Notes under the pieces: model-generated
What the model was told of the DNA's origin: nothing
Databases searched by the model: none
What the model saw: the letters and a program-made list of their open reading frames with translations, nothing else
Made by a program: the position numbers and the translations under genes
Part shown: in pieces, positions 1 through 64,000 of the stretch
How the letters are laid out: every line of letters starts with the position of its first letter
Position numbering within the stretch: the first letter of the stretch is position 1
Source: Haloferax litoreum
GTDB lineage: Archaea > Halobacteriota > Halobacteria > Halobacteriales > Haloferacaceae
DNA: 64,000 bases
Direction: 5' to 3'
NCBI RefSeq assembly: GCF_009674605.1
Contig: NZ_WKJO01000001.1
Span: 2,294,001-2,358,000 of the forward strand

Positions 1-453
1 CGCTTCGAGGCCCACGAGGTCGAGCAGTTCCTCGACACGGGCGTCACGCTCGGTCTCGCTCAGGTCCTTCAGGCCGAAGGCGATGTTCTCCGCGGCGGTG
101 AGGTGCGGGAACAGCGCGAACTCTTGGAACACGACGCCGACACCTCGCTCTTCGGGTGCGACGAACGAACCGTTGCCCGACACGGGACTGCCGTTCAGGC
201 GAATCTCGCCGCCGTTGGGCCGGTCGAGGCCCGCGATGAGGCGCAATGTCGTGGTCTTGCCGCACCCGGACGGACCGAGGAGTGTGAGAAGTTCGCCCTC
301 TTCGACGGCGAGCGAGAGGTCTTCGATGACCGTCTCTGTCCCGTAGGACTTCGCGACGCCGTCCAGTTCGAGGACGGCACTGGTGTCGGTGTCTGTGTGC
401 GACATCTGTTGGGTGTCGGAGTGTTCGGTGGTCGAAAGTGTACTATTTGACAT
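1..453 (-). CDS. ABC transporter ATP-binding protein, ferric/FbpC type (3' end outside window)
   Basis: This is the nucleotide-binding subunit of the importer encoded just upstream on the same strand. Only the first 151 residues lie in the window. The Walker A motif GPSGCGKT is at residues 60-67 and the Q-loop glutamine (VVFQ) at 110; the signature motif and Walker B would lie off the edge. The start ATG at 453 overlaps the last 11 bases of the permease gene, which points to translational coupling. A second in-frame ATG at 405 (MSHTDTD) is an alternative start just before the conserved domain. The spacing of domains and the neighbours fit the FbpC/PotA-like group that powers iron(III) uptake; substrate is inferred, not shown. 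Confidence 0.93.
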   Translation of the reverse strand, partial: MSNSTLSTTEHSDTQQMSHTDTDTSAVLELDGVAKSYGTETVIEDLSLAVEEGELLTLLGPSGCGKTTTLRLIAGLDRPNGGEIRLNGSPVSGNGSFVAPEERGVGVVFQEFALFPHLTAAENIAFGLKDLSETERDARVEELLDLVGLEA

Positions 454-2038
454 CGTATCCCTCTTGCGTGATGATGACGAGCATCGAGAGCCCGGAGACG
501 AACAGCAGGATGAGTGCGGGCACAGCGGCCTGCCCGAAGTAGCCTGCCGCGTAGGCCGTCCAGATGTGCGTCACGAGCGTCTTGAACCCCGCAGGACGCA
601 GGAGGAGCGTCGCCGGGAGTTCTTTCATGGTGGTCAGGAAGACCAGCGCCGCGCCTCCGAGGAGGCCGGGCGCGACGAGGGGGAGCGTCACGTGACGGAA
701 CGCTCCCGACGGCGTCTCTCCGAGCGTCCGCGCCGCCTCCGGCAGTGCGGGGTCGACGCGAAGGAACGACGCGCGGAGCGACCCGACCGCTTGCGGGAGG
801 AAGCGAATGACGTAGGCGAAGACGAGGAGATAGAGCGTCTGGTAGATGGGCGTCGCGTAGGAACTGCCGAAGAAGACCAGCGCGAGGCCGAGGACGACGC
901 CGGGAACCGCATAGCCGACGTAGGTGGCGCGCTCGAACACCGAACTCACCCGAGATGGGTGGCGTGCGGCGAGGTACGCGACGGGGAGGCCCACCAGCGT
1001 CGCCGCGCCCGCCGTCGCAGCAGCGACGAGAACGGAGTTGAACGCGTATTCCGGTTGGAACGCGAGCGACTGACTCGTCTCGGCGACACCCTGTGCGAAC
1101 CACGTGAGCAGGATGCCCAGCGGGACGACGAGCGCAACCGCCGCGACGAGGGCGGCGAACCCGATTGCCGGATACTTCCAGCGACCGAGGCGCATCACGC
1201 TGCCCGACCGGCCGCCTGTCGTCGTCCGCTCGTCGCCACGAATCTGCGATTCGAGCGTGAGGATGAGGAGCGTCACAGCGACGAGTTGCAGCGACAGGAG
1301 CGTCGCAGTGTCGCGGCCGAACGACCCGAACTCCACGTAGATGACGCGGGTGAACGCGTCGAACTTCATGATGGCGGGCGTCCCGAAGTCCGAGAGTGCG
1401 TAGAGTGCCGCGAGGAGCGCTCCGGCGGCGACTGCGGGCCGAATCTGCGGGATGGTGACCCGCTTGAATGCCTCTCCACGGGTGTGGTTCAGCGTCCGCG
1501 CGGCGTCGATGAGCGTGGTGTCCATCGACTTCAGCGCGGCCCGGGTGGTGATGAACACGTACGGGTACGTGTAGAGCGTCAACACTAAAACGGCTCCGGG
1601 AAGCCCGTAGATTTCGGGGAGCGATTCGACCCCGAACGGTTCGAGCAGGCGCTGGAAGACGCCTTGCGGACCGAACGCCGACACGAACGCGAACGCGCCG
1701 ATGTAACTCGGGATGACGAGTGGGAGCGCGATGACGATAGTCCAGAAGCGCTTGAACGGCAGGTCGGTCCGGACGGTGAGATACGCCAGTGGGACGCCGA
1801 GTGCGACACACGCCGCCGTCACGAGGACGACGAGGACCGTACTGTTCAGGAAGACTTCGACTGTCGTCGGTCGGGTGACGAGCGCAAGTGCGTCCGAGAA
1901 CCCGACGTCGAGCGCCGATTTGACCAGCCACAACAGCGGGACGATGACGGCGGCAGCGACAGCACCGCTCGCGATAGTCAGACCGAGCGGTTGCTCGTCT
2001 TCGCCGTCGCCGGTCTGCGTCTGCTGTTCGGTGGCCAT
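443..2038 (-). CDS. ABC transporter permease, fused two-domain ferric (FbpB/SfuB) type
   Basis: A 531-residue integral membrane protein made of two homologous permease halves, each with about six hydrophobic segments. Each half carries a cytoplasmic EAA-type loop that docks on the ATPase: DAARTLNHTRGEAFKRVTIP in the first half and EAARTLGETPSGAFRHVTLP in the second. The fused arrangement is typical of iron(III) and some thiamine or spermidine-type importers. The start ATG lies 14 bases after the stop of the binding-protein gene, and the stop overlaps the ATPase start, so the three genes form one operon. I infer that it passes the iron ligand captured by the lipoprotein through the membrane. 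Confidence 0.93.
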   Translation of the reverse strand: MATEQQTQTGDGEDEQPLGLTIASGAVAAAVIVPLLWLVKSALDVGFSDALALVTRPTTVEVFLNSTVLVVLVTAACVALGVPLAYLTVRTDLPFKRFWTIVIALPLVIPSYIGAFAFVSAFGPQGVFQRLLEPFGVESLPEIYGLPGAVLVLTLYTYPYVFITTRAALKSMDTTLIDAARTLNHTRGEAFKRVTIPQIRPAVAAGALLAALYALSDFGTPAIMKFDAFTRVIYVEFGSFGRDTATLLSLQLVAVTLLILTLESQIRGDERTTTGGRSGSVMRLGRWKYPAIGFAALVAAVALVVPLGILLTWFAQGVAETSQSLAFQPEYAFNSVLVAAATAGAATLVGLPVAYLAARHPSRVSSVFERATYVGYAVPGVVLGLALVFFGSSYATPIYQTLYLLVFAYVIRFLPQAVGSLRASFLRVDPALPEAARTLGETPSGAFRHVTLPLVAPGLLGGAALVFLTTMKELPATLLLRPAGFKTLVTHIWTAYAAGYFGQAAVPALILLFVSGLSMLVIITQEGYDVK

Positions 2039-2052
2039 CGTCTTGTCTTACC

Positions 2053-3216
2053 TCAGAGCACGCCCACCTCACGCAAGAGTCGCACGGTTCCCTCCAGGTC
2101 CGACAGTTGGGTCAAATCCAGCCCTTCTGGTGGGCTGAGTTCGTCGATACTCGGGAGTTCGCCGATTGGGTCCACGCCCGAGACGAGCGGGTACTCGAAC
2201 GTCGTCCGCGCGAAGTAGTCCTGTGCTTCCGCGGAGAGCAGGTGGCGAACGAAGTTCGCACCGAGGTCCGCGTCGTCAGCGGTGTCGAGGACGAGTGCAC
2301 CGGCGACGTTGAAGATAGACCCGGCGTCGCCGGAGGTGAAGGCGGTCCCGAGCGGGGCGTCTGGTCGCCCGGCGAGGATACGCTGGATGTAGTAGTGGTT
2401 CGCAAAGCCCGCACCGATTTCGCCGTCGGCGACGGCCTGCGAGACGAGGAACTCGTCGTTGAACTCGGTGACACCGAGGTCCTGCATCCCCTGGAGCCAC
2501 TCCTTCGTCGCGTCGTCACCTTCGAGGACGCGCATCGCGGTGATGAACGCCTGGAACGACGAGTACGTGGGTGCCCACCCGATGTTGTCACGGAACGCTT
2601 CCGTCTCCGGGAACGCCATGATGTCGTCGGGAATGTCCGAGTCGTCGAACTGGTCGGTGTTGAACGGGACGGTCCGCGCGCGACCCGAGGTGCCGGTCCA
2701 CTGGCCGTCTGGGTCGTGGAACTCGTCGCGGACGAGGTCCAGCACGTCGGTCGGAAGCGACTGCGTCCGGCCTTCGTCTTTCAGGGCACCGAGGGACCCC
2801 GCGTTCACGGAGAAGAACACGTCTGCGGGGCTGTTTTCGCCTTCCGTCAGAATCTGGTTGACGAGTTCGGTCGCGGAGTTGTACCGCGGGCGGACGGTGA
2901 AGTCGTCGTAGTAGTCTTCGAAGAACGAGATGAGTTCACCGACGAGTGCCTCGCCGCGCCCGGAGTAGAGCGTCAGTTCGCCCGAGAGGTCGGGCATCTC
3001 CGCTATCGAGACACCGCCAGTAATCTCGCGGTCGCCGAAGGGTGAGCGACCAGACCCGATTTGCTGGACAGAGTCGCCACCGCTGGTGTCGGTCTCCGTC
3101 TCGCTTTCGCCGCCGAGCCCGGTACAACCGGCGAGAGAGCCGAGACCGACTGCCGCCGCCGCCGTGATGAACCGGCGACGACCGTGGCCGCGAAGCTCCC
3201 GGTCGTGGTCTTGCAT
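2053..3216 (-). CDS. ABC transporter substrate-binding lipoprotein, iron(III) type
   Basis: A 387-residue secreted binding protein. The N-terminus has a twin-arginine motif (GRRRF, residues 12-16), a hydrophobic stretch and a lipobox LAGC with Cys31, so it is probably exported folded by Tat and anchored by a lipid on the outer face. The Asp/Glu/Ser/Thr-rich segment after Cys31 is the usual haloarchaeal tether. The mature part, with GELTLYSGRGEALV at its start, resembles the FbpA/FutA ferric-binding family. It is the first gene of the operon with the permease and ATPase. The promoter carries a perfect palindrome (3223-3240), so metal-dependent repression is likely. Another anion or thiamine ligand cannot be excluded from sequence alone. 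Confidence 0.92.
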   Translation of the reverse strand: MQDHDRELRGHGRRRFITAAAAVGLGSLAGCTGLGGESETETDTSGGDSVQQIGSGRSPFGDREITGGVSIAEMPDLSGELTLYSGRGEALVGELISFFEDYYDDFTVRPRYNSATELVNQILTEGENSPADVFFSVNAGSLGALKDEGRTQSLPTDVLDLVRDEFHDPDGQWTGTSGRARTVPFNTDQFDDSDIPDDIMAFPETEAFRDNIGWAPTYSSFQAFITAMRVLEGDDATKEWLQGMQDLGVTEFNDEFLVSQAVADGEIGAGFANHYYIQRILAGRPDAPLGTAFTSGDAGSIFNVAGALVLDTADDADLGANFVRHLLSAEAQDYFARTTFEYPLVSGVDPIGELPSIDELSPPEGLDLTQLSDLEGTVRLLREVGVL

Positions 3217-3222
3217 ACATAG

Positions 3223-3249
3223 ATTTAGGTCGCCCTAAATCATTTATAT
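3223..3249 (-). promoter_or_regulatory. TATA box plus perfect palindromic operator of the iron-type ABC operon
   Basis: Bases 3223-3240 read ATTTAGG-TCGC-CCTAAAT, a perfect inverted repeat with 7-base arms. Just upstream with respect to the gene is TATA-like TTTATAT (3243-3249). The palindrome ends 7 bases before the ATG, so it covers the expected transcription start of a nearly leaderless mRNA. Position and TTAGG/CCTAA sequence fit operators of archaeal DtxR-family metal repressors (SirR, Idr types). The repressor itself is not in the window. Confidence 0.7.
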
Positions 3250-3290
3250 CTACCGGTTCAGCGGGCGACGAAGGACCGAAAAAGCAGGAG

Positions 3291-4448
3291 TCAGTCGTCC
3301 GCCGGGGCGGCGGCGCGGGGTGCTGCGAGGTGGTCCAGACAGTCCAGCCACGATTGCATATGCGCTCCGACGTAGTTGAAGAACTCGCCGTTTCGATAGT
3401 CGGACCAGTCGCCGTCGGCGAGTTCGTCGGCCATCGCTTGGAACACGCCGGCGTAGGAGTCGGCGTCACCGCCCACGGTGTCGACGATTTCCCAGAGGTG
3501 TTCGTTGAGTTCGAGACCCGGAACCTCGTTGTTCAGGTCGTCGAACGTCGGGCGCGCGGCCTTGTTGTGCTCACAGAGCGGATAGCCGGTGAGGATGTCC
3601 TTTTCGAGCACGTCGGCGGCCCGCTTGAGGAAGACGCCCGACCAGATGTCGTCGAACCGGCCGACTTCCCACTCGTTGTCGTCCATCGGCAACTGGTAGA
3701 ACGCCGGGATGACTTCTCGCTCGAACGCGAGGTTCATCGAACAGACGGTGAGGTACTGGCCGGGTTCGGCGACGAAGTCGCCATCGAAGTCGCCGAAGTC
3801 GGTTCGGGTCTGTGCTTGTCCCTGCAGGTCGCCGTCCATCAGGATACGGACGGCGTCGAGGTCGGGGACGTTGGTCCACAGGCCCTGCGAGGCGACCACG
3901 TCTCGGAGTTCGCGGGTGTCGGTTTCGACTGTCTCGCCCATCGCCGAGTAGGGGTACCCGCGGGGGTACAGACCGTGTTCGTCGGCGTTCTGGTAGAGGA
4001 CGTTCACCCACTGTTCGTCGCTCGAAACGGACTCCACCTCGTCGGTTCGGTGGAGGTTGTCCATGTGTCGGCCGAAGAAGTCCCACTCGTCGTGCGGAAG
4101 CGTGTCGTCGTCGATGAAGACGCCGTAGTCGAACTCGGGGTGTGCCCACATGTAGAGCAGGCCGAAACTCGTCTGGGCGTGACTCGCCGCGGGGACGAGG
4201 TGCGAGAACTCCTCGATTTCGTGCTCGTCGTACCACTCGTGCCGGGCCGTCTCGTCGAAGACAGCGCCGTCGACGCCCTCGTCGTCGAGCATCGCCGCCA
4301 TCCCCTCGGTGTCACAGAAGTCCTCGGTCACGAGGAGGACGAACAGACGGTCGAGGTCGAAGTCGTGTGCGCGGGCGTTGTCGAAGTAAGACCGCATGCA
4401 CTCGTACTCACGGATGGTGGGTACGACGACGCAGATGTCCGGTTCCAT
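3291..4448 (-). CDS. Reversibly glycosylated polypeptide / alpha-1,4-glucan-protein synthase-like glycosyltransferase
   Basis: A 385-residue soluble protein that resembles the RGP/UDP-arabinopyranose mutase family (GT75-like), annotated in haloarchaea as alpha-1,4-glucan-protein synthase. It opens with the GT-A type nucleotide-binding strand DICVVVPTIREY and has the diagnostic acidic triplet FIDDDTLP at residues 111-118 (DDD 113-115), which would hold the metal-nucleotide sugar. I chose ATG 4448 because the family fold begins there and a TATA-like element lies about 28 bases upstream; the frame stays open to 4541 but adds no conserved sequence. It may glycosylate itself or interconvert UDP-sugar forms. 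A degenerate copy of the iron-operon palindrome lies in its promoter, a possible link to metal regulation. Confidence 0.75.
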   Translation of the reverse strand: MEPDICVVVPTIREYECMRSYFDNARAHDFDLDRLFVLLVTEDFCDTEGMAAMLDDEGVDGAVFDETARHEWYDEHEIEEFSHLVPAASHAQTSFGLLYMWAHPEFDYGVFIDDDTLPHDEWDFFGRHMDNLHRTDEVESVSSDEQWVNVLYQNADEHGLYPRGYPYSAMGETVETDTRELRDVVASQGLWTNVPDLDAVRILMDGDLQGQAQTRTDFGDFDGDFVAEPGQYLTVCSMNLAFEREVIPAFYQLPMDDNEWEVGRFDDIWSGVFLKRAADVLEKDILTGYPLCEHNKAARPTFDDLNNEVPGLELNEHLWEIVDTVGGDADSYAGVFQAMADELADGDWSDYRNGEFFNYVGAHMQSWLDCLDHLAAPRAAAPADD

Positions 4449-4459
4449 CGTCTGTATGA

Positions 4460-4477
4460 ATTTAGGCCGACCAAAAA
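4460..4477 (-). promoter_or_regulatory. Degenerate copy of the TTTAGG/CCTAAA operator
   Basis: The sequence ATTTAGG-CCGA-CCAAAAA has the left arm and 4-base spacing of the site at 3223-3240 and matches 5 of 7 bases in the right arm. It lies 12-29 bases before the ATG of the RGP-like gene, the same promoter position as in the ABC operon. The resemblance is seen; binding by the same regulator is inferred. Confidence 0.4.
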
Positions 4478-4568
4478 TAGCTGTTGGTCCGCGACAGAAC
4501 GCATCAAGCAGCCAATAACTTCGAGACGTGTTGGGCCTCACTGCTGAACGTTCTGGGCCTCGCCGGAG

Positions 4569-6920
4569 TCATTCTTGGGCCCCTGTCAACGACTCCAGCA
4601 ACGTCACCGCCGTGTCTTTCGACAGTGGGTCGTTCGCGTTTCCGCACTGCGGTGACTGGACGCACGATGGACACCCGTCGTCGCAGTCGCAGTCGTGGAT
4701 GAGCGCTGCTGTCTGTCGCATCAGACGTTCCACGATGTCGTATCCGGCGCGGGTCAACCCGACGCCACCGGGATGCCCGTCGTAGATGAAGATGGTCGAT
4801 TGCTCGGTGTGTGGGTGATACGGCGTCGAGAGGCCGCCGATGTCGCCGCGGTCACACAGGAGCGTCAGCGGGAAGAGCGAAATCATCCCGTGTTCGGCGG
4901 CGTGGATACCGCCGTTGAACCCGTAGTCGCTGCCTTTCTCGTGGCCGCGACGCATCTCGCGCATCTCCGACTCGACGTCGCCGGGGACGGTGAAGTACAG
5001 CGCTTTCGTCCGCAGACTCGTCTCTGGCAGGTCCAGCAACTGTTGGCCGAGCGTCGTCCCGCGCTTCGGGTCGCGACGCTCGAACCCCGTAATCTGCTTT
5101 CGCATCGTCACCTCGGCGAACCTGACTTCCACGTCGGGGCGTGCAGACAGCGGTTTCGAGAGGATGTCCCGTTCGACGGTGATGTGTTTGTCGTGGAGGA
5201 CGCGGGTGTAGTAATCTGCCCACGTCGGTTGCAGACGGGCCACGTCGCGGTCCAAATCGAGGTCCGCGACTTCGTACGTCTGGCCCTGATGGTGATACAC
5301 TGCGCCGGGGTGAGCGTCGCGGAGGGCGTCGTCGAAGGCGAGTTTCGCGATGGTCTCGTTGTTCCGTGAGTCCATCAACTGAACCTCTCTGTCGGTGATG
5401 GTTCGGAGACTCATGGTGTGCTGCGGACTATTGTCGCCGTCGTGGGTCCAGCGGATTCCGTCGTTCGTCTCCCGGCGGGCCAGCGTTCCCGCGTCTTCGA
5501 GGTCTGAGACGACACTCGGGAACGTCTGTCCGAAGTAGGTGTCGTCTGCTGCTGAGAGCCAATTTTCGGCCGCCGCGCACGCGACGTGACTCGGGAGCAG
5601 ATGGTCGTTTTCGGGGTCCGACACCGCCCGTTCCGGGTCGCCGTCGAAGAACTCCGCGGGGTGTGTCATCAGGTACTGGTCGAGTTGGTCCTCGCCGCCG
5701 ACGAGGACGACAAGCGCGGGTCTATCGCCCCTGCCTGCACGCCCTGCCTGTTGCCACGCGGACATCCGCGTGCCCGGATAGCCGTCGATGAGGACCACGT
5801 CGAGGCCGCCGACGTCGACACCGAGTTCGAGCGCGTTGGTGCTCCAGACACCGCTGATGTCGCCGTCGTGGAGGCCTGCTTCTATCTCTCGCCGCCGGTC
5901 GTGCGTGAGGGCGGCCTGATAGGCGGCGACTGCGCCTGCCAGTCCGTGTTCGCCCCGCTTTCGCAGGTCGCTCGCACTCTCCGAGGCGTAGCGTTCGGCG
6001 GCCTGCCGGGCACGGGTGAACGCGAGCGTCTGATGGCCGCGGGCAACGAGGTCCACGAACAGGTTCTTCGTCTCGACGTGGCCGGACCGTCTGCGTCCTG
6101 ACCCGCCCGCGTCGGGGTTCTCGTACTCGGGGGGATTCCAGAGCACCCAGTGCGTCTCGCCGGTGCCACTCGTGTCCTCGTCGACGAGTGCGAACGAGGT
6201 TTCGTCTTCCCCAGTGATTCGGGCGGCGTGTTCGACCGGATTGCCGATGGTCGCCGAACAGCAGACGAACTGCGGGTCGGACCCGAATCGTTCGCAGACG
6301 CGTTTGAGTCGGCGCAGTAAGAGTGCCACGTGGCTTCCGAAGACGCCGCGGTAACCGTGAACCTCGTCGATGACGACCGTCTCCAGTGACGAGAAGAACC
6401 ACTCCCACAGGCGGTGTGCGTGCGGGAGCAGTGCGTAGTGGAGCATGTCGGGATTCGACAGGAGGACCGTCGGCCGCCGTTTTCGAACGTCGCGCTTCTC
6501 GGATTTCGACAGACGACCGGTGTACTGGTCGACCGAGACGCGACTCCCGAAGCCTAAGCCGTGTGCGAGGTCCGAGAGCGTGTCGAGTTGGTCGGCGACG
6601 AGGGCGTTCTGCGGGCCGAGGTAGAGCGTTCGACCGCCGTGGTCCATCGCTCGTTCGAACGCGGGAACCGTGTACGCCAGACTCTTTCCGCTCGCGGTCC
6701 GCGTGGCGAGGACCACGTTCTCGCCGTCGCGGACTGCTTCGACTGCCTGTGCCTGATGTCGGTAGAGACGGTCGATACCACGGTCCGAGAGCGCCGACGC
6801 CAACCGAGGTTCGAGGTCGATGTCGGCGAACGCGGGGTCCCGCGCGTCGAACTGGCGGTGTGCCCGAATCTGCCCCTCGTAGTACGGGCGGTTCCCAAGC
6901 CACTCGATGAGGTCGTCCAC
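4569..6920 (-). CDS. DEAD/DEAH-box helicase with C-terminal DUF1998 (Hrq1/MZB type)
   Basis: A 783-residue superfamily 2 helicase. Motifs seen in order are a Q-motif-like YRHQAQAV, Walker A ATRTASGKS (72-80), DEVH box (185-188), SAT in CCSATIGN (222-224) and motif VI QQAGRAGRG. The C-terminus has a zinc-type cluster with Cys at 744, 746, 750, 753 and 759, the hallmark of the MZB/DUF1998 domain of Hrq1-like helicases. Such proteins unwind DNA 3' to 5' and are linked to crosslink and replication repair. It stands between the RGP-like gene (same strand) and divergent small genes. Full length, no frameshift. The exact repair role in archaea is not established. Confidence 0.93.
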   Translation of the reverse strand: MDDLIEWLGNRPYYEGQIRAHRQFDARDPAFADIDLEPRLASALSDRGIDRLYRHQAQAVEAVRDGENVVLATRTASGKSLAYTVPAFERAMDHGGRTLYLGPQNALVADQLDTLSDLAHGLGFGSRVSVDQYTGRLSKSEKRDVRKRRPTVLLSNPDMLHYALLPHAHRLWEWFFSSLETVVIDEVHGYRGVFGSHVALLLRRLKRVCERFGSDPQFVCCSATIGNPVEHAARITGEDETSFALVDEDTSGTGETHWVLWNPPEYENPDAGGSGRRRSGHVETKNLFVDLVARGHQTLAFTRARQAAERYASESASDLRKRGEHGLAGAVAAYQAALTHDRRREIEAGLHDGDISGVWSTNALELGVDVGGLDVVLIDGYPGTRMSAWQQAGRAGRGDRPALVVLVGGEDQLDQYLMTHPAEFFDGDPERAVSDPENDHLLPSHVACAAAENWLSAADDTYFGQTFPSVVSDLEDAGTLARRETNDGIRWTHDGDNSPQHTMSLRTITDREVQLMDSRNNETIAKLAFDDALRDAHPGAVYHHQGQTYEVADLDLDRDVARLQPTWADYYTRVLHDKHITVERDILSKPLSARPDVEVRFAEVTMRKQITGFERRDPKRGTTLGQQLLDLPETSLRTKALYFTVPGDVESEMREMRRGHEKGSDYGFNGGIHAAEHGMISLFPLTLLCDRGDIGGLSTPYHPHTEQSTIFIYDGHPGGVGLTRAGYDIVERLMRQTAALIHDCDCDDGCPSCVQSPQCGNANDPLSKDTAVTLLESLTGAQE

Positions 6921-7012
6921 ACGCCCTCTGCGGACTTCGGGACCCTAACGCTGTCGCCGGGGGCAGTCAACCCGCCGTGTACCTTTTGTCCGTCGCGTCC
7001 CGACAGAATCGT

Positions 7013-7438
7013 ATGGACGTGGACGCCGTGCTCATCTACGACGGTGAGTGCCCCTATTGCTCCGTGGCCGCGACTGCGCTGAAACGTCTCGACGACGTGG
7101 AAGCAATCTCGTGGTACGACGACGCCGCGCAAGCGTTCCTCGCCGACCAGTTCGACGAGGTTCCCTTCGCGATGGTCCTCGCAGACCGGCGAGAAGAACG
7201 TGTGTACGCGGGTCGCGCCGCCGCGAAGGAACTCGCCGACAGGGCTGGTATGCCCGGCCTCGTCGGCAGTCTCGTCCGCGACAACTACGAGACGATTGCC
7301 CGTGTCGTCGGCGTCGCGAGTGGTCGTGGCCGCGACGCGGACGACGTTCACAGTCGCTACCGTATGCAACCCGAAGCACTCGCTCGCTTCGATGCACTCG
7401 TCGAACACGCTGAACCGCGCCCCGCCGGACTTTCGTAG
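7013..7438 (+). CDS. Thiol-disulfide oxidoreductase of the DCC (DUF393) family
   Basis: A 141-residue protein opening with LIYDGECPYC, a variant of the DxxCxxC motif that names the DCC family. The two cysteines suggest thiol redox activity, though the substrate is unknown. I chose ATG 7013 because the family domain starts a few residues later; the frame is open from 6977. It reads divergently from the helicase, and the next gene (DUF123) starts 21 bases after its stop, so the two may be cotranscribed. Confidence 0.85.
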   Translation: MDVDAVLIYDGECPYCSVAATALKRLDDVEAISWYDDAAQAFLADQFDEVPFAMVLADRREERVYAGRAAAKELADRAGMPGLVGSLVRDNYETIARVVGVASGRGRDADDVHSRYRMQPEALARFDALVEHAEPRPAGLS

Positions 7439-7459
7439 TCCTCACAGCAACCCTCACTC

Positions 7460-7936
7460 GTGACCGTCTACTCGCTCGAACCCGACGTCCTCGCCACCGG
7501 CGACGACCCACTCGAACTCGACACGGAAGCACCGCGCGGAACCTACGCACTGGTTTTCGCGGTTCCCGAGACGACTATCGAGGTCGGTGCCCTCGGCGAC
7601 TGTCAGTTCGACGCTGGCGGATACGTCTACGTCGGAAGCGCGTTCGGAACGGGAGGCCTCCGCCGCGTCCTCAGGCACCGACGCGTCGCCTCTGGAGAAC
7701 ACGACGCCCGCCACTGGCACGTCGATTATCTCGGTGGCACCCCCGACGTCGAACTCGCGCACGTGGTCTGTGTGACCGAACAGAACGTCGAATGTGCCGT
7801 GTCGTCTGCACTCGATGCGTCGGCACTCGACGGGTTCGGTTCGTCCGACTGTGATTGCGATGCACACCTCGCAGTGTTCGAAAATACGGAGACGGCGACA
7901 TCGCTCGCGGTAGCAGCGTTCGAAAGCAAAGTGTGA
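7460..7936 (+). CDS. DUF123 / GIY-YIG-like nuclease-family protein
   Basis: A 158-residue protein starting with GTG. It has the degenerate GIY-YIG pattern of the DUF123 family: GTYALVFAVP, then GGYVYVGSAFG with the second tyrosine motif, LRRVLRHRR, and HWHVDYL. DUF123 proteins occur alone or fused to endonuclease III and are assumed to act on DNA, but no activity is proven. There is a Cys-rich patch (CDCDAH) in the C-terminal third. It follows the DCC gene closely and has the same orientation. Confidence 0.85.
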   Translation: MTVYSLEPDVLATGDDPLELDTEAPRGTYALVFAVPETTIEVGALGDCQFDAGGYVYVGSAFGTGGLRRVLRHRRVASGEHDARHWHVDYLGGTPDVELAHVVCVTEQNVECAVSSALDASALDGFGSSDCDCDAHLAVFENTETATSLAVAAFESKV

Positions 7937-8093
7937 AGGGGGGTCCCACCCCCTTCGTCCGCCCGAACCGGACCGGGCACCCCGGTTGAGGCGGTTTAGC
8001 CGGTTGTCAGAGGCACCCCGGCACGTAGAGATACACAGTGAAGACACTTTACCTCACCTCTTGCGGATACCGTGCACGACTTGAATACTGCTA

Positions 8094-8147
8094 TATAAAC
8101 ATTTTTATCATTTATATGCTTCCTCCCGCTGCACGAGTCATTTAAGT
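8094..8147 (+). promoter_or_regulatory. AT-rich inverted repeat and TATA box upstream of FilR1-like regulator
   Basis: ATATAAA (8094-8100) and TTTATAT (8112-8118) form a perfect 7-base inverted repeat with 11 bases between. The probable TATA box ATTTAAGT (8141-8148) is 28 bases before the ATG at 8170, predicting a leaderless mRNA. The repeat would sit about 25 bases upstream of that box, so it could be an operator, or a pair of opposed TATA elements. Confidence 0.4.
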
Positions 8148-8169
8148 GTCATAACGGCAAACGACAGGC

Positions 8170-8961
8170 ATGGTTGGGTTCGACCCCGGTGAGGTATTCG
8201 ACGTACTCACGTCGCGTAGGGAGGTGCTCGTCTCGCTCTCCGAAGGCGGGAAGAAACCGGCCGACCTGACCACCGAACTCGGCGTCTCTCGGTCGACCAT
8301 CGACCGGAGCATACGTGAACTCGAAGGCGTCGGTTTCGTCGACGTGGTCGACGGCGTCGCTCACACGACGCTCTCGGGCCGGATGGCGCTCAGCACGTAC
8401 AATCGGTTCGTCGCGCAGTTGGACGATATCGGCGAGGCCGCCAGCGCACTCGAATCACTGCCACCCGATGCGCCCTTCGACTCGGTGATGCTCGATGGGT
8501 GCGACGTCGTCGTCGCGTCTGATTCGGACGGCGAACAACCGCTCGAGAGACTCACGTCGCTCCTCGAGGACGCAGTGTCGGTGAGAGGGTGTGTCGTCGC
8601 CGCGCTCCCATCCCAAGTCGAGGTGTACTATCGCCGCATCGTCGACGACGACGTCTCGGCCGAACTCGTCGCCACAGAAGACGTGGTAGAGCGACTCGTC
8701 ACGGCGTATCGACCCCAACTCGTCGAACTCTGTGCGACGGACTCGTTCTCGCTTCGCTCGATAGCGTCGCTCCCGTACAGTCTCCTCGTGGTCGAACGGC
8801 CGACCGGACCGGTTGCTATCGTCGAAACCTACTCTTCCCGCACGCTCGTCGGCGTCGTCTCCAACGACAGACCAGACGCCGTCGCGTGGGCACGCTCACA
8901 AATCGACCGCTGGGCGGCGGCCTCTACGCCGCTTCCTTTCTCCACAGCGCGTGAAGAGTAG
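8170..8961 (+). CDS. Winged-helix transcriptional regulator, FilR1/MetOD1-like
   Basis: A 263-residue regulator. Residues about 10-75 form a winged helix-turn-helix (KKPADLTTELGVSRSTIDRSI recognition region is split around residue 40). The C-terminal half, with PYSLLVVE, IVETYSSRTLVGVVSNDRPDAV and WARSQIDRW at its end, resembles the methanogen output domain (DUF1724) of FilR1-type archaeal regulators. The ligand is unknown. It has its own predicted leaderless promoter and stands upstream of the aminotransferase gene, 58 bases away, which could be a target. Confidence 0.82.
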   Translation: MVGFDPGEVFDVLTSRREVLVSLSEGGKKPADLTTELGVSRSTIDRSIRELEGVGFVDVVDGVAHTTLSGRMALSTYNRFVAQLDDIGEAASALESLPPDAPFDSVMLDGCDVVVASDSDGEQPLERLTSLLEDAVSVRGCVVAALPSQVEVYYRRIVDDDVSAELVATEDVVERLVTAYRPQLVELCATDSFSLRSIASLPYSLLVVERPTGPVAIVETYSSRTLVGVVSNDRPDAVAWARSQIDRWAAASTPLPFSTAREE

Positions 8962-9019
8962 ACCAGGCGCCGGCCTCGCAACCCCAACGACTTACGAGGG
9001 GCACATCGAAGGGGTTCCA

Positions 9020-10159
9020 ATGACGACGTTTCCCGCGATTCCGTATCTAGAGTGGATTGTCGGGCGCGCCGACGAGGCGACGTTCGACCTCGCGACGAGT
9101 GACCTCCGCGTCGCAGCAGACGACGGCGGAGTCGTGCCGCCGATTCTCGCCGGCCTCCCCGACCCCGTGGACGAGACACTCGTGTCCCAACTCGCGGCCC
9201 GATACGATGTGCCGGAATCGTGGGTGCTCGTCACGGCGGGCGCGTCGAGTGCGAACTTCCTCGCGTCGTGCGCCTTACTCGACCATCCGGGCCACCCCGG
9301 CGAAGCAGACGACGACCGCGGAGACGACTCTGAAGACCATCCACGGCCACAGGTCCTCGTCGAGAAACCGGGGTATCAACCACTTGCTGCGGTTCCGGAG
9401 GCATTGGGTGCGCGCGTCGACCGATTCGTCCGCCCACCGGAGTACGACTACGACATCGAACCGCCCCGTATCGACGGTGCGAAATCGGATACGTTCACGT
9501 ACGCCGTCGTCACGAACCGGCACAACCCATCGGGGAGACTCGCCTCGCGCGCCGAACTCGCCGAGTTGGCGCACGTCGTGGGCGACGCCGGCGGGTCGCT
9601 CCTCGTCGACGAGGTGTACGCCCCCTTCGTCGACCCCGCTCACGACGGCCCATTTGGTGGTGAAACTGCGGCGGGCCTGCCGAACGTCGTCACCACGGGG
9701 TCGTTGACGAAGTTCTACGGTCTCGGCGGCCTTCGAATCGGCTGGATAATCGCCGACCCGGAAGTCGTCGAACGCGCACGCTCGGCGTCACTGTACCTGC
9801 CGTCGGTGGCCGACCCCAGTCGGAAACTCGCCCGCCGCGCCCTCCACCACAGTGACCGCCTCGAATCGACCGCCCGTGAGCACTTCTCTGCGAACCACGA
9901 ACGACTGGCGTCGTTCGTCGCAGACCGGTCGAACCTCTCGGGTCGTATCCACGCCGGCGGCACGTTCGCGTTCCTCTCGCACGACGACTACGACGGCGAC
10001 GAGGTGGCCGACGCCGCGTGGGAACGCGGCGTTCTCGTCGTCCCCGGCCGGTTCTTCGGTGCACCAGCGGCGTTCCGAGTCGCACTCGGCGGCACGCCAG
10101 ACGAGATGGCCGCCGCACTCGACGTGTTCGGCGAGGTTCTCGACGACCTAGCGAATTGA
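9020..10159 (+). CDS. PLP-dependent aminotransferase, class I/II
   Basis: A 379-residue fold-type I aminotransferase. The expected cofactor residues are visible: NRHNPSG (166-172), the ring-stacking aspartate in LLVDEVY (Asp197), the Schiff-base lysine in SLTKFYG (Lys231) and the phosphate/substrate arginine region LRIGW (238-242). The start ATG 9020 is the first methionine that gives the normal N-terminus; the frame runs back into the previous gene without conserved sequence. An acidic His/Asp/Glu-rich insert at about residues 89-108 is odd for the family. The closest classes are histidinol-phosphate or alanine/aspartate-type enzymes; the amino acid substrate cannot be told. Confidence 0.88.
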   Translation: MTTFPAIPYLEWIVGRADEATFDLATSDLRVAADDGGVVPPILAGLPDPVDETLVSQLAARYDVPESWVLVTAGASSANFLASCALLDHPGHPGEADDDRGDDSEDHPRPQVLVEKPGYQPLAAVPEALGARVDRFVRPPEYDYDIEPPRIDGAKSDTFTYAVVTNRHNPSGRLASRAELAELAHVVGDAGGSLLVDEVYAPFVDPAHDGPFGGETAAGLPNVVTTGSLTKFYGLGGLRIGWIIADPEVVERARSASLYLPSVADPSRKLARRALHHSDRLESTAREHFSANHERLASFVADRSNLSGRIHAGGTFAFLSHDDYDGDEVADAAWERGVLVVPGRFFGAPAAFRVALGGTPDEMAAALDVFGEVLDDLAN

Positions 10160-10335
10160 GATGGGTGGCCCGGTGGAAGTGGCCGCTGGACTGTCGGAAG
10201 TGGCCGAGACGGGACGGGCGGGACGTCACGAACCGACGAATTTCTCTGCTTCCAGACAATCGTGGGGCATAGGTCTCAGCACACGGGAATTTGCGTACTC
10301 GGCTAAGTAGTTTCTTCGCATCGATTCAGGTAGTG

Positions 10336-11064
10336 GTGAACACCGTGTCAGTCCCATCTACAGAACGACACCGAGCGGAACCGACCCCTGAACCGACCAC
10401 AAAGACGTCGCGGATGCGACGCGTTCGACGACTTGCGGGTCTCGCACTCGTCGGCGCAGCGTACTGGACCGTCGTCAGACCCCGGATGTTGAACTGGGGT
10501 GCGACGCCGACTGAGGTCCGACGCCCCTTGGCCGGCGACGCCCTCCTCCCAGAACCAGACGGGGAGTCCACGATGGCTCTCACCATCGACGCGCCCCCGG
10601 AAGACATCTGGCCGTGGCTTCGGCAACTCGGACAGGGACGCGGCGGATTCTACAGTTACGAGTGGGCGGAGAATCTCGTCGGTCTCGACATCCACAACGC
10701 CGACGAAATCATCCCCGAGTACCAGGATATCGCCCTCGGCGACGAGGTTCGACTCGGCAATCCCGAGCGGTACCCCGACACCAAACTCGAAGTCGCCGCA
10801 ATCAGTCCCGAGCGAGCCCTCGTCCTCCAGAGTCCAGAAGACCCGCCGTGGTGGGTCTGGTCGTTCGTCCTCGACCCGGTCACAGAGACGGAGACGCGCC
10901 TCGTCGTCCGGTCACGGATTAGCCTGCCAGACAACCCGGCGCTTCGCGTCGCCAGTCAGTTGGTACTCGACCCGGTGACGTTCATGATGACTCGCGGGAT
11001 GTTGCTCGGAATCAAGTCGCGGGTCGAAGCACCCGTCCGCGAGGAACCGTTACTCGACGTGTGA
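10336..11064 (+). CDS. Membrane-anchored SRPBCC (START-like) protein
   Basis: A protein of about 242 residues with one hydrophobic segment (LAGLALVGAAYWTVV, near residue 35) followed by an SRPBCC-like domain: MALTIDAPPEDIWPWLRQLGQGRGGFYSYEW and a later hydrophobic-pocket beta strand pattern. Such domains bind lipids or other hydrophobic ligands. The start is uncertain: GTG at 10336 or 10333, or ATG at 10414 directly before the membrane segment; TTG 10291 is also in frame. Similar proteins occur in bacteria and haloarchaea without assigned function. Convergent with the lactate dehydrogenase gene, 51 bases apart. Confidence 0.75.
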   Translation: MNTVSVPSTERHRAEPTPEPTTKTSRMRRVRRLAGLALVGAAYWTVVRPRMLNWGATPTEVRRPLAGDALLPEPDGESTMALTIDAPPEDIWPWLRQLGQGRGGFYSYEWAENLVGLDIHNADEIIPEYQDIALGDEVRLGNPERYPDTKLEVAAISPERALVLQSPEDPPWWVWSFVLDPVTETETRLVVRSRISLPDNPALRVASQLVLDPVTFMMTRGMLLGIKSRVEAPVREEPLLDV

Positions 11065-11115
11065 AAAATCGGTGTGTGACGGTGTTTCGCTCGTCTATTC
11101 GGCGCTTCGGTGCGC

Positions 11116-14100
11116 TTACACCTCGATGGCGCGGGCGAGCATCTCGACTGGGTGTGGCGGTTCTTCGTCCACACCCATGTCTTCGAGTTGCGACCGGCAG
11201 GACGCGCCGGGAGCGACGACGACGTCGCCCGGACTGTCCGCAACCTGCCCTTCGAGGATGTTCCCAATCGCCTTCGACATCGAGTAGTGTTCGGCCTCGT
11301 ACCCGAACGACCCGGACATGCCACAGCACGTCGAGTCGAGTGGGTCCACGTCGAACCCGGCGCGGCGGAGGACGCCCACCGCGTGGTGGTCCTTCTTCGT
11401 GGACTTCTGGTGACAGTGGCCGTGGTAGGTCAGGTAGTCGTTCTGCGGGAGGAACGAGAGCGACTCGTCCAGTCGGAACGTGTCGACGTACTCCATGACG
11501 CCGTAGGAGTTGGCCGCGACGGCCTCCACGTCGTCGCCGGAGAGTAAGTCGAGGTAGTCAGACTGGAACATTACCGCGTCCGAGGGTTCACAGAGGACGA
11601 TGTCCCACCCCTCTTCGACGAAGGGTGCGAGTACCTCGACGTTCTGTTTCGCGTCGGCCCGCGCTTTGTCGAGGAAGCCCTTCGAGTGCGGCGGTCTGCC
11701 GGACCCGGCAACTCCCTCGGGGATGCGAACGTGGACGTTCGCCGCTTCGAGTGCCTCGACGGCCGCTTTCCCCACTTCGGGGTGGTTGTAGTTCGTGTAG
11801 GTATCGGGGAACAACAGCACCTTTCGGTCGGCCTGCGCTTCGGCGATTGCCGCCGACCCGCGCGACGTGAACCACCCCTCGAAGCTCTGTGAGTGGAATT
11901 TCGGCAGTGACCGCTCTTTGGCGATGCCGATGGTCTTCTCCATCACCCAGCGCGCGCCGGGAACCTTCGTCGCGGCGTTGCTGACCGGTGCGAACTTCGA
12001 CCCGAGTTCGGACAGCGAGTCGATGTTGGCGAATATTCGGTCGCGGAGACTGGAGCCATTGCGCTGGTGGTACTCGTGCATCACCTCGGCTTTCATCTTC
12101 GCCATGTCGACTTCGCTCGGGCAGTCTTTCGAACACCCCTTACACCCGACACAGAGGTCCAGCACCTCGTGGACGAACTCGTCTTCGAACATCTCGTCTT
12201 CCGGGAGGCCACCGCTCATGGCCTGCCGAAGCATGTTCGCTCGCCCGCGAGTCGCCTGAATCTCCTCTTCGGCGGCGCGGAACGTCGGACACATGACGCC
12301 ACCGACGGTGGACTGCTGGCCGCGACACCCAGCACACCCGTGACAGAGTTCGACCATGCCCTCGAATCCGTTGTCGTTGTCCCAGTTCAGCGTCGTCTCG
12401 AATCCGGCGTCGAAGTCGTAGTCCGGTGAGAACCGGAGGTTCTCGGTCAGGTCGTAGTCGCCGCAGATGTTCCCCGGATTGAGCAACCAGTCGGGGTCGA
12501 ACTCGCTCTTCAGGTCGCGGAAGACGTTCCAGAGGTGGTCCCCGTACAGTTTCCGGTTCCACTGGGTTCGTGCCCTGCCATCGCCGTGTTCGCCGGAGAC
12601 GGACCCGCCGTACTTGACGACGAGGTCCGTCACTTCGTCGGCGATTTCTTCGAACGTCTCGACGCCTTCGACCGTCTTCGTGTTGACGAGAGGTCGAATG
12701 TGGAGGACGCCCGGCCCCGCGTGTGCGTAGTAGGACGCGAAGGTGTCGTGTTCGTCGAGGATATCCTGGAAGTCGGAGACGTAGTCCGGGAGGTTCTCCG
12801 CCGGGATAGCGGTGTCTTCGATGTACGCGATGTGTTTCTCGTCGGTCGTCCGCGAGAGGAGAATCGGGAGGCCCGACTTACGCATCTTCCAGAACTTCGC
12901 GCGGGTGTCGGCGTCGTGCGCCTCCATGAAGTCGGTCGCGCGACGGTCTTTGGTGGTCACCGAGGCGGACCCGCCGTTGGGTTCGAACGCAGTCCCGTCG
13001 GGGTCGATGACCCTGTCTTCGATGAGGTCTGCGACCTTCTGCTTGCCTGCTTCGTCGGAGTCGGCGTAGAACTCGACGAGGAGTGTCGAATCCGTGCCCT
13101 CGGGAAGCATCCCGACCACGTCGGCGAATTCGGCCGTGTCACGCGCCAAGTCGAGAAGCACGTCGTCCATGACCTCGACCGCCGCGGGTTCGTGTTCGAG
13201 GATGGGTGCCACGTCGTGCATCGCGTCGATGACGTCGTCGTACGTGAGGAGTGCGACGGACGCCGTCTCTGGGATGGGTTCGAGCGAGACAGTCGCCTTC
13301 GTGACGAGTGCCAGCGTCCCTTCGCTCCCGGCGATGAGACGGCCGAGGTTGACGGTGCCCGCGTCCCACTCGTCGTCGATGCCGGTGTCGTCGGGGGTCC
13401 GACGCTCACCGCGCATCTCGTCGACGAGCATGTCGAGGTTGTACCCCGAGACGTTGCGCTTCAGGTCTGGGTAGCGCTCGGAAATCTCGTCTGCCTCGTC
13501 GTCGAGCACCTGTGCGACTTTCGCGTAGATTCGCTGTTCGAGCGAGCCCTGGGGGTCGCCCTTCTCCCGGAGTTCGTCGACGCTCATCTCACCGAACGTC
13601 GTCACCGTGCCATCCGCGAGGACGACTTCGAGTTCTTCGATGTAGTAGTCGGTTTTGCCGTACTTCAGCGAGTGCGCCCCAGTCGAGTTGTTGCCGATTG
13701 CGCCGCCGAGGGCGGAGCGGTCACCCCACGCCGGGTCGGGAGCGAACTTCAGGCCGTGCGGGGCCAACTGTTCGTTGAGTTCACCGAGTCGAACGCCAAC
13801 TTCGGCAGTCGCCGTCCGCGTGTCGGGGTCGACATCTGTGACCTCGCCCATGTGTCGGACGAAGTCGAGGACGACAGCCTCGTTGACCGTCTGGCCTGCG
13901 AGACTCGTGCCACCGCCTCGCGGGAGGACGGGTATCTCGCGCTCGGCGCAGTACTCCATCACCGCCGCCACGTCTGCCGTCGACTTCGGCATGACGACGC
14001 CGATGGGCATCTTCTCGTACGCCGAGGCGTCCGTGGCGTACAGCGTTCTTGTGTAGGTGTCGAATCGCACGTCGCCCTCGACGATGGATTCGAGGTCTTC

Positions 14101-14193
14101 GACCAGCCCTGGCCGCTCTACGTCGTCGTTGACGTAGTCGTAGTTACCCTCCAGTGAGGGGTCGGCGGCCGCTTCGTGCGTGTTAGATGCCAT
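11116..14193 (-). CDS. dld: D-lactate dehydrogenase-type FAD-linked oxidase fused to Fe-S/CCG domains
   Basis: A 1025-residue fusion. The N-terminal half is a GlcD-like FAD-binding oxidase (LPRGGGTSLAGQ nucleotide-binding segment near residue 95) with its C-terminal cap. Then come two Fe-S motifs, CHGCAGCRGQ with a later Cys and CVGCKGCSKDCP. The last third has CCG-type cysteine motifs (HGHCHQKS, TCCGMSGSFGYE) as in GlpC/LutA subunits. Electrons from a 2-hydroxyacid would go from FAD through the Fe-S centres to the quinone pool. The lctP gene 105 bases upstream and the lut-type genes nearby make D-lactate the likely substrate; glycolate or another 2-hydroxyacid is possible. Confidence 0.87.
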   Translation of the reverse strand: MASNTHEAAADPSLEGNYDYVNDDVERPGLVEDLESIVEGDVRFDTYTRTLYATDASAYEKMPIGVVMPKSTADVAAVMEYCAEREIPVLPRGGGTSLAGQTVNEAVVLDFVRHMGEVTDVDPDTRTATAEVGVRLGELNEQLAPHGLKFAPDPAWGDRSALGGAIGNNSTGAHSLKYGKTDYYIEELEVVLADGTVTTFGEMSVDELREKGDPQGSLEQRIYAKVAQVLDDEADEISERYPDLKRNVSGYNLDMLVDEMRGERRTPDDTGIDDEWDAGTVNLGRLIAGSEGTLALVTKATVSLEPIPETASVALLTYDDVIDAMHDVAPILEHEPAAVEVMDDVLLDLARDTAEFADVVGMLPEGTDSTLLVEFYADSDEAGKQKVADLIEDRVIDPDGTAFEPNGGSASVTTKDRRATDFMEAHDADTRAKFWKMRKSGLPILLSRTTDEKHIAYIEDTAIPAENLPDYVSDFQDILDEHDTFASYYAHAGPGVLHIRPLVNTKTVEGVETFEEIADEVTDLVVKYGGSVSGEHGDGRARTQWNRKLYGDHLWNVFRDLKSEFDPDWLLNPGNICGDYDLTENLRFSPDYDFDAGFETTLNWDNDNGFEGMVELCHGCAGCRGQQSTVGGVMCPTFRAAEEEIQATRGRANMLRQAMSGGLPEDEMFEDEFVHEVLDLCVGCKGCSKDCPSEVDMAKMKAEVMHEYHQRNGSSLRDRIFANIDSLSELGSKFAPVSNAATKVPGARWVMEKTIGIAKERSLPKFHSQSFEGWFTSRGSAAIAEAQADRKVLLFPDTYTNYNHPEVGKAAVEALEAANVHVRIPEGVAGSGRPPHSKGFLDKARADAKQNVEVLAPFVEEGWDIVLCEPSDAVMFQSDYLDLLSGDDVEAVAANSYGVMEYVDTFRLDESLSFLPQNDYLTYHGHCHQKSTKKDHHAVGVLRRAGFDVDPLDSTCCGMSGSFGYEAEHYSMSKAIGNILEGQVADSPGDVVVAPGASCRSQLEDMGVDEEPPHPVEMLARAIEV

Positions 14194-14235
14194 TGATTGG
14201 TCTCTCTAGTAGTGGATTTGTGTGAAACAATAAAG

Positions 14236-14253
14236 ACACCCGGAAGAGGGTGT
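14236..14253 (-). terminator. Hairpin between lctP and dld (terminator or operator)
   Basis: ACACCC-GGAAGA-GGGTGT is a perfect 6-base inverted repeat. Read on the gene strand it is followed by CTTTATTGTTT, so it could end lctP transcripts. It also lies just upstream of the TATA-like TTTATT of the dld promoter, so a regulatory role is equally possible. Confidence 0.4.
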
Positions 14254-14298
14254 GTGTATTTTCATTCGTGAACGATTCTCCGTCCGAACGTCCACCGT

Positions 14299-16044
14299 TT
14301 AGAACACGCCGGGGAACAGCACGTAGCTGAACAGGAGCGTGAGGATGCCGGTGGCCGTCCCGTAGTAGACGAGCGGGATGAGTTCGAGGCGGATGACGCG
14401 TCCCTCTTCGCCGACGAGGCCGACGACTGCGAGCGCAGCGACGACGTTGTGGACGGCGATGAGGTTCCCGATGGCGCCACCGACTGCCTGCGCACCCAGC
14501 ATGATGGTCTTCGGCGTGCCAATCTGGTCTGCAACACCGTACTGGAAGGTGCCGAACAGGATGTCGGAGACGGTGTTCGACCCCGCGAGGAACGCACCGA
14601 ATGCGCCCACGTACGCGGCGAAGAACGGGTACGCCGAGCCAGCGATGCCCGCCATGCCCTCGGAGAGGACGATGAGCATACTGTCACTGCCCGTCGCTGC
14701 GCCGGACTGGAGCATAATCTGCACCGTGGCGACGGCGAACAGCAGTGCGACGACTGCGGGTCCGACCTTCTCGACGGTCTCTGTCCACGACGCCTTGATA
14801 TCTTCACTCCGCATTCCGTGAATCGGAATCGTCACGAGGTGCACTGCGATGAACACTGCACCGGGCAGGTAGAGGAACGCGAAGTCGTTTCCGAGGCCCG
14901 TTCCGAGGATGTTGCTCCACCCGACGACGAACAGGTCACTGGTGATGAAGGCCTTGACAGGGTCCGCGACGCGGGTCACGACGAGCAGGAGCGCGACGAG
15001 CGCGTACGGCGTCCACGCCTTCAGCAGCGACATCTGACCAGCCGATGCCGGCATGGTGGACTGAACCGACCCACCGTCGGCGGCGACAGAGACGTTGTCG
15101 GTCGTCGATTCGCCCGGCTCGATGTCACCGACCCAGTGGTCGGGCCACGCCGACTCGGGCGCGAAGTCCCACTCTTCGTCGGGGTGGAAGAGGCCAGCCT
15201 TGAGCGCGCTAACGGTCACGGCCAGACCGACCATCGACCCGAGGAGACCCGGGAACTCCGGTCCGAGGAAGTACGCGGTCAGGAAGTACGGAACCGAGAA
15301 CGACGCCCACGCGAACAGCGTGAGAGGCAGCACTTCGAGTGCCGGTTTGATGGACCGCTCTTCGCCGAAGAAGCGCGTCATCATGGCGACACCGATGAAC
15401 GGAAGCGCGATGCCGACGACGACGTGGTGCATGGCAGCGAAGACGGCGATTTCGCTGACCCACGCGGCGATGGATTCGAAGTTTCCGGCACCGAGGACTT
15501 CGGTACTAATCGACTCGACGCCCTCGAAGATGTCGATCATCCCGATGATGAGCGGCGTCCCGACGGCACCGAACGTAATTGCCATGAGGTTACCCGTGAG
15601 GGCAACCACGACGGCGGCCAGTGGCGGGAAGCCGAGACCGACGAGAAGCGGACCGACGATTGCGGCCGGGGTACCGAACCCGGCGGCCGACTCGATGAAC
15701 GAGCCCATGAGGAAGACGAGCAGGACGACCTGCACGCGACGGTCCTCACTGATGGACGCGAACCCGTTGTTGATGGAGTCGAACGCGCCCGTCTGCTTGA
15801 GCGTGTACAGGAGCAGGATGGCACCGAAGACGATGTAGAGGATGTTCGCTGCCGTGATGAATCCGTTAATCGTCGCGGCGGCAATCCACGTCGGGGTCAT
15901 GCCCCACCCGACAACCCCTGCGCCGATGGCGACCAGCCATGCGACCGGCATCGCCCGCGTCGCGGGCCAATACCGGCCAACCATGAGGTACGCGATAGTC
16001 AGCAGCGGGAGCAGCGCAATGAGTGCGTTGGTCGCACTAACCAT
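14299..16044 (-). CDS. lctP: L-lactate permease LctP
   Basis: A 581-residue membrane protein of the lactate permease family, with about twelve or more hydrophobic segments and the family signature region [17 protein letters not shown] in the first third and [14 protein letters not shown] near the C-terminus. It takes up lactate with protons or sodium. The ATG at 16044 is preceded by a strong Shine-Dalgarno sequence (16051-16057), unusual here and decisive for the start. A TATA-like element near 16134-16143 gives a leader of some 65 bases. It is transcribed toward dld and diverges from the winged-helix regulator across a 373-base gap with repeated 10-12-mers. Confidence 0.93.
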
Positions 16045-16050
16045 GCTGCT

Positions 16051-16057
16051 CACCTCC
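16051..16057 (-). promoter_or_regulatory. Shine-Dalgarno sequence of lctP
   Basis: GGAGGTG on the minus strand, with six bases between it and the ATG at 16044. Most genes around it have no such site and appear leaderless, so this transcript probably has a translated-by-SD leader. Confidence 0.75.
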
Positions 16058-16208
16058 ACAGCTCGTTCCAGCCGTTTCCATTCCAGATTCGTGCCTGATG
16101 CGGTACATCGTGGCATCTGCTACACAACCTTTGTGATAAATACCTATCGTTCGTTGCTATTCGTGACATATCCTCTGTCGATCCGGCCCCGGTGCTCGGA
16201 ACCCAGTA

Positions 16209-16220
16209 CACTCGTGTGCA
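16209..16220. repeat. Copy 1 of the CACnCGTGTG motif
   Basis: CACTCGTGTGCA, identical over 12 bases to the copy at 16373-16384. It lies about 65 bases upstream of the predicted lctP TATA box. Confidence 0.6.
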
Positions 16221-16329
16221 TATTTTCAATTTGGCCGTTTAAACGTCGAAATTCGGGGTTTCAGGGATTCGTGCCGGTGTTTCGTCGTTTGGGGTGTTCT
16301 TCACGAAAAGTGCCGTCGACCACCCTTTC

Positions 16330-16341
16330 CACACGTGTGAG
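16330..16341. repeat. Copy 2 of the CACnCGTGTG motif (palindromic version)
   Basis: CACACGTGTGAG; its first ten bases form a perfect palindrome and match the other copies except at one position. Confidence 0.55.
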
Positions 16342-16372
16342 TCGGCCACTACACACAAGTACAGTGGAATTT

Positions 16373-16384
16373 CACTCGTGTGCA
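16373..16384. repeat. Copy 3 of the CACnCGTGTG motif
   Basis: CACTCGTGTGCA, directly upstream of the TATA-like element of the regulator gene, where an activator or an autoregulator could touch TFB or TBP. Confidence 0.6.
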
Positions 16385-16417
16385 AAGGCTTATGCCTTCG
16401 TGTATAGAGGGTGAACC

Positions 16418-17062
16418 ATGGAGGACGAGTCTGGTGCGCGCGCTCGAAACGAGCACGGACAGTACGTGGGACGCATCTCACTGGACGCCGTGTTGGACGT
16501 ATTCCGCGCCCGGGACGACGCTGCTCGTCCACTCACCGCAACGGACGTTTTGGAGGAACTCGATTGCTCTCGTCGGACTGCCCACAACAAACTGAACGAA
16601 CTCGAAGAACGCGGTGACCTCGCCACGAGAAAGGTCGGTGCCCGAAGTCGCGTCTGGTGGATTCCGCTGACCGGGGACGCTAGCGTGGCGACTACGTCCG
16701 CAGAGACGAGTGGCGAGCGTCCGTCCACGAGAGAGTCACCCCACAGAGGGGCGGGGGCCGAGGGCGGACACGGCCTCGACCACCCGCCTGCAGTCTCGAA
16801 CGCCATCGAACAGGCCGACTTGCCGGGAAGTGGGCCGATGCTCGACGCCCGACGCGAGGCACTCTCTGCCGCGTACGAGTATCTCACCGACCATCCCGAA
16901 GCCAAGAAAGCAGACTTCCTCCGCGACGTGTACTACGAGTACCCGGCGGGATTCGAGTCGGCGGAAGGATGGTGGAACGCCATCCAACCCGCGCTCAAGC
17001 AACTCCCCGGTGTGGACCCGCCCGAAGAACGTGGTCACATCTGGCACTTCCTCGGGGGATAA
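16418..17062 (+). CDS. Winged-helix transcriptional regulator of the lactate locus
   Basis: A 214-residue protein. Residues about 20-80 form a winged helix (TATDVLEELDCSRRTAHNKL, then a wing with RKVGARSRVWW). A low-complexity linker with Ser, Thr and Gly-His follows. The C-terminal 60 residues, with KADFLRDVYYEYPAGF and WWNAIQPALKQLPGVDPP, form a compact domain I do not recognise by name but which recurs in haloarchaeal regulators. It diverges from lctP and precedes the Nramp-like and lut-type genes, so local control of lactate genes is the natural guess. Predicted leaderless from a TATA-like site 28 bases upstream. Confidence 0.78.
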   Translation: MEDESGARARNEHGQYVGRISLDAVLDVFRARDDAARPLTATDVLEELDCSRRTAHNKLNELEERGDLATRKVGARSRVWWIPLTGDASVATTSAETSGERPSTRESPHRGAGAEGGHGLDHPPAVSNAIEQADLPGSGPMLDARREALSAAYEYLTDHPEAKKADFLRDVYYEYPAGFESAEGWWNAIQPALKQLPGVDPPEERGHIWHFLGG

Positions 17063-17184
17063 CCCCGCTCGAAACAGGTTCCTGCACCCTACGAATTTAT
17101 ACGGCATCAGGCCACAGTCTCGGCCAACGTACCGATGTCAATCGATTCGCCGGCAGATAGAATCATCGCGGAGAGGGTCACTCG

Positions 17185-19005
17185 ATGAGCGATGGTCGCG
17201 TCGGCCCAGACCCTGACGACCCGTCACGGGTGGAATCGACTGACGAAGACGGCACACGAGACGAACGACTCGAACCGAAGCAGGGTGTCACCGGTGGCGA
17301 CGACGTGTACGCTTCGGAAGTCGAAGGAAAACAGTATCGCGGCACGTGGTACCTTCCGCTTCGCTACAGCGATTTACGAGAGGCTACCGAGTCCGACGAG
17401 TATCCCGAAGCGGGCACGGGTGGGTCGTTCCGCCTCGCCGACCTTCCGCGCGTCCCACGTGTCGGACACGTCGTTGGCCCATCTGCCATCATGCTCGGTG
17501 CCTCTCTCGGAAGCGGTGAGACGCTCTTTTGGCCCGTGTTGACCGCCCAATTCGGGTGGATGGTCTTCTGGGCGTTCGTCGTCGGCGTCTTCACGCAGTT
17601 CGTCATCAACACCGAACTTCAGCGCTGGACGCTCGCGACGGGAGAAAGCATCTTTCGCGCGTTCGCCCGCGTGGGAACATACTGGCCGTGGGCGTTCCTG
17701 TTCGGTGGCCTCGTCAGCCTCGGATGGCCCGGATGGGCCGCCGGGGCCGCACAGGTTGGCGCGACAGCACTGGGATTGAGCGGGTCACTCACCGTCCTCG
17801 GACTCGACGTCGCCACGTGGAAACTCATCGCAGTCGGCCTGATGGCGCTCATCTGGCTCTCGTACCAGACGTCGTCGGTCATGTACAACGCCGTCGAAGT
17901 GTTCCAAATCGGACTCTTGTTCGTCGCCATCGGCGCGACGCTGATGCTCGTCGGCGTCACCGGGTCGTGGGTGGAGTTCAGTAGCATCCCCGACGCCGCG
18001 CAATCTGTCGGGAGTCTCCCGGACGGTATCGACATCGCCGTCTTCCTCGGTGGTCTGGCCTTCGCCGGCGCGGGCGGCTATCTCAACCTCTCGCAGAGTC
18101 TCTGGATGCGCGAGAAAGGCTACGGGATGGGGAACTATCAGGGCCGCGTCAAGAACCCACTCCGGGGCGACGACCCAGAACCAATCGAGCGCGATGGGTT
18201 CACCTTCCGACCGACGGTGACGAACCTCCGCCGGTGGCGTGGGTGGTGGCGCGTCGTCCAACTCGAACACCTCCTGACGTTCGTCGTCGGACTCCTCGTC
18301 GTCGCACCGGCCCTGATGAGCGTCGCTATCCGCTACGCGCCCGGGACGACAACCGATGCCATCCAGATGTGGCTTGGCGACGTCGTCCCACTCCTCGGCC
18401 CCATCGGGTCGTTCCTCGTCTTCGCCATCCTGTTCGTCGCACTCTTCACCACCGAGTACGCCATCGTCGAGTCGTTCGTCCGCAACAGCGCCGACGCACT
18501 CTACGAATCGTACGGCCGTGAGGCGGGGTGGGACCTCCCGAAACTGTTCTGGCGACTGCTCACCGCGTTCTGCGTCTGGGGAATCGTCATCATCCTCGTG
18601 TTCACCTCGCCGTTCGAAGGGCGCGAACCGTTCTTCTTCCTCGTCGTCGGTGCTGCGATGTCGGGCGTCATGATGTGGCCCTACACTGCCCTCGTCCTCG
18701 TGATGAACACGACGCGACTCCCAGAGCACGTCCAACCGGGATGGGGCCGCGTCGCCGCCATGTGGTGGGCTTCCGGGTTCTACGGGTACTTCAGCGTCCT
18801 CCTCGTCGGGACGACGCTGGCCGAGTTCGGCATCGCGGCGTTCGAGACGGCACCAACGATTCTCGGAAGCGGTATCGGCGGGTATGGCCTCTGGGCAGTC
18901 TACTTCGTCGTACAAGCGTATGCAGTCGGGAAATCCGCGGCAGGAAAGCGTGACGCCGCCGGAACCGTCCCCGATGCAGACGAGGCGAGTGGCTGGTTCT
19001 CGTAA
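17185..19005 (+). CDS. Nramp-like (LeuT-fold) transporter lacking the metal-site motif
   Basis: A 606-residue membrane protein with a hydrophilic N-terminal extension of about 85 residues and some eleven hydrophobic segments. It looks like proteins annotated as Nramp divalent-metal transporters, but where Nramp has DPGN in the first membrane helix this protein reads GASLGSGETLFWP. The usual MPH motif of helix 6 is also not evident. The metal ligands are therefore missing and the substrate is probably not a metal ion. It stands between the lactate regulator and the lut-type oxidation genes, so an organic acid substrate such as lactate is a reasonable inference. A GGAGAGG stretch lies 8 bases before the ATG. 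Confidence 0.7.
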   Translation: MSDGRVGPDPDDPSRVESTDEDGTRDERLEPKQGVTGGDDVYASEVEGKQYRGTWYLPLRYSDLREATESDEYPEAGTGGSFRLADLPRVPRVGHVVGPSAIMLGASLGSGETLFWPVLTAQFGWMVFWAFVVGVFTQFVINTELQRWTLATGESIFRAFARVGTYWPWAFLFGGLVSLGWPGWAAGAAQVGATALGLSGSLTVLGLDVATWKLIAVGLMALIWLSYQTSSVMYNAVEVFQIGLLFVAIGATLMLVGVTGSWVEFSSIPDAAQSVGSLPDGIDIAVFLGGLAFAGAGGYLNLSQSLWMREKGYGMGNYQGRVKNPLRGDDPEPIERDGFTFRPTVTNLRRWRGWWRVVQLEHLLTFVVGLLVVAPALMSVAIRYAPGTTTDAIQMWLGDVVPLLGPIGSFLVFAILFVALFTTEYAIVESFVRNSADALYESYGREAGWDLPKLFWRLLTAFCVWGIVIILVFTSPFEGREPFFFLVVGAAMSGVMMWPYTALVLVMNTTRLPEHVQPGWGRVAAMWWASGFYGYFSVLLVGTTLAEFGIAAFETAPTILGSGIGGYGLWAVYFVVQAYAVGKSAAGKRDAAGTVPDADEASGWFS

Positions 19006-19109
19006 CTCTCCACTGTGGGTTCTCGTGAACGCTCGAATCTTTCATCATTAACCGTATCAGGGCTGTAGGAACCCGAAGAACGATTATGCAGAACACGTAA
19101 GCCGTGAAT

Positions 19110-19613
19110 ATGTCAACCGGCACGGTTGCGACGTTCGAGGACTCACTCGAACGACTCGAAGTAGGCTGGACACACGCGTCGCCGGGAGAGGTGGCTACAG
19201 TCCTCCGTGAGGTCTGTGACGACCCTGCCGTCGGCGTCGAACTCCCTTACGACGGTGTGGAACTGCCGTCGTGGGTGAACACTGACCCGACACCTGCCGA
19301 CCTCCGGGACGCGAACGCCGGAATCACGGCGGCGGGAATCGGCATCGCGGACTACGGGAGCGTCGTCGTGCAGGGCACGCCCGACGGCGTCGAACCCGTG
19401 AGTCTGTTCGGTGACCTCCACGTCGCCGTCCTCCGCGAATCGGACATCGTCTCGGGAATGCCCGAGGCGTTCGAATGGCTGGGCGAGGAGTTCCGAACCG
19501 GGCACGATTCGGCCATTATCGCCACCGGACCGAGTGCGACCGCCGACATGGGTGCACTCGTGAAGGGTGCGCACGGCCCCAAAGACGTCCACGTGGTGAT
19601 TCTCGATGAGTAA
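19110..19613 (+). CDS. LUD-domain protein, LutC/LldG-like
   Basis: A 167-residue LUD-domain protein. The motif ITAAGIGIADYGSVVVQG and the end GPSATADMGALVKGAHGPKDVHVVILD are characteristic of LutC/YkgG subunits of L-lactate oxidase complexes. The LUD proteins work with the Fe-S subunits coded next to it. Start: ATG 19110 lies 28 bases after TATA-like GATTATGC and is probably leaderless; GTG 19104 is an in-frame alternative. Its last 8 bases overlap the next gene (ATGAGTAA), which implies tight coupling of the two products. Confidence 0.88.
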   Translation: MSTGTVATFEDSLERLEVGWTHASPGEVATVLREVCDDPAVGVELPYDGVELPSWVNTDPTPADLRDANAGITAAGIGIADYGSVVVQGTPDGVEPVSLFGDLHVAVLRESDIVSGMPEAFEWLGEEFRTGHDSAIIATGPSATADMGALVKGAHGPKDVHVVILDE

Positions 19614-21807
19614 GGCGCGCGAGGCGAAGGCGGCGAAGATTCGCCAGTTGATGGAGACGGAAGGCGACGCCGTCGGAACGAGTACCCGCGGGTTCAATCA
19701 GGGGCGCTACGACTCCGTCCAGACGCTCGACGACTACGAGGGCCTGAAAGCCGAGGCACGAGAGATAAAAGAAGACGCCATCGAGCGACTCCCCGAACTC
19801 CTCGGCCGACTCCGCGAGACCATCGAGGAAAACGGCGGGACGATGTACATCGCCGACGACGCCGCCGACGCGAACCGCTACATCCGTGAGGTCTGCGAAG
19901 ACGAGGAGGCCGAACGAGTCGTCAAGTCGAAGTCGATGACTTCCGAGGAGATAGAGGTCAACGACGAACTCGAAGCGGCAGACGTGGACGTCGTGGAGAC
20001 GGACCTCGGCGAGTGGGTACTCCAAGTCGCCGACGAGACACCGTCGCACATCGTCGCGCCCGCCATCCACAAGTCGCGCGAGGCCATCGCCGACCTGTTC
20101 AACGAGACGTTCGAACCCGCGGAACCGCTGGAGACGGCGGAAGAACTCACCATGTTCGCCCGCGAGCAACTCGGCGAACTCATCGAAGGTGCCGACGTGG
20201 GAATGACTGGTGCGAACTTCATCACCGCCGACACGGGGACGATGGCGCTCGTCACCTCCGAGGGCAACGCGCGTAAGACGGCCGTCGTGCCGGATACACA
20301 CGTCGCCGTCGCCGGTGTCGAGAAAGTCGTCCCGACCGTCGAAGACCTCCAACCGTTCATCGAACTCATCGGCAAGTCGGGAACCGGACAGGACATCACC
20401 TCCTACATCTCGCTTCTCACGCCACCCGTCGAGTCCCCGACGGTCGATTTCGACGACCCCGACACCCCCATCACCGAAACCGAGACCGACCGCGACTTCC
20501 ACCTCGTCCTCATCGACAACGGTCGACTCGACATGCGCGACGACGAGCAGTTGCGCGAGACGCTCTACTGCATCCGGTGTTCGGCGTGTTCGAACGTCTG
20601 CGCCAACTTCCAGCACGTCGGCGGTCACGCCTTCGGCGGCGAGACGTACTCCGGTGGCATCGGGACCGGGTGGGAAGCAGGCGTCGAAGGCCTCGACTCG
20701 GCCGCCGAGTTCAACGACCTCTGTACCGGGTGTAGCCGCTGTACGACTGCCTGCCCGGTCAACATCGACATCCCGTGGATAAACACGGTCGTCCGCGACC
20801 GGGTCAACCGCGGCGACGTGTCGGAAGTCGATTGGCTCGTCGAGGGCCTCACGCCCGACGAAGAACCCGGCGGTGTCAGCCTCCAGAAGCGCTTCTTCGG
20901 CAACTTCGAGACGGCCGCGAAGGTCGGTAGTCTCTTCGCCCCAGTCTCCAACTGGGCCGCCCAATCGTCTGTCTCGCGTGACCTCATGGAGCGCTTCCTC
21001 GGAATCGACGCGCGGCGTGAACTCCCGTCGTTCCAGCGCGAGACACTGAAAGACTGGTTCGACGCGCGGGACTCCCGCGTGCAGGACGCGACGCGAACTG
21101 CCGTCCTCTACCCGGACGTGTACACGAACCACGTACAAGTCGAACGCGGGAAGGCCGCGGTTCGCGCACTCGAAGCACTCGGTGTCGACGTCGTCGTCCC
21201 CGACGTTCGCTCGTCGGGTCGGGCACCGCTCTCGCAAGGGATGATTGCCACGGCCGAAGACCACGCGCACGACGTGTACGCCGGCCTCGCCGAGTATATC
21301 GACGAGGGGAGAGACATCGTCGTCATCGAACCTTCGGACCTCGCGATGTTCGACAGCGAGTACGAGAAGTTCCTCCCCGAGAAGTCGTTCCAGCGTCTCT
21401 CGGAGAACAGTTACGAGGTGATGGAGTACATCTTTGGACTGCTCGAAAACGGTGCACCTGCCGACGCGCTACAGACGGTCGACGGAGCGGAAGTCGCCTA
21501 TCACAGTCACTGTCAGCAGCGAACTCTCGGCCTCGAAGGCCACACCGAAGCCGTCCTCTCGGACCTCGGGTACGACGTGGCCACGTCCGACGTGGAGTGC
21601 TGTGGGATGGCCGGGTCGTTCGGCTACAAATCCGAATACTACGAACTGAGCATGGACGTCGGGTCCGAACTGCGAGAGCAGTTCCAGACGGACGAGACGC
21701 GCGACCGAACCGTCGTCGCGAGCGGGACGTCCTGTCTCGAACAACTCGACTCGCTGTTGCGCAGACCGTCTCGCCATCCGGTCGAACTCGTCGCGCCGCG
21801 ACGGTAG
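19606..21807 (+). CDS. LutB-LutA fusion: LUD plus 4Fe-4S plus CCG domains, L-lactate oxidation
   Basis: A 733-residue protein joining two subunits that are separate in Bacillus. Residues about 50-300 are a LUD domain. A ferredoxin-type part follows, with Cys 322, 325, 328, 332 and 373, 376, 379, 383. The C-terminal third is a CCG domain as in LutA/GlpC (HSHCQQRT and VECCGMAGSFGY). Together with the upstream LUD protein it can form a complete LutABC-type quinone-linked L-lactate dehydrogenase. This gene pair corresponds, as I recall, to HVO_1692/1693 of H. volcanii, reported in L-lactate growth. Its CCG part resembles the C-terminus of the dld product, so the two dehydrogenases share an electron-transfer module. 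Confidence 0.9.
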   Translation: MSKAREAKAAKIRQLMETEGDAVGTSTRGFNQGRYDSVQTLDDYEGLKAEAREIKEDAIERLPELLGRLRETIEENGGTMYIADDAADANRYIREVCEDEEAERVVKSKSMTSEEIEVNDELEAADVDVVETDLGEWVLQVADETPSHIVAPAIHKSREAIADLFNETFEPAEPLETAEELTMFAREQLGELIEGADVGMTGANFITADTGTMALVTSEGNARKTAVVPDTHVAVAGVEKVVPTVEDLQPFIELIGKSGTGQDITSYISLLTPPVESPTVDFDDPDTPITETETDRDFHLVLIDNGRLDMRDDEQLRETLYCIRCSACSNVCANFQHVGGHAFGGETYSGGIGTGWEAGVEGLDSAAEFNDLCTGCSRCTTACPVNIDIPWINTVVRDRVNRGDVSEVDWLVEGLTPDEEPGGVSLQKRFFGNFETAAKVGSLFAPVSNWAAQSSVSRDLMERFLGIDARRELPSFQRETLKDWFDARDSRVQDATRTAVLYPDVYTNHVQVERGKAAVRALEALGVDVVVPDVRSSGRAPLSQGMIATAEDHAHDVYAGLAEYIDEGRDIVVIEPSDLAMFDSEYEKFLPEKSFQRLSENSYEVMEYIFGLLENGAPADALQTVDGAEVAYHSHCQQRTLGLEGHTEAVLSDLGYDVATSDVECCGMAGSFGYKSEYYELSMDVGSELREQFQTDETRDRTVVASGTSCLEQLDSLLRRPSRHPVELVAPRR

Positions 21808-21917
21808 GTCCCCTCACCTGCCAGTTTTCGCCGTTGTCCGACGCCCGTCAGCCACGTGTCTGCGACGTGACCGGTGGGCTACGAACTATTAAGACCCGGC
21901 ATCCCAATTTGGCGGAT

Positions 21918-22211
21918 ATGGACGGGACGCCCGAAGAGATTACGACGCTCGTAGGCCGTGAGGTCTACTCGAACAACGGCGTGTTCGTCGGCGAAGTCGA
22001 AGACGTCCGCCTCGACTTAGACCACGAGACGGTCACTGGACTCGCGCTGACGGCGCTGAACAACGAACTGTTCCGGAATCAAATCGAGCCTGGCAAGGGC
22101 GTACTCATTCCGTACCGGTGGGTTCGTGCAGTCGGCGACGTCATCCTCATCAACGACGTCATCGAGCGCCTGAAGAACCCCGAAGAAGACGAAGAGTCGC
22201 TTCTCGCGTAG
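21918..22211 (+). CDS. cdpB1: PRC-barrel protein CdpB1, cell division
   Basis: A 97-residue single PRC-barrel protein (LVGREVYSNNGVFVGEVEDVRLDLD and IPYRWVRAVGDVILIND). In Haloferax, PRC-barrel proteins CdpB1 and CdpB2 bind SepF and act in FtsZ-based division at mid-cell; size, sequence and position next to the lut genes agree with what I remember for CdpB1. ATG 21918 was chosen because the frame upstream lies inside the previous gene and the domain begins at once. It ends 3 bases from the stop of the convergent DHH gene. Confidence 0.8.
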   Translation: MDGTPEEITTLVGREVYSNNGVFVGEVEDVRLDLDHETVTGLALTALNNELFRNQIEPGKGVLIPYRWVRAVGDVILINDVIERLKNPEEDEESLLA

Positions 22212-22214
22212 GTT

Positions 22215-23672
22215 CTAACTCCCGTTTCCGCTCTCGCCGCTCTCCACTCCCATTGCACGGAAGAGCTTGCGCTTTACCGCTTCTTCAGTCAGTTGCAAGA
22301 GCGTATCGCGGTTGTCGTCGCTCGACTCGATACCGGTGAAGATGCCGAGCGGAATCTCGACAGAGCCCTGCGTGGAGTGGCCACCGGCTTCGCCGATACC
22401 CGTGAAGGCGTCGCTCAGAATCTTCCCGATGTTCATCCGGATGTCCTTCGAGCGAGCAGCGAGGTAGATGGTGTCGTCGGCGATGCCGAAGACGGCCGTG
22501 GTGGTGATACCTTCCAAATTCAGCAGGTGTTGGGCCGCCTGCGTCAGGGCGTCTCGGTCACGGATGAACCCTGCGTTCGAGACGAGGTGGGACCCCTGTA
22601 CCTCCCGATTCTGGATGGCTTCGGCGAGCACGTCCAACGTCTCGGGTGACATGGACGGCGACTCGACTTTCTCCAGTGTGTCGTGGTCCGCGAACGGGTA
22701 GAGGTACGCCGCAGCGGTCAAGTCTGCGGGCGTCGTGTCGCGCTTGAAGTCGAGCGTCTCGGCACGGATGCCGTACAGGAGCGCCGTCGCGACCGCTTTC
22801 GAGGGGCTGAGGTCGAACTCTTGGATGTACTTCGTGAGGATAGTCGACGTCGACGAGACGTTCGGGCGAATGTCGGTGAAACGCGCGTCGATACCCTCGT
22901 CGGGTTCGAAGTGGTCGATGAACACCGTAATCTCGGCGTCGCCGAGGTCCGGCATCCCGGACTTCATGTGGTCGACGAGGGCGACGGCACCGTACTCTTC
23001 GAGTGGTTTCGCGTCCGACCGCGGCGTGAGTTCGATGCCGAGGATGTTCACGAACGCCCGGTTCTCCTGGTGGCCCATGTCGCCCGAGTAGAGGATGTCG
23101 GCTTCGATGTCGTACTCGAGGGCGATGGCCTGTAACGCGATTGCCGAGGCGAGTGAGTCGGGGTCTGGGTTGTCGTGTGTGAGGATGGCCAGTCCGTGGT
23201 CCGTCTCACGCAGGATATCGGCGAGTTGTCGGGCTTTGTATTCGAGTTCGCCGGACTCGACGCTTCGGAGTGCGGAGTCGGCGATGACCTCGGAGGGGTT
23301 GATGACCACGTCGGCACCAAGTTTCGTGAGTTCGTCTTCGGAGACGGGGTCAGACGCGCGGACGACGACGAACTTGTCGTCTTCTCGCTCACGGATGGTC
23401 GACACGGCGGCCTTGTTCGCTTCGACGTCCGACGAGAGGATGAGGACCACGTCGCGGTCGGCGACGACGTCGGCGAGTTCCGGTTCGGCGATATCGGTCG
23501 TCTGCGCGTTCAGGTCCTGGTCGCGCAGGGCTTCAACGCGACTCTCGTCCTTGTCGAGGATGAGGACATCCTTGCCCTCGTCCGCGAGTTCCTCGGCCAC
23601 GGCGTGCCCGACGCTCCCACATCCGAGAATCGCATACGTGGACATCGAAGAGACACTGACCCCTGCACTCAT
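22215..23672 (-). CDS. TrkA-N Rossmann / DHH / DHHA1 phosphoesterase
   Basis: A 485-residue three-part protein. Residues about 12-130 form a TrkA-N-like NAD-binding domain (GCGSVGHAVAEEL, 18-30). The DHH catalytic part has HDNPDPDSLAS (166-176), YSGDMGHQENRAF, VDHMKSG (Asp234-His235) and IDHFEPD (252-258). The DHHA1 domain near the C-terminus has GGHSTQGSVEIPLG. Such enzymes cleave phosphodiester bonds in small nucleotides or nanoRNA using two Mn ions. The third motif reads DHM instead of DHH. Start ATG 23672 lies 28 bases after TTAAG and is predicted leaderless; ATG 23645 is an alternative. Substrate unknown; c-di-AMP is a candidate. Confidence 0.88.
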   Translation of the reverse strand: MSAGVSVSSMSTYAILGCGSVGHAVAEELADEGKDVLILDKDESRVEALRDQDLNAQTTDIAEPELADVVADRDVVLILSSDVEANKAAVSTIREREDDKFVVVRASDPVSEDELTKLGADVVINPSEVIADSALRSVESGELEYKARQLADILRETDHGLAILTHDNPDPDSLASAIALQAIALEYDIEADILYSGDMGHQENRAFVNILGIELTPRSDAKPLEEYGAVALVDHMKSGMPDLGDAEITVFIDHFEPDEGIDARFTDIRPNVSSTSTILTKYIQEFDLSPSKAVATALLYGIRAETLDFKRDTTPADLTAAAYLYPFADHDTLEKVESPSMSPETLDVLAEAIQNREVQGSHLVSNAGFIRDRDALTQAAQHLLNLEGITTTAVFGIADDTIYLAARSKDIRMNIGKILSDAFTGIGEAGGHSTQGSVEIPLGIFTGIESSDDNRDTLLQLTEEAVKRKLFRAMGVESGESGNGS

Positions 23673-23805
23673 TGTTGCCCGCAACTCCGGTCGGCCGACA
23701 CTTAACACCACCCGTTTGCCGCCTCTCGGAGGGTGTGTGCGTCCCTGTCGTCGTCGTACAGAAAGGAAAGTCATTTTACCTACCACGGGTTACGGGAGAT
23801 TGCAA

Positions 23806-23879
23806 GGGCCGGTAGCTCAGTTAGGCAGAGCGTCTGACTCTTAATCAGACGGTCGCGTGTTCAAATCGCGTCCGGCCCA
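23806..23879 (+). tRNA. tRNA-Lys (anticodon CTT)
   Basis: A full cloverleaf can be folded: acceptor arms GGGCCGG (23806-23812) and CCGGCCC (23872-23878), discriminator A, D-arm GCTCAG-TTAGGC-AGAGC, anticodon stem TCTGA/TCAGA with loop CTCTTAA, so anticodon CTT for AAG, and T-loop TTCAAAT. CCA is not encoded. No intron. Confidence 0.97.
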
Positions 23880-23975
23880 CTACCTTCCTTCCCGAAGCTA
23901 ATTCCTCCGGTAGAGAGTTTTCTGTCGGTCAGACTGTCCGACCAACTTATCCTGCCCCACAGAGAGCACACCAGT

Positions 23976-24206
23976 ATGAACCAGAGCGACCGAACCGAGA
24001 TTACGCTCGTCTTCATCACACTCCTCGTCTCGGTAGTGTTCGGACTCGCTATCGGGGTCAGAGACCACCTCAGTGTCGACCGGTTCGTCGCCGCGCTCAC
24101 ACCTGACCTCGGTGTGTTGTTCGGTTCCGACGTCGTCGCGGCGACTGTACTCGTCGTTCTGTTCGGCGTCCTCTTCACCGGCGTAAAAATCCTGCTCGGA
24201 CCTTAG
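23976..24206 (+). CDS. Small two-helix membrane protein, unknown
   Basis: A 76-residue protein with two hydrophobic segments (residues about 9-27 and 52-74) and a short charged loop with RDHLSVDRF between them. No motif or family recognised. It follows tRNA-Lys and converges with the next gene so closely that the two stop codons share bases 24204-24205. Function unknown. Confidence 0.7.
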   Translation: MNQSDRTEITLVFITLLVSVVFGLAIGVRDHLSVDRFVAALTPDLGVLFGSDVVAATVLVVLFGVLFTGVKILLGP

Positions 24207-24454
24207 TTTCGCAGGACGACCCACGAGTTGCCACGACCCGGGGCCGGTGCGATACGAAGTGGCATTTCGGTCCCTCTCCGTGCATCTTCGAGTCGGTCTC
24301 GAAGGCGCGGTGACTCGTACTCGACCACCGTGCGTAGTTCACCTGTCTGCACGACGCGAACCGTCATCGCACCGTGGTCGTTCATCTCTCGTTCGATTCT
24401 CACTAACCGTGTTTCGGCACCCCCCACCACAGGGCCACCACCGAGCTGTGCCAT
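24203..24454 (-). CDS. Conserved haloarchaeal-type small protein, unknown
   Basis: An 83-residue soluble protein (MAQLGGGPVVGGAETRL at the start, then a beta-rich EMNDHGAMTVRVV region). I do not recognise the family. TATA-like ATTTTAG lies about 28 bases before the ATG, giving a leaderless mRNA, and a short palindrome covers the start codon. Its stop overlaps that of the convergent small membrane-protein gene by 4 bases in total. Codon use is like that of its neighbours, which supports it as real. Confidence 0.68.
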   Translation of the reverse strand: MAQLGGGPVVGGAETRLVRIEREMNDHGAMTVRVVQTGELRTVVEYESPRLRDRLEDARRGTEMPLRIAPAPGRGNSWVVLRN

Positions 24455-24466
24455 GTTGGCACATGG
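24451..24466. promoter_or_regulatory. Palindrome over the start codon of the 83-residue gene
   Basis: CCATGT-TGGC-ACATGG is a perfect 6-base inverted repeat that includes the ATG at 24454. In a leaderless gene this is also the transcription start, so a bound protein would block initiation. No regulator is known. Confidence 0.35.
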
Positions 24467-24649
24467 TACTGGAGCCGCTAAAATCGAATCCCTCGTATGA
24501 TTGGTTCTTTATGTCGTTCGGTTCCCCGAACGTGGGCTATTCAGGGCGATTCAGTCCTTCGGTAGGCCGCCCCCGTCGTTCGAATCGTGGATTTTCCGAG
24601 TGGCACCTCGTTTCGGAACTTCTTTTCGGCGGTTGCCCACAGTCTCCCT

Positions 24650-25957
24650 ATGGACCGCACCCGTCTGAGGTTCTGGGCGTTGTACCTCACCCGATTCGCC
24701 GGTGGATTCGGGTTCATCACGCTCGTGACTCTCCTTCCGAAGTACATCAACGAACTCGACCCGACGGCGGTGGTGCTGCCCGAAGTCGCACTCGGTGGCC
24801 TCGTCCTCGGGGGTCTCACCCTCTCGAAAGGGTTCGTCATCGGGATGTACACCACTGGGTTCACGCTTGCGCAGACCGTCGCTGTCGTCCCGCTCGCGTG
24901 GGCGGGCGATAGATACGACAAACGCCTCGTTCTCGCGGGAACCGTCGGCTTGGGTGCGCTCGTCTACGCCATGTTCCCGCTCGTCGATTCCAGCCTTTCG
25001 TTCGTCGTCGCCCGCGCAGCACAGGGAATCGCCGTCACCGGGGCCGGGTTGATGTCACTCGCGTTAGTCGGTGAACTCGCCCGCGAGGGAACGCGTGCGA
25101 ATCACATCGGGAAGGCGAACGCCGCACGGTTCGCGGCGTCTATCCTCGGCAGTCTCAGCGCCGGATTCCTCTACGACGCGTTCGGGTTCACGCCCATCTT
25201 CGTCGTCATCACGGTTCTCCTGACTATCGCTACCGTCGCCATCTGGGTGTTCCTCCCGCCGGACGAGACGACAGTTCACGGCTTTCCGTTCACCAATCTC
25301 GCGCTCAACGAGCGAATTCTGACCATGGCGACGTTCCGCGTGCAGTACGCCGTCGCCGTCACGCTCGTCAGAACGTGGGTACCCATCTACGCCGGAGTGT
25401 CGGCCGCATCGGGTGGACTCGCCTACGGCGGCATCGCCGTCGCCGCAACCGTCGTCGCAGAGAAGTTCACCAACATGCTCTGCCAACCGTACACCGGGCG
25501 TATCTCCGACCAGTACGGCCGCGCGCGATTCGTCTTCGTCGGCGGCGGCCTCTACGGACTCGTCGCGCTCGCTGTCCCCTTCTCGCCTGCAATCGGTCAG
25601 GCACTCGCGCTTCCCGCGGTGTTCCCGGTTCTCGGACCACTCTCACCCGCGTTCCTCCCACTCGTCGGCTTTGCCGGACTCCTCGGAATTGCAGATAGCC
25701 TTCGGGAACCCGCCAGTATGGCCCTCTTTGCCGACGAGGGAACTGGCGGTTCGGGTGTCGCCAGCAGTTTCGGCATCCGTGAACTCCTCTGGCGTCCGGG
25801 AAGCGTCGTCGCACCGCTTCTCGGTGGCTACCTCATGGCCGACGTTGGGATGCAGTGGGTGTTCTACGTCGGTGGCGCGTCCGCTCTCACTGGGGTCCTC
25901 GCGTTCCTCGGCGTCCTCGTGTGGTCGCACGGGACGGGCGCGCTGACGCAGTGGTGA
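24650..25957 (+). CDS. Major facilitator superfamily transporter
   Basis: A 435-residue membrane protein with about twelve hydrophobic segments. The MFS loop 2-3 motif appears as PLAWAGDRYDKR (around residue 85) and a second copy as QPYTGRISDQYGRAR in the second half, as expected for the two six-helix bundles. Start ATG 24650 puts the first helix (FWALYLTRFAGGFGF) near the N-terminus; an in-frame ATG at 24587 would add 21 residues. The substrate cannot be inferred. It precedes the DapA-family gene by 159 bases, and both could serve uptake and breakdown of the same sugar acid or amino acid, but this is a guess. Confidence 0.9.
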   Translation: MDRTRLRFWALYLTRFAGGFGFITLVTLLPKYINELDPTAVVLPEVALGGLVLGGLTLSKGFVIGMYTTGFTLAQTVAVVPLAWAGDRYDKRLVLAGTVGLGALVYAMFPLVDSSLSFVVARAAQGIAVTGAGLMSLALVGELAREGTRANHIGKANAARFAASILGSLSAGFLYDAFGFTPIFVVITVLLTIATVAIWVFLPPDETTVHGFPFTNLALNERILTMATFRVQYAVAVTLVRTWVPIYAGVSAASGGLAYGGIAVAATVVAEKFTNMLCQPYTGRISDQYGRARFVFVGGGLYGLVALAVPFSPAIGQALALPAVFPVLGPLSPAFLPLVGFAGLLGIADSLREPASMALFADEGTGGSGVASSFGIRELLWRPGSVVAPLLGGYLMADVGMQWVFYVGGASALTGVLAFLGVLVWSHGTGALTQW

Positions 25958-26116
25958 GTGGGCGCTCTTCGCTCGTCCGATGATTCTGGCCCCGGTTTCG
26001 TACGTAATCCTTCACACCCGCACATGCCAGAGGATTCAGCACAGCCGCTCGTCCGCGACTGACAGCCGAGTGGCACACAGAAAGTACCAACACCCCGCCG
26101 TGAGACGGTACACCAT

Positions 26117-27004
26117 ATGTCAGTATCCACCCTACGAGGCGTCCTCTGTCCGCTCGTCACACCATTCGAAGACGGAACAGTAGACGAGGCGAGTCTCACA
26201 GCGCTCGTCGACTGGGTCATCGAACGCGACATCGACGGTGTCGTCCCGTGCGGAACGACGGGCGAGTTCGCAAGTCTCTCTCCCGACGAGTTCCGAACGG
26301 TTGTCGAGACGACTGTCGAGGCCACTGACGGCCGAGTGCCCGTCGTCGCCGGCGTCGCAGGGACGGACAGTTCCACCGTCACTGACCGTATCGAGTTCGC
26401 CGCCAGCGTCGGCGCTGACGCGGTGCTTCTGACACAACCGTACTTCCACACTGCACCCACCCCCGAAGGAAATCAACAGTTCTTCGAGACCATCGCTGCG
26501 TCGAGTCCGCTTCCCCTCGTCCTCTACAACATCCCAGCGTGTACCGGACAGGCTATCGCGCCGGAGACTGTCGCCGCACTCGCAGACCACGACGGAATCG
26601 TGGGCCTCAAAGACTCCAGCGGCGACTTCGACTACTTCCTCGAACTACTTCGCGTGACAGACGACGACTTCTCCCTCCTCGAAGGGTACGACCAGCACTA
26701 CGTCTCGGGCGTTCACGCAGGGAGTGACGGCGGCATCAACGCCCTCTCGAACGTCGTCCCCGAGGTGTTCGCGTCGATTCGCGACGAGGCGTTCGCGGGC
26801 GAGACGGAAGCAGCGCTCGGACGCGAACAAGCGGCCCTCCCGGACCTCTTCGGCTACTGCATGGAGTACGGATTCGCGTCGGTTGCGAAAGTTGGCCTCG
26901 AACACCGTGGCGTTATCGCGTCGAGCGAGGTTCGCCCGCCGCTCACCCCAGTTCCGGACGACGCTGTCGCTGAGATTGTGGAACTGACCGAGCGCCTCGC
27001 ATAG
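26117..27004 (+). CDS. DapA / KDG aldolase-family lyase or synthase
   Basis: A 295-residue TIM-barrel of the dihydrodipicolinate synthase/N-acetylneuraminate lyase superfamily. Visible are the pyruvate-binding GTTGE (46-50), the catalytic Tyr137 in YNIP, and Schiff-base Lys165 in GLKDSSGD. These enzymes join or split pyruvate and an aldehyde. The true substrate could be aspartate semialdehyde (lysine route) or a 2-keto-3-deoxy sugar acid; the residues I can read do not decide. No other lysine or sugar-acid genes are adjacent, apart from an MFS transporter upstream. Confidence 0.88.
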   Translation: MSVSTLRGVLCPLVTPFEDGTVDEASLTALVDWVIERDIDGVVPCGTTGEFASLSPDEFRTVVETTVEATDGRVPVVAGVAGTDSSTVTDRIEFAASVGADAVLLTQPYFHTAPTPEGNQQFFETIAASSPLPLVLYNIPACTGQAIAPETVAALADHDGIVGLKDSSGDFDYFLELLRVTDDDFSLLEGYDQHYVSGVHAGSDGGINALSNVVPEVFASIRDEAFAGETEAALGREQAALPDLFGYCMEYGFASVAKVGLEHRGVIASSEVRPPLTPVPDDAVAEIVELTERLA

Positions 27005-27178
27005 TCCGTCACCGAGTGTCAGCGGCAACTCTGACTTCGCGACCCCTCTCTTGTATCACGTCGTGAACCGTAGGTACCGCAGTGTAACGTCTACCGGCCC
27101 ATTTCATATAGCTGTATTTGGTATATCTGTCGCATTTCACCCGATTCCCACGCACTGACAGACCGGGGTAGGGTCAAT

Positions 27179-28639
27179 ATGGTGTCAGTCGTATCACAGA
27201 CTATGGACTACCTCCAGACACCGGCCGTCCATCGGATTATGACGTCTCCCGCCGGGCGACTGCTCACATCTCGCGTCTTCGAGACCATCAAGACGCGCTC
27301 GATACCTCGCGAATTCGGCGTCGTCCGCGCCCGTGCGGCCGCCGACGTGGCTCTCGGTGAGGGACCGGAAGCGTACCTCCGAGAAGTTGGCGCACCGCCT
27401 GCCCCCCACCTCCACGACCGAATCGAGCGTGCACTGGCCGAGTACGCGCAGATTCGAGAGGAGTACGACGAGACGATGGAGCGGTGGAATAGCGTGTTCT
27501 GGGGCGGGTACGAGTCCCTCCCGGACGAACGTGTCGCCATCGAACGCGACCGGCGAGAAATCTCGCAGCGTCGGGCCAAGCCGAGCGACGTCTTCGGGTT
27601 CCTGGCGAAAGAACACCTCGTCCCACCGGTGAAGTTCTCGACGCCGAACCCCGACGACGCACTGACTCGCTGGCACCACGAACTGGCAGAACCCGAGCGA
27701 CTCTATGGATTCGCGGAATCGCGTGCCTCCGAAGAGTTCCCCCGCGTCGAACGCTCTGCAACCGTTCGTGGGCCGGGGACGGTCGAGTTCCTCCTTCGGT
27801 TTACGTCGCCATCGCCCCACCTCAGCGACAAAGCGACTGCTCGGGTGTACGAACCGGCAGACGCAGATGGCGACCTGCCGACGATTGTCTTCCACTCTGG
27901 ATGGGGAATGTTCGACGACCAACTCGCCTACTGGCCGGAAGAGGAGTACCTCGCACGTGCGCTCGCACCCGAGGGGTACCGGGTCATCCTCCCCGACGCG
28001 CCGTGGCACGGCCGACGCGAACTCCTCGGTCACTATAGCGGCGAACCATACATCGCCCGTGCACCAGTCGGATTGTTCACGCTCTACTCGGCGGCGGCGC
28101 TCGAAACCGGCGTTCTCGTCGATTGGGCGCGAACCGAAGGCTCCCCTGTCGTCGGTGTCGGTGGCATCAGCCTCGGCGGGACAATCGCGCTCCACGTCGG
28201 CGGGCGGTGCGGTGACTGGCCCGAGTCGATGCGTCCGGACCTCCTGTTCCCCGTCGGCATGCCGGGTGCGATAGACCAGACGCTCCTTTCGTCCGACCTC
28301 TCTGACCTCCTGGACATCGAGAACGCTCTCGACGCTGCTGGATGGACCGGCGACGTCCTTCACGAGTTTGCCCCACTTCTCAACCCCCCGAAGACGCCGT
28401 GTCTCTCGCCAGACCGCGTCTTCCCGTTCGTCGGCACGCGAGACACGATGGCCCCGACGCAAACCGCACGGGCACTCTTGGACGAGTGGGGCGTGCCCCG
28501 ACCAAACCGCCGCGAGTGGGACTGTGGACACTTCGGTGTCTTGGCCAACGTGATTCGCGGCGACGAGTTCCGCCACACGGTCAGACGCGAACTCGACAGG
28601 GCGACACGCGACGAACGTCGAAAAACAGTCTCGGTCTAA
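27179..28639 (+). CDS. Alpha/beta hydrolase, ABHD18 (DUF2048)-like
   Basis: A protein of up to 486 residues with an alpha/beta-hydrolase core in the C-terminal two thirds: oxyanion region FHSGWGMFDD (238-247), nucleophile elbow GGISLGGT with Ser331, and a late His in DCGHFGVLANV. The YRVILPDAPWHGRRE segment and the helical N-terminal 170 residues recall the ABHD18/DUF2048 group of unknown activity. ATG 27179 is the longest start; ATG 27203 (MDYLQTP) is also plausible. It converges with thrS, whose stop lies 19 bases away. Confidence 0.82.
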   Translation: MVSVVSQTMDYLQTPAVHRIMTSPAGRLLTSRVFETIKTRSIPREFGVVRARAAADVALGEGPEAYLREVGAPPAPHLHDRIERALAEYAQIREEYDETMERWNSVFWGGYESLPDERVAIERDRREISQRRAKPSDVFGFLAKEHLVPPVKFSTPNPDDALTRWHHELAEPERLYGFAESRASEEFPRVERSATVRGPGTVEFLLRFTSPSPHLSDKATARVYEPADADGDLPTIVFHSGWGMFDDQLAYWPEEEYLARALAPEGYRVILPDAPWHGRRELLGHYSGEPYIARAPVGLFTLYSAAALETGVLVDWARTEGSPVVGVGGISLGGTIALHVGGRCGDWPESMRPDLLFPVGMPGAIDQTLLSSDLSDLLDIENALDAAGWTGDVLHEFAPLLNPPKTPCLSPDRVFPFVGTRDTMAPTQTARALLDEWGVPRPNRREWDCGHFGVLANVIRGDEFRHTVRRELDRATRDERRKTVSV

Positions 28640-28657
28640 CCGAGTCGAACAGACGGG

Positions 28658-30586
28658 TTATCGGTCGTCGAGGAAGTCGGGTTCGACGCGCTTTTCGTCG
28701 TATTCGGCGCGGAGGTGGTCGCGGAACTCCTCGACACTCACGTCCTGTGCCTCGCGTTCCTTGCGGTCACGCACGGAGATGGTGCCTGCTTCTTCCTCGT
28801 TGCCGCCGACGATGACCATGTACGGAACACGGTCTTCCTGTGCCTCGCGAATCTTCCGACCCAGCGTCCACGAGCGGTCTTCGATGTCGACGCGGAAGTC
28901 GCCGAGTTCGTACTGGAGTTTCTTCGCGTAGCCAATCTGGTCGTCCGAGATGGGCAGGATACGGACCTGTTCGGGGGCGAGCCAGAACGGGAACTTGCCG
29001 TTGAAGTGCTCGATGAGGACCATGAAGAAGCGCTCGTAACTGCCGTAGAGCGCTCGGTGAATCATGACTGGTTGGTGGTCCTCGTTGTCCTCGCCCGTGT
29101 AGGTCAGGTCGAAGCGGTCGGGCATGTTGAAGTCGAGTTGGACCGTCGGACCGTCCCACTTACGCCCGAGGGCGTCCTTGAACGCGAAGTCTATCTTCGG
29201 GCCGTAGAACGCACCGTCGCCGGCCTCGATGCCGTAGTCGATGCCGCTGTCGTCGAGGACGGCGCGCAGTTGCGTCTCGGCCTGTTCCCAGATTTCGTCG
29301 CTGCCGACGCTCTTGTCGGGGCGCGTCGCGAGTGCGACTTCCGCGTCGAGACCGAACGTGTCGAAGACGCTCAGGATGTTCTCGATGATGAGGTTGATTT
29401 CGTCTTCAATCTGGTCGGGGCGGACGAACAGGTGGCCGTCGTCGATGGTGAACGCCCAGACGCGCGAGAGTCCCGAGAGTTCGCCGCGCTGTTCTTTCCG
29501 ATACACTTTGCCGTCTTCGAAGTAGCGGACCGGCAGGTCACGGTACGACCACGACTTCTGGTCGAAGATGGTCGCGTGACCGGGACAGTTCATCGGTTTC
29601 AGGCCGTACTCCTCGTCGTTCACGTCGAGGAGGAACATGTCGTCGACGTAGTTGTCGTAGTGGCCCGACTTCTTCCAGAGTTCCGTGCGGAAGAGGTGTG
29701 GCGTCTCCACGGGGTCGTAGCCCGCGTCGAGGTTGAGTTGCTTCGCGTAGTCCGCGAGTTCGTCGAGGATACGCTTGCCGTTCGGCATGTACAGCGGAAG
29801 GCCCGGTCCCGTCGTCTCGTCGATGGCGAACAGGTCGAGTTCTTGTCCGAGTTTCCGGTGGTCGCGTTCTTTGGCCTCCTCGCGCATGTCGAGGAAGTCT
29901 TCGAGGTCCGACTCGGACTCGAAGGCCGTCCCGTAAACGCGCGTCAGCGTGTCGTTCTCCTCGTCGCCGCGCCAGTAGGCGGCCGAGATGTTGAGGAGTT
30001 TGACCGCGCCAATCTCGCCCGTCGATTCGACGTGCGGGCCCTTACAGAGGTCCTCGAACTCGCCTTGCTGGTAGAACGAGAGTTCCTCGTCACCAGCGGC
30101 CTCGTTCTCGAGGATGTCGCGCTTGTAGGGGTTGTCGGCGTACTTTTCGAGCGCCTCTTCGCGGTCGACGAGGACGCGTTCGATATCGAGGTCCTCCTCG
30201 ACGATGTCGCGCATCTCGTCTTCGATGGCTTCGAGGTCCTCCTGTTCGAGTTCGACGTTCGTCACGTCGTAGTAGAACCCCTCGTCCGTCCACGGGCCGA
30301 TGGTCAGTTTTGCCTCGGGGTGCAGACGCTGGAGAGCCTGTGCGAAGACGTGGGCCGCCGAGTGGCGGAGCACGGACAGATACTCGTCGGACTGGTCGGT
30401 GACGATGACGAGGTCCGCGCCGTCTTCGAGCGGCGTCTCCTTGTCTACGAGTTCGCCATCGACGACGCCGGCAACGGTGTCCTTGCCGAGACCGGGGCCG
30501 ATTGCGAACGCGGCGTCTCGCACCGTCGCACCCTCCTCGACGGAGAGTTCCGTTCCGTCTGGGAGGATGACAGCGATTTCACTCAT
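28658..30586 (-). CDS. thrS: Threonyl-tRNA synthetase
   Basis: A 642-residue class II synthetase of bacterial-like type: N-terminal TGS domain (about 1-60), second editing domain with [11 protein letters not shown] (HxxxH zinc/editing motif near 75) and AYWRGDEEN, catalytic core with [10 protein letters not shown] and [13 protein letters not shown], and a C-terminal anticodon domain with [11 protein letters not shown]. It charges tRNA-Thr in the cytoplasm. ATG 30586 lies about 28 bases after TATA-like ACTTATT, so leaderless. Many archaea have a different editing domain; here the bacterial-type one is kept. Confidence 0.97.
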
Positions 30587-30724
30587 ACGCGCACGAAATC
30601 GACGGGGGGGAATAAGTGTTGTTGAGACGGGCACGAAAGACGCGCCGACGCGCCCGAAATCGTGGTTACTGCTAGCATATTCTCACGCGGAGCACCCCCG
30701 AATCTGGCGGTTCCCTGCCGCGTC

Positions 30725-32254
30725 TCAGTGACGAACGCTCGACACCGAATCCGACACGGTTCCGTCTACGGATTGTCTCGCCGACTCGGACGTTTCCAGT
30801 TCGTCCACGAGTGCCTCCAGTTCTGTCGCCTCTTCGGCGAGTGAGTTCGCCTCTGCTGTCACTGCACTCGCGAGGTCGGTCTGCTCGTCTGCAGAACGCG
30901 AGACGGCAGTCGCGTTCGCGCGTGTCTGTTCGGCGATGGCACGAATCTTCTCCGTCCGCTCGTCGACGCCCTCGATGGCGGCTGTCTGCCCGTCGGCGGC
31001 GTCTCGAATTGCCTGTACTTCGGCGTCCATCGTCTCCGCGTGGACGGCGATGTCGTCGAGCGTTCCGAGGGCCGCTTCGACTGTCTCGCCGCCTGCGCCG
31101 ACGAGGTGGTCGAGTTCGCGTATCGCGCCGACTGAGCTCGTCGTCTCGTCGTCGACTGCCGCCGCGAGTTCGTGTATCTCGTCGGCGCTCTCGTTCGCCT
31201 CGTCGGCCAGTGATTTGACCTCCTCAGCGACGACGGCGAACCCGGCGGCATCGCCGCTGCGGGCGTGCGCCGCCTCGATGTTTGCGTTGAGCGCCAGGAG
31301 TCGCGTCTGGTTCGCCACGTCGCCGATGGTCGTCGCTACTTCGTCCATCTCGTCTACGCGCGTCTGCAACCGTGAAACCGTGTGGAGTGCCGCTTCTGTC
31401 TGGTCCCTGATTTCTTCGAACGTGTCGAGGCCTTCGGTGGCGGCAGCGCGGCCCTGTTCGCTTCGTGCGGCGACTTCTGCGGAGGTGTCCGTCGCGACGT
31501 CCGTCGCGTCTCGGACTCGGTCGATGGCAGCCGAGAGGTCGGCCACTCCTGCTACGATGTCGTCGAGGTGTTCGGTCTGCCGGGCCGCGTCCGCTGCGAT
31601 TTCACCAACGTCTTCGTTTACCTCCTGACTCCGGTGTTCGACCGTCTCTGACTGTCGAGTGACCGTCCTGCTCTCGTCGGTGACCGTCCCTGCGAACCCT
31701 TTCACGTTGGCGATGGTCGGTTCGAGTGAATCGAGCATCTCGTTGAGCGAGTCGCCGACGTGGCGCATCGCCTCGCTCTCCACGTCGGTATCGACCCGGC
31801 GGGTGAGGTCACCGTCGGCGCACGCTTGCATCGTCTCGCCGTAGGACGCTGCGACGTGTTCGAGTCGGGCGGTCGATTTCTCAGCGCGTTTTCGGTGTCG
31901 CTCTCCTTCGTCCAGCGAGTCCTGCAGTGAGTCGCGCATCCCCGCGAACGACTCGTACAACTCACCGATTTCGTCGTCTCTGTCGGTCGTGAGGTCCACG
32001 TCGAGGTTGCCACGTTCGATGGCGGTCATCTTCTGTCGCAACGTCTCGACTTCGCGGAACACCGTCAACGCCGCCGCACCGATGACGCCCATCGTCACGA
32101 CGGTGGCGACGAGCGTCACGCCCAGTAACTGTGTGCTGCCCGTTTGAACGTACGAGAAGACGGCGACCGACCCGCCGGCGACGCCGATAGCACCGACCCC
32201 GGCGCCGATTTTGGGCTTCAACCCCCGCAGCGACAGTCCAAGCGAGCGCGACAT
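30725..32254 (-). CDS. Methyl-accepting chemotaxis (Htr-type) transducer
   Basis: A 509-residue chemoreceptor. The N-terminus has two hydrophobic segments (about 15-36 and 43-64) with almost no extracellular loop. A HAMP domain follows (REVETLRQKMTAIERGNLDVDL), then another HAMP-like stretch with ADGDLTRRVDTDVESEAM, and a long coiled coil with the conserved signalling tip NQTRLLALNANIEAAHARSGDAAGFAVVAEEVKSLA. It would pass signals to CheA/CheW. With no periplasmic sensor domain it must sense through its membrane part, HAMP region or a partner protein. No che genes nearby. Confidence 0.92.
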   Translation of the reverse strand: MSRSLGLSLRGLKPKIGAGVGAIGVAGGSVAVFSYVQTGSTQLLGVTLVATVVTMGVIGAAALTVFREVETLRQKMTAIERGNLDVDLTTDRDDEIGELYESFAGMRDSLQDSLDEGERHRKRAEKSTARLEHVAASYGETMQACADGDLTRRVDTDVESEAMRHVGDSLNEMLDSLEPTIANVKGFAGTVTDESRTVTRQSETVEHRSQEVNEDVGEIAADAARQTEHLDDIVAGVADLSAAIDRVRDATDVATDTSAEVAARSEQGRAAATEGLDTFEEIRDQTEAALHTVSRLQTRVDEMDEVATTIGDVANQTRLLALNANIEAAHARSGDAAGFAVVAEEVKSLADEANESADEIHELAAAVDDETTSSVGAIRELDHLVGAGGETVEAALGTLDDIAVHAETMDAEVQAIRDAADGQTAAIEGVDERTEKIRAIAEQTRANATAVSRSADEQTDLASAVTAEANSLAEEATELEALVDELETSESARQSVDGTVSDSVSSVRH

Positions 32255-32363
32255 AGGTGTCAATTCGCCAATTCGTTTGAAATAACTGTGCGTGTCGGTA
32301 TCAGAATTGAAAACTACTGTCCCGACCCAAAGTACCAACTGGGTTGCAGGCCGATTCGAGGGT

Positions 32364-33854
32364 ATGCGATTCTCTCGACAGAGTGGCGTCTTCATGCACA
32401 TCACGTCGCTGCCGGGTCCCCACGGCATCGGTGACCTCGGCGATGGCGCTCGCGCGTTCGTCGACTTCCTCGCCGACGCAGACCAGTCGATGTGGCAGTT
32501 CTGCCCGCTCGGCCCGACCTCCCCTGCGATGGCCAACTCACCGTACCAGTCGTCGTCGTCGTTCGCCGGCAATCCGCTGTTCATCGACCTCACCGACCTC
32601 GTCGCACACGGCTGGTTGACCGAAGACGACCTCGAACCGGTCCCCGAGTTCGACGACCACGCCGTCGAATACGAACGCGTCGGCAACTACAAGCGCTCAC
32701 GGCTTCGCACGGCCTTCGAGCGTTTCGAGGCCGAGGCCTCCGAAGACGACCACGCCGCCTTCGACGCCTTCTGCGAACGCGAAGACAGTTGGCTGGAAGA
32801 CTACGCTCTTTTCGCCTCGCTGAAAGACGAGTTCGAGGGTGCGTGGATAGACTGGCCCGAGGAGTTGAAGACGCGCGACCCGGACGCACTCGCCCACGCA
32901 CGCGAAGAACACGCTGACGAGATTCGCTACCGTGAGTTCGTCCAGTTCTGTTTCGACGAACAGTGGCACGAACTCGCCGACTACGCCGACGAGAAGGGTC
33001 TCACCCTCGTCGGCGACCTGCCTATCTACGTCGCCCTCGACAGCGCCGACGTGTGGGCCGCCCCCGAGGCGTTCGACCTCTCGGAGTCGCACGAACCCGC
33101 TGTCGTCGCCGGTGTTCCGCCGAACCCGAACGACGATGGACAGCGCTGGGGCAACCCGCTGTACGACTGGGAGACGCTCCGCGAAGACGGGTACGGCTGG
33201 TGGCTGGACCGCCTCCGTCGCCTCTTCGACCTCGTAGACGTGACCCGCATCGACCACTTCAAAGGCTTCGACGAGTACTGGGCCATCGACGCCGCCTCCG
33301 ACAACCCTGCAGACGGCGAGTGGCGAGACGCACCGGGCCACGACTTCTTCGAGACGGTGGAGCGCGAACTGGGCGAACTCCCCTTCGTCGTCGAGGACCT
33401 CGGCTTCCTCGACCCGTCGCTCGTGGACCTTCGCGACCGGTTCGCCTTCCCCGGCATGCGAGTCCCGCAGTACGCCGACTGGTGCCGCGAGGGTGACATG
33501 TACCAACCGATGCACTACCCCGAGAACTCCGTCGCCTACACGTCGACCCACGATACAGACACCTTCGTCGGGTACTATCAGTCGCTGGACGACCACACGC
33601 GCGACTGCCTGCACTACAACATCGGGGCCGACGGGTCGGACATCCACTGGTCTATCATCGACGCCGTCTGGAACTCGGCGTCGGTCCTCGCCTTCACGAC
33701 GATGCAGGACGTTCTCGGCCTCGACTCGCACGCCCGTTTCAACACGCCCGGAACCCAGACCGGAAACTGGGAGTGGCGCGTCACCGACGAGGGCCTCGAC
33801 GCCGACGTGGCTACCCGTCTCGCTCAGTTGACGGACCTGCACATCCGTAACTGA
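32364..33854 (+). CDS. malQ: 4-alpha-glucanotransferase (GH77, MalQ)
   Basis: A 496-residue GH77 enzyme. Conserved family stretches are MHITSLPGPHGIGDLG at the N-terminus, the 250s segment AGVPPNPNDDGQRWGNPLYDW, the nucleophile region DVTRIDHFKGFDEYW, the acid/base region VVEDLGFL and YTSTHDTDTFVGYY. It transfers glucan chains, releasing glucose, in maltodextrin or storage-glucan metabolism in the cytosol. Start ATG 32364 gives the normal N-terminus. It diverges from the chemoreceptor gene. No other starch genes lie close by. Confidence 0.95.
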   Translation: MRFSRQSGVFMHITSLPGPHGIGDLGDGARAFVDFLADADQSMWQFCPLGPTSPAMANSPYQSSSSFAGNPLFIDLTDLVAHGWLTEDDLEPVPEFDDHAVEYERVGNYKRSRLRTAFERFEAEASEDDHAAFDAFCEREDSWLEDYALFASLKDEFEGAWIDWPEELKTRDPDALAHAREEHADEIRYREFVQFCFDEQWHELADYADEKGLTLVGDLPIYVALDSADVWAAPEAFDLSESHEPAVVAGVPPNPNDDGQRWGNPLYDWETLREDGYGWWLDRLRRLFDLVDVTRIDHFKGFDEYWAIDAASDNPADGEWRDAPGHDFFETVERELGELPFVVEDLGFLDPSLVDLRDRFAFPGMRVPQYADWCREGDMYQPMHYPENSVAYTSTHDTDTFVGYYQSLDDHTRDCLHYNIGADGSDIHWSIIDAVWNSASVLAFTTMQDVLGLDSHARFNTPGTQTGNWEWRVTDEGLDADVATRLAQLTDLHIRN

Positions 33855-33942
33855 GGCTGCGTCGGAGGTCACGAGACACGACGTTCTCCCGCGCTGACCA
33901 CTCACGTCGGTTGTTATCCCGCCTGCGAGCGTACTGTCTCTC

Positions 33943-34338
33943 ATGACCCCAGAAGACGCGTCGGGCACCGGTGCTCACGAAATCGAGGTCGAAGCGACCG
34001 AGCGACGACTGCTGTCGCCGCTCGAATCGATTCTCGGAACTGACGCCAAAACCGTCTACGGCGACCCAATCACCGTTGGCGAACGGACGGTGGTCCCCGT
34101 TGCTCGCATCGCCTACGGTATCGGGATGGGTGGCGGGTCGGGAATCGACGAGTCGGGCGAAGAAGGTGGCGAAGGGTACGGCGGCGGGGGCGGCGTGCAC
34201 GCAACCCCGGTCGGTGTCGTCGAAGTGACGCCCGACGAGACGCGCTTCGTCAGGTTCGGAACCGGTCGCCGACTCGCGGGCGTCCTCGCCGTCGGTATCG
34301 GTCTGGGCCTCGCCCTCGGCCGCCTCCTGCGTCGCTGA
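33943..34338 (+). CDS. GerW/YtfJ-family protein
   Basis: A 131-residue protein of the GerW (YtfJ) family, named for a Bacillus spore protein though this organism makes no spores. The family core AKTVYGDPITVGERTVVPVARIAYGIGMGG is clear. A Gly-rich acidic segment (about residues 65-85) separates it from HATPVGVVEVTPD and a hydrophobic C-terminal helix (LAGVLAVGIGLGLALGRLL), so it is probably membrane-anchored by its tail. The role in archaea is unknown. The MscS gene follows 48 bases downstream in the same direction. Confidence 0.85.
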   Translation: MTPEDASGTGAHEIEVEATERRLLSPLESILGTDAKTVYGDPITVGERTVVPVARIAYGIGMGGGSGIDESGEEGGEGYGGGGGVHATPVGVVEVTPDETRFVRFGTGRRLAGVLAVGIGLGLALGRLLRR

Positions 34339-34386
34339 GTCGGTGACTGGTACACCTTTTTCCGTCATCCACTCGACCAAACCGGT

Positions 34387-35331
34387 ATGTCTCGCCGTCT
34401 CGGTCTCGGTGCATTCGTCACCGGACTGCTCGCCGCGGTTCTCGCGGCCGTCGTTCGAGCGACCACACCCTTGTCGGACCTCGCAGTTCCGAACGCCGAC
34501 GTGCTCCTCGCGAAAGGGTTGTCGGCAGTCGGAGTCGCACTCGTCACCTACGGTATCTACCGGTTCGTGATGAGCGTGTTCGTCACGCGCGTCTCCGACA
34601 GACGTCGCGCGCACGACCTGCGAAACGTCCTCAGACTCGTCCTCGGACTCGTCGCCCTCGTCGGCGTCCTCGGCGCGTTCACGGACCAATGGCTGGGCGT
34701 CCTCGTCTCCTTCGGCGTCATCGGGTTCGCCGTCACCTTCGCCCTCCAACAACCGATTCTCTCGCTCATCGGGTGGGTCTACGTCGTCATCAAGCGCCCC
34801 TACGCCATCGGTGACCGCGTCAGCATCGCCAACGTCTCGGGCGACGTAGCCGAAGTCGACTTCCTCGTCACGACGCTCTGGGAGACGGGTGGGTCGCTCA
34901 CGTCGAACCAACCGTCGGGTCGGACGGTCACGGTGCCGAACTCGCTCGTGCTCTCTTCGGAAGTCGTCAACCACGGGGCATTGTTCGACAGAATCTGGAC
35001 GGAAGTCCCCGTTCAGGTCTCCTACGAGACGGACCTCCCGTTCGTTCGAGACTTGTTGCTCGACGCGGCCGAGGAGGAACTCGGAGACGAGATTCGAGCG
35101 GCGATGGAACGGTATCAGACCCGTCTGGACGCGTCGCCACTGGAGTTGGAGACGCCGAACGGCGTGTCGGTCAACATCGCCCAAGAGGAGTCGTGGGTCG
35201 TGTTCAAGCTCCGAGTCCTCGTCCCGCCAACCGGTGCGCAGCGCGCCCGCAACCGACTCTATGAGCGTATTATCCCGCGCCTCGCAGCACACCCAGACCG
35301 CGTCGGGTTCCCGGTCGGTCGCAGTCGTTGA
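34387..35331 (+). CDS. MscS-family mechanosensitive channel
   Basis: A 314-residue membrane protein. Three or more hydrophobic helices are followed by the MscS pore and beta-domain: FGVIGFAVTFALQQPILSLIGWVYVVIKRPYAIGDRV, then VTVPNSLVLSSEVVNH. An alpha/beta C-terminal domain (VQVSYETDLPFVRDLLLDAA) completes the usual MscS layout. It opens under membrane tension during osmotic downshock. It follows the GerW-like gene and may be cotranscribed with it. Confidence 0.92.
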   Translation: MSRRLGLGAFVTGLLAAVLAAVVRATTPLSDLAVPNADVLLAKGLSAVGVALVTYGIYRFVMSVFVTRVSDRRRAHDLRNVLRLVLGLVALVGVLGAFTDQWLGVLVSFGVIGFAVTFALQQPILSLIGWVYVVIKRPYAIGDRVSIANVSGDVAEVDFLVTTLWETGGSLTSNQPSGRTVTVPNSLVLSSEVVNHGALFDRIWTEVPVQVSYETDLPFVRDLLLDAAEEELGDEIRAAMERYQTRLDASPLELETPNGVSVNIAQEESWVVFKLRVLVPPTGAQRARNRLYERIIPRLAAHPDRVGFPVGRSR

Positions 35332-35412
35332 CGCGCGGCACCCATCTACGCTGTCTCTTCGCGGCCGTTCGCCATCGAAACCCGCAAATCCCTCGCGCCC
35401 AAGGTGGAAGCG

Positions 35413-36327
35413 ATGGAGACGGGTGTCATCGACCTCACGACCCTCGACGGAGCGTTAGACCTCCAGTCGACACTCGAGAGTGGTCAGTCGTATCTCTGGG
35501 ACCGACCAGACGGCCGGATGTACGAACGCGACGCCGCCCACGGTGGCGACGCGTGGTATCAGACAGTCGTTCCCCCGCTCGACGGTGTCTCCGACGAGAC
35601 GGCCGTCGTTCGCGTCCGACAGGTCGACGGTGTGCTGGAGTGGGAATCGAGCGTCGATGCCGTCCCGATTCTAACGCACCTGCTCCGCCTCGACGACGAC
35701 TTGGACGCAATCGTCGATTCGATGCCCGACGAACCACTCGTCCGCCGCGCGTACGACGCCTATCCGGGGATGCGACTCGTCAGCGACCCGCCGTTCGGGT
35801 GCCTCGTCTCGTTTATCTGTTCGGCGCAGATGCGCGTCTCGCGAATCTTCGGGATGCAAGCGCGCCTCCGCGAGACGTACGGCGACCGAGTCGAGTTCGA
35901 CGGCGAGACCTACTTCGCATATCCGACGGCAGAACGCCTCGCCGACACCACGGAAGACGACCTTCGTGACCTCGGTCTGGGCTACCGCGCGCCCTACGTC
36001 CAACGAACGGCCGAGATGGTCGCGTCGGGCGAGGCCACGCCCACAGCGGCGATGGGCCGCGACTACGAGGACGCCCGCGACTATCTGACGAACTTCGTCG
36101 GCGTCGGCGACAAAGTCGCTGACTGCGTCCTCCTGTTCTCGCTCGACTACCTCGAAGCAGTCCCGCTCGACACGTGGATTCGCTCGGCAATCGAGGACCA
36201 CTTCCCCGACTGTGACCGCGGCAACTACACCGACACCTCACGGGCAATTCGTGACCGTCTGGGCGGCGAATACGCCGGGTACACGCAGACCTACGTCTTC
36301 CACTATCTCCGGTCTGGCGGCGAGTGA
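35413..36327 (+). CDS. 8-oxoguanine DNA glycosylase (OGG1-like) / N-glycosylase-lyase
   Basis: A 304-residue helix-hairpin-helix DNA glycosylase. The HhH motif LTNFVGVGDKVADCVLLFSL holds Lys234, the expected Schiff-base lysine, and Asp253 in VPLDTW is the expected catalytic aspartate of the OGG1 type. The N-terminal TLESGQSYLW stretch matches the OGG N-domain. It would remove 8-oxoguanine and nick the abasic site. ATG 35413 was chosen; GTG 35404 is 3 codons upstream. It stands alone after MscS. Confidence 0.93.
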   Translation: METGVIDLTTLDGALDLQSTLESGQSYLWDRPDGRMYERDAAHGGDAWYQTVVPPLDGVSDETAVVRVRQVDGVLEWESSVDAVPILTHLLRLDDDLDAIVDSMPDEPLVRRAYDAYPGMRLVSDPPFGCLVSFICSAQMRVSRIFGMQARLRETYGDRVEFDGETYFAYPTAERLADTTEDDLRDLGLGYRAPYVQRTAEMVASGEATPTAAMGRDYEDARDYLTNFVGVGDKVADCVLLFSLDYLEAVPLDTWIRSAIEDHFPDCDRGNYTDTSRAIRDRLGGEYAGYTQTYVFHYLRSGGE

Positions 36328-36439
36328 GTCGGGCGACCCGCGACGTACACCGGCGGCCCGTAGTGGGGCGGGCGTCCCGCCTCGTTCACTGGCCGGGCAA
36401 GAAGGTTGATAGCGCTCGCGGCACAAGTTCTCACTGACC

Positions 36440-36853
36440 ATGGACTGCAGAGTCGTCGTCGAGGCCGCGGTCCCAGTGTACGACGTGGAGACAGAAGACG
36501 AGGCGATTCGCATCGCCATCTCCAAGACGGGTGAGATGCTCAACCCCGACCTGAAGTACGTCGAAATCAACATGGGTTCCCGCACCGGTCCCGACGGTGA
36601 GACGCTCCCACCGGCATTCATCGCAGCAGACGAGGCCCTCGTCGCCCTCGAACTGGAGATGACCGTGTTCAACGTCGAGCAAGAAGAACACGCGTCGCGC
36701 ATCGCTCGCAAAGAGATCGGACAACGTCTCGAAAACATCCCCCTGAAGGTACTCTCGGTCGAAATCCTCGACGACGAAGCGACCAAAACAGACGGTGACG
36801 GGACCGACGAAGAACTCATCCCGGACTTCGACGACCTGGTCGACGACCACTAA
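36440..36853 (+). CDS. UPF0212 (DUF555) family protein
   Basis: A 137-residue archaeal conserved protein. The pattern MDCRVVVEAAVPVYDVETEDEA, NPDLKYVEINMG and the late acidic tail IPDFDDLVDDH agree with the UPF0212/DUF555 family found across Euryarchaeota. The activity is unknown. The gene stands alone in its orientation before a convergent small gene. Confidence 0.85.
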   Translation: MDCRVVVEAAVPVYDVETEDEAIRIAISKTGEMLNPDLKYVEINMGSRTGPDGETLPPAFIAADEALVALELEMTVFNVEQEEHASRIARKEIGQRLENIPLKVLSVEILDDEATKTDGDGTDEELIPDFDDLVDDH

Positions 36854-36988
36854 CTGACCACTCACTTCTGCTCGGTACCGAACACGCGATTTTAGATACC
36901 TGCGGCGAGAGCGGAGCGTCCATCGCAGGAGAGGGCCGTCGCTCGTAAACTGTGATTTCGTGGAGGAGAACGCGTCTCTGTTCGTCGT

Positions 36989-37225
36989 TCAGTCGGCTTG
37001 TGGGGCGACTGGTTCTGGCTCTGCGTCGCGCATTGCCCCAGTGATTCCTTTTGCCAGTTTAAACACGGCTGCCTTGTGGTCAGTCTTAGATTTGTGGATA
37101 GACGTCGGTCGTACGCCAAGTGTGTCGTACTCGGAGAGTTCGATCTCCTCGTCTTCCCACGCTTCAATCTGAGTGTGTACTTCGGCGAGCAGGCCGTGCA
37201 GATGGATGAGTTCCTGCTTCTTCAT
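36989..37225 (-). CDS. UPF0058 family protein
   Basis: A 78-residue helical protein with MKKQELIHLHGLLAEVH at the start, typical of the archaeal UPF0058 family (possibly metal-binding, function unknown). ATG 37225 was chosen since TATA-like CTATAT lies about 28 bases upstream; a TTG two codons earlier is in frame. It converges with the UPF0212 gene. Confidence 0.83.
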   Translation of the reverse strand: MKKQELIHLHGLLAEVHTQIEAWEDEEIELSEYDTLGVRPTSIHKSKTDHKAAVFKLAKGITGAMRDAEPEPVAPQAD

Positions 37226-37476
37226 GAGCAAACACGGCTTGAAACCGGAGGGATATAGTATTATCTTGAGTCACGTTAGCATCCAACTCTCTTAAACGCC
37301 CGATTATGGGGGTCTCAGCCGAAATATCGTGTTTGTCAGCTTTCAATTCGTTGTATGTTTCTGGGTTCGTTTCTCGAAATGGGTGAAAATCTATCGAGGA
37401 CTTTATACCGATATGTAGCGCGCGCTCCAGAAACGGGTCGTGAGTATTTTAGGCGCCGCCATTTGTACACTGCCGT

Positions 37477-37884
37477 ATGGACTACGACGAGCAACTGGAC
37501 CGGGCGCTCTCGGAGGCGCCCGACGTGGCCGAAGGTGGCGACCGATTCACCGTTCCAGACCCGGTAGTTCGTCAGGAAGGGAACGTCACCGTCTACGAGA
37601 ACTTCGCGGAGACACACGACCGGTTGGCGCGCGAACCAGACCACCTCCAAAAATTTCTCCAGTCGGAACTGGGGACGAGCGCTCAAATCGACGACAAGGG
37701 GCGCGTCCGGTTCACCGGAGAGTTCAAACAGCGCCGCGTCGCCGAGGCCCTCGACGAGTACGTCGAGTCGTTCGTCCTGTGCAGTGAGTGTGGGTCTCCC
37801 GACACCCACTTCGTCACCGAGCAGGGCGCGAAGGTGCTGAAGTGCGACGCGTGCGGTGCACTCTCTGCGATTCCTGACCTGTAA
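37477..37884 (+). CDS. Translation initiation factor aIF2 subunit beta
   Basis: A 135-residue aIF2-beta. The central alpha/beta domain covers about residues 35-97 (FAETHDRLAREPDHLQKF, RFTGEFKQRRV) and the C-terminal zinc ribbon has Cys102, Cys105, Cys123 and Cys126. With alpha and gamma subunits it brings initiator tRNA to the small ribosomal subunit. TATA-like TATTTTAG lies about 28 bases before the ATG, so leaderless. Length is normal for archaea. Alpha and gamma genes are not in the window. Confidence 0.95.
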   Translation: MDYDEQLDRALSEAPDVAEGGDRFTVPDPVVRQEGNVTVYENFAETHDRLAREPDHLQKFLQSELGTSAQIDDKGRVRFTGEFKQRRVAEALDEYVESFVLCSECGSPDTHFVTEQGAKVLKCDACGALSAIPDL

Positions 37885-37910
37885 AAAACACTCTGGTGGG
37901 ACGTCCGTCT

Positions 37911-38090
37911 TCAGTCGAACTGCTTGAGCGTCTGTAAGTCGCGCTCTGTCCGCATGAACTCGGCAGTGCGCCGTGTCGCACCACAGGATTGACACGAGAA
38001 GTTGTCCCGGTGAGCCGGAAGTGACGTCGGATTAGTCTCCCAGTCCTTTCCACATTCGGGGCACAAGAGCCGGACGAACGCTTCGACCAT
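37911..38090 (-). CDS. Small two-CxxC zinc-ribbon protein
   Basis: A 59-residue protein with CPEC (23-26 region from the N-terminal end VRLLCPECGKDW) and CQSC motifs about 20 residues apart, a typical zinc ribbon. Such tiny CPxCG proteins are common in Haloferax and many have regulatory phenotypes, but this one I cannot name. It lies between convergent aIF2-beta and upstream tfb on the same strand. Confidence 0.75.
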   Translation of the reverse strand: MVEAFVRLLCPECGKDWETNPTSLPAHRDNFSCQSCGATRRTAEFMRTERDLQTLKQFD

Positions 38091-38215
38091 ACCCAGATAT
38101 GCTCCGGGAGCGCGGATAAATCTTGTCACGAGTTAGCACATTCGAGACAGCGTAGTCGCTCTCGACAGTGTGAAACGAAAAAACAGCGTGGGCTACCACA
38201 CCCAACCGAGCGCGC

Positions 38216-39214
38216 TCAGGCGAACAGGTTTCCGTCCTGTACTTCGAGGAGCTCTTTGTAGCGGTTGCGGATGGTGACTTCTGAGATGTCTGCGACAGTC
38301 GACACCTCGCTTTGCGTCACCTTCTCGTTGGTGAGGAGGGCAGCAGCGTACACTGCCGCGGCGGCGAGTCCGACCGGCGACTTACCGGAGTGAACTCCGG
38401 TCTCCTTCGCGCCGCGGAGGAGTTGGCGCGCCTGTCGCTCCGCCTCGTCCGAGAGGCCGAGTTCGCTGGCGAACCGGGGGACGTACTGCTCGGGGTCGGC
38501 GGGCTTGATTTCGAGCTTCAGCTCGCGGACGATGTACCGGTACGTCCGGGTCAGCTCCATCTTGTCGACGCGAGAGACTTTCTCTAGTTCGTCGAGCGAC
38601 CGGGGCGTTCCGGCCATCCGGGCCGCCGCGTAGAGCGACGCGGTGGCGACGCCCTCGATGGACCGGCCGGGGAGCAGGTCGTCGTTGAGCGCGCGGCGGT
38701 AGATGACTGAAGCGGTCTCACGGACGTTCTCCGGGAGGCCGAGGGCCGAGGCCATGCGGTCGATTTCGCCGAGCGCCTGCTTGAGGTTGCGTTCTTTCGA
38801 GTCACGAGTGCGGAAGCGCTCGTTCCACGTGCGGAGGCGCTGCATCTGCTCACGCTGACGCGGCGACAGGGACTTTCCGTAGGCGTCCTTGTTCTGCCAG
38901 CCGATGTTGGTCGACAGTCCCTTGTCGTGCATCATCTTGGTGGTGGGCGCACCGACGCGGGACTTGCTGTCTCGCTCGGCGGAGTCGAACGCGCGCCACT
39001 CCGGGCCGCGGTCGACGACAGTGTCCTCGACGACGAGACCACACTCACGGCAGACGGTCTCGCCGTGTTCGGAGTCGTGCACGAGTTGGCCACTGCACTC
39101 GGGACAGAGTTGCTCTTCCTCTCGCTGTCGCTCGTCTCGCTCGGACTCGCGCGACGTTACGTCTCGAGCCTTCGCGTCGGTGCTGTACGTTCGGGTGGTG
39201 GTGGTATCGCTCAT
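38216..39214 (-). CDS. tfb: Transcription initiation factor TFB (TFIIB homologue)
   Basis: A 332-residue TFB. The zinc ribbon has Cys37, Cys40, Cys55 and Cys58, followed by the B-finger region (RGPEWRAFDSAERDSKSRVGAP). Two cyclin repeats follow at about 130-225 and 230-325, each with a helix-turn-helix; the second ends in SEVTIRNRYKELL. It binds TBP-DNA and recruits RNA polymerase. Haloarchaea have several TFB paralogues, and I cannot say which one this is. ATG 39214 was chosen over an upstream ATG (39232) because the alignment-like start MSDTTT fits; a leader of about 70 bases follows the TATA box at 39310-39317. Confidence 0.95.
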   Translation of the reverse strand: MSDTTTTRTYSTDAKARDVTSRESERDERQREEEQLCPECSGQLVHDSEHGETVCRECGLVVEDTVVDRGPEWRAFDSAERDSKSRVGAPTTKMMHDKGLSTNIGWQNKDAYGKSLSPRQREQMQRLRTWNERFRTRDSKERNLKQALGEIDRMASALGLPENVRETASVIYRRALNDDLLPGRSIEGVATASLYAAARMAGTPRSLDELEKVSRVDKMELTRTYRYIVRELKLEIKPADPEQYVPRFASELGLSDEAERQARQLLRGAKETGVHSGKSPVGLAAAAVYAAALLTNEKVTQSEVSTVADISEVTIRNRYKELLEVQDGNLFA

Positions 39215-39309
39215 TATGGGTGGCATCGACACGTCTCTGCCGGTAGAGGGTGAGAAGACGAAAGAAATATCCGGCGGGGACGGGCCTTACCATCAGTAAG
39301 CCCGAAAAC

Positions 39310-39317
39310 TATATAAA
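39310..39317 (-). promoter_or_regulatory. TATA box of tfb
   Basis: TTTATATA on the minus strand in an AT-rich stretch, about 96 bases before the tfb ATG. It predicts a start near 39285 and a leader of some 70 bases, unlike the mostly leaderless neighbours. Confidence 0.5.
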
Positions 39318-39431
39318 TGTTTCCCCAATTGCGTGCTCCCAAATCGCACGATGTGGATGATTTGTCGTGATGGTTGGGACACGAAAATAGCGATTCTGCT
39401 GGCTATCGAATAATAAATCTCTTTCGTCCAG

Positions 39432-40415
39432 TTAGAGCCACCGTTGGTGGCGGAAATAGACCAATAAGATACCAGAAACGGCCGCCATTCCGAGCATCGT
39501 GGCGACGTATCCGTACTTCCACAGCAGTTCGGGCATGTTGAACGCGGAGACTGCAGGGTCGAAGTTCATCCCGAAGATGCCGACGACGAGCGTGAGTGGC
39601 AGGATGATGGTCGCCACGACGGTGAGTGTCTTCATCACCTCGTTGGTCGACTGTGAGAGTGTGTTGAGGTAGATGTCGCGCGCGCCGCGTGCGAGGTCGC
39701 GGTACGTCTCTGTGAGGTCCACCAACTCGACGAGATGGTCGTACACGTCGCGGTAGTACTTCTCTGTCACTTCGCGGACGTACTCGGGGTCGCCGCGGGC
39801 GAGGACACCGGCGGCCTCTCGGGTCGGCCACACAGTCTTTCGGAACGAGAGGACGTCGCGTCGAATCGCGTTCAGCCCTTCCAGAACCGTCGGGTCTGGT
39901 CCTTCGAGGATGAAGTCTTCGATGGTCTCTATCTCCTCTCCCACCTCGTCTAAGAGGTCGAAGTAGTCGTCGACGATTCTGTCGATGATGCGGTAGGCGA
40001 CGAAGTCCGGACCGAACCGGAGGATTCGCGACTCCTCCGATTCGACGGCGTCCCACACCCGGTCTACCGGGGTGAGAGTTCGCCGCGTTAGCGTCACCAA
40101 CCAATCGTCCCCGAAGCACAGTCCGACAGGTCTCGTCAACACCTCCTCTTCGAACACCTGTTCGCCCACGCGGAGCGACGCCCTCCGGACGATGACGAAC
40201 GTGTACTCGTCGTACATCTCGGTCTTCGGACGGGCATCGTTTCGAACGTCCTCGACTGTGAGCGGGTGGATGCCGAACGCATCGGCGACGCTGGCAAAGT
40301 CCGACTCGGACGTCGCGCGAACCCACGTCGTCCCGTCGGCATCACGCGCCTCAGTCAGGTGTTCCTCGTCGTAGGAGGTCACTCCGCCATCGTCGTAGAC
40401 GAGTGCCGAAATCAC
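39432..40415 (-). CDS. CorA-family magnesium/cobalt transporter
   Basis: A 327-residue CorA protein starting with GTG. The large cytoplasmic alpha/beta and helical domain is followed by two C-terminal membrane helices, the first ending in the selectivity motif GMN (VVGIFGMNFD, residues about 281-290). Pentamers of this family pass Mg2+ and sometimes Co2+ or Ni2+. The start GTG overlaps the stop of a 50-residue membrane-protein gene by 4 bases (GTGA), so translation of the two is likely coupled. Confidence 0.93.
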   Translation of the reverse strand: MISALVYDDGGVTSYDEEHLTEARDADGTTWVRATSESDFASVADAFGIHPLTVEDVRNDARPKTEMYDEYTFVIVRRASLRVGEQVFEEEVLTRPVGLCFGDDWLVTLTRRTLTPVDRVWDAVESEESRILRFGPDFVAYRIIDRIVDDYFDLLDEVGEEIETIEDFILEGPDPTVLEGLNAIRRDVLSFRKTVWPTREAAGVLARGDPEYVREVTEKYYRDVYDHLVELVDLTETYRDLARGARDIYLNTLSQSTNEVMKTLTVVATIILPLTLVVGIFGMNFDPAVSAFNMPELLWKYGYVATMLGMAAVSGILLVYFRHQRWL

Positions 40416-40564
40416 AGGTGCCCTCCGACGGCCCAGAGGGTGATTCCGGCCATGACTGCCGTAAGCGAGAAGGCTCGCCCCGGATAGACGACGAGTGTTC
40501 CGGCGACGTATCCGGCGACGCCGAATACCGTCACGACGACGCCAGCAGTTCGAACGCGATTCAT
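40412..40564 (-). CDS. 50-residue membrane protein coupled to corA
   Basis: A short reading frame, ATG at 40564 to TGA at 40412. The product starts MNRVRTAGVVVTVFGVAGY and has two hydrophobic helices joined by VYPGRAFS. Its stop overlaps the GTG start of corA in GTGA, the classic sign of translational coupling, which is the main support for the gene. It may be a small subunit or modulator of the CorA transporter. No family recognised. Confidence 0.65.
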   Translation of the reverse strand: MNRVRTAGVVVTVFGVAGYVAGTLVVYPGRAFSLTAVMAGITLWAVGGHL

Positions 40565-40649
40565 AGCATCACGAACCAGACCCGCCGACAAAAAGTCTCA
40601 CCCGAGGACACCAGACCCAAAACAGTCGAATCGTTCAGGAGATGGGGTC

Positions 40650-41300
40650 TTACGCTTCGGACGGATGTTCGATAGACCGCATCATCTCGAGGATGTTGTC
40701 CTCTTCCCCGTCGAGTTGCTGCGGGTAGACACCCACGGCGACGATGAAGTCCTCGTTGTGTCGGACCTTGGTCACGTGGACGTACACGTCCACCTGTCTG
40801 TTGTCGGCGAACGTCGCTGTGGCACTGTACTTCGTGACGTTGGCGGGTTCACCGAGTATCTGGACGGTCCGAGAGTTCACTTGTTCGACGTCGTTGAGTC
40901 CCTGGTACCGACTCTTGACGAGGCCAACCAACTGGTCGTTAGAGTAGTCACCGATAGGGTTGAGCGTCTCGCCAGCGACGTCCACAGCGGGCGTCGAGAT
41001 GACGCTGAAGACACCTAGTTTCGCCTCGAAGAAGCCGAGGTCTATCTTCTTCTCGTACGTCGTGATGTGGTTGCTCGCGACGACTCTCGGTTGTTGCCCC
41101 GCGACGTCGAACGTTCGGTTCACTTCGAACGCCTGCGTCCCGTTCGTCTCGTATCCGCCGTTGGAGGCGACTGTCGCGTCGGTCGTAGCCGGGTCAGATT
41201 CGAACCTGACCGACTCCTCGCCCGTGAGCACACCGAGACACCCACTTATGAGAACGAGCGCTGCGAAGGCGAACGCACCGACTGCGTGTTTGGAGACCAT
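40650..41300 (-). CDS. Lipoprotein, DUF6517-like
   Basis: A 216-residue exported lipoprotein. The N-terminus has Lys-His, a hydrophobic stretch and the lipobox LISGC with Cys21; no twin-arginine pair is seen, so Sec export is likely. The mature part (FEVNRTFDVAGQQPRVVASNHITTYEK and the final YVHVTKVRHNEDFIVAVGVYP) resembles haloarchaeal DUF6517 lipoproteins of unknown role. TATA-like ACTTATACC lies about 27 bases upstream of the ATG. Confidence 0.8.
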   Translation of the reverse strand: MVSKHAVGAFAFAALVLISGCLGVLTGEESVRFESDPATTDATVASNGGYETNGTQAFEVNRTFDVAGQQPRVVASNHITTYEKKIDLGFFEAKLGVFSVISTPAVDVAGETLNPIGDYSNDQLVGLVKSRYQGLNDVEQVNSRTVQILGEPANVTKYSATATFADNRQVDVYVHVTKVRHNEDFIVAVGVYPQQLDGEEDNILEMMRSIEHPSEA

Positions 41301-41368
41301 TGCGGAGGATTTTCACCTCGTCTGGTATAAGTTAGGTGGCCCGTCAGTCAGTCAGTCACGCTGTGTGG

Positions 41369-41740
41369 TCACTCGACCAACTCACGCGAGTCGTTCTCCC
41401 GCCGGATGACGCGTCCGCTGTAGAGGTAGTACGCCGGTGCGACGAACGGGAGAGCGAACGCCGCGCCGAACCAGAGGTGCCGTGAGAATCCCCAATCGAT
41501 GCCCTGCTGTTGGAGTGACTTGATGTCACCGCGGATGAGTCCGGCGTAAAACAGGTGCGTGACGAGGTAGACGGCGAACGCTGGTTCCGGGCCGATGAAC
41601 AACGAGACGACGGTGAAGATGACGAACCCAATCGCGTAGATGACGGGGAGTACACCGCGGTATCGGCCGCTTGCACGGCGCCGTTTTTGCTGGCGCTGGC
41701 GTTCGACCTTCTTCCCGCGGCGGTACTCGTCGGTACTCAT
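41369..41740 (-). CDS. Membrane protein, unknown
   Basis: A 123-residue protein with a very basic N-terminus (KKVERQRQQKRRRASGRYR, residues 10-28) and about three hydrophobic segments (about 30-48, 54-70, 90-107). No family recognised. It is downstream of the 148-residue gene by 53 bases on the same strand and may belong to that transcript. The basic tail suggests contact with nucleic acid or membrane lipids, but that is speculation. Confidence 0.72.
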   Translation of the reverse strand: MSTDEYRRGKKVERQRQQKRRRASGRYRGVLPVIYAIGFVIFTVVSLFIGPEPAFAVYLVTHLFYAGLIRGDIKSLQQQGIDWGFSRHLWFGAAFALPFVAPAYYLYSGRVIRRENDSRELVE

Positions 41741-41793
41741 GTACGCACCGTCGAGTCGGCACCGAAAAAGTGGTTCGCTCCACGGAAACCCGC

Positions 41794-42240
41794 TCAACCG
41801 AGGTACTTCACGGCAACTTCGTGGCCGTCTCCCGTCGGAAACTCGACAGTGTCGCGGAGGTGTGACCGAACAGCTGTCCGCCACTCGGAGACCGCCGCTG
41901 TGTGACGTTCGTGGTGTGTCTCTACTTCGTACGGGTCAGGACGAGTGTCGTCGGCTTCGGGATAGTTCGGGGCGGAAGCGTCGAAGAACGACTCTGGGTC
42001 GAGGTGGAGTGGAGGCGACTCTGTGTCGTCAGTTCCCTCGCCGCCGGCCACGTAGTCAGTTCCTTCGCCGCCAGTCAGGTGGATGCGCGCCCGCATCCGC
42101 CCGTAAAACGGCGGCGTCACGCGGAGAACGACGTGTCTACTCGCTCTTCGATTGGCTTCGAGTGCGGAGACGACGTCCTCGGTGGTCACTGCAATCGAGC
42201 GCACGACGGTTGGGTCCGACGACCCGTACGTCTCGTTCAA
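41794..42240 (-). CDS. Conserved haloarchaeal-type protein, unknown
   Basis: A protein of about 148 residues with a conserved-looking core (VTTEDVVSALEANRRASRHVVLR, TPPFYGRMRARIHL) and an acidic C-terminal half. I propose the TTG at 42240 as start: it overlaps the stop of the upstream zinc-ribbon gene as TTGA. The same frame is open up to an ATG at 42342, but those 34 residues lie over the zinc-ribbon gene in another frame and look like its shadow. Function not known. The rRNA-methylation genes nop5-flpA diverge upstream. Confidence 0.7.
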   Translation of the reverse strand: MNETYGSSDPTVVRSIAVTTEDVVSALEANRRASRHVVLRVTPPFYGRMRARIHLTGGEGTDYVAGGEGTDDTESPPLHLDPESFFDASAPNYPEADDTRPDPYEVETHHERHTAAVSEWRTAVRSHLRDTVEFPTGDGHEVAVKYLG

Positions 42241-42371
42241 TCGCCGGCCCGGCGTCGACCGGTCACCGACGAAGGTCGAAGTTCGCCACTGCACTCGGGA
42301 CACGTCGCACGGTACGATGCAGGGCTCACGGTTGTGTGACACTCACGACAAACGTACGATGTCCTCTCCAT
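42237..42371 (-). CDS. 44-residue zinc-ribbon protein
   Basis: A short gene, ATG 42371 to TGA 42237. The product has YVCREC and TCPEC motifs at residues 8-11 and 24-27, a compact rubredoxin/rubrerythrin-like zinc ribbon, and a basic tail. TATA-like TTTTAACAT is about 28 bases upstream of the ATG, so leaderless. Its stop overlaps the TTG start of the next gene (TTGA). The motif pair and both flanking signals support it although it is very short. Confidence 0.72.
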   Translation of the reverse strand: MERTSYVCRECHTTVSPASYRATCPECSGELRPSSVTGRRRAGD

Positions 42372-42377
42372 CGACAA

Positions 42378-42411
42378 GTGGTAAGGGATTGGGTATGTTA
42401 AAACTTACCAC
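42378..42411. promoter_or_regulatory. Inverted repeat around the promoter of the zinc-ribbon operon
   Basis: GTGGTAAG (42378-42385) and CTTACCAC (42404-42411) form a perfect 8-base inverted repeat with an 18-base spacer that contains the TATA-like element. One arm is near the transcription start of the minus-strand gene, the other near its BRE. A dimeric repressor could cover the promoter. Confidence 0.45.
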
Positions 42412-42489
42412 GGGAGTTCGACACATACCCACATCAGTGTCGACAGACGGTCCGTACCCTTTTACCCGAATGGGGCGCAACCGGCCACC

Positions 42490-43329
42490 ATGACAGACGC
42501 ATGGTTCGCCGACGCGAACCCAGAGGACCCCTCGTCTGGGGCACATCGTATCCGCGAGGGGCACGCCGACGCCCCGGCGGATTGGCCGGCCGTGGCCGTC
42601 GAATCCGAATTCGCCGACGACGAGGCCGACTACTACGAGAAACTTCGCGCGGCAACGCTCACTGCCGCACGCGACGCCGTCTCCGAACGAGAACGCGCTG
42701 ACGACCTGCAACTCGCACACGCCGTTCGCTCGATGGACGACGCCGAACGCACTGCGAACGAACTCGCCGAGCGAGTCGTCGAGTGGGCCGGAACACTGTA
42801 CGAAAACGTCCCACGTGGTCTCGATGGCGTTCGAGACATCGCCGCTCGGGACCCGACGACTGCCGGAGAAGAACGTGTCGTCTCCTATGCGACCCGGGCC
42901 GTTGATTTGCTCGACGAACGCGATGACCTGCGAACGTTCATCGAAGAACGCGCACCCGACGTCGCGCCGAACCTCTCCGAGATGGCCGGTCCCGTCCTCA
43001 CCGCACGACTCATCTCGCTCGCGGGGAGTCTCGAACGTCTCGCCAAAGCACCGAGTGGAACGGTGCAGGTCCTCGGTGCCGAAGACGCTCTGTTCGCCCA
43101 CCTGAAGGGCCGCGCGACGTCCCCGAAACACGGCGTCATCTTCACGCACGAGTACGTGCGCGGCACGCGCCCACAGGACCGTGGGTCCGCCGCCCGTGCC
43201 TTCGCCGGGAAACTCTCTATCGCTGCCCGTATCGACTACTACTCCGGCGACTACCGCCCCGAGATTCACACCGAACTCGCCGAGCGCATGGCGACGATTC
43301 GCGCCCGCGCCGAGGAGGGGGACGAATGA
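42490..43329 (+). CDS. nop5: Nop5 (NOP56/58 family) C/D RNP core protein
   Basis: A 279-residue Nop domain protein. The coiled-coil part is followed by the Nop RNA-binding signature (APNLSEMAGPVLTARLISLAGSLERLAKAPSGTVQVLGAEDALFAHLKGRATSPKHGVIF). It bridges box C/D guide RNA with L7Ae and holds fibrillarin. It is shorter than most archaeal Nop5 proteins because the N-terminal domain is reduced, as in other haloarchaea. It overlaps flpA by 4 bases (ATGA). TATA-like CTTTTA lies 28 bases upstream: leaderless. Confidence 0.95.
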   Translation: MTDAWFADANPEDPSSGAHRIREGHADAPADWPAVAVESEFADDEADYYEKLRAATLTAARDAVSERERADDLQLAHAVRSMDDAERTANELAERVVEWAGTLYENVPRGLDGVRDIAARDPTTAGEERVVSYATRAVDLLDERDDLRTFIEERAPDVAPNLSEMAGPVLTARLISLAGSLERLAKAPSGTVQVLGAEDALFAHLKGRATSPKHGVIFTHEYVRGTRPQDRGSAARAFAGKLSIAARIDYYSGDYRPEIHTELAERMATIRARAEEGDE

Positions 43330-43982
43330 GCGACGACCACCCAACCGACGACGGCCTGCCAACTGGCGTCGAACGCCGGACCTTCGATGGCCGCGAGCGA
43401 CTTTCCACACAGGGACCCACGGTCTACGGAGAACCGGCCGACGGCGACGGGTGGCGCGCGTGGGACGCCAGTCGGTCGAAACTCGGCGGGATGCTCGAAC
43501 TCGGGATGGACACCGGACTCGTCGGCGGTGAGACGGTCCTCTACCTCGGTGCTGCGGCGGGGACGACAGTCTCGCACGTCGCCGAGTTCGCCGGCCCGAC
43601 GTACGCCGTCGAGTTCGCGCCGCGTCCGGTTCGTGACCTCGTCGGCGTCGCCGAAGACCGAGACAACCTCTTCCCGTTGCTGAAAGACGCACGCGACCCA
43701 GCGTCGTACGCGCACGTCGTCGAGTCAGACGTCGACTGCCTCGTGATGGACGTCGCGACCCGCGGACAGGCCACCGTCGCCATCCGCAATCGCCAGTTCT
43801 TGGCCGACGACGGTCGCCTCTTGATGGCGGTCAAGGCCCGGAGCGAAGACGTGACGGCCGACCCCGACGACGTGTTCGACGACGTCCTCGCAGACCTCGA
43901 ATCCGCCTACGAGGTGCTCGAAACCGCCCGTTTGGACCGATTCCACGCCGACCACCTCGGCATCGTCGCCCGACCGAAGTGA
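43326..43982 (+). CDS. flpA: Fibrillarin-like rRNA/tRNA 2'-O-methyltransferase FlpA
   Basis: A 218-residue SAM-dependent methyltransferase of the fibrillarin family: KLGGMLELG, SAM motif VLYLGAAAGTTVSHVAEF, then YAVEFAPRPVRDLV and DVATRGQATVAIRN, AVKARS with the catalytic lysine. With Nop5, L7Ae and C/D guide RNAs it adds 2'-O-methyl groups to rRNA and tRNA. Its start overlaps the end of nop5, so the two are made together. Confidence 0.96.
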   Translation: MSDDHPTDDGLPTGVERRTFDGRERLSTQGPTVYGEPADGDGWRAWDASRSKLGGMLELGMDTGLVGGETVLYLGAAAGTTVSHVAEFAGPTYAVEFAPRPVRDLVGVAEDRDNLFPLLKDARDPASYAHVVESDVDCLVMDVATRGQATVAIRNRQFLADDGRLLMAVKARSEDVTADPDDVFDDVLADLESAYEVLETARLDRFHADHLGIVARPK

Positions 43983-44065
43983 CGAGTCGACCGACTGACG
44001 CGATTATGCGTCCCGTTCGCCGGGGTCCACGATGTTTTTAATTCGGGGCATCTAACGCCGTTGCG

Positions 44066-45142
44066 ATGGAACTAGGGTCGGCGGATGCCTTCGACCGGAT
44101 GGGGACGCTCGGCGTCGAGGAGGAGTTCTATATCGTCGATGCCGACGGGCGTCCCACGTCGGGAATCGACGATTTGGTCTACGGACCGGAACCCCCGGAA
44201 CCGCTCGTCGGGCGACTCGACCACGAACTGTTCGAGTTCACGATAGAGACACAGACACCCCGTATCGAAGACCCTGCCGACGTAGCCGACGCCGTCACGT
44301 CGGTCCGCGAGGCACTCGTCGAACACGCGGGGAACCACGGGTATCGCGTCGCTGCGGCGGGTCTCCACCCGGCGGCCAAGTGGCGCGAACTCGACCACGC
44401 GACGAAACCCCGGTATCAGGCACAACTCGACCGGATTCAGTACCCACAGCACCGTAACACGACTGCGGGACTCCACATCCACGTCGGCGTCGACGACGCC
44501 GACAAGGCCGTCTGGATTGCCAACGAACTTCGGTGGTACCTCGCGCCACTCCTCGCTCTCTCCGCGAACTCACCGTTCTGGAACGGGTTCGACACGGGTC
44601 TCGCCTCTGCGCGGTCGAAGATATTCGAGAACTTGCCGAACACCGGGATGCCGACTGCGTTCGACGACTTCGACGACTTCCAGACGTTCGAACGCCGGAT
44701 GGTCGAGTACGGGTCGATAGATGACCGCGGTGAACTCTGGTTCGACGTGCGCCCGCACACGGGCCACGGAACGGTCGAAATCCGCACGCCAGACGCGCAG
44801 ACCGACCCCCAACGAGTCGTCGACTTCGTCGAGTACGTCCACGCACTCGTCTTGGACCTCGCCGACCGATACGAGGCAGGCGAACCGAGCCACGACATTC
44901 GCCGCGAGATACTGGACGAGAACAAGTGGCGGTCGACGCGGTACGGCCGGGACGCGAGTTTCATCGCTCCCGACGCCGAAGGCGTCGTCGAACTCGACAC
45001 GTTCGTCGAAGACGAGTCTGAACGTCTCGGTGTGGACGGCCTCCGGTCGCTCTTCGACGCCGAGTCTGGCACCGACATCCAACGCCGTATCCACGAGGAA
45101 TCCGGTCTCGACGCGTTGTGTGAGTATCTCGCACTCGAATAA
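44066..45142 (+). CDS. gshA: Glutamate-cysteine ligase (haloarchaeal GshA)
   Basis: A 358-residue enzyme of the GCS2-type carboxylate-amine ligase family ([10 protein letters not shown] at the N-terminus, [12 protein letters not shown], then [12 protein letters not shown] and [19 protein letters not shown]). Haloarchaea use it to make gamma-glutamylcysteine, their main low-molecular-weight thiol. As I recall, the H. volcanii homologue is HVO_1668 and was shown biochemically. TATA-like TTTTTAAT is 28 bases before the ATG, so leaderless. The position downstream of flpA appears to be chance. Confidence 0.94.
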
Positions 45143-45211
45143 CCACTGTCGACTGGAACCTGACAGGAAACATTTTTTACCGCCTGTGTTTTGACCTTCT
45201 CCGTAGAACAA

Positions 45212-45676
45212 ATGTCCGCGGACCAGAGCACTGAGGGACAAGTCGAGTCGTCAGAGGAAACACACACCGAAGGAAAAGCAGACCGCGCAGTCGCAGAGTT
45301 CGACGATGGGTTAATCGACCTCTTGGCGTGGATTCTCGACACCGAGACGCGAGCGCGAATCTACGTCTTCCTTCGACAGAACTCCTATTCGACGAGCGAA
45401 GAGGTCGCAGAAGGGACGGGACTGTACCCGAGCACCGTCCGTGAGGCACTCGCGGAACTCACCGACGACGAAACCGTCGAACGGCGCAAGCGCAAGAGTT
45501 CGGGCGCGGGGAACAATCCCTACGAGTACGTCGCAATCGCACCGAGTGACCTCGTCAGACGCACCACAAGTCAGGTCCAGACCCAGTTGAACGCCGTCTT
45601 CAACCTCGACCGGCGTCTCGGAACCGACGGCACTGACGAGACGGAACCGGTTACCATCACGGTTCGCGAAGAGTAA
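45212..45676 (+). CDS. Winged-helix (TrmB/MarR-like) transcriptional regulator
   Basis: A 154-residue regulator. After an acidic, low-complexity N-terminus of about 30 residues comes a winged helix (LIDLLAWILDTETRARIYVFL, SYSTSEEVAEGTGLYPSTVREAL). The wing has RRKRKSSGAGNNPYEYVAIAPSDL. The C-terminus could be a dimerisation helix. ATG 45212 is preferred to TTG 45191. Similar proteins are widespread in haloarchaea; the target is unknown. gshA upstream is a candidate by proximity only. Confidence 0.82.
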   Translation: MSADQSTEGQVESSEETHTEGKADRAVAEFDDGLIDLLAWILDTETRARIYVFLRQNSYSTSEEVAEGTGLYPSTVREALAELTDDETVERRKRKSSGAGNNPYEYVAIAPSDLVRRTTSQVQTQLNAVFNLDRRLGTDGTDETEPVTITVREE

Positions 45677-45767
45677 CCCGTTCGTTCTGCGCTCTCTCTC
45701 CGGCAATCGACGCCCGCCGTTAGTCTAACCCGACCCGCTTAAGTCACGGGGCCACTACCGCGAGAGT

Positions 45768-46271
45768 ATGCACGTCGCGCTGGGCGGGACGTTCGACCCT
45801 GTCCACGATGGACATATCGCGTTGTTCGAGCGCGCATTCGAGTTAGGCGACGTCACGGTGGGACTCACGAGCGACGAACTCGCACCGAAGACCCGTCACG
45901 TCGACCGATACGTCCGTCCCTTCGAGCAACGGAAAGCCGACCTCGAAGCGGAGCTTCGACCGTTGGCCGCTGAGCACGACCGGGAGTTCGAGGTTCGCAA
46001 ACTCGACGAACCGACCGGCATCGCGACCGAACCGGGCTTCGACATCCTCATCGTCTCGCCCGAGACCAAGTCGGGCGGGGAACGAGTCAACCAAATCCGT
46101 GAAGACCGCGGCCTGAAACCCCTCGACATCGAAGTCGTCGAACACGTCCCTGCAGCGGATGGCGACCGCATCTCGTCGACTCGTATCGTCATGGGCGAAA
46201 TCGACCGCCACGGAAACCTCACACCGGACCGTGAGGGTCGCGGTCGGACGCCGCCCGATTCCGAGGAATAA
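45768..46271 (+). CDS. coaD: Phosphopantetheine adenylyltransferase (archaeal CoaD)
   Basis: A 167-residue nucleotidyltransferase-fold enzyme with TFDPVHDGH (HxGH-like at 13-16), the phosphopantetheine-binding VRPFEQRKADLE, and ISSTRIVMGEID (STR motif near 144). It makes dephospho-CoA from 4'-phosphopantetheine and ATP in coenzyme A synthesis. Length is right for the archaeal group. Followed by a small membrane protein 29 bases on. Confidence 0.94.
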   Translation: MHVALGGTFDPVHDGHIALFERAFELGDVTVGLTSDELAPKTRHVDRYVRPFEQRKADLEAELRPLAAEHDREFEVRKLDEPTGIATEPGFDILIVSPETKSGGERVNQIREDRGLKPLDIEVVEHVPAADGDRISSTRIVMGEIDRHGNLTPDREGRGRTPPDSEE

Positions 46272-46300
46272 TTTTCTGGGATAAGGTTGTAGTGTCGTCC

Positions 46301-46510
46301 ATGCGCCACCCGCTACTCGCCAGTTTCGCGGTTGGTATCGTCGCCGCCCTCCTCGTCGGTGTCGCAGTCACCGAATTCGCCTCGCACTGGATATTCTTCT
46401 CGCTGTTCGTCGGGATTCCAGCGGGTCTCGTCGCAGGTGTCATCGCCATCGCCGCCACCTACGCGGTACTCACGCGCCGCGGACTCACACCGTCGGACAC
46501 GAGCGACTGA
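46301..46510 (+). CDS. Small two-helix membrane protein, unknown
   Basis: A 69-residue protein with two hydrophobic helices (about 6-24 and 30-57). ATG 46301 is preferred over GTG 46292 because TATA-like ATTTTC is about 28 bases upstream. No family recognised. The stop directly abuts the stop of the convergent TFB-like gene with no gap. Confidence 0.7.
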   Translation: MRHPLLASFAVGIVAALLVGVAVTEFASHWIFFSLFVGIPAGLVAGVIAIAATYAVLTRRGLTPSDTSD

Positions 46511-46819
46511 CTACCAACTCGGTGGCCGAAACCCCGCCTCGGTGAGCAGGTCTTTCCAGCGCTGCTGGATACTGAGTCGAGAGACGTCCATCGCGTCGGC
46601 GACGGCGGATTGTGAGCGCTCTTCACCCGCGATGAGTGCGCCGGCGTAGAGACTCGCGGCGGCGACCGCCTTCTTCGAACGGTCTTCGTCGGGCAGTTGC
46701 GTGAGGAACATGTCCGAGGCGTACGACCGGGCCTCGCTGCCGAGTTCGAGACTGTCGGCCGCGGCGTCGATGCGGGCCAACCACTTCTCGTTGTCTCGTT
46801 GGTCTCGGGCGCTGTACAT
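46511..46819 (-). CDS. Single-cyclin-repeat TFB-like protein
   Basis: A 102-residue protein that looks like one TFB cyclin repeat: helices NEKWLARIDAAADSLELG, ARSYASDMFLT, the core KAVAAASLYAGALIAG as in TFB, then an HTH AVADAMDVSRLSIQQRWKDLL. There is no zinc ribbon and only one repeat where TFB has two. It could bind DNA or TBP and compete with or modulate TFB. ATG 46819 was chosen as the start of the fold; an upstream ATG at 46864 would add 15 residues. The neighbouring strand holds unrelated genes. Confidence 0.8.
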   Translation of the reverse strand: MYSARDQRDNEKWLARIDAAADSLELGSEARSYASDMFLTQLPDEDRSKKAVAAASLYAGALIAGEERSQSAVADAMDVSRLSIQQRWKDLLTEAGFRPPSW

Positions 46820-46895
46820 GGTCGGCGTTGTGGGTGGAGCGACATAACCTCCCCGGCAGGACACCTTTTTGTGTCAACTCTTCTGATTTTACCCA

Positions 46896-48140
46896 ATGGT
46901 CTCCAGACGGACGTTCCTCTCCACGCTCTCCGTGACTGTGGCGGGGTGTACGAGTACCTCGTCACCCGACCCGGTGGCTGAAACGTCGCGGACGACGGTC
47001 ACACAGACGACCACCTCCCCGCCGACCACGACTGAATCAGCAACCAAAACGACGGAGACGACTCGTGAACCGGCGTGCGACGGTCGCTGGTCCCCGACAG
47101 TCCAGTGGTCGCTGGAAACCGAGGTTCGAGCGTTTCAACCAACGGTGGCGGACGGCGTCGTCTACGCAGGGAGTCAGGACGGGACCCTCTACGCCGTCGC
47201 GGCGGGCACTGGCCGCCTTCGCTGGCGCGTCCCTTCAGACCCCGGGTTCGGGACCGTCCCCGTCGTCTCGGGGCAGACGGTCACACTCGCAGGCTACGAC
47301 GAGGTAGCGGCCTACGACGTCGCAACCGGTGACGAACGCTGGTCGTTCACCCCGCCGGGAGAGTACGCGTCGCTCACCGATTCGCACGGAGACGACGGGG
47401 ACACCGTGTTCGTCGGCGCGTCACAACGACCGACGCCGGAAACGGACCCCGACAACGTCTACGACCGTGTGTACGCCCTCGACCGGGTCTCAGGTAACCG
47501 GCGGTGGCAGGTTTCGATTGCCAAGAGTGACGACCCCGACGCGTGGGCAGTGCCCGACGCCGTCGTCGTCGATTCGGGTCGCGTATTCGTCAGCACCGAA
47601 CAGAGCGAACTGGTGGTCCTCGACGCTTCGGACGGGTCGGTCCGCTGGCGGCGACGATTCGGAGACAGCAATCACCGCCTCGCGTTGCCCGTCGTCGCCG
47701 GCGACAGCGTCTACCAGCAGGCCTCTCGCACAGGGTACGTCCTCGACGTCGAAACCGGTACAGAACGGTGGCGTGCACCCGCCGAACGCAGGCCAGCAGT
47801 CGCCGGGGACGCGTCCTACTGGATAGACGGGCTGACACTCGTCGCGCGTGCCACCTCGGATGGGTCGGTTCGCTGGAAGCGTGCGATTCCGACCGAAGGC
47901 TGTCCACGAACACCGAGGGTGGGTGACGGCGTACTCTACGTTCCGGTCGGATGCACCGACTCGAACGCAAGTATCCACGCGTTGGACCTCTCGAACCTGT
48001 GTTGGGTGGGGTCGTTCGAACTCGACTCCCGAAACGCGACGACGCCCGTCGTGTCCGATGGGTCGGTGTACGTCGGTGGGCTCAACGGGGCCGGAAACCT
48101 GTGGTCGCTCTCGGCAGTCGGCACAGACGACTCCTCGTGA
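46896..48140 (+). CDS. PQQ-binding-like beta-propeller lipoprotein
   Basis: A 414-residue exported protein. The twin-arginine motif SRRTFL (3-8) and lipobox VAGC (Cys18) indicate a Tat lipoprotein. A Thr-rich tether (about 19-58) precedes seven or so PQQ-like blades with repeats of the type DGVVYAGSQDGTLYAVAAGTGRLRW. The calcium/PQQ active-site residues of true quinoprotein dehydrogenases are not evident, so it may be structural or a binding protein like BamB. Function unknown. Confidence 0.9.
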   Translation: MVSRRTFLSTLSVTVAGCTSTSSPDPVAETSRTTVTQTTTSPPTTTESATKTTETTREPACDGRWSPTVQWSLETEVRAFQPTVADGVVYAGSQDGTLYAVAAGTGRLRWRVPSDPGFGTVPVVSGQTVTLAGYDEVAAYDVATGDERWSFTPPGEYASLTDSHGDDGDTVFVGASQRPTPETDPDNVYDRVYALDRVSGNRRWQVSIAKSDDPDAWAVPDAVVVDSGRVFVSTEQSELVVLDASDGSVRWRRRFGDSNHRLALPVVAGDSVYQQASRTGYVLDVETGTERWRAPAERRPAVAGDASYWIDGLTLVARATSDGSVRWKRAIPTEGCPRTPRVGDGVLYVPVGCTDSNASIHALDLSNLCWVGSFELDSRNATTPVVSDGSVYVGGLNGAGNLWSLSAVGTDDSS

Positions 48141-48194
48141 CGTTTATATGTTGGTGCGGAAAATGTGCGGTCGAAGGGCGTTAGTGCCCGACAT

Positions 48195-48277
48195 GCGCGG
48201 GTAGCCAAGTGGCCAAAGGCGCAGCGCTTAGGACGCTGTGGTGTAGACCTTCGCAGGTTCGAACCCTGTCCCGCGCA
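48195..48277 (+). tRNA. tRNA-Leu (anticodon TAG)
   Basis: Class II tRNA: acceptor arms GCGCGGG (48195-48201) and CCCGCGC (48270-48276), discriminator A, D-arm TAGCCAAGTGGCCAAAGGC, anticodon stem CAGCG/CGCTG with loop CTTAGGA, so anticodon TAG for CUA codons, an extended variable arm, and T-arm with TTCGAAC. CCA not encoded; no intron. Its 3' end is repeated twice downstream. Confidence 0.97.
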
Positions 48278-48356
48278 TTTTCTGTCCGAACGGTAGTGAG
48301 GACGAAAATCGTAGCAAGAGTTCGAATCAGGGAGCAACGCGGAGCGTTGCGACCGT

Positions 48357-48378
48357 GGTTCGAACCCTGTCCCGCGCA
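48357..48378 (+). repeat. Second copy of the tRNA-Leu 3' end (att-like)
   Basis: An exact copy of tRNA bases 48256-48277 (T-arm 3' half, acceptor 3' strand and discriminator). No tRNA 5' part precedes it. It is preceded by GTTCGAATCAGGGAGC, a variant of which also precedes the third copy. Confidence 0.75.
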
Positions 48379-48443
48379 TACTATCTCGAAAACCGTGAGA
48401 GACGTGTCTGCGCACAATTGGATTCGAATCAGTGAGCGACCGC

Positions 48444-48465
48444 GGTTCGAACCCTGTCCCGCACA
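48444..48465 (+). repeat. Third copy of the tRNA-Leu 3' end (att-like)
   Basis: Matches tRNA bases 48256-48277 with one change (G to A, three from the end). The next 14 bases agree with those after the intact tRNA, extending the duplicate beyond the gene. Confidence 0.75.
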
Positions 48466-48644
48466 TTTTCTGTCCGAGCGGCTGCGAGGACGATTAATTC
48501 GGCCCTTCTTTGACCCGTCTACGTTTTCACAATCGAAACCGTCCCCGACCCAGCACAGAAAAATCCGAAATCACCCCCGAGAATCGCACGCCACACGTCA
48601 GACACGACACAACCCTTTTTCTCACCCGGTGTGTGTCTCCACCA

Positions 48645-49454
48645 ATGGCGGCGTTATCCGAATTATTAGGCGACATCGTGACCGATGTCGATGGGCTCTT
48701 CCTCTTCACGCCGAGTCACTCGCACTACGAACGGTTCGAGGAGGCAGAGGTCCCGACTGTCGTCATCGCACCCGAGAACACTGTCGACGCGGAGACGTTC
48801 GTCGAACTGCCGTTGCAGTTCCAGAACGTCAAAGACCGCATTCGATTCGGTGTCGAGGGTGCGATGGAACAGAGTATCGTCGAAGCGGGCGACACGATTG
48901 CGTGCAACGTCGGCATCTTCGGTGGCGACCCGGACTCGGTCGTTCGGGTTCGCGTCGAGGAGAACATGCGCTCGGGCATCTACGACCTCTTCGCGAACTC
49001 CCGTGCCGACCCCGGCGTCATCCGCGACGTGTTCGGGGTCGCAATCGAACTCGGGAAGAAGGGACAGAAGGGTGAACCAGTCGGCGCACTGTTCATCGTC
49101 GGCGACGCGGGCAAAGTGATGAACAAGTCCCGGCCACTGTCGTACAACCCCTTCGAGAAGTCGCACGTCTACGTCGGCGACCCCATCGTGAACGTGATGC
49201 TCAAGGAGTTCTCGCGTCTCGACGGGGCGTTCGTCATCTCCGACTCGGGAAAAATCGTCTCGGCGTATCGGTACCTCGAACCCTCCGCCGAGGGTGTGGA
49301 CATCCCGAAGGGCCTCGGCGCACGGCACATGGCCGGCGGCGCGATTACCCGCGACACCAACGCGACTGCAATCGTCCTCTCGGAGTCCGACGGCCTCGTT
49401 CGGGCGTTCAAGGGCGGGAAGATGATACTCGAAATCGACCCGGAGGACTACTGA
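48645..49454 (+). CDS. dacZ: Diadenylate cyclase DacZ
   Basis: A 269-residue protein of the archaeal DacZ group. The C-terminal DAC domain has the catalytic DGA (193-195, in RLDGAFVISDSGKIV) and RHMAG (227-231, in ARHMAGGAITRDTNA), a variant of the RHR motif. It joins two ATP to c-di-AMP. The N-terminal half is the archaeal-specific domain. The H. volcanii homologue is HVO_1660, essential and linked to osmotic balance. ATG 48645 follows a pyrimidine-rich TATA-like site by about 28 bases. The channel gene starts 2 bases after its stop. Confidence 0.94.
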   Translation: MAALSELLGDIVTDVDGLFLFTPSHSHYERFEEAEVPTVVIAPENTVDAETFVELPLQFQNVKDRIRFGVEGAMEQSIVEAGDTIACNVGIFGGDPDSVVRVRVEENMRSGIYDLFANSRADPGVIRDVFGVAIELGKKGQKGEPVGALFIVGDAGKVMNKSRPLSYNPFEKSHVYVGDPIVNVMLKEFSRLDGAFVISDSGKIVSAYRYLEPSAEGVDIPKGLGARHMAGGAITRDTNATAIVLSESDGLVRAFKGGKMILEIDPEDY

Positions 49455-49455
49455 G

Positions 49456-50268
49456 ATGATGGGGTTCGTCTCGCCCCTTCCTCTCCAATCAATCGGAAGC
49501 CTCGTCGAGCGCATCGTCCAGACCGCCGGACTCCGGTTTCTGGGTGTCCTCGCCATCCTCGCGTTGGGGTTGGTCCTCGCGTACACTGCCGGGTCGCTCG
49601 TTCAACGACTACTGGTCGGTTTCGGCGTCCCCGACTCCATCGAAGGAACCGCGTTCGAGCGGACCGCGCGCGACTTCGACACGTCGACAGTGGAGATTCT
49701 GTCGTGGTTGACGCGATACTTCGTTCTGGGTCTCGCCGTCTTCGCCGCACTCTCGTTCGTCGGCATCGACTACGTCGACCGGTTCTGGAGTGTCGTCATC
49801 GCTATCCTCCCGCAACTGTTCATCGCCATCTTGGTCCTCATCGTCGGCATCGTCGTCGGCGACAAAGTCGAACTCCTCGTCGCCGAACGGTTCCGTGGTG
49901 TGAAACTCCCGCAAGTGAGCATTCTGCCATCACTCGCCAAGTACACCGTCTTCTTCCTCGCGTCGCTCATCGCCCTCTCACAGGTTGGTGTGGCAATTGT
50001 GGCGCTCATCGTCCTCCTCGGGGCGTATCTGTTCGGCCTCATCGTCCTCAGCGCCGTCGCGTTCCACGACTTGCTCAAGTCGGGTGCGGCGGGAACGTAC
50101 CTCCTGTTCATCCAGCCGTACAGTATCGGCGACGAGATTGTCGTCGGTGACGTACAGGGTGTCGTCCAAGAGTTCGACATGTTCGTCACCTACGTCGAGG
50201 CGGAAGACAGAGAGTACATTCTGCCGAACGCCCGCGTCTTCGACGAAGGCATCGGGCGAATCCGCTGA
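49456..50268 (+). CDS. Short MscS-like channel, operon with dacZ
   Basis: A 270-residue membrane protein with about five hydrophobic helices, the last holding the MscS-like pore segment, then the beta domain YSIGDEIVVGDVQGVVQEFDMFVTYVEAEDREYILPNARVFDEG. The protein stops there, without the large C-terminal alpha/beta vestibule. The start lies directly after the dacZ stop (TGAGATG), so cotranscription and coupling are very likely. As c-di-AMP controls ion and water balance elsewhere, a joint osmotic role is plausible. Confidence 0.88.
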   Translation: MMGFVSPLPLQSIGSLVERIVQTAGLRFLGVLAILALGLVLAYTAGSLVQRLLVGFGVPDSIEGTAFERTARDFDTSTVEILSWLTRYFVLGLAVFAALSFVGIDYVDRFWSVVIAILPQLFIAILVLIVGIVVGDKVELLVAERFRGVKLPQVSILPSLAKYTVFFLASLIALSQVGVAIVALIVLLGAYLFGLIVLSAVAFHDLLKSGAAGTYLLFIQPYSIGDEIVVGDVQGVVQEFDMFVTYVEAEDREYILPNARVFDEGIGRIR

Positions 50269-50366
50269 ACCCTGTTCACCCGTCTCGGCGGTTCTTCTCT
50301 CAGCAATCCGCCATAACAGTTTAGAAGTGGACCGGATATTGTCTCATATCGGATTCCCTGAATGCG

Positions 50367-51074
50367 ATGACGAGAAACCTCCCCGCGCTCGACGTTTCTG
50401 CCCCTTCTCCTCGCGCTATCGAGGCGGCTGAGACCCTTCTCAGGGGGTTTCACTACCAGGACATGCGGGAGGCGTATCTCACCGACTGTGACTTCGGTGC
50501 CGCCCGGACCGCGGCGACGAACGCGACTGCGTACATGTCGGAGGCGTTCGAAATAGACTTCCCGAATCTGGCCGCAACCCGGGCCCACCGCGCCGGGGAA
50601 CTGTTCATGCGCGCGTTGTTTCTCCAGGACGAAATCGAAAACAGGGCGTCGTTCTACGACTGCCTTGAACACCAAGTCCCGGACGGAACCTTCGTCGACG
50701 TTGCCCAGACCGTCCCCGAGATGTCTATCAACGATGACCCTCGGTGGCGGGACGTTCGGGCACTCCTCGAAGCGGTGTGTGACGAAGTCGACGTGAGTAG
50801 AGAGTACGCCGTCCTCCACGCTCGATTCTGGCGACTGCACGGCCAACGCCGCGATGGATGGCGCGGTATCGCACGACGGGCACACCGCATCAAACTCGCT
50901 CGCATGGTGCCGTCGGCGTCGGCGACAGATATCGACAAACTCGCCGAGTATTTCGTCGCCGGGGTGGACGACCACGACGACTGGCGGCGGGAGAGTCTAG
51001 AGCGTGACATCTCGTCCACCGTCGACGTCGTCGCACGGTACTATCAACGGGTGTTCGACTTGAGAACAGGTTGA
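50367..51074 (+). CDS. Unrecognised helical protein
   Basis: A 235-residue soluble, helix-rich protein (IEAAETLLRGFHYQDM, TNATAYMSEAFEIDFPN, RAHRAGELFMRALFLQDEI, WRLHGQRRDGWRGIARR). No membrane segments and no known motif seen. Codon use is normal for the window. It stands between the dacZ-mscS pair and a histidine kinase, 66 bases before the latter, in the same orientation, so it might serve either. Function unknown. Confidence 0.68.
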   Translation: MTRNLPALDVSAPSPRAIEAAETLLRGFHYQDMREAYLTDCDFGAARTAATNATAYMSEAFEIDFPNLAATRAHRAGELFMRALFLQDEIENRASFYDCLEHQVPDGTFVDVAQTVPEMSINDDPRWRDVRALLEAVCDEVDVSREYAVLHARFWRLHGQRRDGWRGIARRAHRIKLARMVPSASATDIDKLAEYFVAGVDDHDDWRRESLERDISSTVDVVARYYQRVFDLRTG

Positions 51075-51140
51075 CATTTATACGGCCGAACGACCGCGGA
51101 TAATAAGTATTCGTGGTGTAATTCTACCGCAAGAATCAGG

Positions 51141-52166
51141 ATGGAGGATACCGACCCGGAACTCTACCGTGAAGCCTTCAGAAGTACGGATATCCCCATG
51201 CTGATTGCCGATACGAATTTCGCTTTTCGGGATATCAACGACGCTGGCCTCGACTTTCTCGGCTACGACTACGACGAGATAATCGGTGAGTCAGTCGGAC
51301 TCATCGCGGGCGACGAAGAGGTCTACTACGAAATCATCGAGCACATGCTCGCCGGGGAATCGTGGTCTGGTGAGTTCGTCGTACGCCGGACAGACGACCG
51401 AGTCGTCTACGGTCACGGCTTCGCGACACCCATCGTCGTCGAGGGCGAGGTTCAGGGATTTCTCGCGTTCTTTCTGGACACCACGAAACAACAGCAGTAC
51501 GAGAACGTCTCGGAAGTTCTCAGCCGACTCCTTCGCCACGACTTGCGTAACGAGTTGAACGTCATCTACGGCTATACGCAGCAAGTCGCGAGCAGAATCG
51601 ACGACGAAGAGGCACTCGCCGAACTCCAATTGGTTCAGGACAAGGTCCTCGACATCGTCCACAAATCCGAACGGGCGCGTGACCTCCGCGACTTGCTCGA
51701 ACGGTCGCACGACCGGTCGAACCGACCCGTTCGACTCGACACAGTCTTGCAAAAGCGGACCGTCGATGCGACGATAGACTATCCCGATGCCGAGTTCACC
51801 TTCGAGAACTTCCCTGAGGTGGAAGTCGTCGCAGACGACTTGCTCGGAGAGGCCATCGAGTGTCTCCTCGAAAACGCGGTCACCCACAACGACAAGGAGA
51901 CGCCAGTGGTCGACATCTCCGTCGAGCGAGCAAACGGGAGTGTCTACATTCGCGTCGCAGACAACGGGCCCGGAGTTCCCGAAGCACAACGGGACCTCAT
52001 CTTCGGCCGCGAAGAGTACGACCAACTCCACCACGGGACGGGCATCAGTCTCTTCTTCGCCGACAACGTCATTTCGTCGTACGACGGTGACCTCTGGGTC
52101 GAAGACGACGACGACGAGGGTGCGGTCTTCTGTATCCGTCTCGAGGAACAGGCCACAGACGAGTGA
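51141..52166 (+). CDS. PAS-domain sensor histidine kinase
   Basis: A 341-residue soluble kinase. A PAS domain covers about residues 8-115 (IPMLIADTNFAFRDINDAGLDFLGYDYDE, FLDTTKQQQ). The H-box LRHDLRNELNVIYGY gives phospho-acceptor His133. The ATPase part has N-box LENAVTHN, DNGPGVP and HGTGISLFF. No membrane segment, so it senses a cytoplasmic cue, for instance redox or a small ligand. No response regulator adjacent, usual in haloarchaea. Confidence 0.9.
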   Translation: MEDTDPELYREAFRSTDIPMLIADTNFAFRDINDAGLDFLGYDYDEIIGESVGLIAGDEEVYYEIIEHMLAGESWSGEFVVRRTDDRVVYGHGFATPIVVEGEVQGFLAFFLDTTKQQQYENVSEVLSRLLRHDLRNELNVIYGYTQQVASRIDDEEALAELQLVQDKVLDIVHKSERARDLRDLLERSHDRSNRPVRLDTVLQKRTVDATIDYPDAEFTFENFPEVEVVADDLLGEAIECLLENAVTHNDKETPVVDISVERANGSVYIRVADNGPGVPEAQRDLIFGREEYDQLHHGTGISLFFADNVISSYDGDLWVEDDDDEGAVFCIRLEEQATDE

Positions 52167-52202
52167 CGTCTGTCGACGGCCGTTCGTCTCACCTCGCGTC
52201 TG

Positions 52203-52712
52203 TCACTCGGTGTCCGACATCGGTCGGGCCGGGACGCCGGCGACTGTCGTCCCCGGTGGCACGTCGCGGGTGACGAGCGAATTCGCCGCCACCTGTGCGC
52301 CTGCGCCGATTCGAACACCCGGCAGGATGGTCGCCTTCGCGCCAATCATCGCCCGTTCACCGACGACGACTTCACCAGTTCGGTACTCGTCTTGCAGGAA
52401 CTCGTGACAGAGGATGACCGAGTCGTACCCGATTATCGCGTGGTCCTCGATAGTCACGAGTTCCGGCCAGAACACGTCCGGCGTCGCCTCCAACCCCCAC
52501 GAGACGCCCGTTCCGACGGTCACTCCGATTCGTCGGAGCGCCCAGTTTCGAATTTGCAGCGACGGCGCGATGCGGGCGACGAGGACGAACAGGTAGTTGA
52601 GCATGACGCGCCAGACTGGTTTGGCGTCGGTCCAGTACTGAAGCGAGTTCAACGGCCCGGGCGTCGGGTGGTGTTCGATTCGCTCGTGTCGCGGGGTGGA
52701 GTCGTCGGTCAC
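52203..52712 (-). CDS. Hexapeptide-repeat (LbH) acyltransferase
   Basis: A 169-residue protein with left-handed beta-helix hexapeptide repeats (VTIEDHAIIGYDSVILCHEF, VVVGERAMIGAKATILPGVRIGAGAQVAANSLVTRDVPPGTTVAGVPARP). The end VAGVPARP is typical of acetyltransferases of the maltose/galactoside/serine family. The N-terminal 60 residues are helical with a hydrophobic patch (LNYLFVLVARIAP) that could touch the membrane. Substrate unknown; a surface glycan or serine is possible. Confidence 0.85.
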   Translation of the reverse strand: MTDDSTPRHERIEHHPTPGPLNSLQYWTDAKPVWRVMLNYLFVLVARIAPSLQIRNWALRRIGVTVGTGVSWGLEATPDVFWPELVTIEDHAIIGYDSVILCHEFLQDEYRTGEVVVGERAMIGAKATILPGVRIGAGAQVAANSLVTRDVPPGTTVAGVPARPMSDTE

Positions 52713-52805
52713 GGCAGTCGATTAGACGGCAGGGGTAAAAGCGCCCACGCCGTGTCGGCGCGAATTCGAGAAAATCGGTGTCCGGGGTCGTCGGTGCCCG
52801 TTCGG

Positions 52806-54092
52806 TTACTCGCCGCGAATCTCGGCCATGTGGTCGATACGACGCTGGACGAGTGCCTCGGTGCCGATGTCGTGACGGATGTGGAACCCGTCGCCGGCGT
52901 CGGCGAGGGCGCTCTCGGCTATCTGTTCGGCCTGCGAGATGGTCTCGGCGTGCCCGACGACGGCGAAGGACCGAGAGGTAGTCGTGTAGAGGCCATCGTC
53001 TCGGGCGTCGACGCTCGCGTAGAAGAGGAGTGCGCCACTGTCTTCGTCGACTTCCACCGTAATCTGTGCGCCTGCTTCGGGGTCCGTCGGGTAGCCCTCG
53101 GGAACGGCGTACTTGCAGACGGTCGCTTTCTCGGCGAAGTCGAGTTCGGGAAGCGACTCACCTTCGCGTGCAGCGACGAGCACGTCGAGGAACGGGGTTT
53201 CGAGGACGGGAAGCGTGTTCATCGCTTCGGGGTCGCCGAACCGGGCGTTGAACTCGATGACCTTCGGTCCCTCGCTCGTGAGCATGAACTGGCCGTAGAG
53301 GATGCCCTTGTAGTCCGGCATCGCGTCGACCACGGCCTCGATGACCTCGACTGCCGCGTCGTAGTCGCCGTCTGCCATGAACGGGAGCGACGGCGTCACG
53401 TCGGTGTAACTGCCCATGCCGCCGGTGTTCGGTCCCTCGTCACCCTCGTAGGCGCGTTTGTGGTCCTGCACGGCGGGACTGACGCGGAACTCGCCGTTGG
53501 CGACAAACGCCTGAATGGTGAATTCTTCGCCGACGAGTCGCTCTTCGAGGACGACTCGGTCGTAGTCGGAGTCGCGGAGGTACGCTTTCGCTTCCTCTGG
53601 CGTCACTTGGTCGCCGATGACCTTCACGCCCTTTCCACCCGTCAGACCAGCGGGCTTGACTGCGAGGTCACCGTCGTACCCGTCGATGTAGTCGCACGCC
53701 GCCTCCACGTCGTCGAACGTGGCGAAGTCGGGGTTACCCGGAATGTCGTTTTCCTGCATAAACTGCCGCTGGAACGCCTTGTCCGTCTCGATGCGGGCCT
53801 CGGCCTCCTGCGGGCCGAAGGTGTAGATTCCGGCCGCGTCGAGGGCGTCGGAGACGCCCGCCGCAAGCCCCGACTCGGGACCGACGATTGCGAGGGTTGC
53901 ACCGACGGACTCGGCGTACTCGACGATGTCGTCGGCCGCCGTCTCCGAGATGGTCTCGAAGTCCTCGGCCAGTTCGGCGATGCCGGGGTTCCGATTACTC
54001 GCGCAGGCGTACAGGTCGCAGTCGGGGGCCAGTGCACGGGCAATCGCGTGCTCGCGCCCGCCGCCACCGACGAGAAGGACGGTTTCGCTCAT
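52806..54092 (-). CDS. purD: Phosphoribosylamine-glycine ligase PurD
   Basis: A 428-residue ATP-grasp enzyme. N-terminal GARS domain with ETVLLVGGGGREHAIARAL, ATP-grasp with KPAGLTGGKGVKVI and VLEERLVGEEFTIQAF, metal-binding EFNARFGDPEAMNTLP. It makes glycinamide ribonucleotide in purine synthesis. Full length. It stands alone on this strand, 93 bases after the acyltransferase start codon, and diverges from the YyaL-type gene. Confidence 0.97.
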   Translation of the reverse strand: MSETVLLVGGGGREHAIARALAPDCDLYACASNRNPGIAELAEDFETISETAADDIVEYAESVGATLAIVGPESGLAAGVSDALDAAGIYTFGPQEAEARIETDKAFQRQFMQENDIPGNPDFATFDDVEAACDYIDGYDGDLAVKPAGLTGGKGVKVIGDQVTPEEAKAYLRDSDYDRVVLEERLVGEEFTIQAFVANGEFRVSPAVQDHKRAYEGDEGPNTGGMGSYTDVTPSLPFMADGDYDAAVEVIEAVVDAMPDYKGILYGQFMLTSEGPKVIEFNARFGDPEAMNTLPVLETPFLDVLVAAREGESLPELDFAEKATVCKYAVPEGYPTDPEAGAQITVEVDEDSGALLFYASVDARDDGLYTTTSRSFAVVGHAETISQAEQIAESALADAGDGFHIRHDIGTEALVQRRIDHMAEIRGE

Positions 54093-54240
54093 ACTCGCAT
54101 ACCTTGCGCACGGGAGTGTAAAGATTGCTCTTCAGTCATCGAAAAATGGGCATGTTTGTGAGTACTCGCGTCGCTGGAGCAACGCCGTCGACGTAACCGT
54201 CTCCACGCCGCTTTAGTTCTCGGAGTGCCGTACTCGAACT

Positions 54241-56358
54241 ATGACCGACCCGGTGGGACGCAACCGACTCGACGAGGAGCAAAGCCCATACCTCCGCCAG
54301 CACGCGGACAACCCGGTCAACTGGCAACCGTGGGACGAGACGGCCCTCGAAGCGGCCCGCGAGCAGGACAAACCCATCTTCCTCTCGGTGGGCTACTCAG
54401 CGTGTCACTGGTGTCACGTCATGGCCGACGAGAGTTTCTCCGACGACGGCATCGCCGAGATTCTTAACGAGCACTTCGTCCCCGTCAAAGTCGACAGAGA
54501 AGAACGCCCAGACCTCGACCGAATCTATCAGACCATCTGCCAACTCGTCACCGGCGGGGGAGGGTGGCCCCTCTCCGTCTGGTTGACGCCGCAAGGCAAG
54601 CCCTTCTTCGTCGGGACCTACTTCCCACCGGAACCGCGCCGCGGCGCACCCGGATTCCGCGACATCGTCGAGAGTTTCGCCGAATCGTGGCAGACCGACC
54701 GCGACGAAATCGAGAATCGCGCAGAGCAGTGGACGCGCGCCATCACCGACCAGTTGGAAGAGACGCCAGACGTTCCCGGCGAAGCGCCGGGGTCGGAAAT
54801 CCTCGACCAGACTGTGCAAGCGGCACTTCGGGCCGCCGACCGCGACCACGGCGGATTCGGAAGCGGCGGACCCAAGTTCCCCCAACCCGGTCGTATCGAC
54901 GCTCTTCTCCGCGGCTACGCTATCTCCGGCCGGCGCGAGGCGCTAGACGTTGCCATCGACGCCCTCGACGCCATGGCGAACGGCGGCCTGCGCGACCACC
55001 TCGGCGGCGGGTTCCACCGATACTGTGTGGACCGCGAGTGGACCGTCCCGCACTTCGAGAAGATGCTCTACGACCAGGCGGGACTCGCACCGCGCTACCT
55101 CGACGCCTACCGTCTGACTGGAACTGAAGAGTACGCTACCGTCGCCGCAGAGACGTTCGAGTTCGTCCGTCGCGAACTCGGACACGACGACGGCGGCTTT
55201 TACGCCACGCTCGACGCTCAGTCCGGTGGCGAGGAAGGGACGTTCTACGTCTGGACGCCCGAAGACGTGCGGGAACTCGTCCCAGAACTCGAAGCAGACC
55301 TCTTTTGTGACCGCTACGGCGTTACGCCCGGCGGAAACTTCGAGCACAAGACGACGGTGCTGAACGTCTCGGCGACGATTCCTGAACTCGCCGAAGAGTA
55401 CGACCTCGGCGAGAACGAGGTTGAAGAGCGCCTCGAAAAAGTACACAAGGCGCTCTTCGTCGCACGCGAAGGCCGCGAACGACCCGCCCGCGACGAGAAG
55501 ATTCTCGCTGGGTGGAACGGTCTGATGATTTCGGCCTTCGCGCAGGGTGCGGTCGCACTCGAAGACGACTTGCTCGCCGACGACGCTCGCCGGGCGCTCG
55601 ACTTCGTGCGCGAGTACCTCTGGGATTCGGACACTGAAACGCTCTCGCGGCGCGTGATGAACGGCGAGGTGAAAGGCGACGGCTACCTCGAAGACTACGC
55701 CTTCCTCGCGCGCGGCGCGTTCGACCTGTATCAGGCGACCGGTGACCTCGAACCCCTCGCGTTCGCGCTGGACCTCGCACGGGCGACGCGCCGCGAGTTC
55801 TACGACGACGAGGCCGGAACGCTCTACTTCACGCCCGAGAGCGGCGAAGCACTCGTCACGCGCCCGCAGGAAGCGACCGACCAGTCCACGCCGTCGAGTC
55901 TCGGCGTCGCCACCTCGCTGTTCTTGGACCTCGAACACGTCGCGCCCGACGCGGGGTTCGGCGAGGCTGCAGACGCCGTCCTCGAAAGCTACGCGAACCG
56001 CATCCGCGGAAGCCCACTCGAACACGTCTCACTCGCACTCGCCGCCGAGAAAGCCGCCAGCGGTGTTCCCGAACTCACGGTGGCCGCCGACGAGATACCC
56101 TCCGAGTGGCGCGAAACGCTCGCGTCTCGGTACTTCCCCGGTCTCGTCGTCTCACAGCGACCTGCGACGGACGAGGAGTTGGACTCGTGGCTGGACGAAC
56201 TCGGACTGGACGAGGCCCCGCCAATCTGGGCGGCCCGCGAGGCTACCGACGGCGAACCGACCGTCTACGCCTGCGAAGGATTCACCTGCTCTGCGCCGAC
56301 GCACGACCTAGACGAGGCGCTGGCGTGGTTCACCGCGGGCGACGAAGACGACGCGTGA
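54241..56358 (+). CDS. YyaL/SPATA20-type thioredoxin and six-hairpin protein
   Basis: A 705-residue protein (DUF255). The N-terminal thioredoxin fold has SACHWCHVM (residues 56-64, CxxC) preceded by SPYLRQHADNPVNWQPW, the family signature. The rest is an alpha/alpha six-hairpin domain like N-acylglucosamine epimerases. Activity is not known; a redox role in sugar or lipid modification has been proposed. Leaderless start predicted from GCTTTAG 28 bases upstream. Convergent with a second thioredoxin-like gene 25 bases on. Confidence 0.93.
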   Translation: MTDPVGRNRLDEEQSPYLRQHADNPVNWQPWDETALEAAREQDKPIFLSVGYSACHWCHVMADESFSDDGIAEILNEHFVPVKVDREERPDLDRIYQTICQLVTGGGGWPLSVWLTPQGKPFFVGTYFPPEPRRGAPGFRDIVESFAESWQTDRDEIENRAEQWTRAITDQLEETPDVPGEAPGSEILDQTVQAALRAADRDHGGFGSGGPKFPQPGRIDALLRGYAISGRREALDVAIDALDAMANGGLRDHLGGGFHRYCVDREWTVPHFEKMLYDQAGLAPRYLDAYRLTGTEEYATVAAETFEFVRRELGHDDGGFYATLDAQSGGEEGTFYVWTPEDVRELVPELEADLFCDRYGVTPGGNFEHKTTVLNVSATIPELAEEYDLGENEVEERLEKVHKALFVAREGRERPARDEKILAGWNGLMISAFAQGAVALEDDLLADDARRALDFVREYLWDSDTETLSRRVMNGEVKGDGYLEDYAFLARGAFDLYQATGDLEPLAFALDLARATRREFYDDEAGTLYFTPESGEALVTRPQEATDQSTPSSLGVATSLFLDLEHVAPDAGFGEAADAVLESYANRIRGSPLEHVSLALAAEKAASGVPELTVAADEIPSEWRETLASRYFPGLVVSQRPATDEELDSWLDELGLDEAPPIWAAREATDGEPTVYACEGFTCSAPTHDLDEALAWFTAGDEDDA

Positions 56359-56382
56359 GGCGGTAGTTGCGTGAGACGGTAG

Positions 56383-56760
56383 TCAGGAGAGTTGGTCGGC
56401 GAGGAAGACGGCAATCGGAACGGCCTCTTCCTCGACGAACCGTGCGACTTCTTCGCCGTCTTTCTCGACGACGACGGTCGGAATGAGTTCGACGTCGTAC
56501 TCGTCGACACGCGGGCCAACCTTCGACCCGTCTTCTGCTTTCTCGACGGGGTAGTGTTCGATTCTGTCTGTGTCGACGCCGGCGGCGTCGAGTGCGGCGG
56601 CGAAGTCGGGCAGTTGCCGTCGGCAGTCACCGCACCAGTCGCCGCCCCAGACTTTGAACGTGTAGTCGTCTGCACCCAGTGCGTCGACGGCGTCCGCGTA
56701 GGAGTCGGCGTCCCACGCCGGATTCGGTTGCATCGTCTCGAGCGTCTCTGCTTCGGCCAT
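56383..56760 (-). CDS. Thioredoxin-like protein with CGDC
   Basis: A 125-residue thioredoxin-fold protein with active-site CGDC (43-46, in WGGDWCGDCRRQLPDF) and the cis-proline region ELIPTVVVEKDG. No signal peptide, so cytosolic. The Gly-Asp between the cysteines differs from thioredoxin (GP). ATG 56760 is preferred to the longer frame from 56853. It abuts the divergent cysteine synthase gene. Confidence 0.9.
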   Translation of the reverse strand: MAEAETLETMQPNPAWDADSYADAVDALGADDYTFKVWGGDWCGDCRRQLPDFAAALDAAGVDTDRIEHYPVEKAEDGSKVGPRVDEYDVELIPTVVVEKDGEEVARFVEEEAVPIAVFLADQLS

Positions 56761-56914
56761 GCGGCGGACTAACGCACGAACCGATTTAACGGGTACGCTC
56801 GCGGCGGTGCTCGCCAGTGTTGGAGACGGCCCGAGTGGTGGGTTTGTCCGCAAACAGTGGCCGAATCCACCGACTCCGCCAGTCGTTTACGCACGCACCG
56901 AGAACCGGAGGGCG

Positions 56915-57835
56915 ATGGACGACAGTATCCTCGATGCTATCGGGTCGCCGCTGGTCCGTGTCGACTCCCCGGCGGGGTCGACCATCGCGGCGAAGATAGA
57001 GTCCAAGAACCCCGGCGGGTCGGCGAAAGACCGTCCGGCGCTTTCGATGGTCGAAGCGGCCGAGGAGGCCGGCGACATCGAACCGGGAGACGAACTCGTC
57101 GAACCCACCTCGGGGAACACGGGTATCGGACTCTCGGTCGTCGCCGCCGCGAAGGGATACGACCTGACTATCGTCATGTCTGCGTCGATGTCGCCCGAGC
57201 GCCGTCGAATCATGCGCGCCTACGGCGCGACTATCGAACTGGTCGAGGGCGATATCTCCGACGCGAAAGACCGCGCCGACGAACTCGAAGAAAAAGAAGG
57301 CATGTACCAACTCCGTCAGTTCGAGAACCCGGCGAATCCGGAGGCACACTACCGGACGACGGCCGAGGAGATTCTCGAACAGGTCGGCGACCGGGAAATC
57401 GACGCCTTCGTCGCCGGCATCGGGACGGGCGGAACTATTTCCGGGAACGGGCGACGACTCAAAGAGGAGTTCCCGTCGATGGACGTCGTCGGCGTCGAAC
57501 CCGCGGCGAGCGCTGTCCTCTCGGGCGGCGAAGTCGACACCAACGAGTTTCAGGGGATGGGACCGGGATTCGTCAGTCCCAACCTCGATACCGACCTCTT
57601 GGACGACGTCGAAGTCGTCGAGTTCGACGATGCTGTCACCGAATGTCGCCGACTCGCCCGCGAGGAAGGCATCCTCGTCGGACAGTCGTCGGGGGCATCA
57701 CTCCTCGCCGCGAAACGTGTCGCCGAGCGAATCGCAGACTCCGACGCAGAAGACGGAGACGAACCGCTCGTCGTCACGGTCTTCTGGGACTCCGGCGAGC
57801 GCTACATGTCGACTGGCATGTTCGACGAGGAGTAA
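56915..57835 (+). CDS. Cysteine synthase (O-acetylserine sulfhydrylase family)
   Basis: A 306-residue PLP enzyme of fold type II. Lys38 in NPGGSAKDR is the Schiff-base lysine; SGNTG (66-70) holds the acetylserine carboxylate; GIGTGGTISG binds the PLP phosphate; a Ser in VGQSSGAS near 260 completes the site. It makes cysteine from O-acetylserine or O-phosphoserine and sulfide. ATG 56915 fits the family start. Divergent from a thioredoxin gene, which could share redox or sulfur tasks. Confidence 0.94.
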   Translation: MDDSILDAIGSPLVRVDSPAGSTIAAKIESKNPGGSAKDRPALSMVEAAEEAGDIEPGDELVEPTSGNTGIGLSVVAAAKGYDLTIVMSASMSPERRRIMRAYGATIELVEGDISDAKDRADELEEKEGMYQLRQFENPANPEAHYRTTAEEILEQVGDREIDAFVAGIGTGGTISGNGRRLKEEFPSMDVVGVEPAASAVLSGGEVDTNEFQGMGPGFVSPNLDTDLLDDVEVVEFDDAVTECRRLAREEGILVGQSSGASLLAAKRVAERIADSDAEDGDEPLVVTVFWDSGERYMSTGMFDEE

Positions 57836-57862
57836 GCGAACAGTCGTTCTTTCCGCGAGGAG

Positions 57863-58315
57863 CTATCTGCCGAATTCGTCTTCTGCGACGCGAACGATTA
57901 CCGTCTCGTCTACGTCTCGCAAGTCGTAGGAGGGAACCGACCCGTCGAGACGCGTGACGTACATCGGTTCGACGAGACGCCCGTCTTCGACACCGTATAT
58001 CGCGAGGTGGTCGCCCGTCTCGTCGGGGTGGACCTGCCCGTCTCTGACCTGACGTGCGAGGTCACGTGACAGCCATTCGGTCTCGGAGATAGACGGTTCG
58101 AGGACGAGAGAGAACGCGGCGAAGCGCACGAGGTACCAGTTGAGGTCGTTCAACAGCGAGACTGCCGCACCGATACTCACCGTCTCGACGGCGAGCGAGT
58201 TCTCGAACGGTTCGGTGATGTCGTACGTCGAGAGCGCCGCACGGGCGGTGTCCCTCGACAACAACTCGTACTGGAGGTGACTCCCTTCGGACCCGACGAT
58301 ACAGACCTGCGTCAC
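57863..58315 (-). CDS. DUF5804 family protein
   Basis: A 150-residue soluble protein beginning TQVCIVGSEGSHLQYELLSRDTARAAL with a central NDLNWYLVRFAAFSLV. It resembles haloarchaeal DUF5804 proteins; role unknown. Converges with the cysteine synthase gene 27 bases away; follows the Cys-rich gene on its own strand by 42 bases. Confidence 0.72.
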   Translation of the reverse strand: MTQVCIVGSEGSHLQYELLSRDTARAALSTYDITEPFENSLAVETVSIGAAVSLLNDLNWYLVRFAAFSLVLEPSISETEWLSRDLARQVRDGQVHPDETGDHLAIYGVEDGRLVEPMYVTRLDGSVPSYDLRDVDETVIVRVAEDEFGR

Positions 58316-58357
58316 GTCGAAATGGACGGGTGGGGTTCGGTAAAGCGGTTCCGGTAC

Positions 58358-58612
58358 TCAGACGTGGCGGGACCACTCGTCGGCGCACGACTCGTCACAG
58401 AAGACGACACGCTGCCGTTCGAAGGTGAGTTTCCCGGGACCGTCGATATCCCGGTCCAAGACCATCTGATAGTGGTCTTCGCGCATGTCGACGCGGGCGT
58501 GACACGCGGCACACCGCTCGACACTGTCGGTCCAGTCGGTTCGTGGTGCCCGGTGGGACACGCGCCACTCCGGACCAGGGTGACTGCGGCCGAGGCGCGA
58601 TGTTCGTGACAT
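58358..58612 (-). CDS. Small Cys-rich zinc-binding-like protein
   Basis: An 84-residue protein with ERCAACHARVDMREDHYQM and VFCDESCADEW, so four cysteines plus His that could bind zinc, as in treble-clef-like haloarchaeal proteins of unknown role. The first 30 residues are basic and disordered. ATG 58612 lies about 28 bases after TTTATA, so leaderless; the frame from 58657 is longer but unlikely. A 12-base palindrome lies upstream. Confidence 0.72.
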   Translation of the reverse strand: MSRTSRLGRSHPGPEWRVSHRAPRTDWTDSVERCAACHARVDMREDHYQMVLDRDIDGPGKLTFERQRVVFCDESCADEWSRHV

Positions 58613-58651
58613 ACGAGGAGTCTGGAGCTGGACGTGTATAAATCCATTTTT

Positions 58652-58663
58652 GTTCAATTGAAC
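58652..58663. promoter_or_regulatory. Perfect palindrome upstream of the Cys-rich gene
   Basis: GTTCAATTGAAC is a 12-base perfect palindrome some 8 bases upstream of the TATA-like element (58637-58645) of the Cys-rich gene. It could bind a dimeric regulator at the BRE edge. Confidence 0.4.
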
Positions 58664-58793
58664 ATGCGAAATAAATCAATACGTTCGTGAATATTCAAAT
58701 GTGGTGGACGTTTGCACACCGCTCGTGTAGTGAACTGCCACGAGGTGAGCGAGTCCCCGTCACCTGCGCGACTGTCGAACCACCCCCACGCGG

Positions 58794-59975
58794 TCAGTCC
58801 TGCGACACAGACACGAGACGCCGATTCCGGGCCGCTTCGGCGGCGAGTTCGAACAGGTCGTCTGGTTCTGCTGCCTCGACGGCGGACAACGACGCGTTCG
58901 TCTCGGGGAACGACGGAGCGACCCGTTCGCACCCGACGGGGAGCGTCGAGTCGTCGTACGTCCCGATTTCGCGTGCCTCGGCGACGATATCGGTCTTGTC
59001 GCGCGTAAACAGCGGTCTGTGGACGGGGTAGTCGACGGCCGCCTCTGTGACGGCGATGTTCTCGCCGGTCTGGCTCGACTTCTGGCCTAACGACTCACCA
59101 GTGACGATGGAGTGGGCGTGTTCGTCTTCGGCCACTGTTGCGGCGATGGTGAGCATCACTCGACGCAACGAGAGCATTCGCGTGTCTTCGATGGTGTCCA
59201 TCAACCGCTGGACGACGTCTTCGCCGGGGACGACGTGGACGCGAACGTCGAAGTTCGGCGCGCGACGTGCGATGGTCCGGACGGTTTCGAGTGCTCGGGC
59301 CCGGTGGTCTGCACCGCCGTAGTCGCCTAAGTCGACGTAGACGGGGACGATTTCGCACCCGCGGCGCATCATCTCCCACGCGGCGACGGGCGAGTCGATA
59401 CCCCCGGAGACGAGGACGACTGCGTTCCCCTGTGTCCCGAGTGGTAAGCCACCGGGGCCGTCGAATCGCTCGACTGAGACGTAGGCGGCGTCTTCTCGAC
59501 ACTCGACGCGATACGTGACCTCCGGGTCGTCCAAATCGACGGGTGCGCCAGTCACTTCGACCACGCCAGAACCTGCCTCGCGTGCGATGTCGCGCCCAGA
59601 GAAGTCGTGGGCGTCTTTCGGGCCGACGCGGTCCTCGTCGATGGCGAAACTGGCACCATCGGGGTGGTCTGCGGCGAGGCTTCGGCAGACGGCGACCATC
59701 TCGTCCAGCGTCGGGTCACAGACCACGCTCGGACGGGCCCAGACCACGCCCGGAACCTCGGCGCAGGCGGCGGCGACTGCTTCGGGGTCGTCCGTGTTTC
59801 GGACGTGAATCCGCGACCACTCCCGTTCGACGCGTCCCGAGAGGGACCGGTCGTCGAGGACGGCCTGGAGGTTCTCACAGAGGCGGACCTCCATCTTCGC
59901 TCGAACGCTCGAACTCTTGGTCCCCATCTCGCCGTATCCGACGAGGACGACGTGCGCCGACTCGTTCACACGCAT
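58794..59975 (-). CDS. thiI: tRNA 4-thiouridine synthetase ThiI
   Basis: A 393-residue protein. The N-terminal NFLD and THUMP domains cover about residues 1-170; the PP-loop is SGGIDSP (190-196). The region LPVGCERVAPSFP near residue 357 has the cysteine that could correspond to the catalytic Cys of ThiI; the rhodanese domain of E. coli ThiI is absent, as usual in archaea. It thiolates U8 of tRNA. Divergent from ppk1 with a 236-base gap. Confidence 0.93.
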   Translation of the reverse strand: MRVNESAHVVLVGYGEMGTKSSSVRAKMEVRLCENLQAVLDDRSLSGRVEREWSRIHVRNTDDPEAVAAACAEVPGVVWARPSVVCDPTLDEMVAVCRSLAADHPDGASFAIDEDRVGPKDAHDFSGRDIAREAGSGVVEVTGAPVDLDDPEVTYRVECREDAAYVSVERFDGPGGLPLGTQGNAVVLVSGGIDSPVAAWEMMRRGCEIVPVYVDLGDYGGADHRARALETVRTIARRAPNFDVRVHVVPGEDVVQRLMDTIEDTRMLSLRRVMLTIAATVAEDEHAHSIVTGESLGQKSSQTGENIAVTEAAVDYPVHRPLFTRDKTDIVAEAREIGTYDDSTLPVGCERVAPSFPETNASLSAVEAAEPDDLFELAAEAARNRRLVSVSQD

Positions 59976-60211
59976 CGTTCTCCGTGTCCGCCCTTTAGAT
60001 TCTCGTTCTGGCCCCGGAACCACCCGACCGTGTCATATGCTAACTAGGATGTTATATATCTCAACGTAGTACCATGTACCAGACTAGAGGGCCAAGGGGA
60101 CCCAATATAAACCCCTTAATACGCGCTTTCCACTCTGTCTCTCATACTCGCTCGAACTACCGGCGACAGAGTCCGCCATAACACCCCACTGTCCGACCCC
60201 CATCCGAAAAA
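59976..60211. promoter_or_regulatory. Divergent promoters of thiI and ppk1
   Basis: The minus-strand TATA-like ATATATAAC (about 60049-60058) fits thiI with a leader of about 50 bases. The plus-strand AATATAAA (60103-60110) fits ppk1 with a leader near 80 bases. Between them lies GTAC-CAT-GTAC (60069-60079), an inverted repeat that could be a regulatory site. No gene seen. Confidence 0.5.
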
Positions 60212-62722
60212 ATGACTGACGAGTCGCCCGACGACATCGACCTCTCAGACCCACAGTACTACCTCAACCGTGAGTTGAGCGAACTGGAGTTCCAGTCTCG
60301 CGTCCTCAACGAGGCGTTGGACGACCGGAACCCGCTTCTGGAACGTGTTCGGTTTCTCGCCATCTTCACGAAGAACCTCGACGAGTTCTTCATGAAACGC
60401 ATCGGTGGACTGAAACAACAGATAGACGCCGGCGTCACGGAGTGTACGGCCGACGGCCGAACCCCACGCGAACAGTGGGAAGAAGCCATCGACAAGGCCC
60501 GGCCGATGTTCGAACAGCAAGCGGCCTGCTACCGTGAAGAGATACGTCCCGCACTCGCCGCCGAAGGAATCTGCATCTGTGACTACGGGGACTTGACGCC
60601 CGACCAGCAGTCGCAGATGCGGGCCTATTTCGAGACGTCTGTCCTGCCGACGCTGACACCGCTTTCGTTCGACCCCGCACACCCGTTCCCGTTCATCTCG
60701 AACCTCTCTCTGTCCCTCGCGGTACTCACCCGCGACGACGACGACCAGACGTTCACCCGCGTGAAGATTCCGCAGAACCGCCCGCGACTCGTCGAAGTCG
60801 ACGCTGACGGCGACGAACGGCGATTCGTCCTCCTCGAAGAGGTCATCCGCGCCAACCTCGACTTGTTGTTCCCGAACGTCGAGGTTCTCGACACGGCGGT
60901 GTTCAAACTGACCCGCAACGCCGAAGTCCGGCGTAACGAGGAGGTTGCAGAGGACCTCATCGACATGATTGAGGAAGTCCTCGAACAGCGACGGTTCGCA
61001 ACCGTAGTCCGCCTCGAAATCGAAGCGGACGCTCCCGAGTCTGTTCGACGGCTCCTCGTCGAGCAGTTGGACCTCGACGAACGGGAGGTGTTCGAACTGG
61101 AAGGACCACTCGACTACCGCGAGTTCATGGACCTCACTGACCTCGACAGACCGGACCTCTCTCTGGATTCGTGGACGCCACAACCACACCCTCGCCTCAC
61201 GGGACTCGCTGCCAGCAACGTGGGAACAGATGGAGCAGACGAGACCATCTTCGACAGGATTCGCGACAAGGACGTGCTGTTGCACCACCCGTATCACTCG
61301 TTCGGTGAGACGGTCCAGGAGTTCCTCGACGCCGCGGCGAACGACCCGAACGTCCTCGCAATCAAGGCCGCAATCTACCGGACTGCGGCCGATTCGAAGG
61401 TCATCGAGTCACTCATCGACGCCGCCGACAACGGCAAACAGGTCGCCGCGATGGTCGAACTCAAAGCCCGGTTCGACGAGCAGAACAACCTCGAATGGGT
61501 TCGCAAACTCGAAGAAGAGGGCATCCACGTCGCCTACGGGACCATCGGCCTGAAGACGCACACGAAGACGGCACTCGTCGTCCGCGAGGAAGAAGACGGT
61601 GTGCGTCTCTACTCGCACGTTGCGACCGGGAACTACCACTCGGGCACCGCGAAAGGCTACGTCGACCTGGGCGTCCTCACGGCGGACCGAGACATCGGAC
61701 AGGACCTCGTGAAGGTGTTCAACTTCTTCACCGGCCCATCGCTCGACGAGGAGTTCCGGAAACTCCTCATCGCGCCCGTCACCATGCGCAACGAGTTCAC
61801 GAAGTGCATCAGGCGCGAAGCGGAACACGCTCGCGCGGGACGTTCGGCGCGCATCGTGGCCAAGATGAACGCGCTCGAAGACCCCGGCATCGTCGAGGAA
61901 CTCTACCGCGCGTCGATGGCAGGCGTCGAAATCGATTTGCTCGTCCGCGACATCTGTCGCCTCCGACCGGGTATCGACGGCCTCTCGGAGACAGTCTCCG
62001 TCAGAAGCGTCGTCGACCGTTTCCTCGAACACTCGCGCATCTTCTACTTCGAAAATGCGGGTGCCCCCGAGTATTACGTCGGGTCGGCCGACTGGATGAC
62101 GCGCAACCTCGACAAGCGTGTGGAGGCCATCGCACCGGTCGAGGACCCGGACATCCGGGAGCAACTCAGGTTCGTCCTCGAACTCGGCTTGGCCGACAAC
62201 CGGAAGGCGTGGGAGATGAACCCCGACGGGTCGTACGAGCAACTGACGCCGGACGGTGACCGCACTATCAACATGCAGTCGATTTTGATGCAACAGACTC
62301 TCGCCGCACGAAAGCGCAACGACGTGTACCGCGGTATCCCGGCGTCGCACCCGGACGTCCCCGAGACGCTCCTGGTCGAACCGAATCCGACCGTCATGCG
62401 GCCTGCAGACGCCCCCGACCCGCAGTCTCTCGCCACCGAAACCGTCTCGGCCGTCACCGACCGCAGTGAGTCGGCAAACGGGAGCGAGAGGGGAACCGAA
62501 CAGGACGCTTCGACCGAGGCCAAATCGACCGCAGACGACGCACCCGCCGCACTGGGCAACGGCGACCCACAGCGAATTCTCGACCGATTCCCGAGTAAGT
62601 GGTACGTCCCGGACAGCGAACACTACGAATACGCGGTCCGGACGCCGAACGGCGACCGAGCGTACCGAAAGACGCCCACCGCGGCGGCGAACTTGGTGCG
62701 AAAATACTACGACACGCGGTAA
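60212..62722 (+). CDS. ppk1: Polyphosphate kinase PPK1 with C-terminal extension
   Basis: An 836-residue PPK1. The N-terminal ATP-binding domain begins with YYLNRELSELEFQSRVLNEA, and the catalytic half has HPYHSF, KTHTKTALVVR, then YSHVATGNYHSGTAKGY with the autophosphorylated histidine, and DICRLRPGI. It makes polyphosphate from ATP and can run backwards. About 100 residues beyond the usual PPK1 end follow: a disordered Ser/Glu/Ala-rich linker (about 735-780) and a short domain (RILDRFPSKWYVPDSEHYEYAVRTPNG). PPK1 is patchy in archaea. The stop directly abuts the kinase stop. Confidence 0.94.
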   Translation: MTDESPDDIDLSDPQYYLNRELSELEFQSRVLNEALDDRNPLLERVRFLAIFTKNLDEFFMKRIGGLKQQIDAGVTECTADGRTPREQWEEAIDKARPMFEQQAACYREEIRPALAAEGICICDYGDLTPDQQSQMRAYFETSVLPTLTPLSFDPAHPFPFISNLSLSLAVLTRDDDDQTFTRVKIPQNRPRLVEVDADGDERRFVLLEEVIRANLDLLFPNVEVLDTAVFKLTRNAEVRRNEEVAEDLIDMIEEVLEQRRFATVVRLEIEADAPESVRRLLVEQLDLDEREVFELEGPLDYREFMDLTDLDRPDLSLDSWTPQPHPRLTGLAASNVGTDGADETIFDRIRDKDVLLHHPYHSFGETVQEFLDAAANDPNVLAIKAAIYRTAADSKVIESLIDAADNGKQVAAMVELKARFDEQNNLEWVRKLEEEGIHVAYGTIGLKTHTKTALVVREEEDGVRLYSHVATGNYHSGTAKGYVDLGVLTADRDIGQDLVKVFNFFTGPSLDEEFRKLLIAPVTMRNEFTKCIRREAEHARAGRSARIVAKMNALEDPGIVEELYRASMAGVEIDLLVRDICRLRPGIDGLSETVSVRSVVDRFLEHSRIFYFENAGAPEYYVGSADWMTRNLDKRVEAIAPVEDPDIREQLRFVLELGLADNRKAWEMNPDGSYEQLTPDGDRTINMQSILMQQTLAARKRNDVYRGIPASHPDVPETLLVEPNPTVMRPADAPDPQSLATETVSAVTDRSESANGSERGTEQDASTEAKSTADDAPAALGNGDPQRILDRFPSKWYVPDSEHYEYAVRTPNGDRAYRKTPTAAANLVRKYYDTR

Positions 62723-64000
62723 TCAGTCGGAGACGACTTCGACGCCGCGGAACTCGAAGACACTCCCGCCGAGGTCCGAGTTCAGCGTCACGGTCCAGCA
62801 GTGGCCCGACGCGATGCGTTCGACCAGTGCCAATCCGAGTCCGGCCCCGTCGTTGCCGGAGACGCCGACTGCCCACGGGTTATCTGCCACGTCGTCCGGG
62901 AATCCCGGCCCATCGTCGGCGACGGTAAACCCGTCCGCGCACCGACCGACCGTCACTCGAACACCGTCGTCACTGTGCTCCACGGCGTTCCGGAACAGGT
63001 TTTCGAGGAGTTGGACCAACCGCGACTCGTCGGCCATGAGTTCCCAGTTCGGGTCGATGTCGAGCGAGAGCGTCGCGTCGTCTGACGCGACGTGTCGCCA
63101 CGCCTCCTCTGCCGCCTCGGCGACAGAGACCGGTTCGAGTTCGCCGGTGTCTTTTCCTTTCTTGGCGAGGTCCAACATCGAATCGACCAGTTCGTTCATC
63201 CGGTCGAGTTGGTCAGAGACCGTATCGAGACGCTCGATATCACCTTCTTTGGCGAGTTCGAGGTTGCCGCCGGCGATAGCCAACGGGTCACGCAGGTCGT
63301 GTGCGACGCTGTCTGCGAACGTCCCGAGTCGTTCGTTCCGCCGAGCGAGACGTCGTTGACTGCTCTGGAGTGACCGGATTCGCTCGTGGTTGCCCGTCAC
63401 GTCGGCGTTCACCGCCACGAACGCGTACCGCTCGCCGCGGTCGTTTTCGATGGGCGCAATCGTCTGGTTGGCGACGTACTCGTCGCCGTTCTTCTTCCGG
63501 TTGATGATGCGCCCGCGCCATACGTCGCCGTCGAGGATGGTCTGCCAGAGGTTCTGATAGAACGCGGACCCGTGGACGCCAGACTTGAGGACACTGGCGT
63601 TCTTCCCGACGACTTCGTCGGCGTCGTACCCGGTGACCTGCTCGAACGCCGTGTTCACCCACTGGATGGTGCCAGTCTGGTCGGTCAGGTAGATGGTGTG
63701 TCCTGCCCGATTGACCGCTTCTTTGTATCCACGGAGACGCGACTGCAGTTCGATACGGTGGAGTGCGTGTGCGATATCGTTCGAGAGTTCGACGAGTAGT
63801 TCGCGCTCCGGTCCATCGAAGACGTTCGGGCGTTCCGCGTAGACTGTGAGGACGCCCCACTCTTCGTCCCCGCGCGTGAGGGGGACGCTCAGACTCGACC
63901 GTAACCCGTGTTCGAGTGCGTCGTCGCGCCACGGTTCGAACGATGGGTCTGTCTCGATGTCGGCAGTCGCCTGTGGTCGGCCACTTCTGAGGACGCGGCC
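62723..64000 (-). CDS. GAF-PAS sensor histidine kinase (5' end outside window)
   Basis: The last 426 residues of a larger kinase. The visible part begins inside a GAF domain (LRSSLSVPLTRGDEEWGVLTVYAE), goes on to a PAS domain (GHTIYLTDQTGTIQWVNTAFEQVTGYDADEVVG, with the PAC tail RYAFVAVNADVTG), the H-box FADSVAHDLRDPLAIAG with His234 of the visible part, and the ATPase with ENLFRNAVEHS, DDGPGFP and GAGLGLALV. The frame stays open to base 64000, so the N-terminus and start lie outside. Signal unknown. Confidence 0.93.
   Translation of the reverse strand, partial: GRVLRSGRPQATADIETDPSFEPWRDDALEHGLRSSLSVPLTRGDEEWGVLTVYAERPNVFDGPERELLVELSNDIAHALHRIELQSRLRGYKEAVNRAGHTIYLTDQTGTIQWVNTAFEQVTGYDADEVVGKNASVLKSGVHGSAFYQNLWQTILDGDVWRGRIINRKKNGDEYVANQTIAPIENDRGERYAFVAVNADVTGNHERIRSLQSSQRRLARRNERLGTFADSVAHDLRDPLAIAGGNLELAKEGDIERLDTVSDQLDRMNELVDSMLDLAKKGKDTGELEPVSVAEAAEEAWRHVASDDATLSLDIDPNWELMADESRLVQLLENLFRNAVEHSDDGVRVTVGRCADGFTVADDGPGFPDDVADNPWAVGVSGNDGAGLGLALVERIASGHCWTVTLNSDLGGSVFEFRGVEVVSD

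Follow-up and report, generated by a model that had tools for sequence, protein, structure and literature searches.

The window analysed is a 64,000-nucleotide stretch of Haloferax litoreum DNA, in which one open reading frame, running from ATG to stop, encodes a protein of 606 residues termed NRL (Nramp-related LeuT-fold transporter), a proposed importer of lactate-type 2-hydroxycarboxylates. The features of its locus are listed in Table 1. NRL is located between an HTH gene on its 5' side and two lut-type genes on its 3' side, in agreement with the original prediction. The genes for LctP and the YdiJ-type dehydrogenase are divergent from the HTH-NRL-LutC-LutB genes, which are presumably co-transcribed.

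Table 1. Features of the NRL locus (positions in the window)
Feature	Position	Strand	Basis or remark
YdiJ/GlcD-type FAD + Fe-S D-2-hydroxyacid dehydrogenase	11116..14193	-	PF02913, PF01565, Fer4, CCG
LctP-family lactate permease	14299..16116	-	PF02652, E 6e-100
Operator-like CACTCGTGTG	16209..16218		LctP/HTH divergent intergenic region
Operator-like CACACGTGTG	16330..16339		LctP/HTH divergent intergenic region
Operator-like CACTCGTGTG	16373..16382		About 35 bp before HTH start
HTH protein, 214 aa, proposed regulator	16418..17062	+	HTH_20/HTH_11 matches; directly 5' of NRL
NRL, Nramp-related LeuT-fold transporter	17185..19005	+	ORF and translation, NF037982, AF2 model
TM1 motif G-A-S-L-G-S-G-E, residues 105-112	17497..17520	+	Replaces DPGN
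TM6 motif A-G-A-G-G-Y-L-N-L-S-Q, residues 294-304	18064..18096	+	Replaces MPH region
LutC-like LUD-domain protein	19104..19613	+	PF02589; 98 bp past NRL
LutB/LdhH-like LUD + Fe-S L-lactate oxidation protein	19606..21807	+	NF045670, TIGR00273

The matches of the LutB/LdhH-like protein to NF045670 (459 bits; cut-off 800) and TIGR00273 (345 bits; cut-off 444.8) are both below the cut-off. The neighbouring LUD enzymes have genetic support, because deletion of ludBC impairs the growth of H. volcanii on rhamnose, a lactate-yielding sugar (PMC8305020). In the H. litoreum genome, LctP is present in a single copy, GlcD-type (FAD-oxidase_C) genes are present at two places, one of which is the YdiJ-type gene of this locus, and LUD genes are confined to one site. 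The 5-oxoprolinase genes pxpABC are not found among the Pfam-scanned NRL neighbours (LctP, YdiJ-type, HTH, LutC and LutB). The nearest named ortholog of NRL is that of Haloferax profundi (97% identity over residues 1-606), and the H. volcanii ortholog is presumably HVO_1694 or HVO_1695, as expected from synteny, lctP of that species being HVO_1696. Two NRL frames among the whole-genome matches contain one in-frame TGA each (G134:C1:2065176-2066879, and L140 in G368:C99), and in L155 (G368) the open ORF stops at position 3454 while the NRL match extends to position 3475.

NRL is a member of the NCBIfam family NF037982 ('Nramp_1'; 238.9 bits, cut-off 50), which labels it as 'Nramp family divalent metal transporter'. 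In contrast, the Pfam profile PF01566 (Nramp) does not match NRL at E 0.001, and NF037982 is the sole Nramp-type profile that reaches it. Searches of PDB sequences with the NRL protein and with the NRL profile give chance matches only.

NRL is predicted to adopt the Nramp version of the LeuT fold. Its AlphaFold2 model (44 rows) has a mean pLDDT of 86.2 and a pTM of 0.87. In comparison by VIA-align, the best match is DraNramp (6c3i_B; Z 29.0, rmsd 3.1, 380 residues aligned), followed by human NRAMP1/DMT1, EleNRMT (Z 26.2) and the integrative model of YcsG (9a52; Z 26.1). The top 26 rows are all Nramp-family proteins, NRMT, NRAT and YcsG included (Z 23-29), and LAT-type and NSS transporters come after them (Z 19-21). 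The LeuT fold predicted for NRL is also that of MntH, DMT1 and DraNramp, but its identity to canonical Slc11 proteins is 12%. In a 56-row tree, in which several long branches outside the NRL clade are uncertain, the archaeal NRL proteins and the Rubrobacter and Aureimonas proteins form one clade (18 rows, support 100/100), characterized by GSGE and AGAGG and separate from MntH and from the other Nramp-related groups.

In an alignment of NRL with five MntH proteins, four of them haloarchaeal and one from E. coli, D-P-G-N of E. coli MntH corresponds to G109-S110-G111-E112, MPH in TM6 corresponds to the longer Gly-rich sequence AGAGGYLNLSQ, and the TM3 glutamate of Slc11 corresponds to W184. The translation confirms that helix 1 reads GASLGSGE, and the predicted loss of the metal ligands extends to DPGN, MPH and the TM3 glutamate alike. 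The replacements are kept in the orthologs. G109, S110, G111, E112, G295, G297, G298, N301 and Q304 do not vary in 44 archaeal orthologs, and these nine residues are also kept in two bacterial relatives, which come from a clade represented in bacteria by a few plasmid records, except that one has Ser at position 109. By motif tests, NRL lies outside Slc11 and NRMT. The existence of 'Nramp-related' proteins with divergent TM1 and TM6 is already known (PMC12873925, PMC10606218), and those without these motifs have been described as a diverse, paraphyletic group (PMC12873925).

In many other genomes too, NRL lies among genes for the oxidation or transport of lactate and related acids. Homologs of LctP, the YdiJ-type enzyme, LutB or LutC are present within 9-kb flanks at 54 of 64 loci from a collection scan reaching archaea only, as compared with about 1% of genome positions by chance, where this level is a rough estimate from H. 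litoreum copy numbers and genome length rather than from resampling, and where the loci, being orthologs related by descent, are not phylogenetically independent. The chance level is this low because the genome contains one LctP, two GlcD-type places and one LUD site. The count is 56 of 68 when L155, L156, L157 and L159 are included. The original prediction would have failed if the neighbours in other genomes always pointed to metal, and this mapping contradicts that possibility.

Three arrangements recur: HTH-NRL-LutC-LutB opposite LctP-YdiJ; HTH-NRL-fam4, either followed by LctP-YdiJ or preceded by an ABC importer; and YdiJ-NRL-fam9-fam4, which lacks LctP. In three genomes with the last arrangement (G063, G183 and G156), no LctP match is found, and NRL adjoins the YdiJ-type gene. 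The fam4 protein is soluble, has about 140-200 residues and no Pfam match, and occurs with NRL in 40 scanned loci across archaeal classes (for example L120 11269-11832, L155 3460-3891 and L156 8746-9171). It is found also at the non-haloarchaeal loci L155 and L156 (E about 1e-21), and is possibly an accessory protein of NRL. A small membrane protein of about 112-165 residues without a significant Pfam match, fam9/fam40 (L118 10893-11390, L125 10778-11125), follows NRL where LutC/LutB are not directly downstream, and resembles in this the small subunits that partner certain acetate carriers of the SSS family.

The intergenic region between LctP and the HTH gene of H. litoreum contains three CACWCGTGTG sites. 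With one mismatch allowed, this motif occurs 88 times in the LctP-HTH intergenic regions of 30 loci, as compared with 0.84 expected from shuffling, several of these loci being from the same species fetched twice and hence not all independent. It is present 5' of the HTH gene in 31 of 33 divergent arrangements, comprising all 20 in which LctP is the facing gene and 11 of the 13 in which a different gene takes that place. The motif is mostly missing before the HTH gene in Haloarcula-type loci, and an HTH homologue is present at 44 of the 68 loci searched. A role of CACWCGTGTG as a tag of every lactate gene was considered and rejected, as the motif does not precede YdiJ, LutB and LutC in their usual place or the majority of stand-alone LctP genes; what it marks is the start of the HTH gene. 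From its position and the conserved motif, we infer that the HTH protein is a lactate regulator. The CACWCGTGTG sites link NRL with the lctP control region; the HTH protein would bind to them and thereby govern the HTH-NRL-lutC-lutB unit as well as the divergent lctP-ydiJ unit.

These results suggest, with reasonable but not strong confidence, that NRL no longer handles metal and most likely imports a small 2-hydroxycarboxylate, for which lactate is the best candidate at this locus. The form carried is perhaps L-lactate, because NRL is co-oriented with LutCB, whereas the partner of LctP is YdiJ, a dehydrogenase of the D type. NRL and LctP share a divergent promoter region and, presumably, a substrate class, but belong to unrelated families (LctP to PF02652). 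As a counterpoint, LctP adjoins NRL in most loci, which might make lactate import by NRL superfluous.

LAT-type transporters such as Asc1 use the backbone amides of a G(S/T)G sequence in TM1 to bind the carboxyl group of the substrate (PMC10998858). In NRL, the letters G-S-G align with the D-P-G that binds metal in Nramp; the match to the LAT-type motif is one of letters, and a motif this short may recur by chance. Conversion of a metal site into a carboxylate site is chemically reasonable, judged from the letters and the fold, because G-S-G is placed at the position of D-P-G. GASLGSGE is proposed as a carboxylate-binding loop: TM1 would be unwound in the middle, so that the backbone amides of G109-S110-G111 face the carboxylate in the manner of the LAT-type GSG loop, TM6, likewise unwound and rich in Gly (AGAGGYLN), would form the other wall of the site, and the invariant E112 may join in ion coupling. 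NRL shares the Gly-Ser-Gly letters and the fold class (Z 19-21) with Asc1, LAT1, ApcT and BasC, but shows no sequence relation to LAT-type proteins by searches, and differs from them in the Glu that follows GSG and in TM6.

A precedent is provided by PxpT of C. glutamicum, which is required for growth on 5-oxoproline, as confirmed by complementation, and whose closest TCDB relatives are of the NRAMP family (PMC13274462). YcsG of B. subtilis behaves like PxpT, as cited in the same paper. PxpT and YcsG resemble NRL in that an Nramp-family protein is encoded with organic-acid catabolic genes, but their partners are the PxpABC 5-oxoprolinase instead of lactate oxidases, PxpT has 436 residues, and their relation to NRL is here structural only (the YcsG model). 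A change of substrate to lactate or another carboxylate, as first predicted, is well backed, though indirectly, by the neighbours, the promoter motif, the operons without LctP, the TM1 loop and PxpT, whereas this evidence does not single out lactate itself. Nor is the idea wholly fresh, as Nramp-family proteins for 5-oxoproline use have been reported (PMC13274462), but no literature linking an Nramp-related protein with lactate was found. New here are the clade-wide lactate neighbours, the non-haloarchaeal and Rubrobacter loci, the genomes without LctP, the promoter repeats and the TM1 GSG match.

It is rather unlikely, though worth weighing, that NRL carries another organic acid (glycolate, glycerate, pyruvate, a sugar-acid fragment or an amino acid) or exports one. 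At the non-haloarchaeal loci, NRL is accompanied by a MOFRL glycerate-kinase-type gene, together with two D-2-hydroxyacid dehydrogenases at L155, and with a GlcD-type FAD oxidase, CCG/Fe-S proteins and two LUD proteins at L156. Group-B haloarchaeal NRL lies beside genes for a YdiJ-type enzyme, an FAA hydrolase, a glyoxalase and an HpcH/HpaI-family protein, by eye a halo-type malate synthase, and the Aureimonas relative lies near isocitrate lyase. The genome of Halobaculum gomorrense, of group B, lacks LctP. The Rubrobacter indicoceani relative adjoins LutABC, OtnK, PdxA and a lactate-racemase-domain protein; relatives of it were not found in viral contigs. Together with L155 and L156, the Rubrobacter locus gives the lactate-type reading of NRL support from independent lineages. 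Ten of the 64 archaeal loci, four of them short fetches, have no lactate or 2-hydroxyacid gene in reach, and two of these ten have a branched-chain-type ABC importer. In Mnemosynella (L135 5545-8652), a complete TctCBA tricarboxylate transporter is encoded directly 5' of one NRL copy, whose locus is also among these ten. The loci with ABC importers and the copy adjoining TctCBA suggest that the substrate range of NRL is wider than lactate. However, lactate is the simplest common substrate where LctP and LutBC occur. As for export, sequence cannot reveal the direction of transport.

Another reading, which follows the database name, is that NRL is an Fe2+ or Mn2+ importer serving the Fe-S-rich lactate oxidases. 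Its predicted fold is closest to those of metal-transporting Nramps, the adjoining oxidases bear Fe-S domains, and YcsG has also been reported as an Mn2+ importer that raises cellular Mn2+ (PMC10448178). Furthermore, no PF01566 member is found in the whole H. litoreum genome, which would leave it without another canonical-Nramp-type Mn importer. Nevertheless, this reading is improbable, because the metal site has lost its Asp, Asn, Met and His, the Glu of TM3 is likewise gone and TM6 is remodelled, because canonical MntH with DPGN and MPH coexists with NRL as a separate gene in some genomes (L066 in G151 and L067 in G189), and because no metal-homeostasis gene is recognised among the closest neighbours. 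Import of an organic acid is much more likely for NRL than import of a metal. That NRL is an NRMT-type Mg2+ transporter is highly improbable, because, although NRMTs are related to Nramp and their binding site is altered (PMC8806188), and although EleNRMT resembles the NRL model (Z 26), NRL lacks their motif, DxxG in TM1 and TxxA/T in TM6 (PMC8806188), has no Asp at the TM1 site, and has neighbours concerned with organic acids.

Other Nramp-related clades were observed beside catabolic genes of their own. A GSGE/GVGADE clade lies by sugar-acid genes (L157 4521-5945, L164 5956-7377 and L166 5938-7311), its partners being UxaA in Rubrobacter, where a second Nramp-related gene of R. indicoceani lies beside it, OtnK/PdxA in Streptomyces albus and mannonate dehydratase in Halocatena salina. 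A GPGT clade (TM1 GPGTVTTAS, TM6 VVGYNLFLH) is found at the haloarchaeal loci L176, L183-L186, L188 and L191. Its genes are located directly 5' of hydantoinase/oxoprolinase A and B, as confirmed by Pfam for L185 and recognised by eye at the remaining six loci. An RHH protein and a gene of arylmalonate-decarboxylase/Asp-Glu-racemase-like type often accompany them, and this setting again suggests an organic substrate. A GGGEVL/GAGFGP gene (L071 8854-10251) lies near genes that by eye are of glutamine synthetase, amidotransferase, agmatinase and aminotransferase type. Each sub-clade has its own catabolic partners, lactate/glycerate oxidation for NRL, sugar-acid genes for GSGE/GVGADE and hydantoinase A/B for GPGT, as PxpT has 5-oxoprolinase. 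It may be, and we propose it tentatively, that 'Nramp-related' proteins are mainly importers of organic solutes, chiefly carboxylates, with an APC-like TM1 loop, and that DPGN and MPH arose late, in Slc11.

The divalent-metal name that the NCBIfam 'equivalog' model gives to the NRL clade is copied across genomes. If this clade imports lactate-type acids, the metal annotation is wrong for the whole group, haloarchaea gain a second lactate route, and the Nramp fold gains a case in which one site switches between an organic anion and a metal cation. This bears on the cargo of the ancestral Nramp relatives before the metal site existed, and if Nramp-related proteins mainly import organic solutes, many 'divalent metal transporter' annotations would be wrong.
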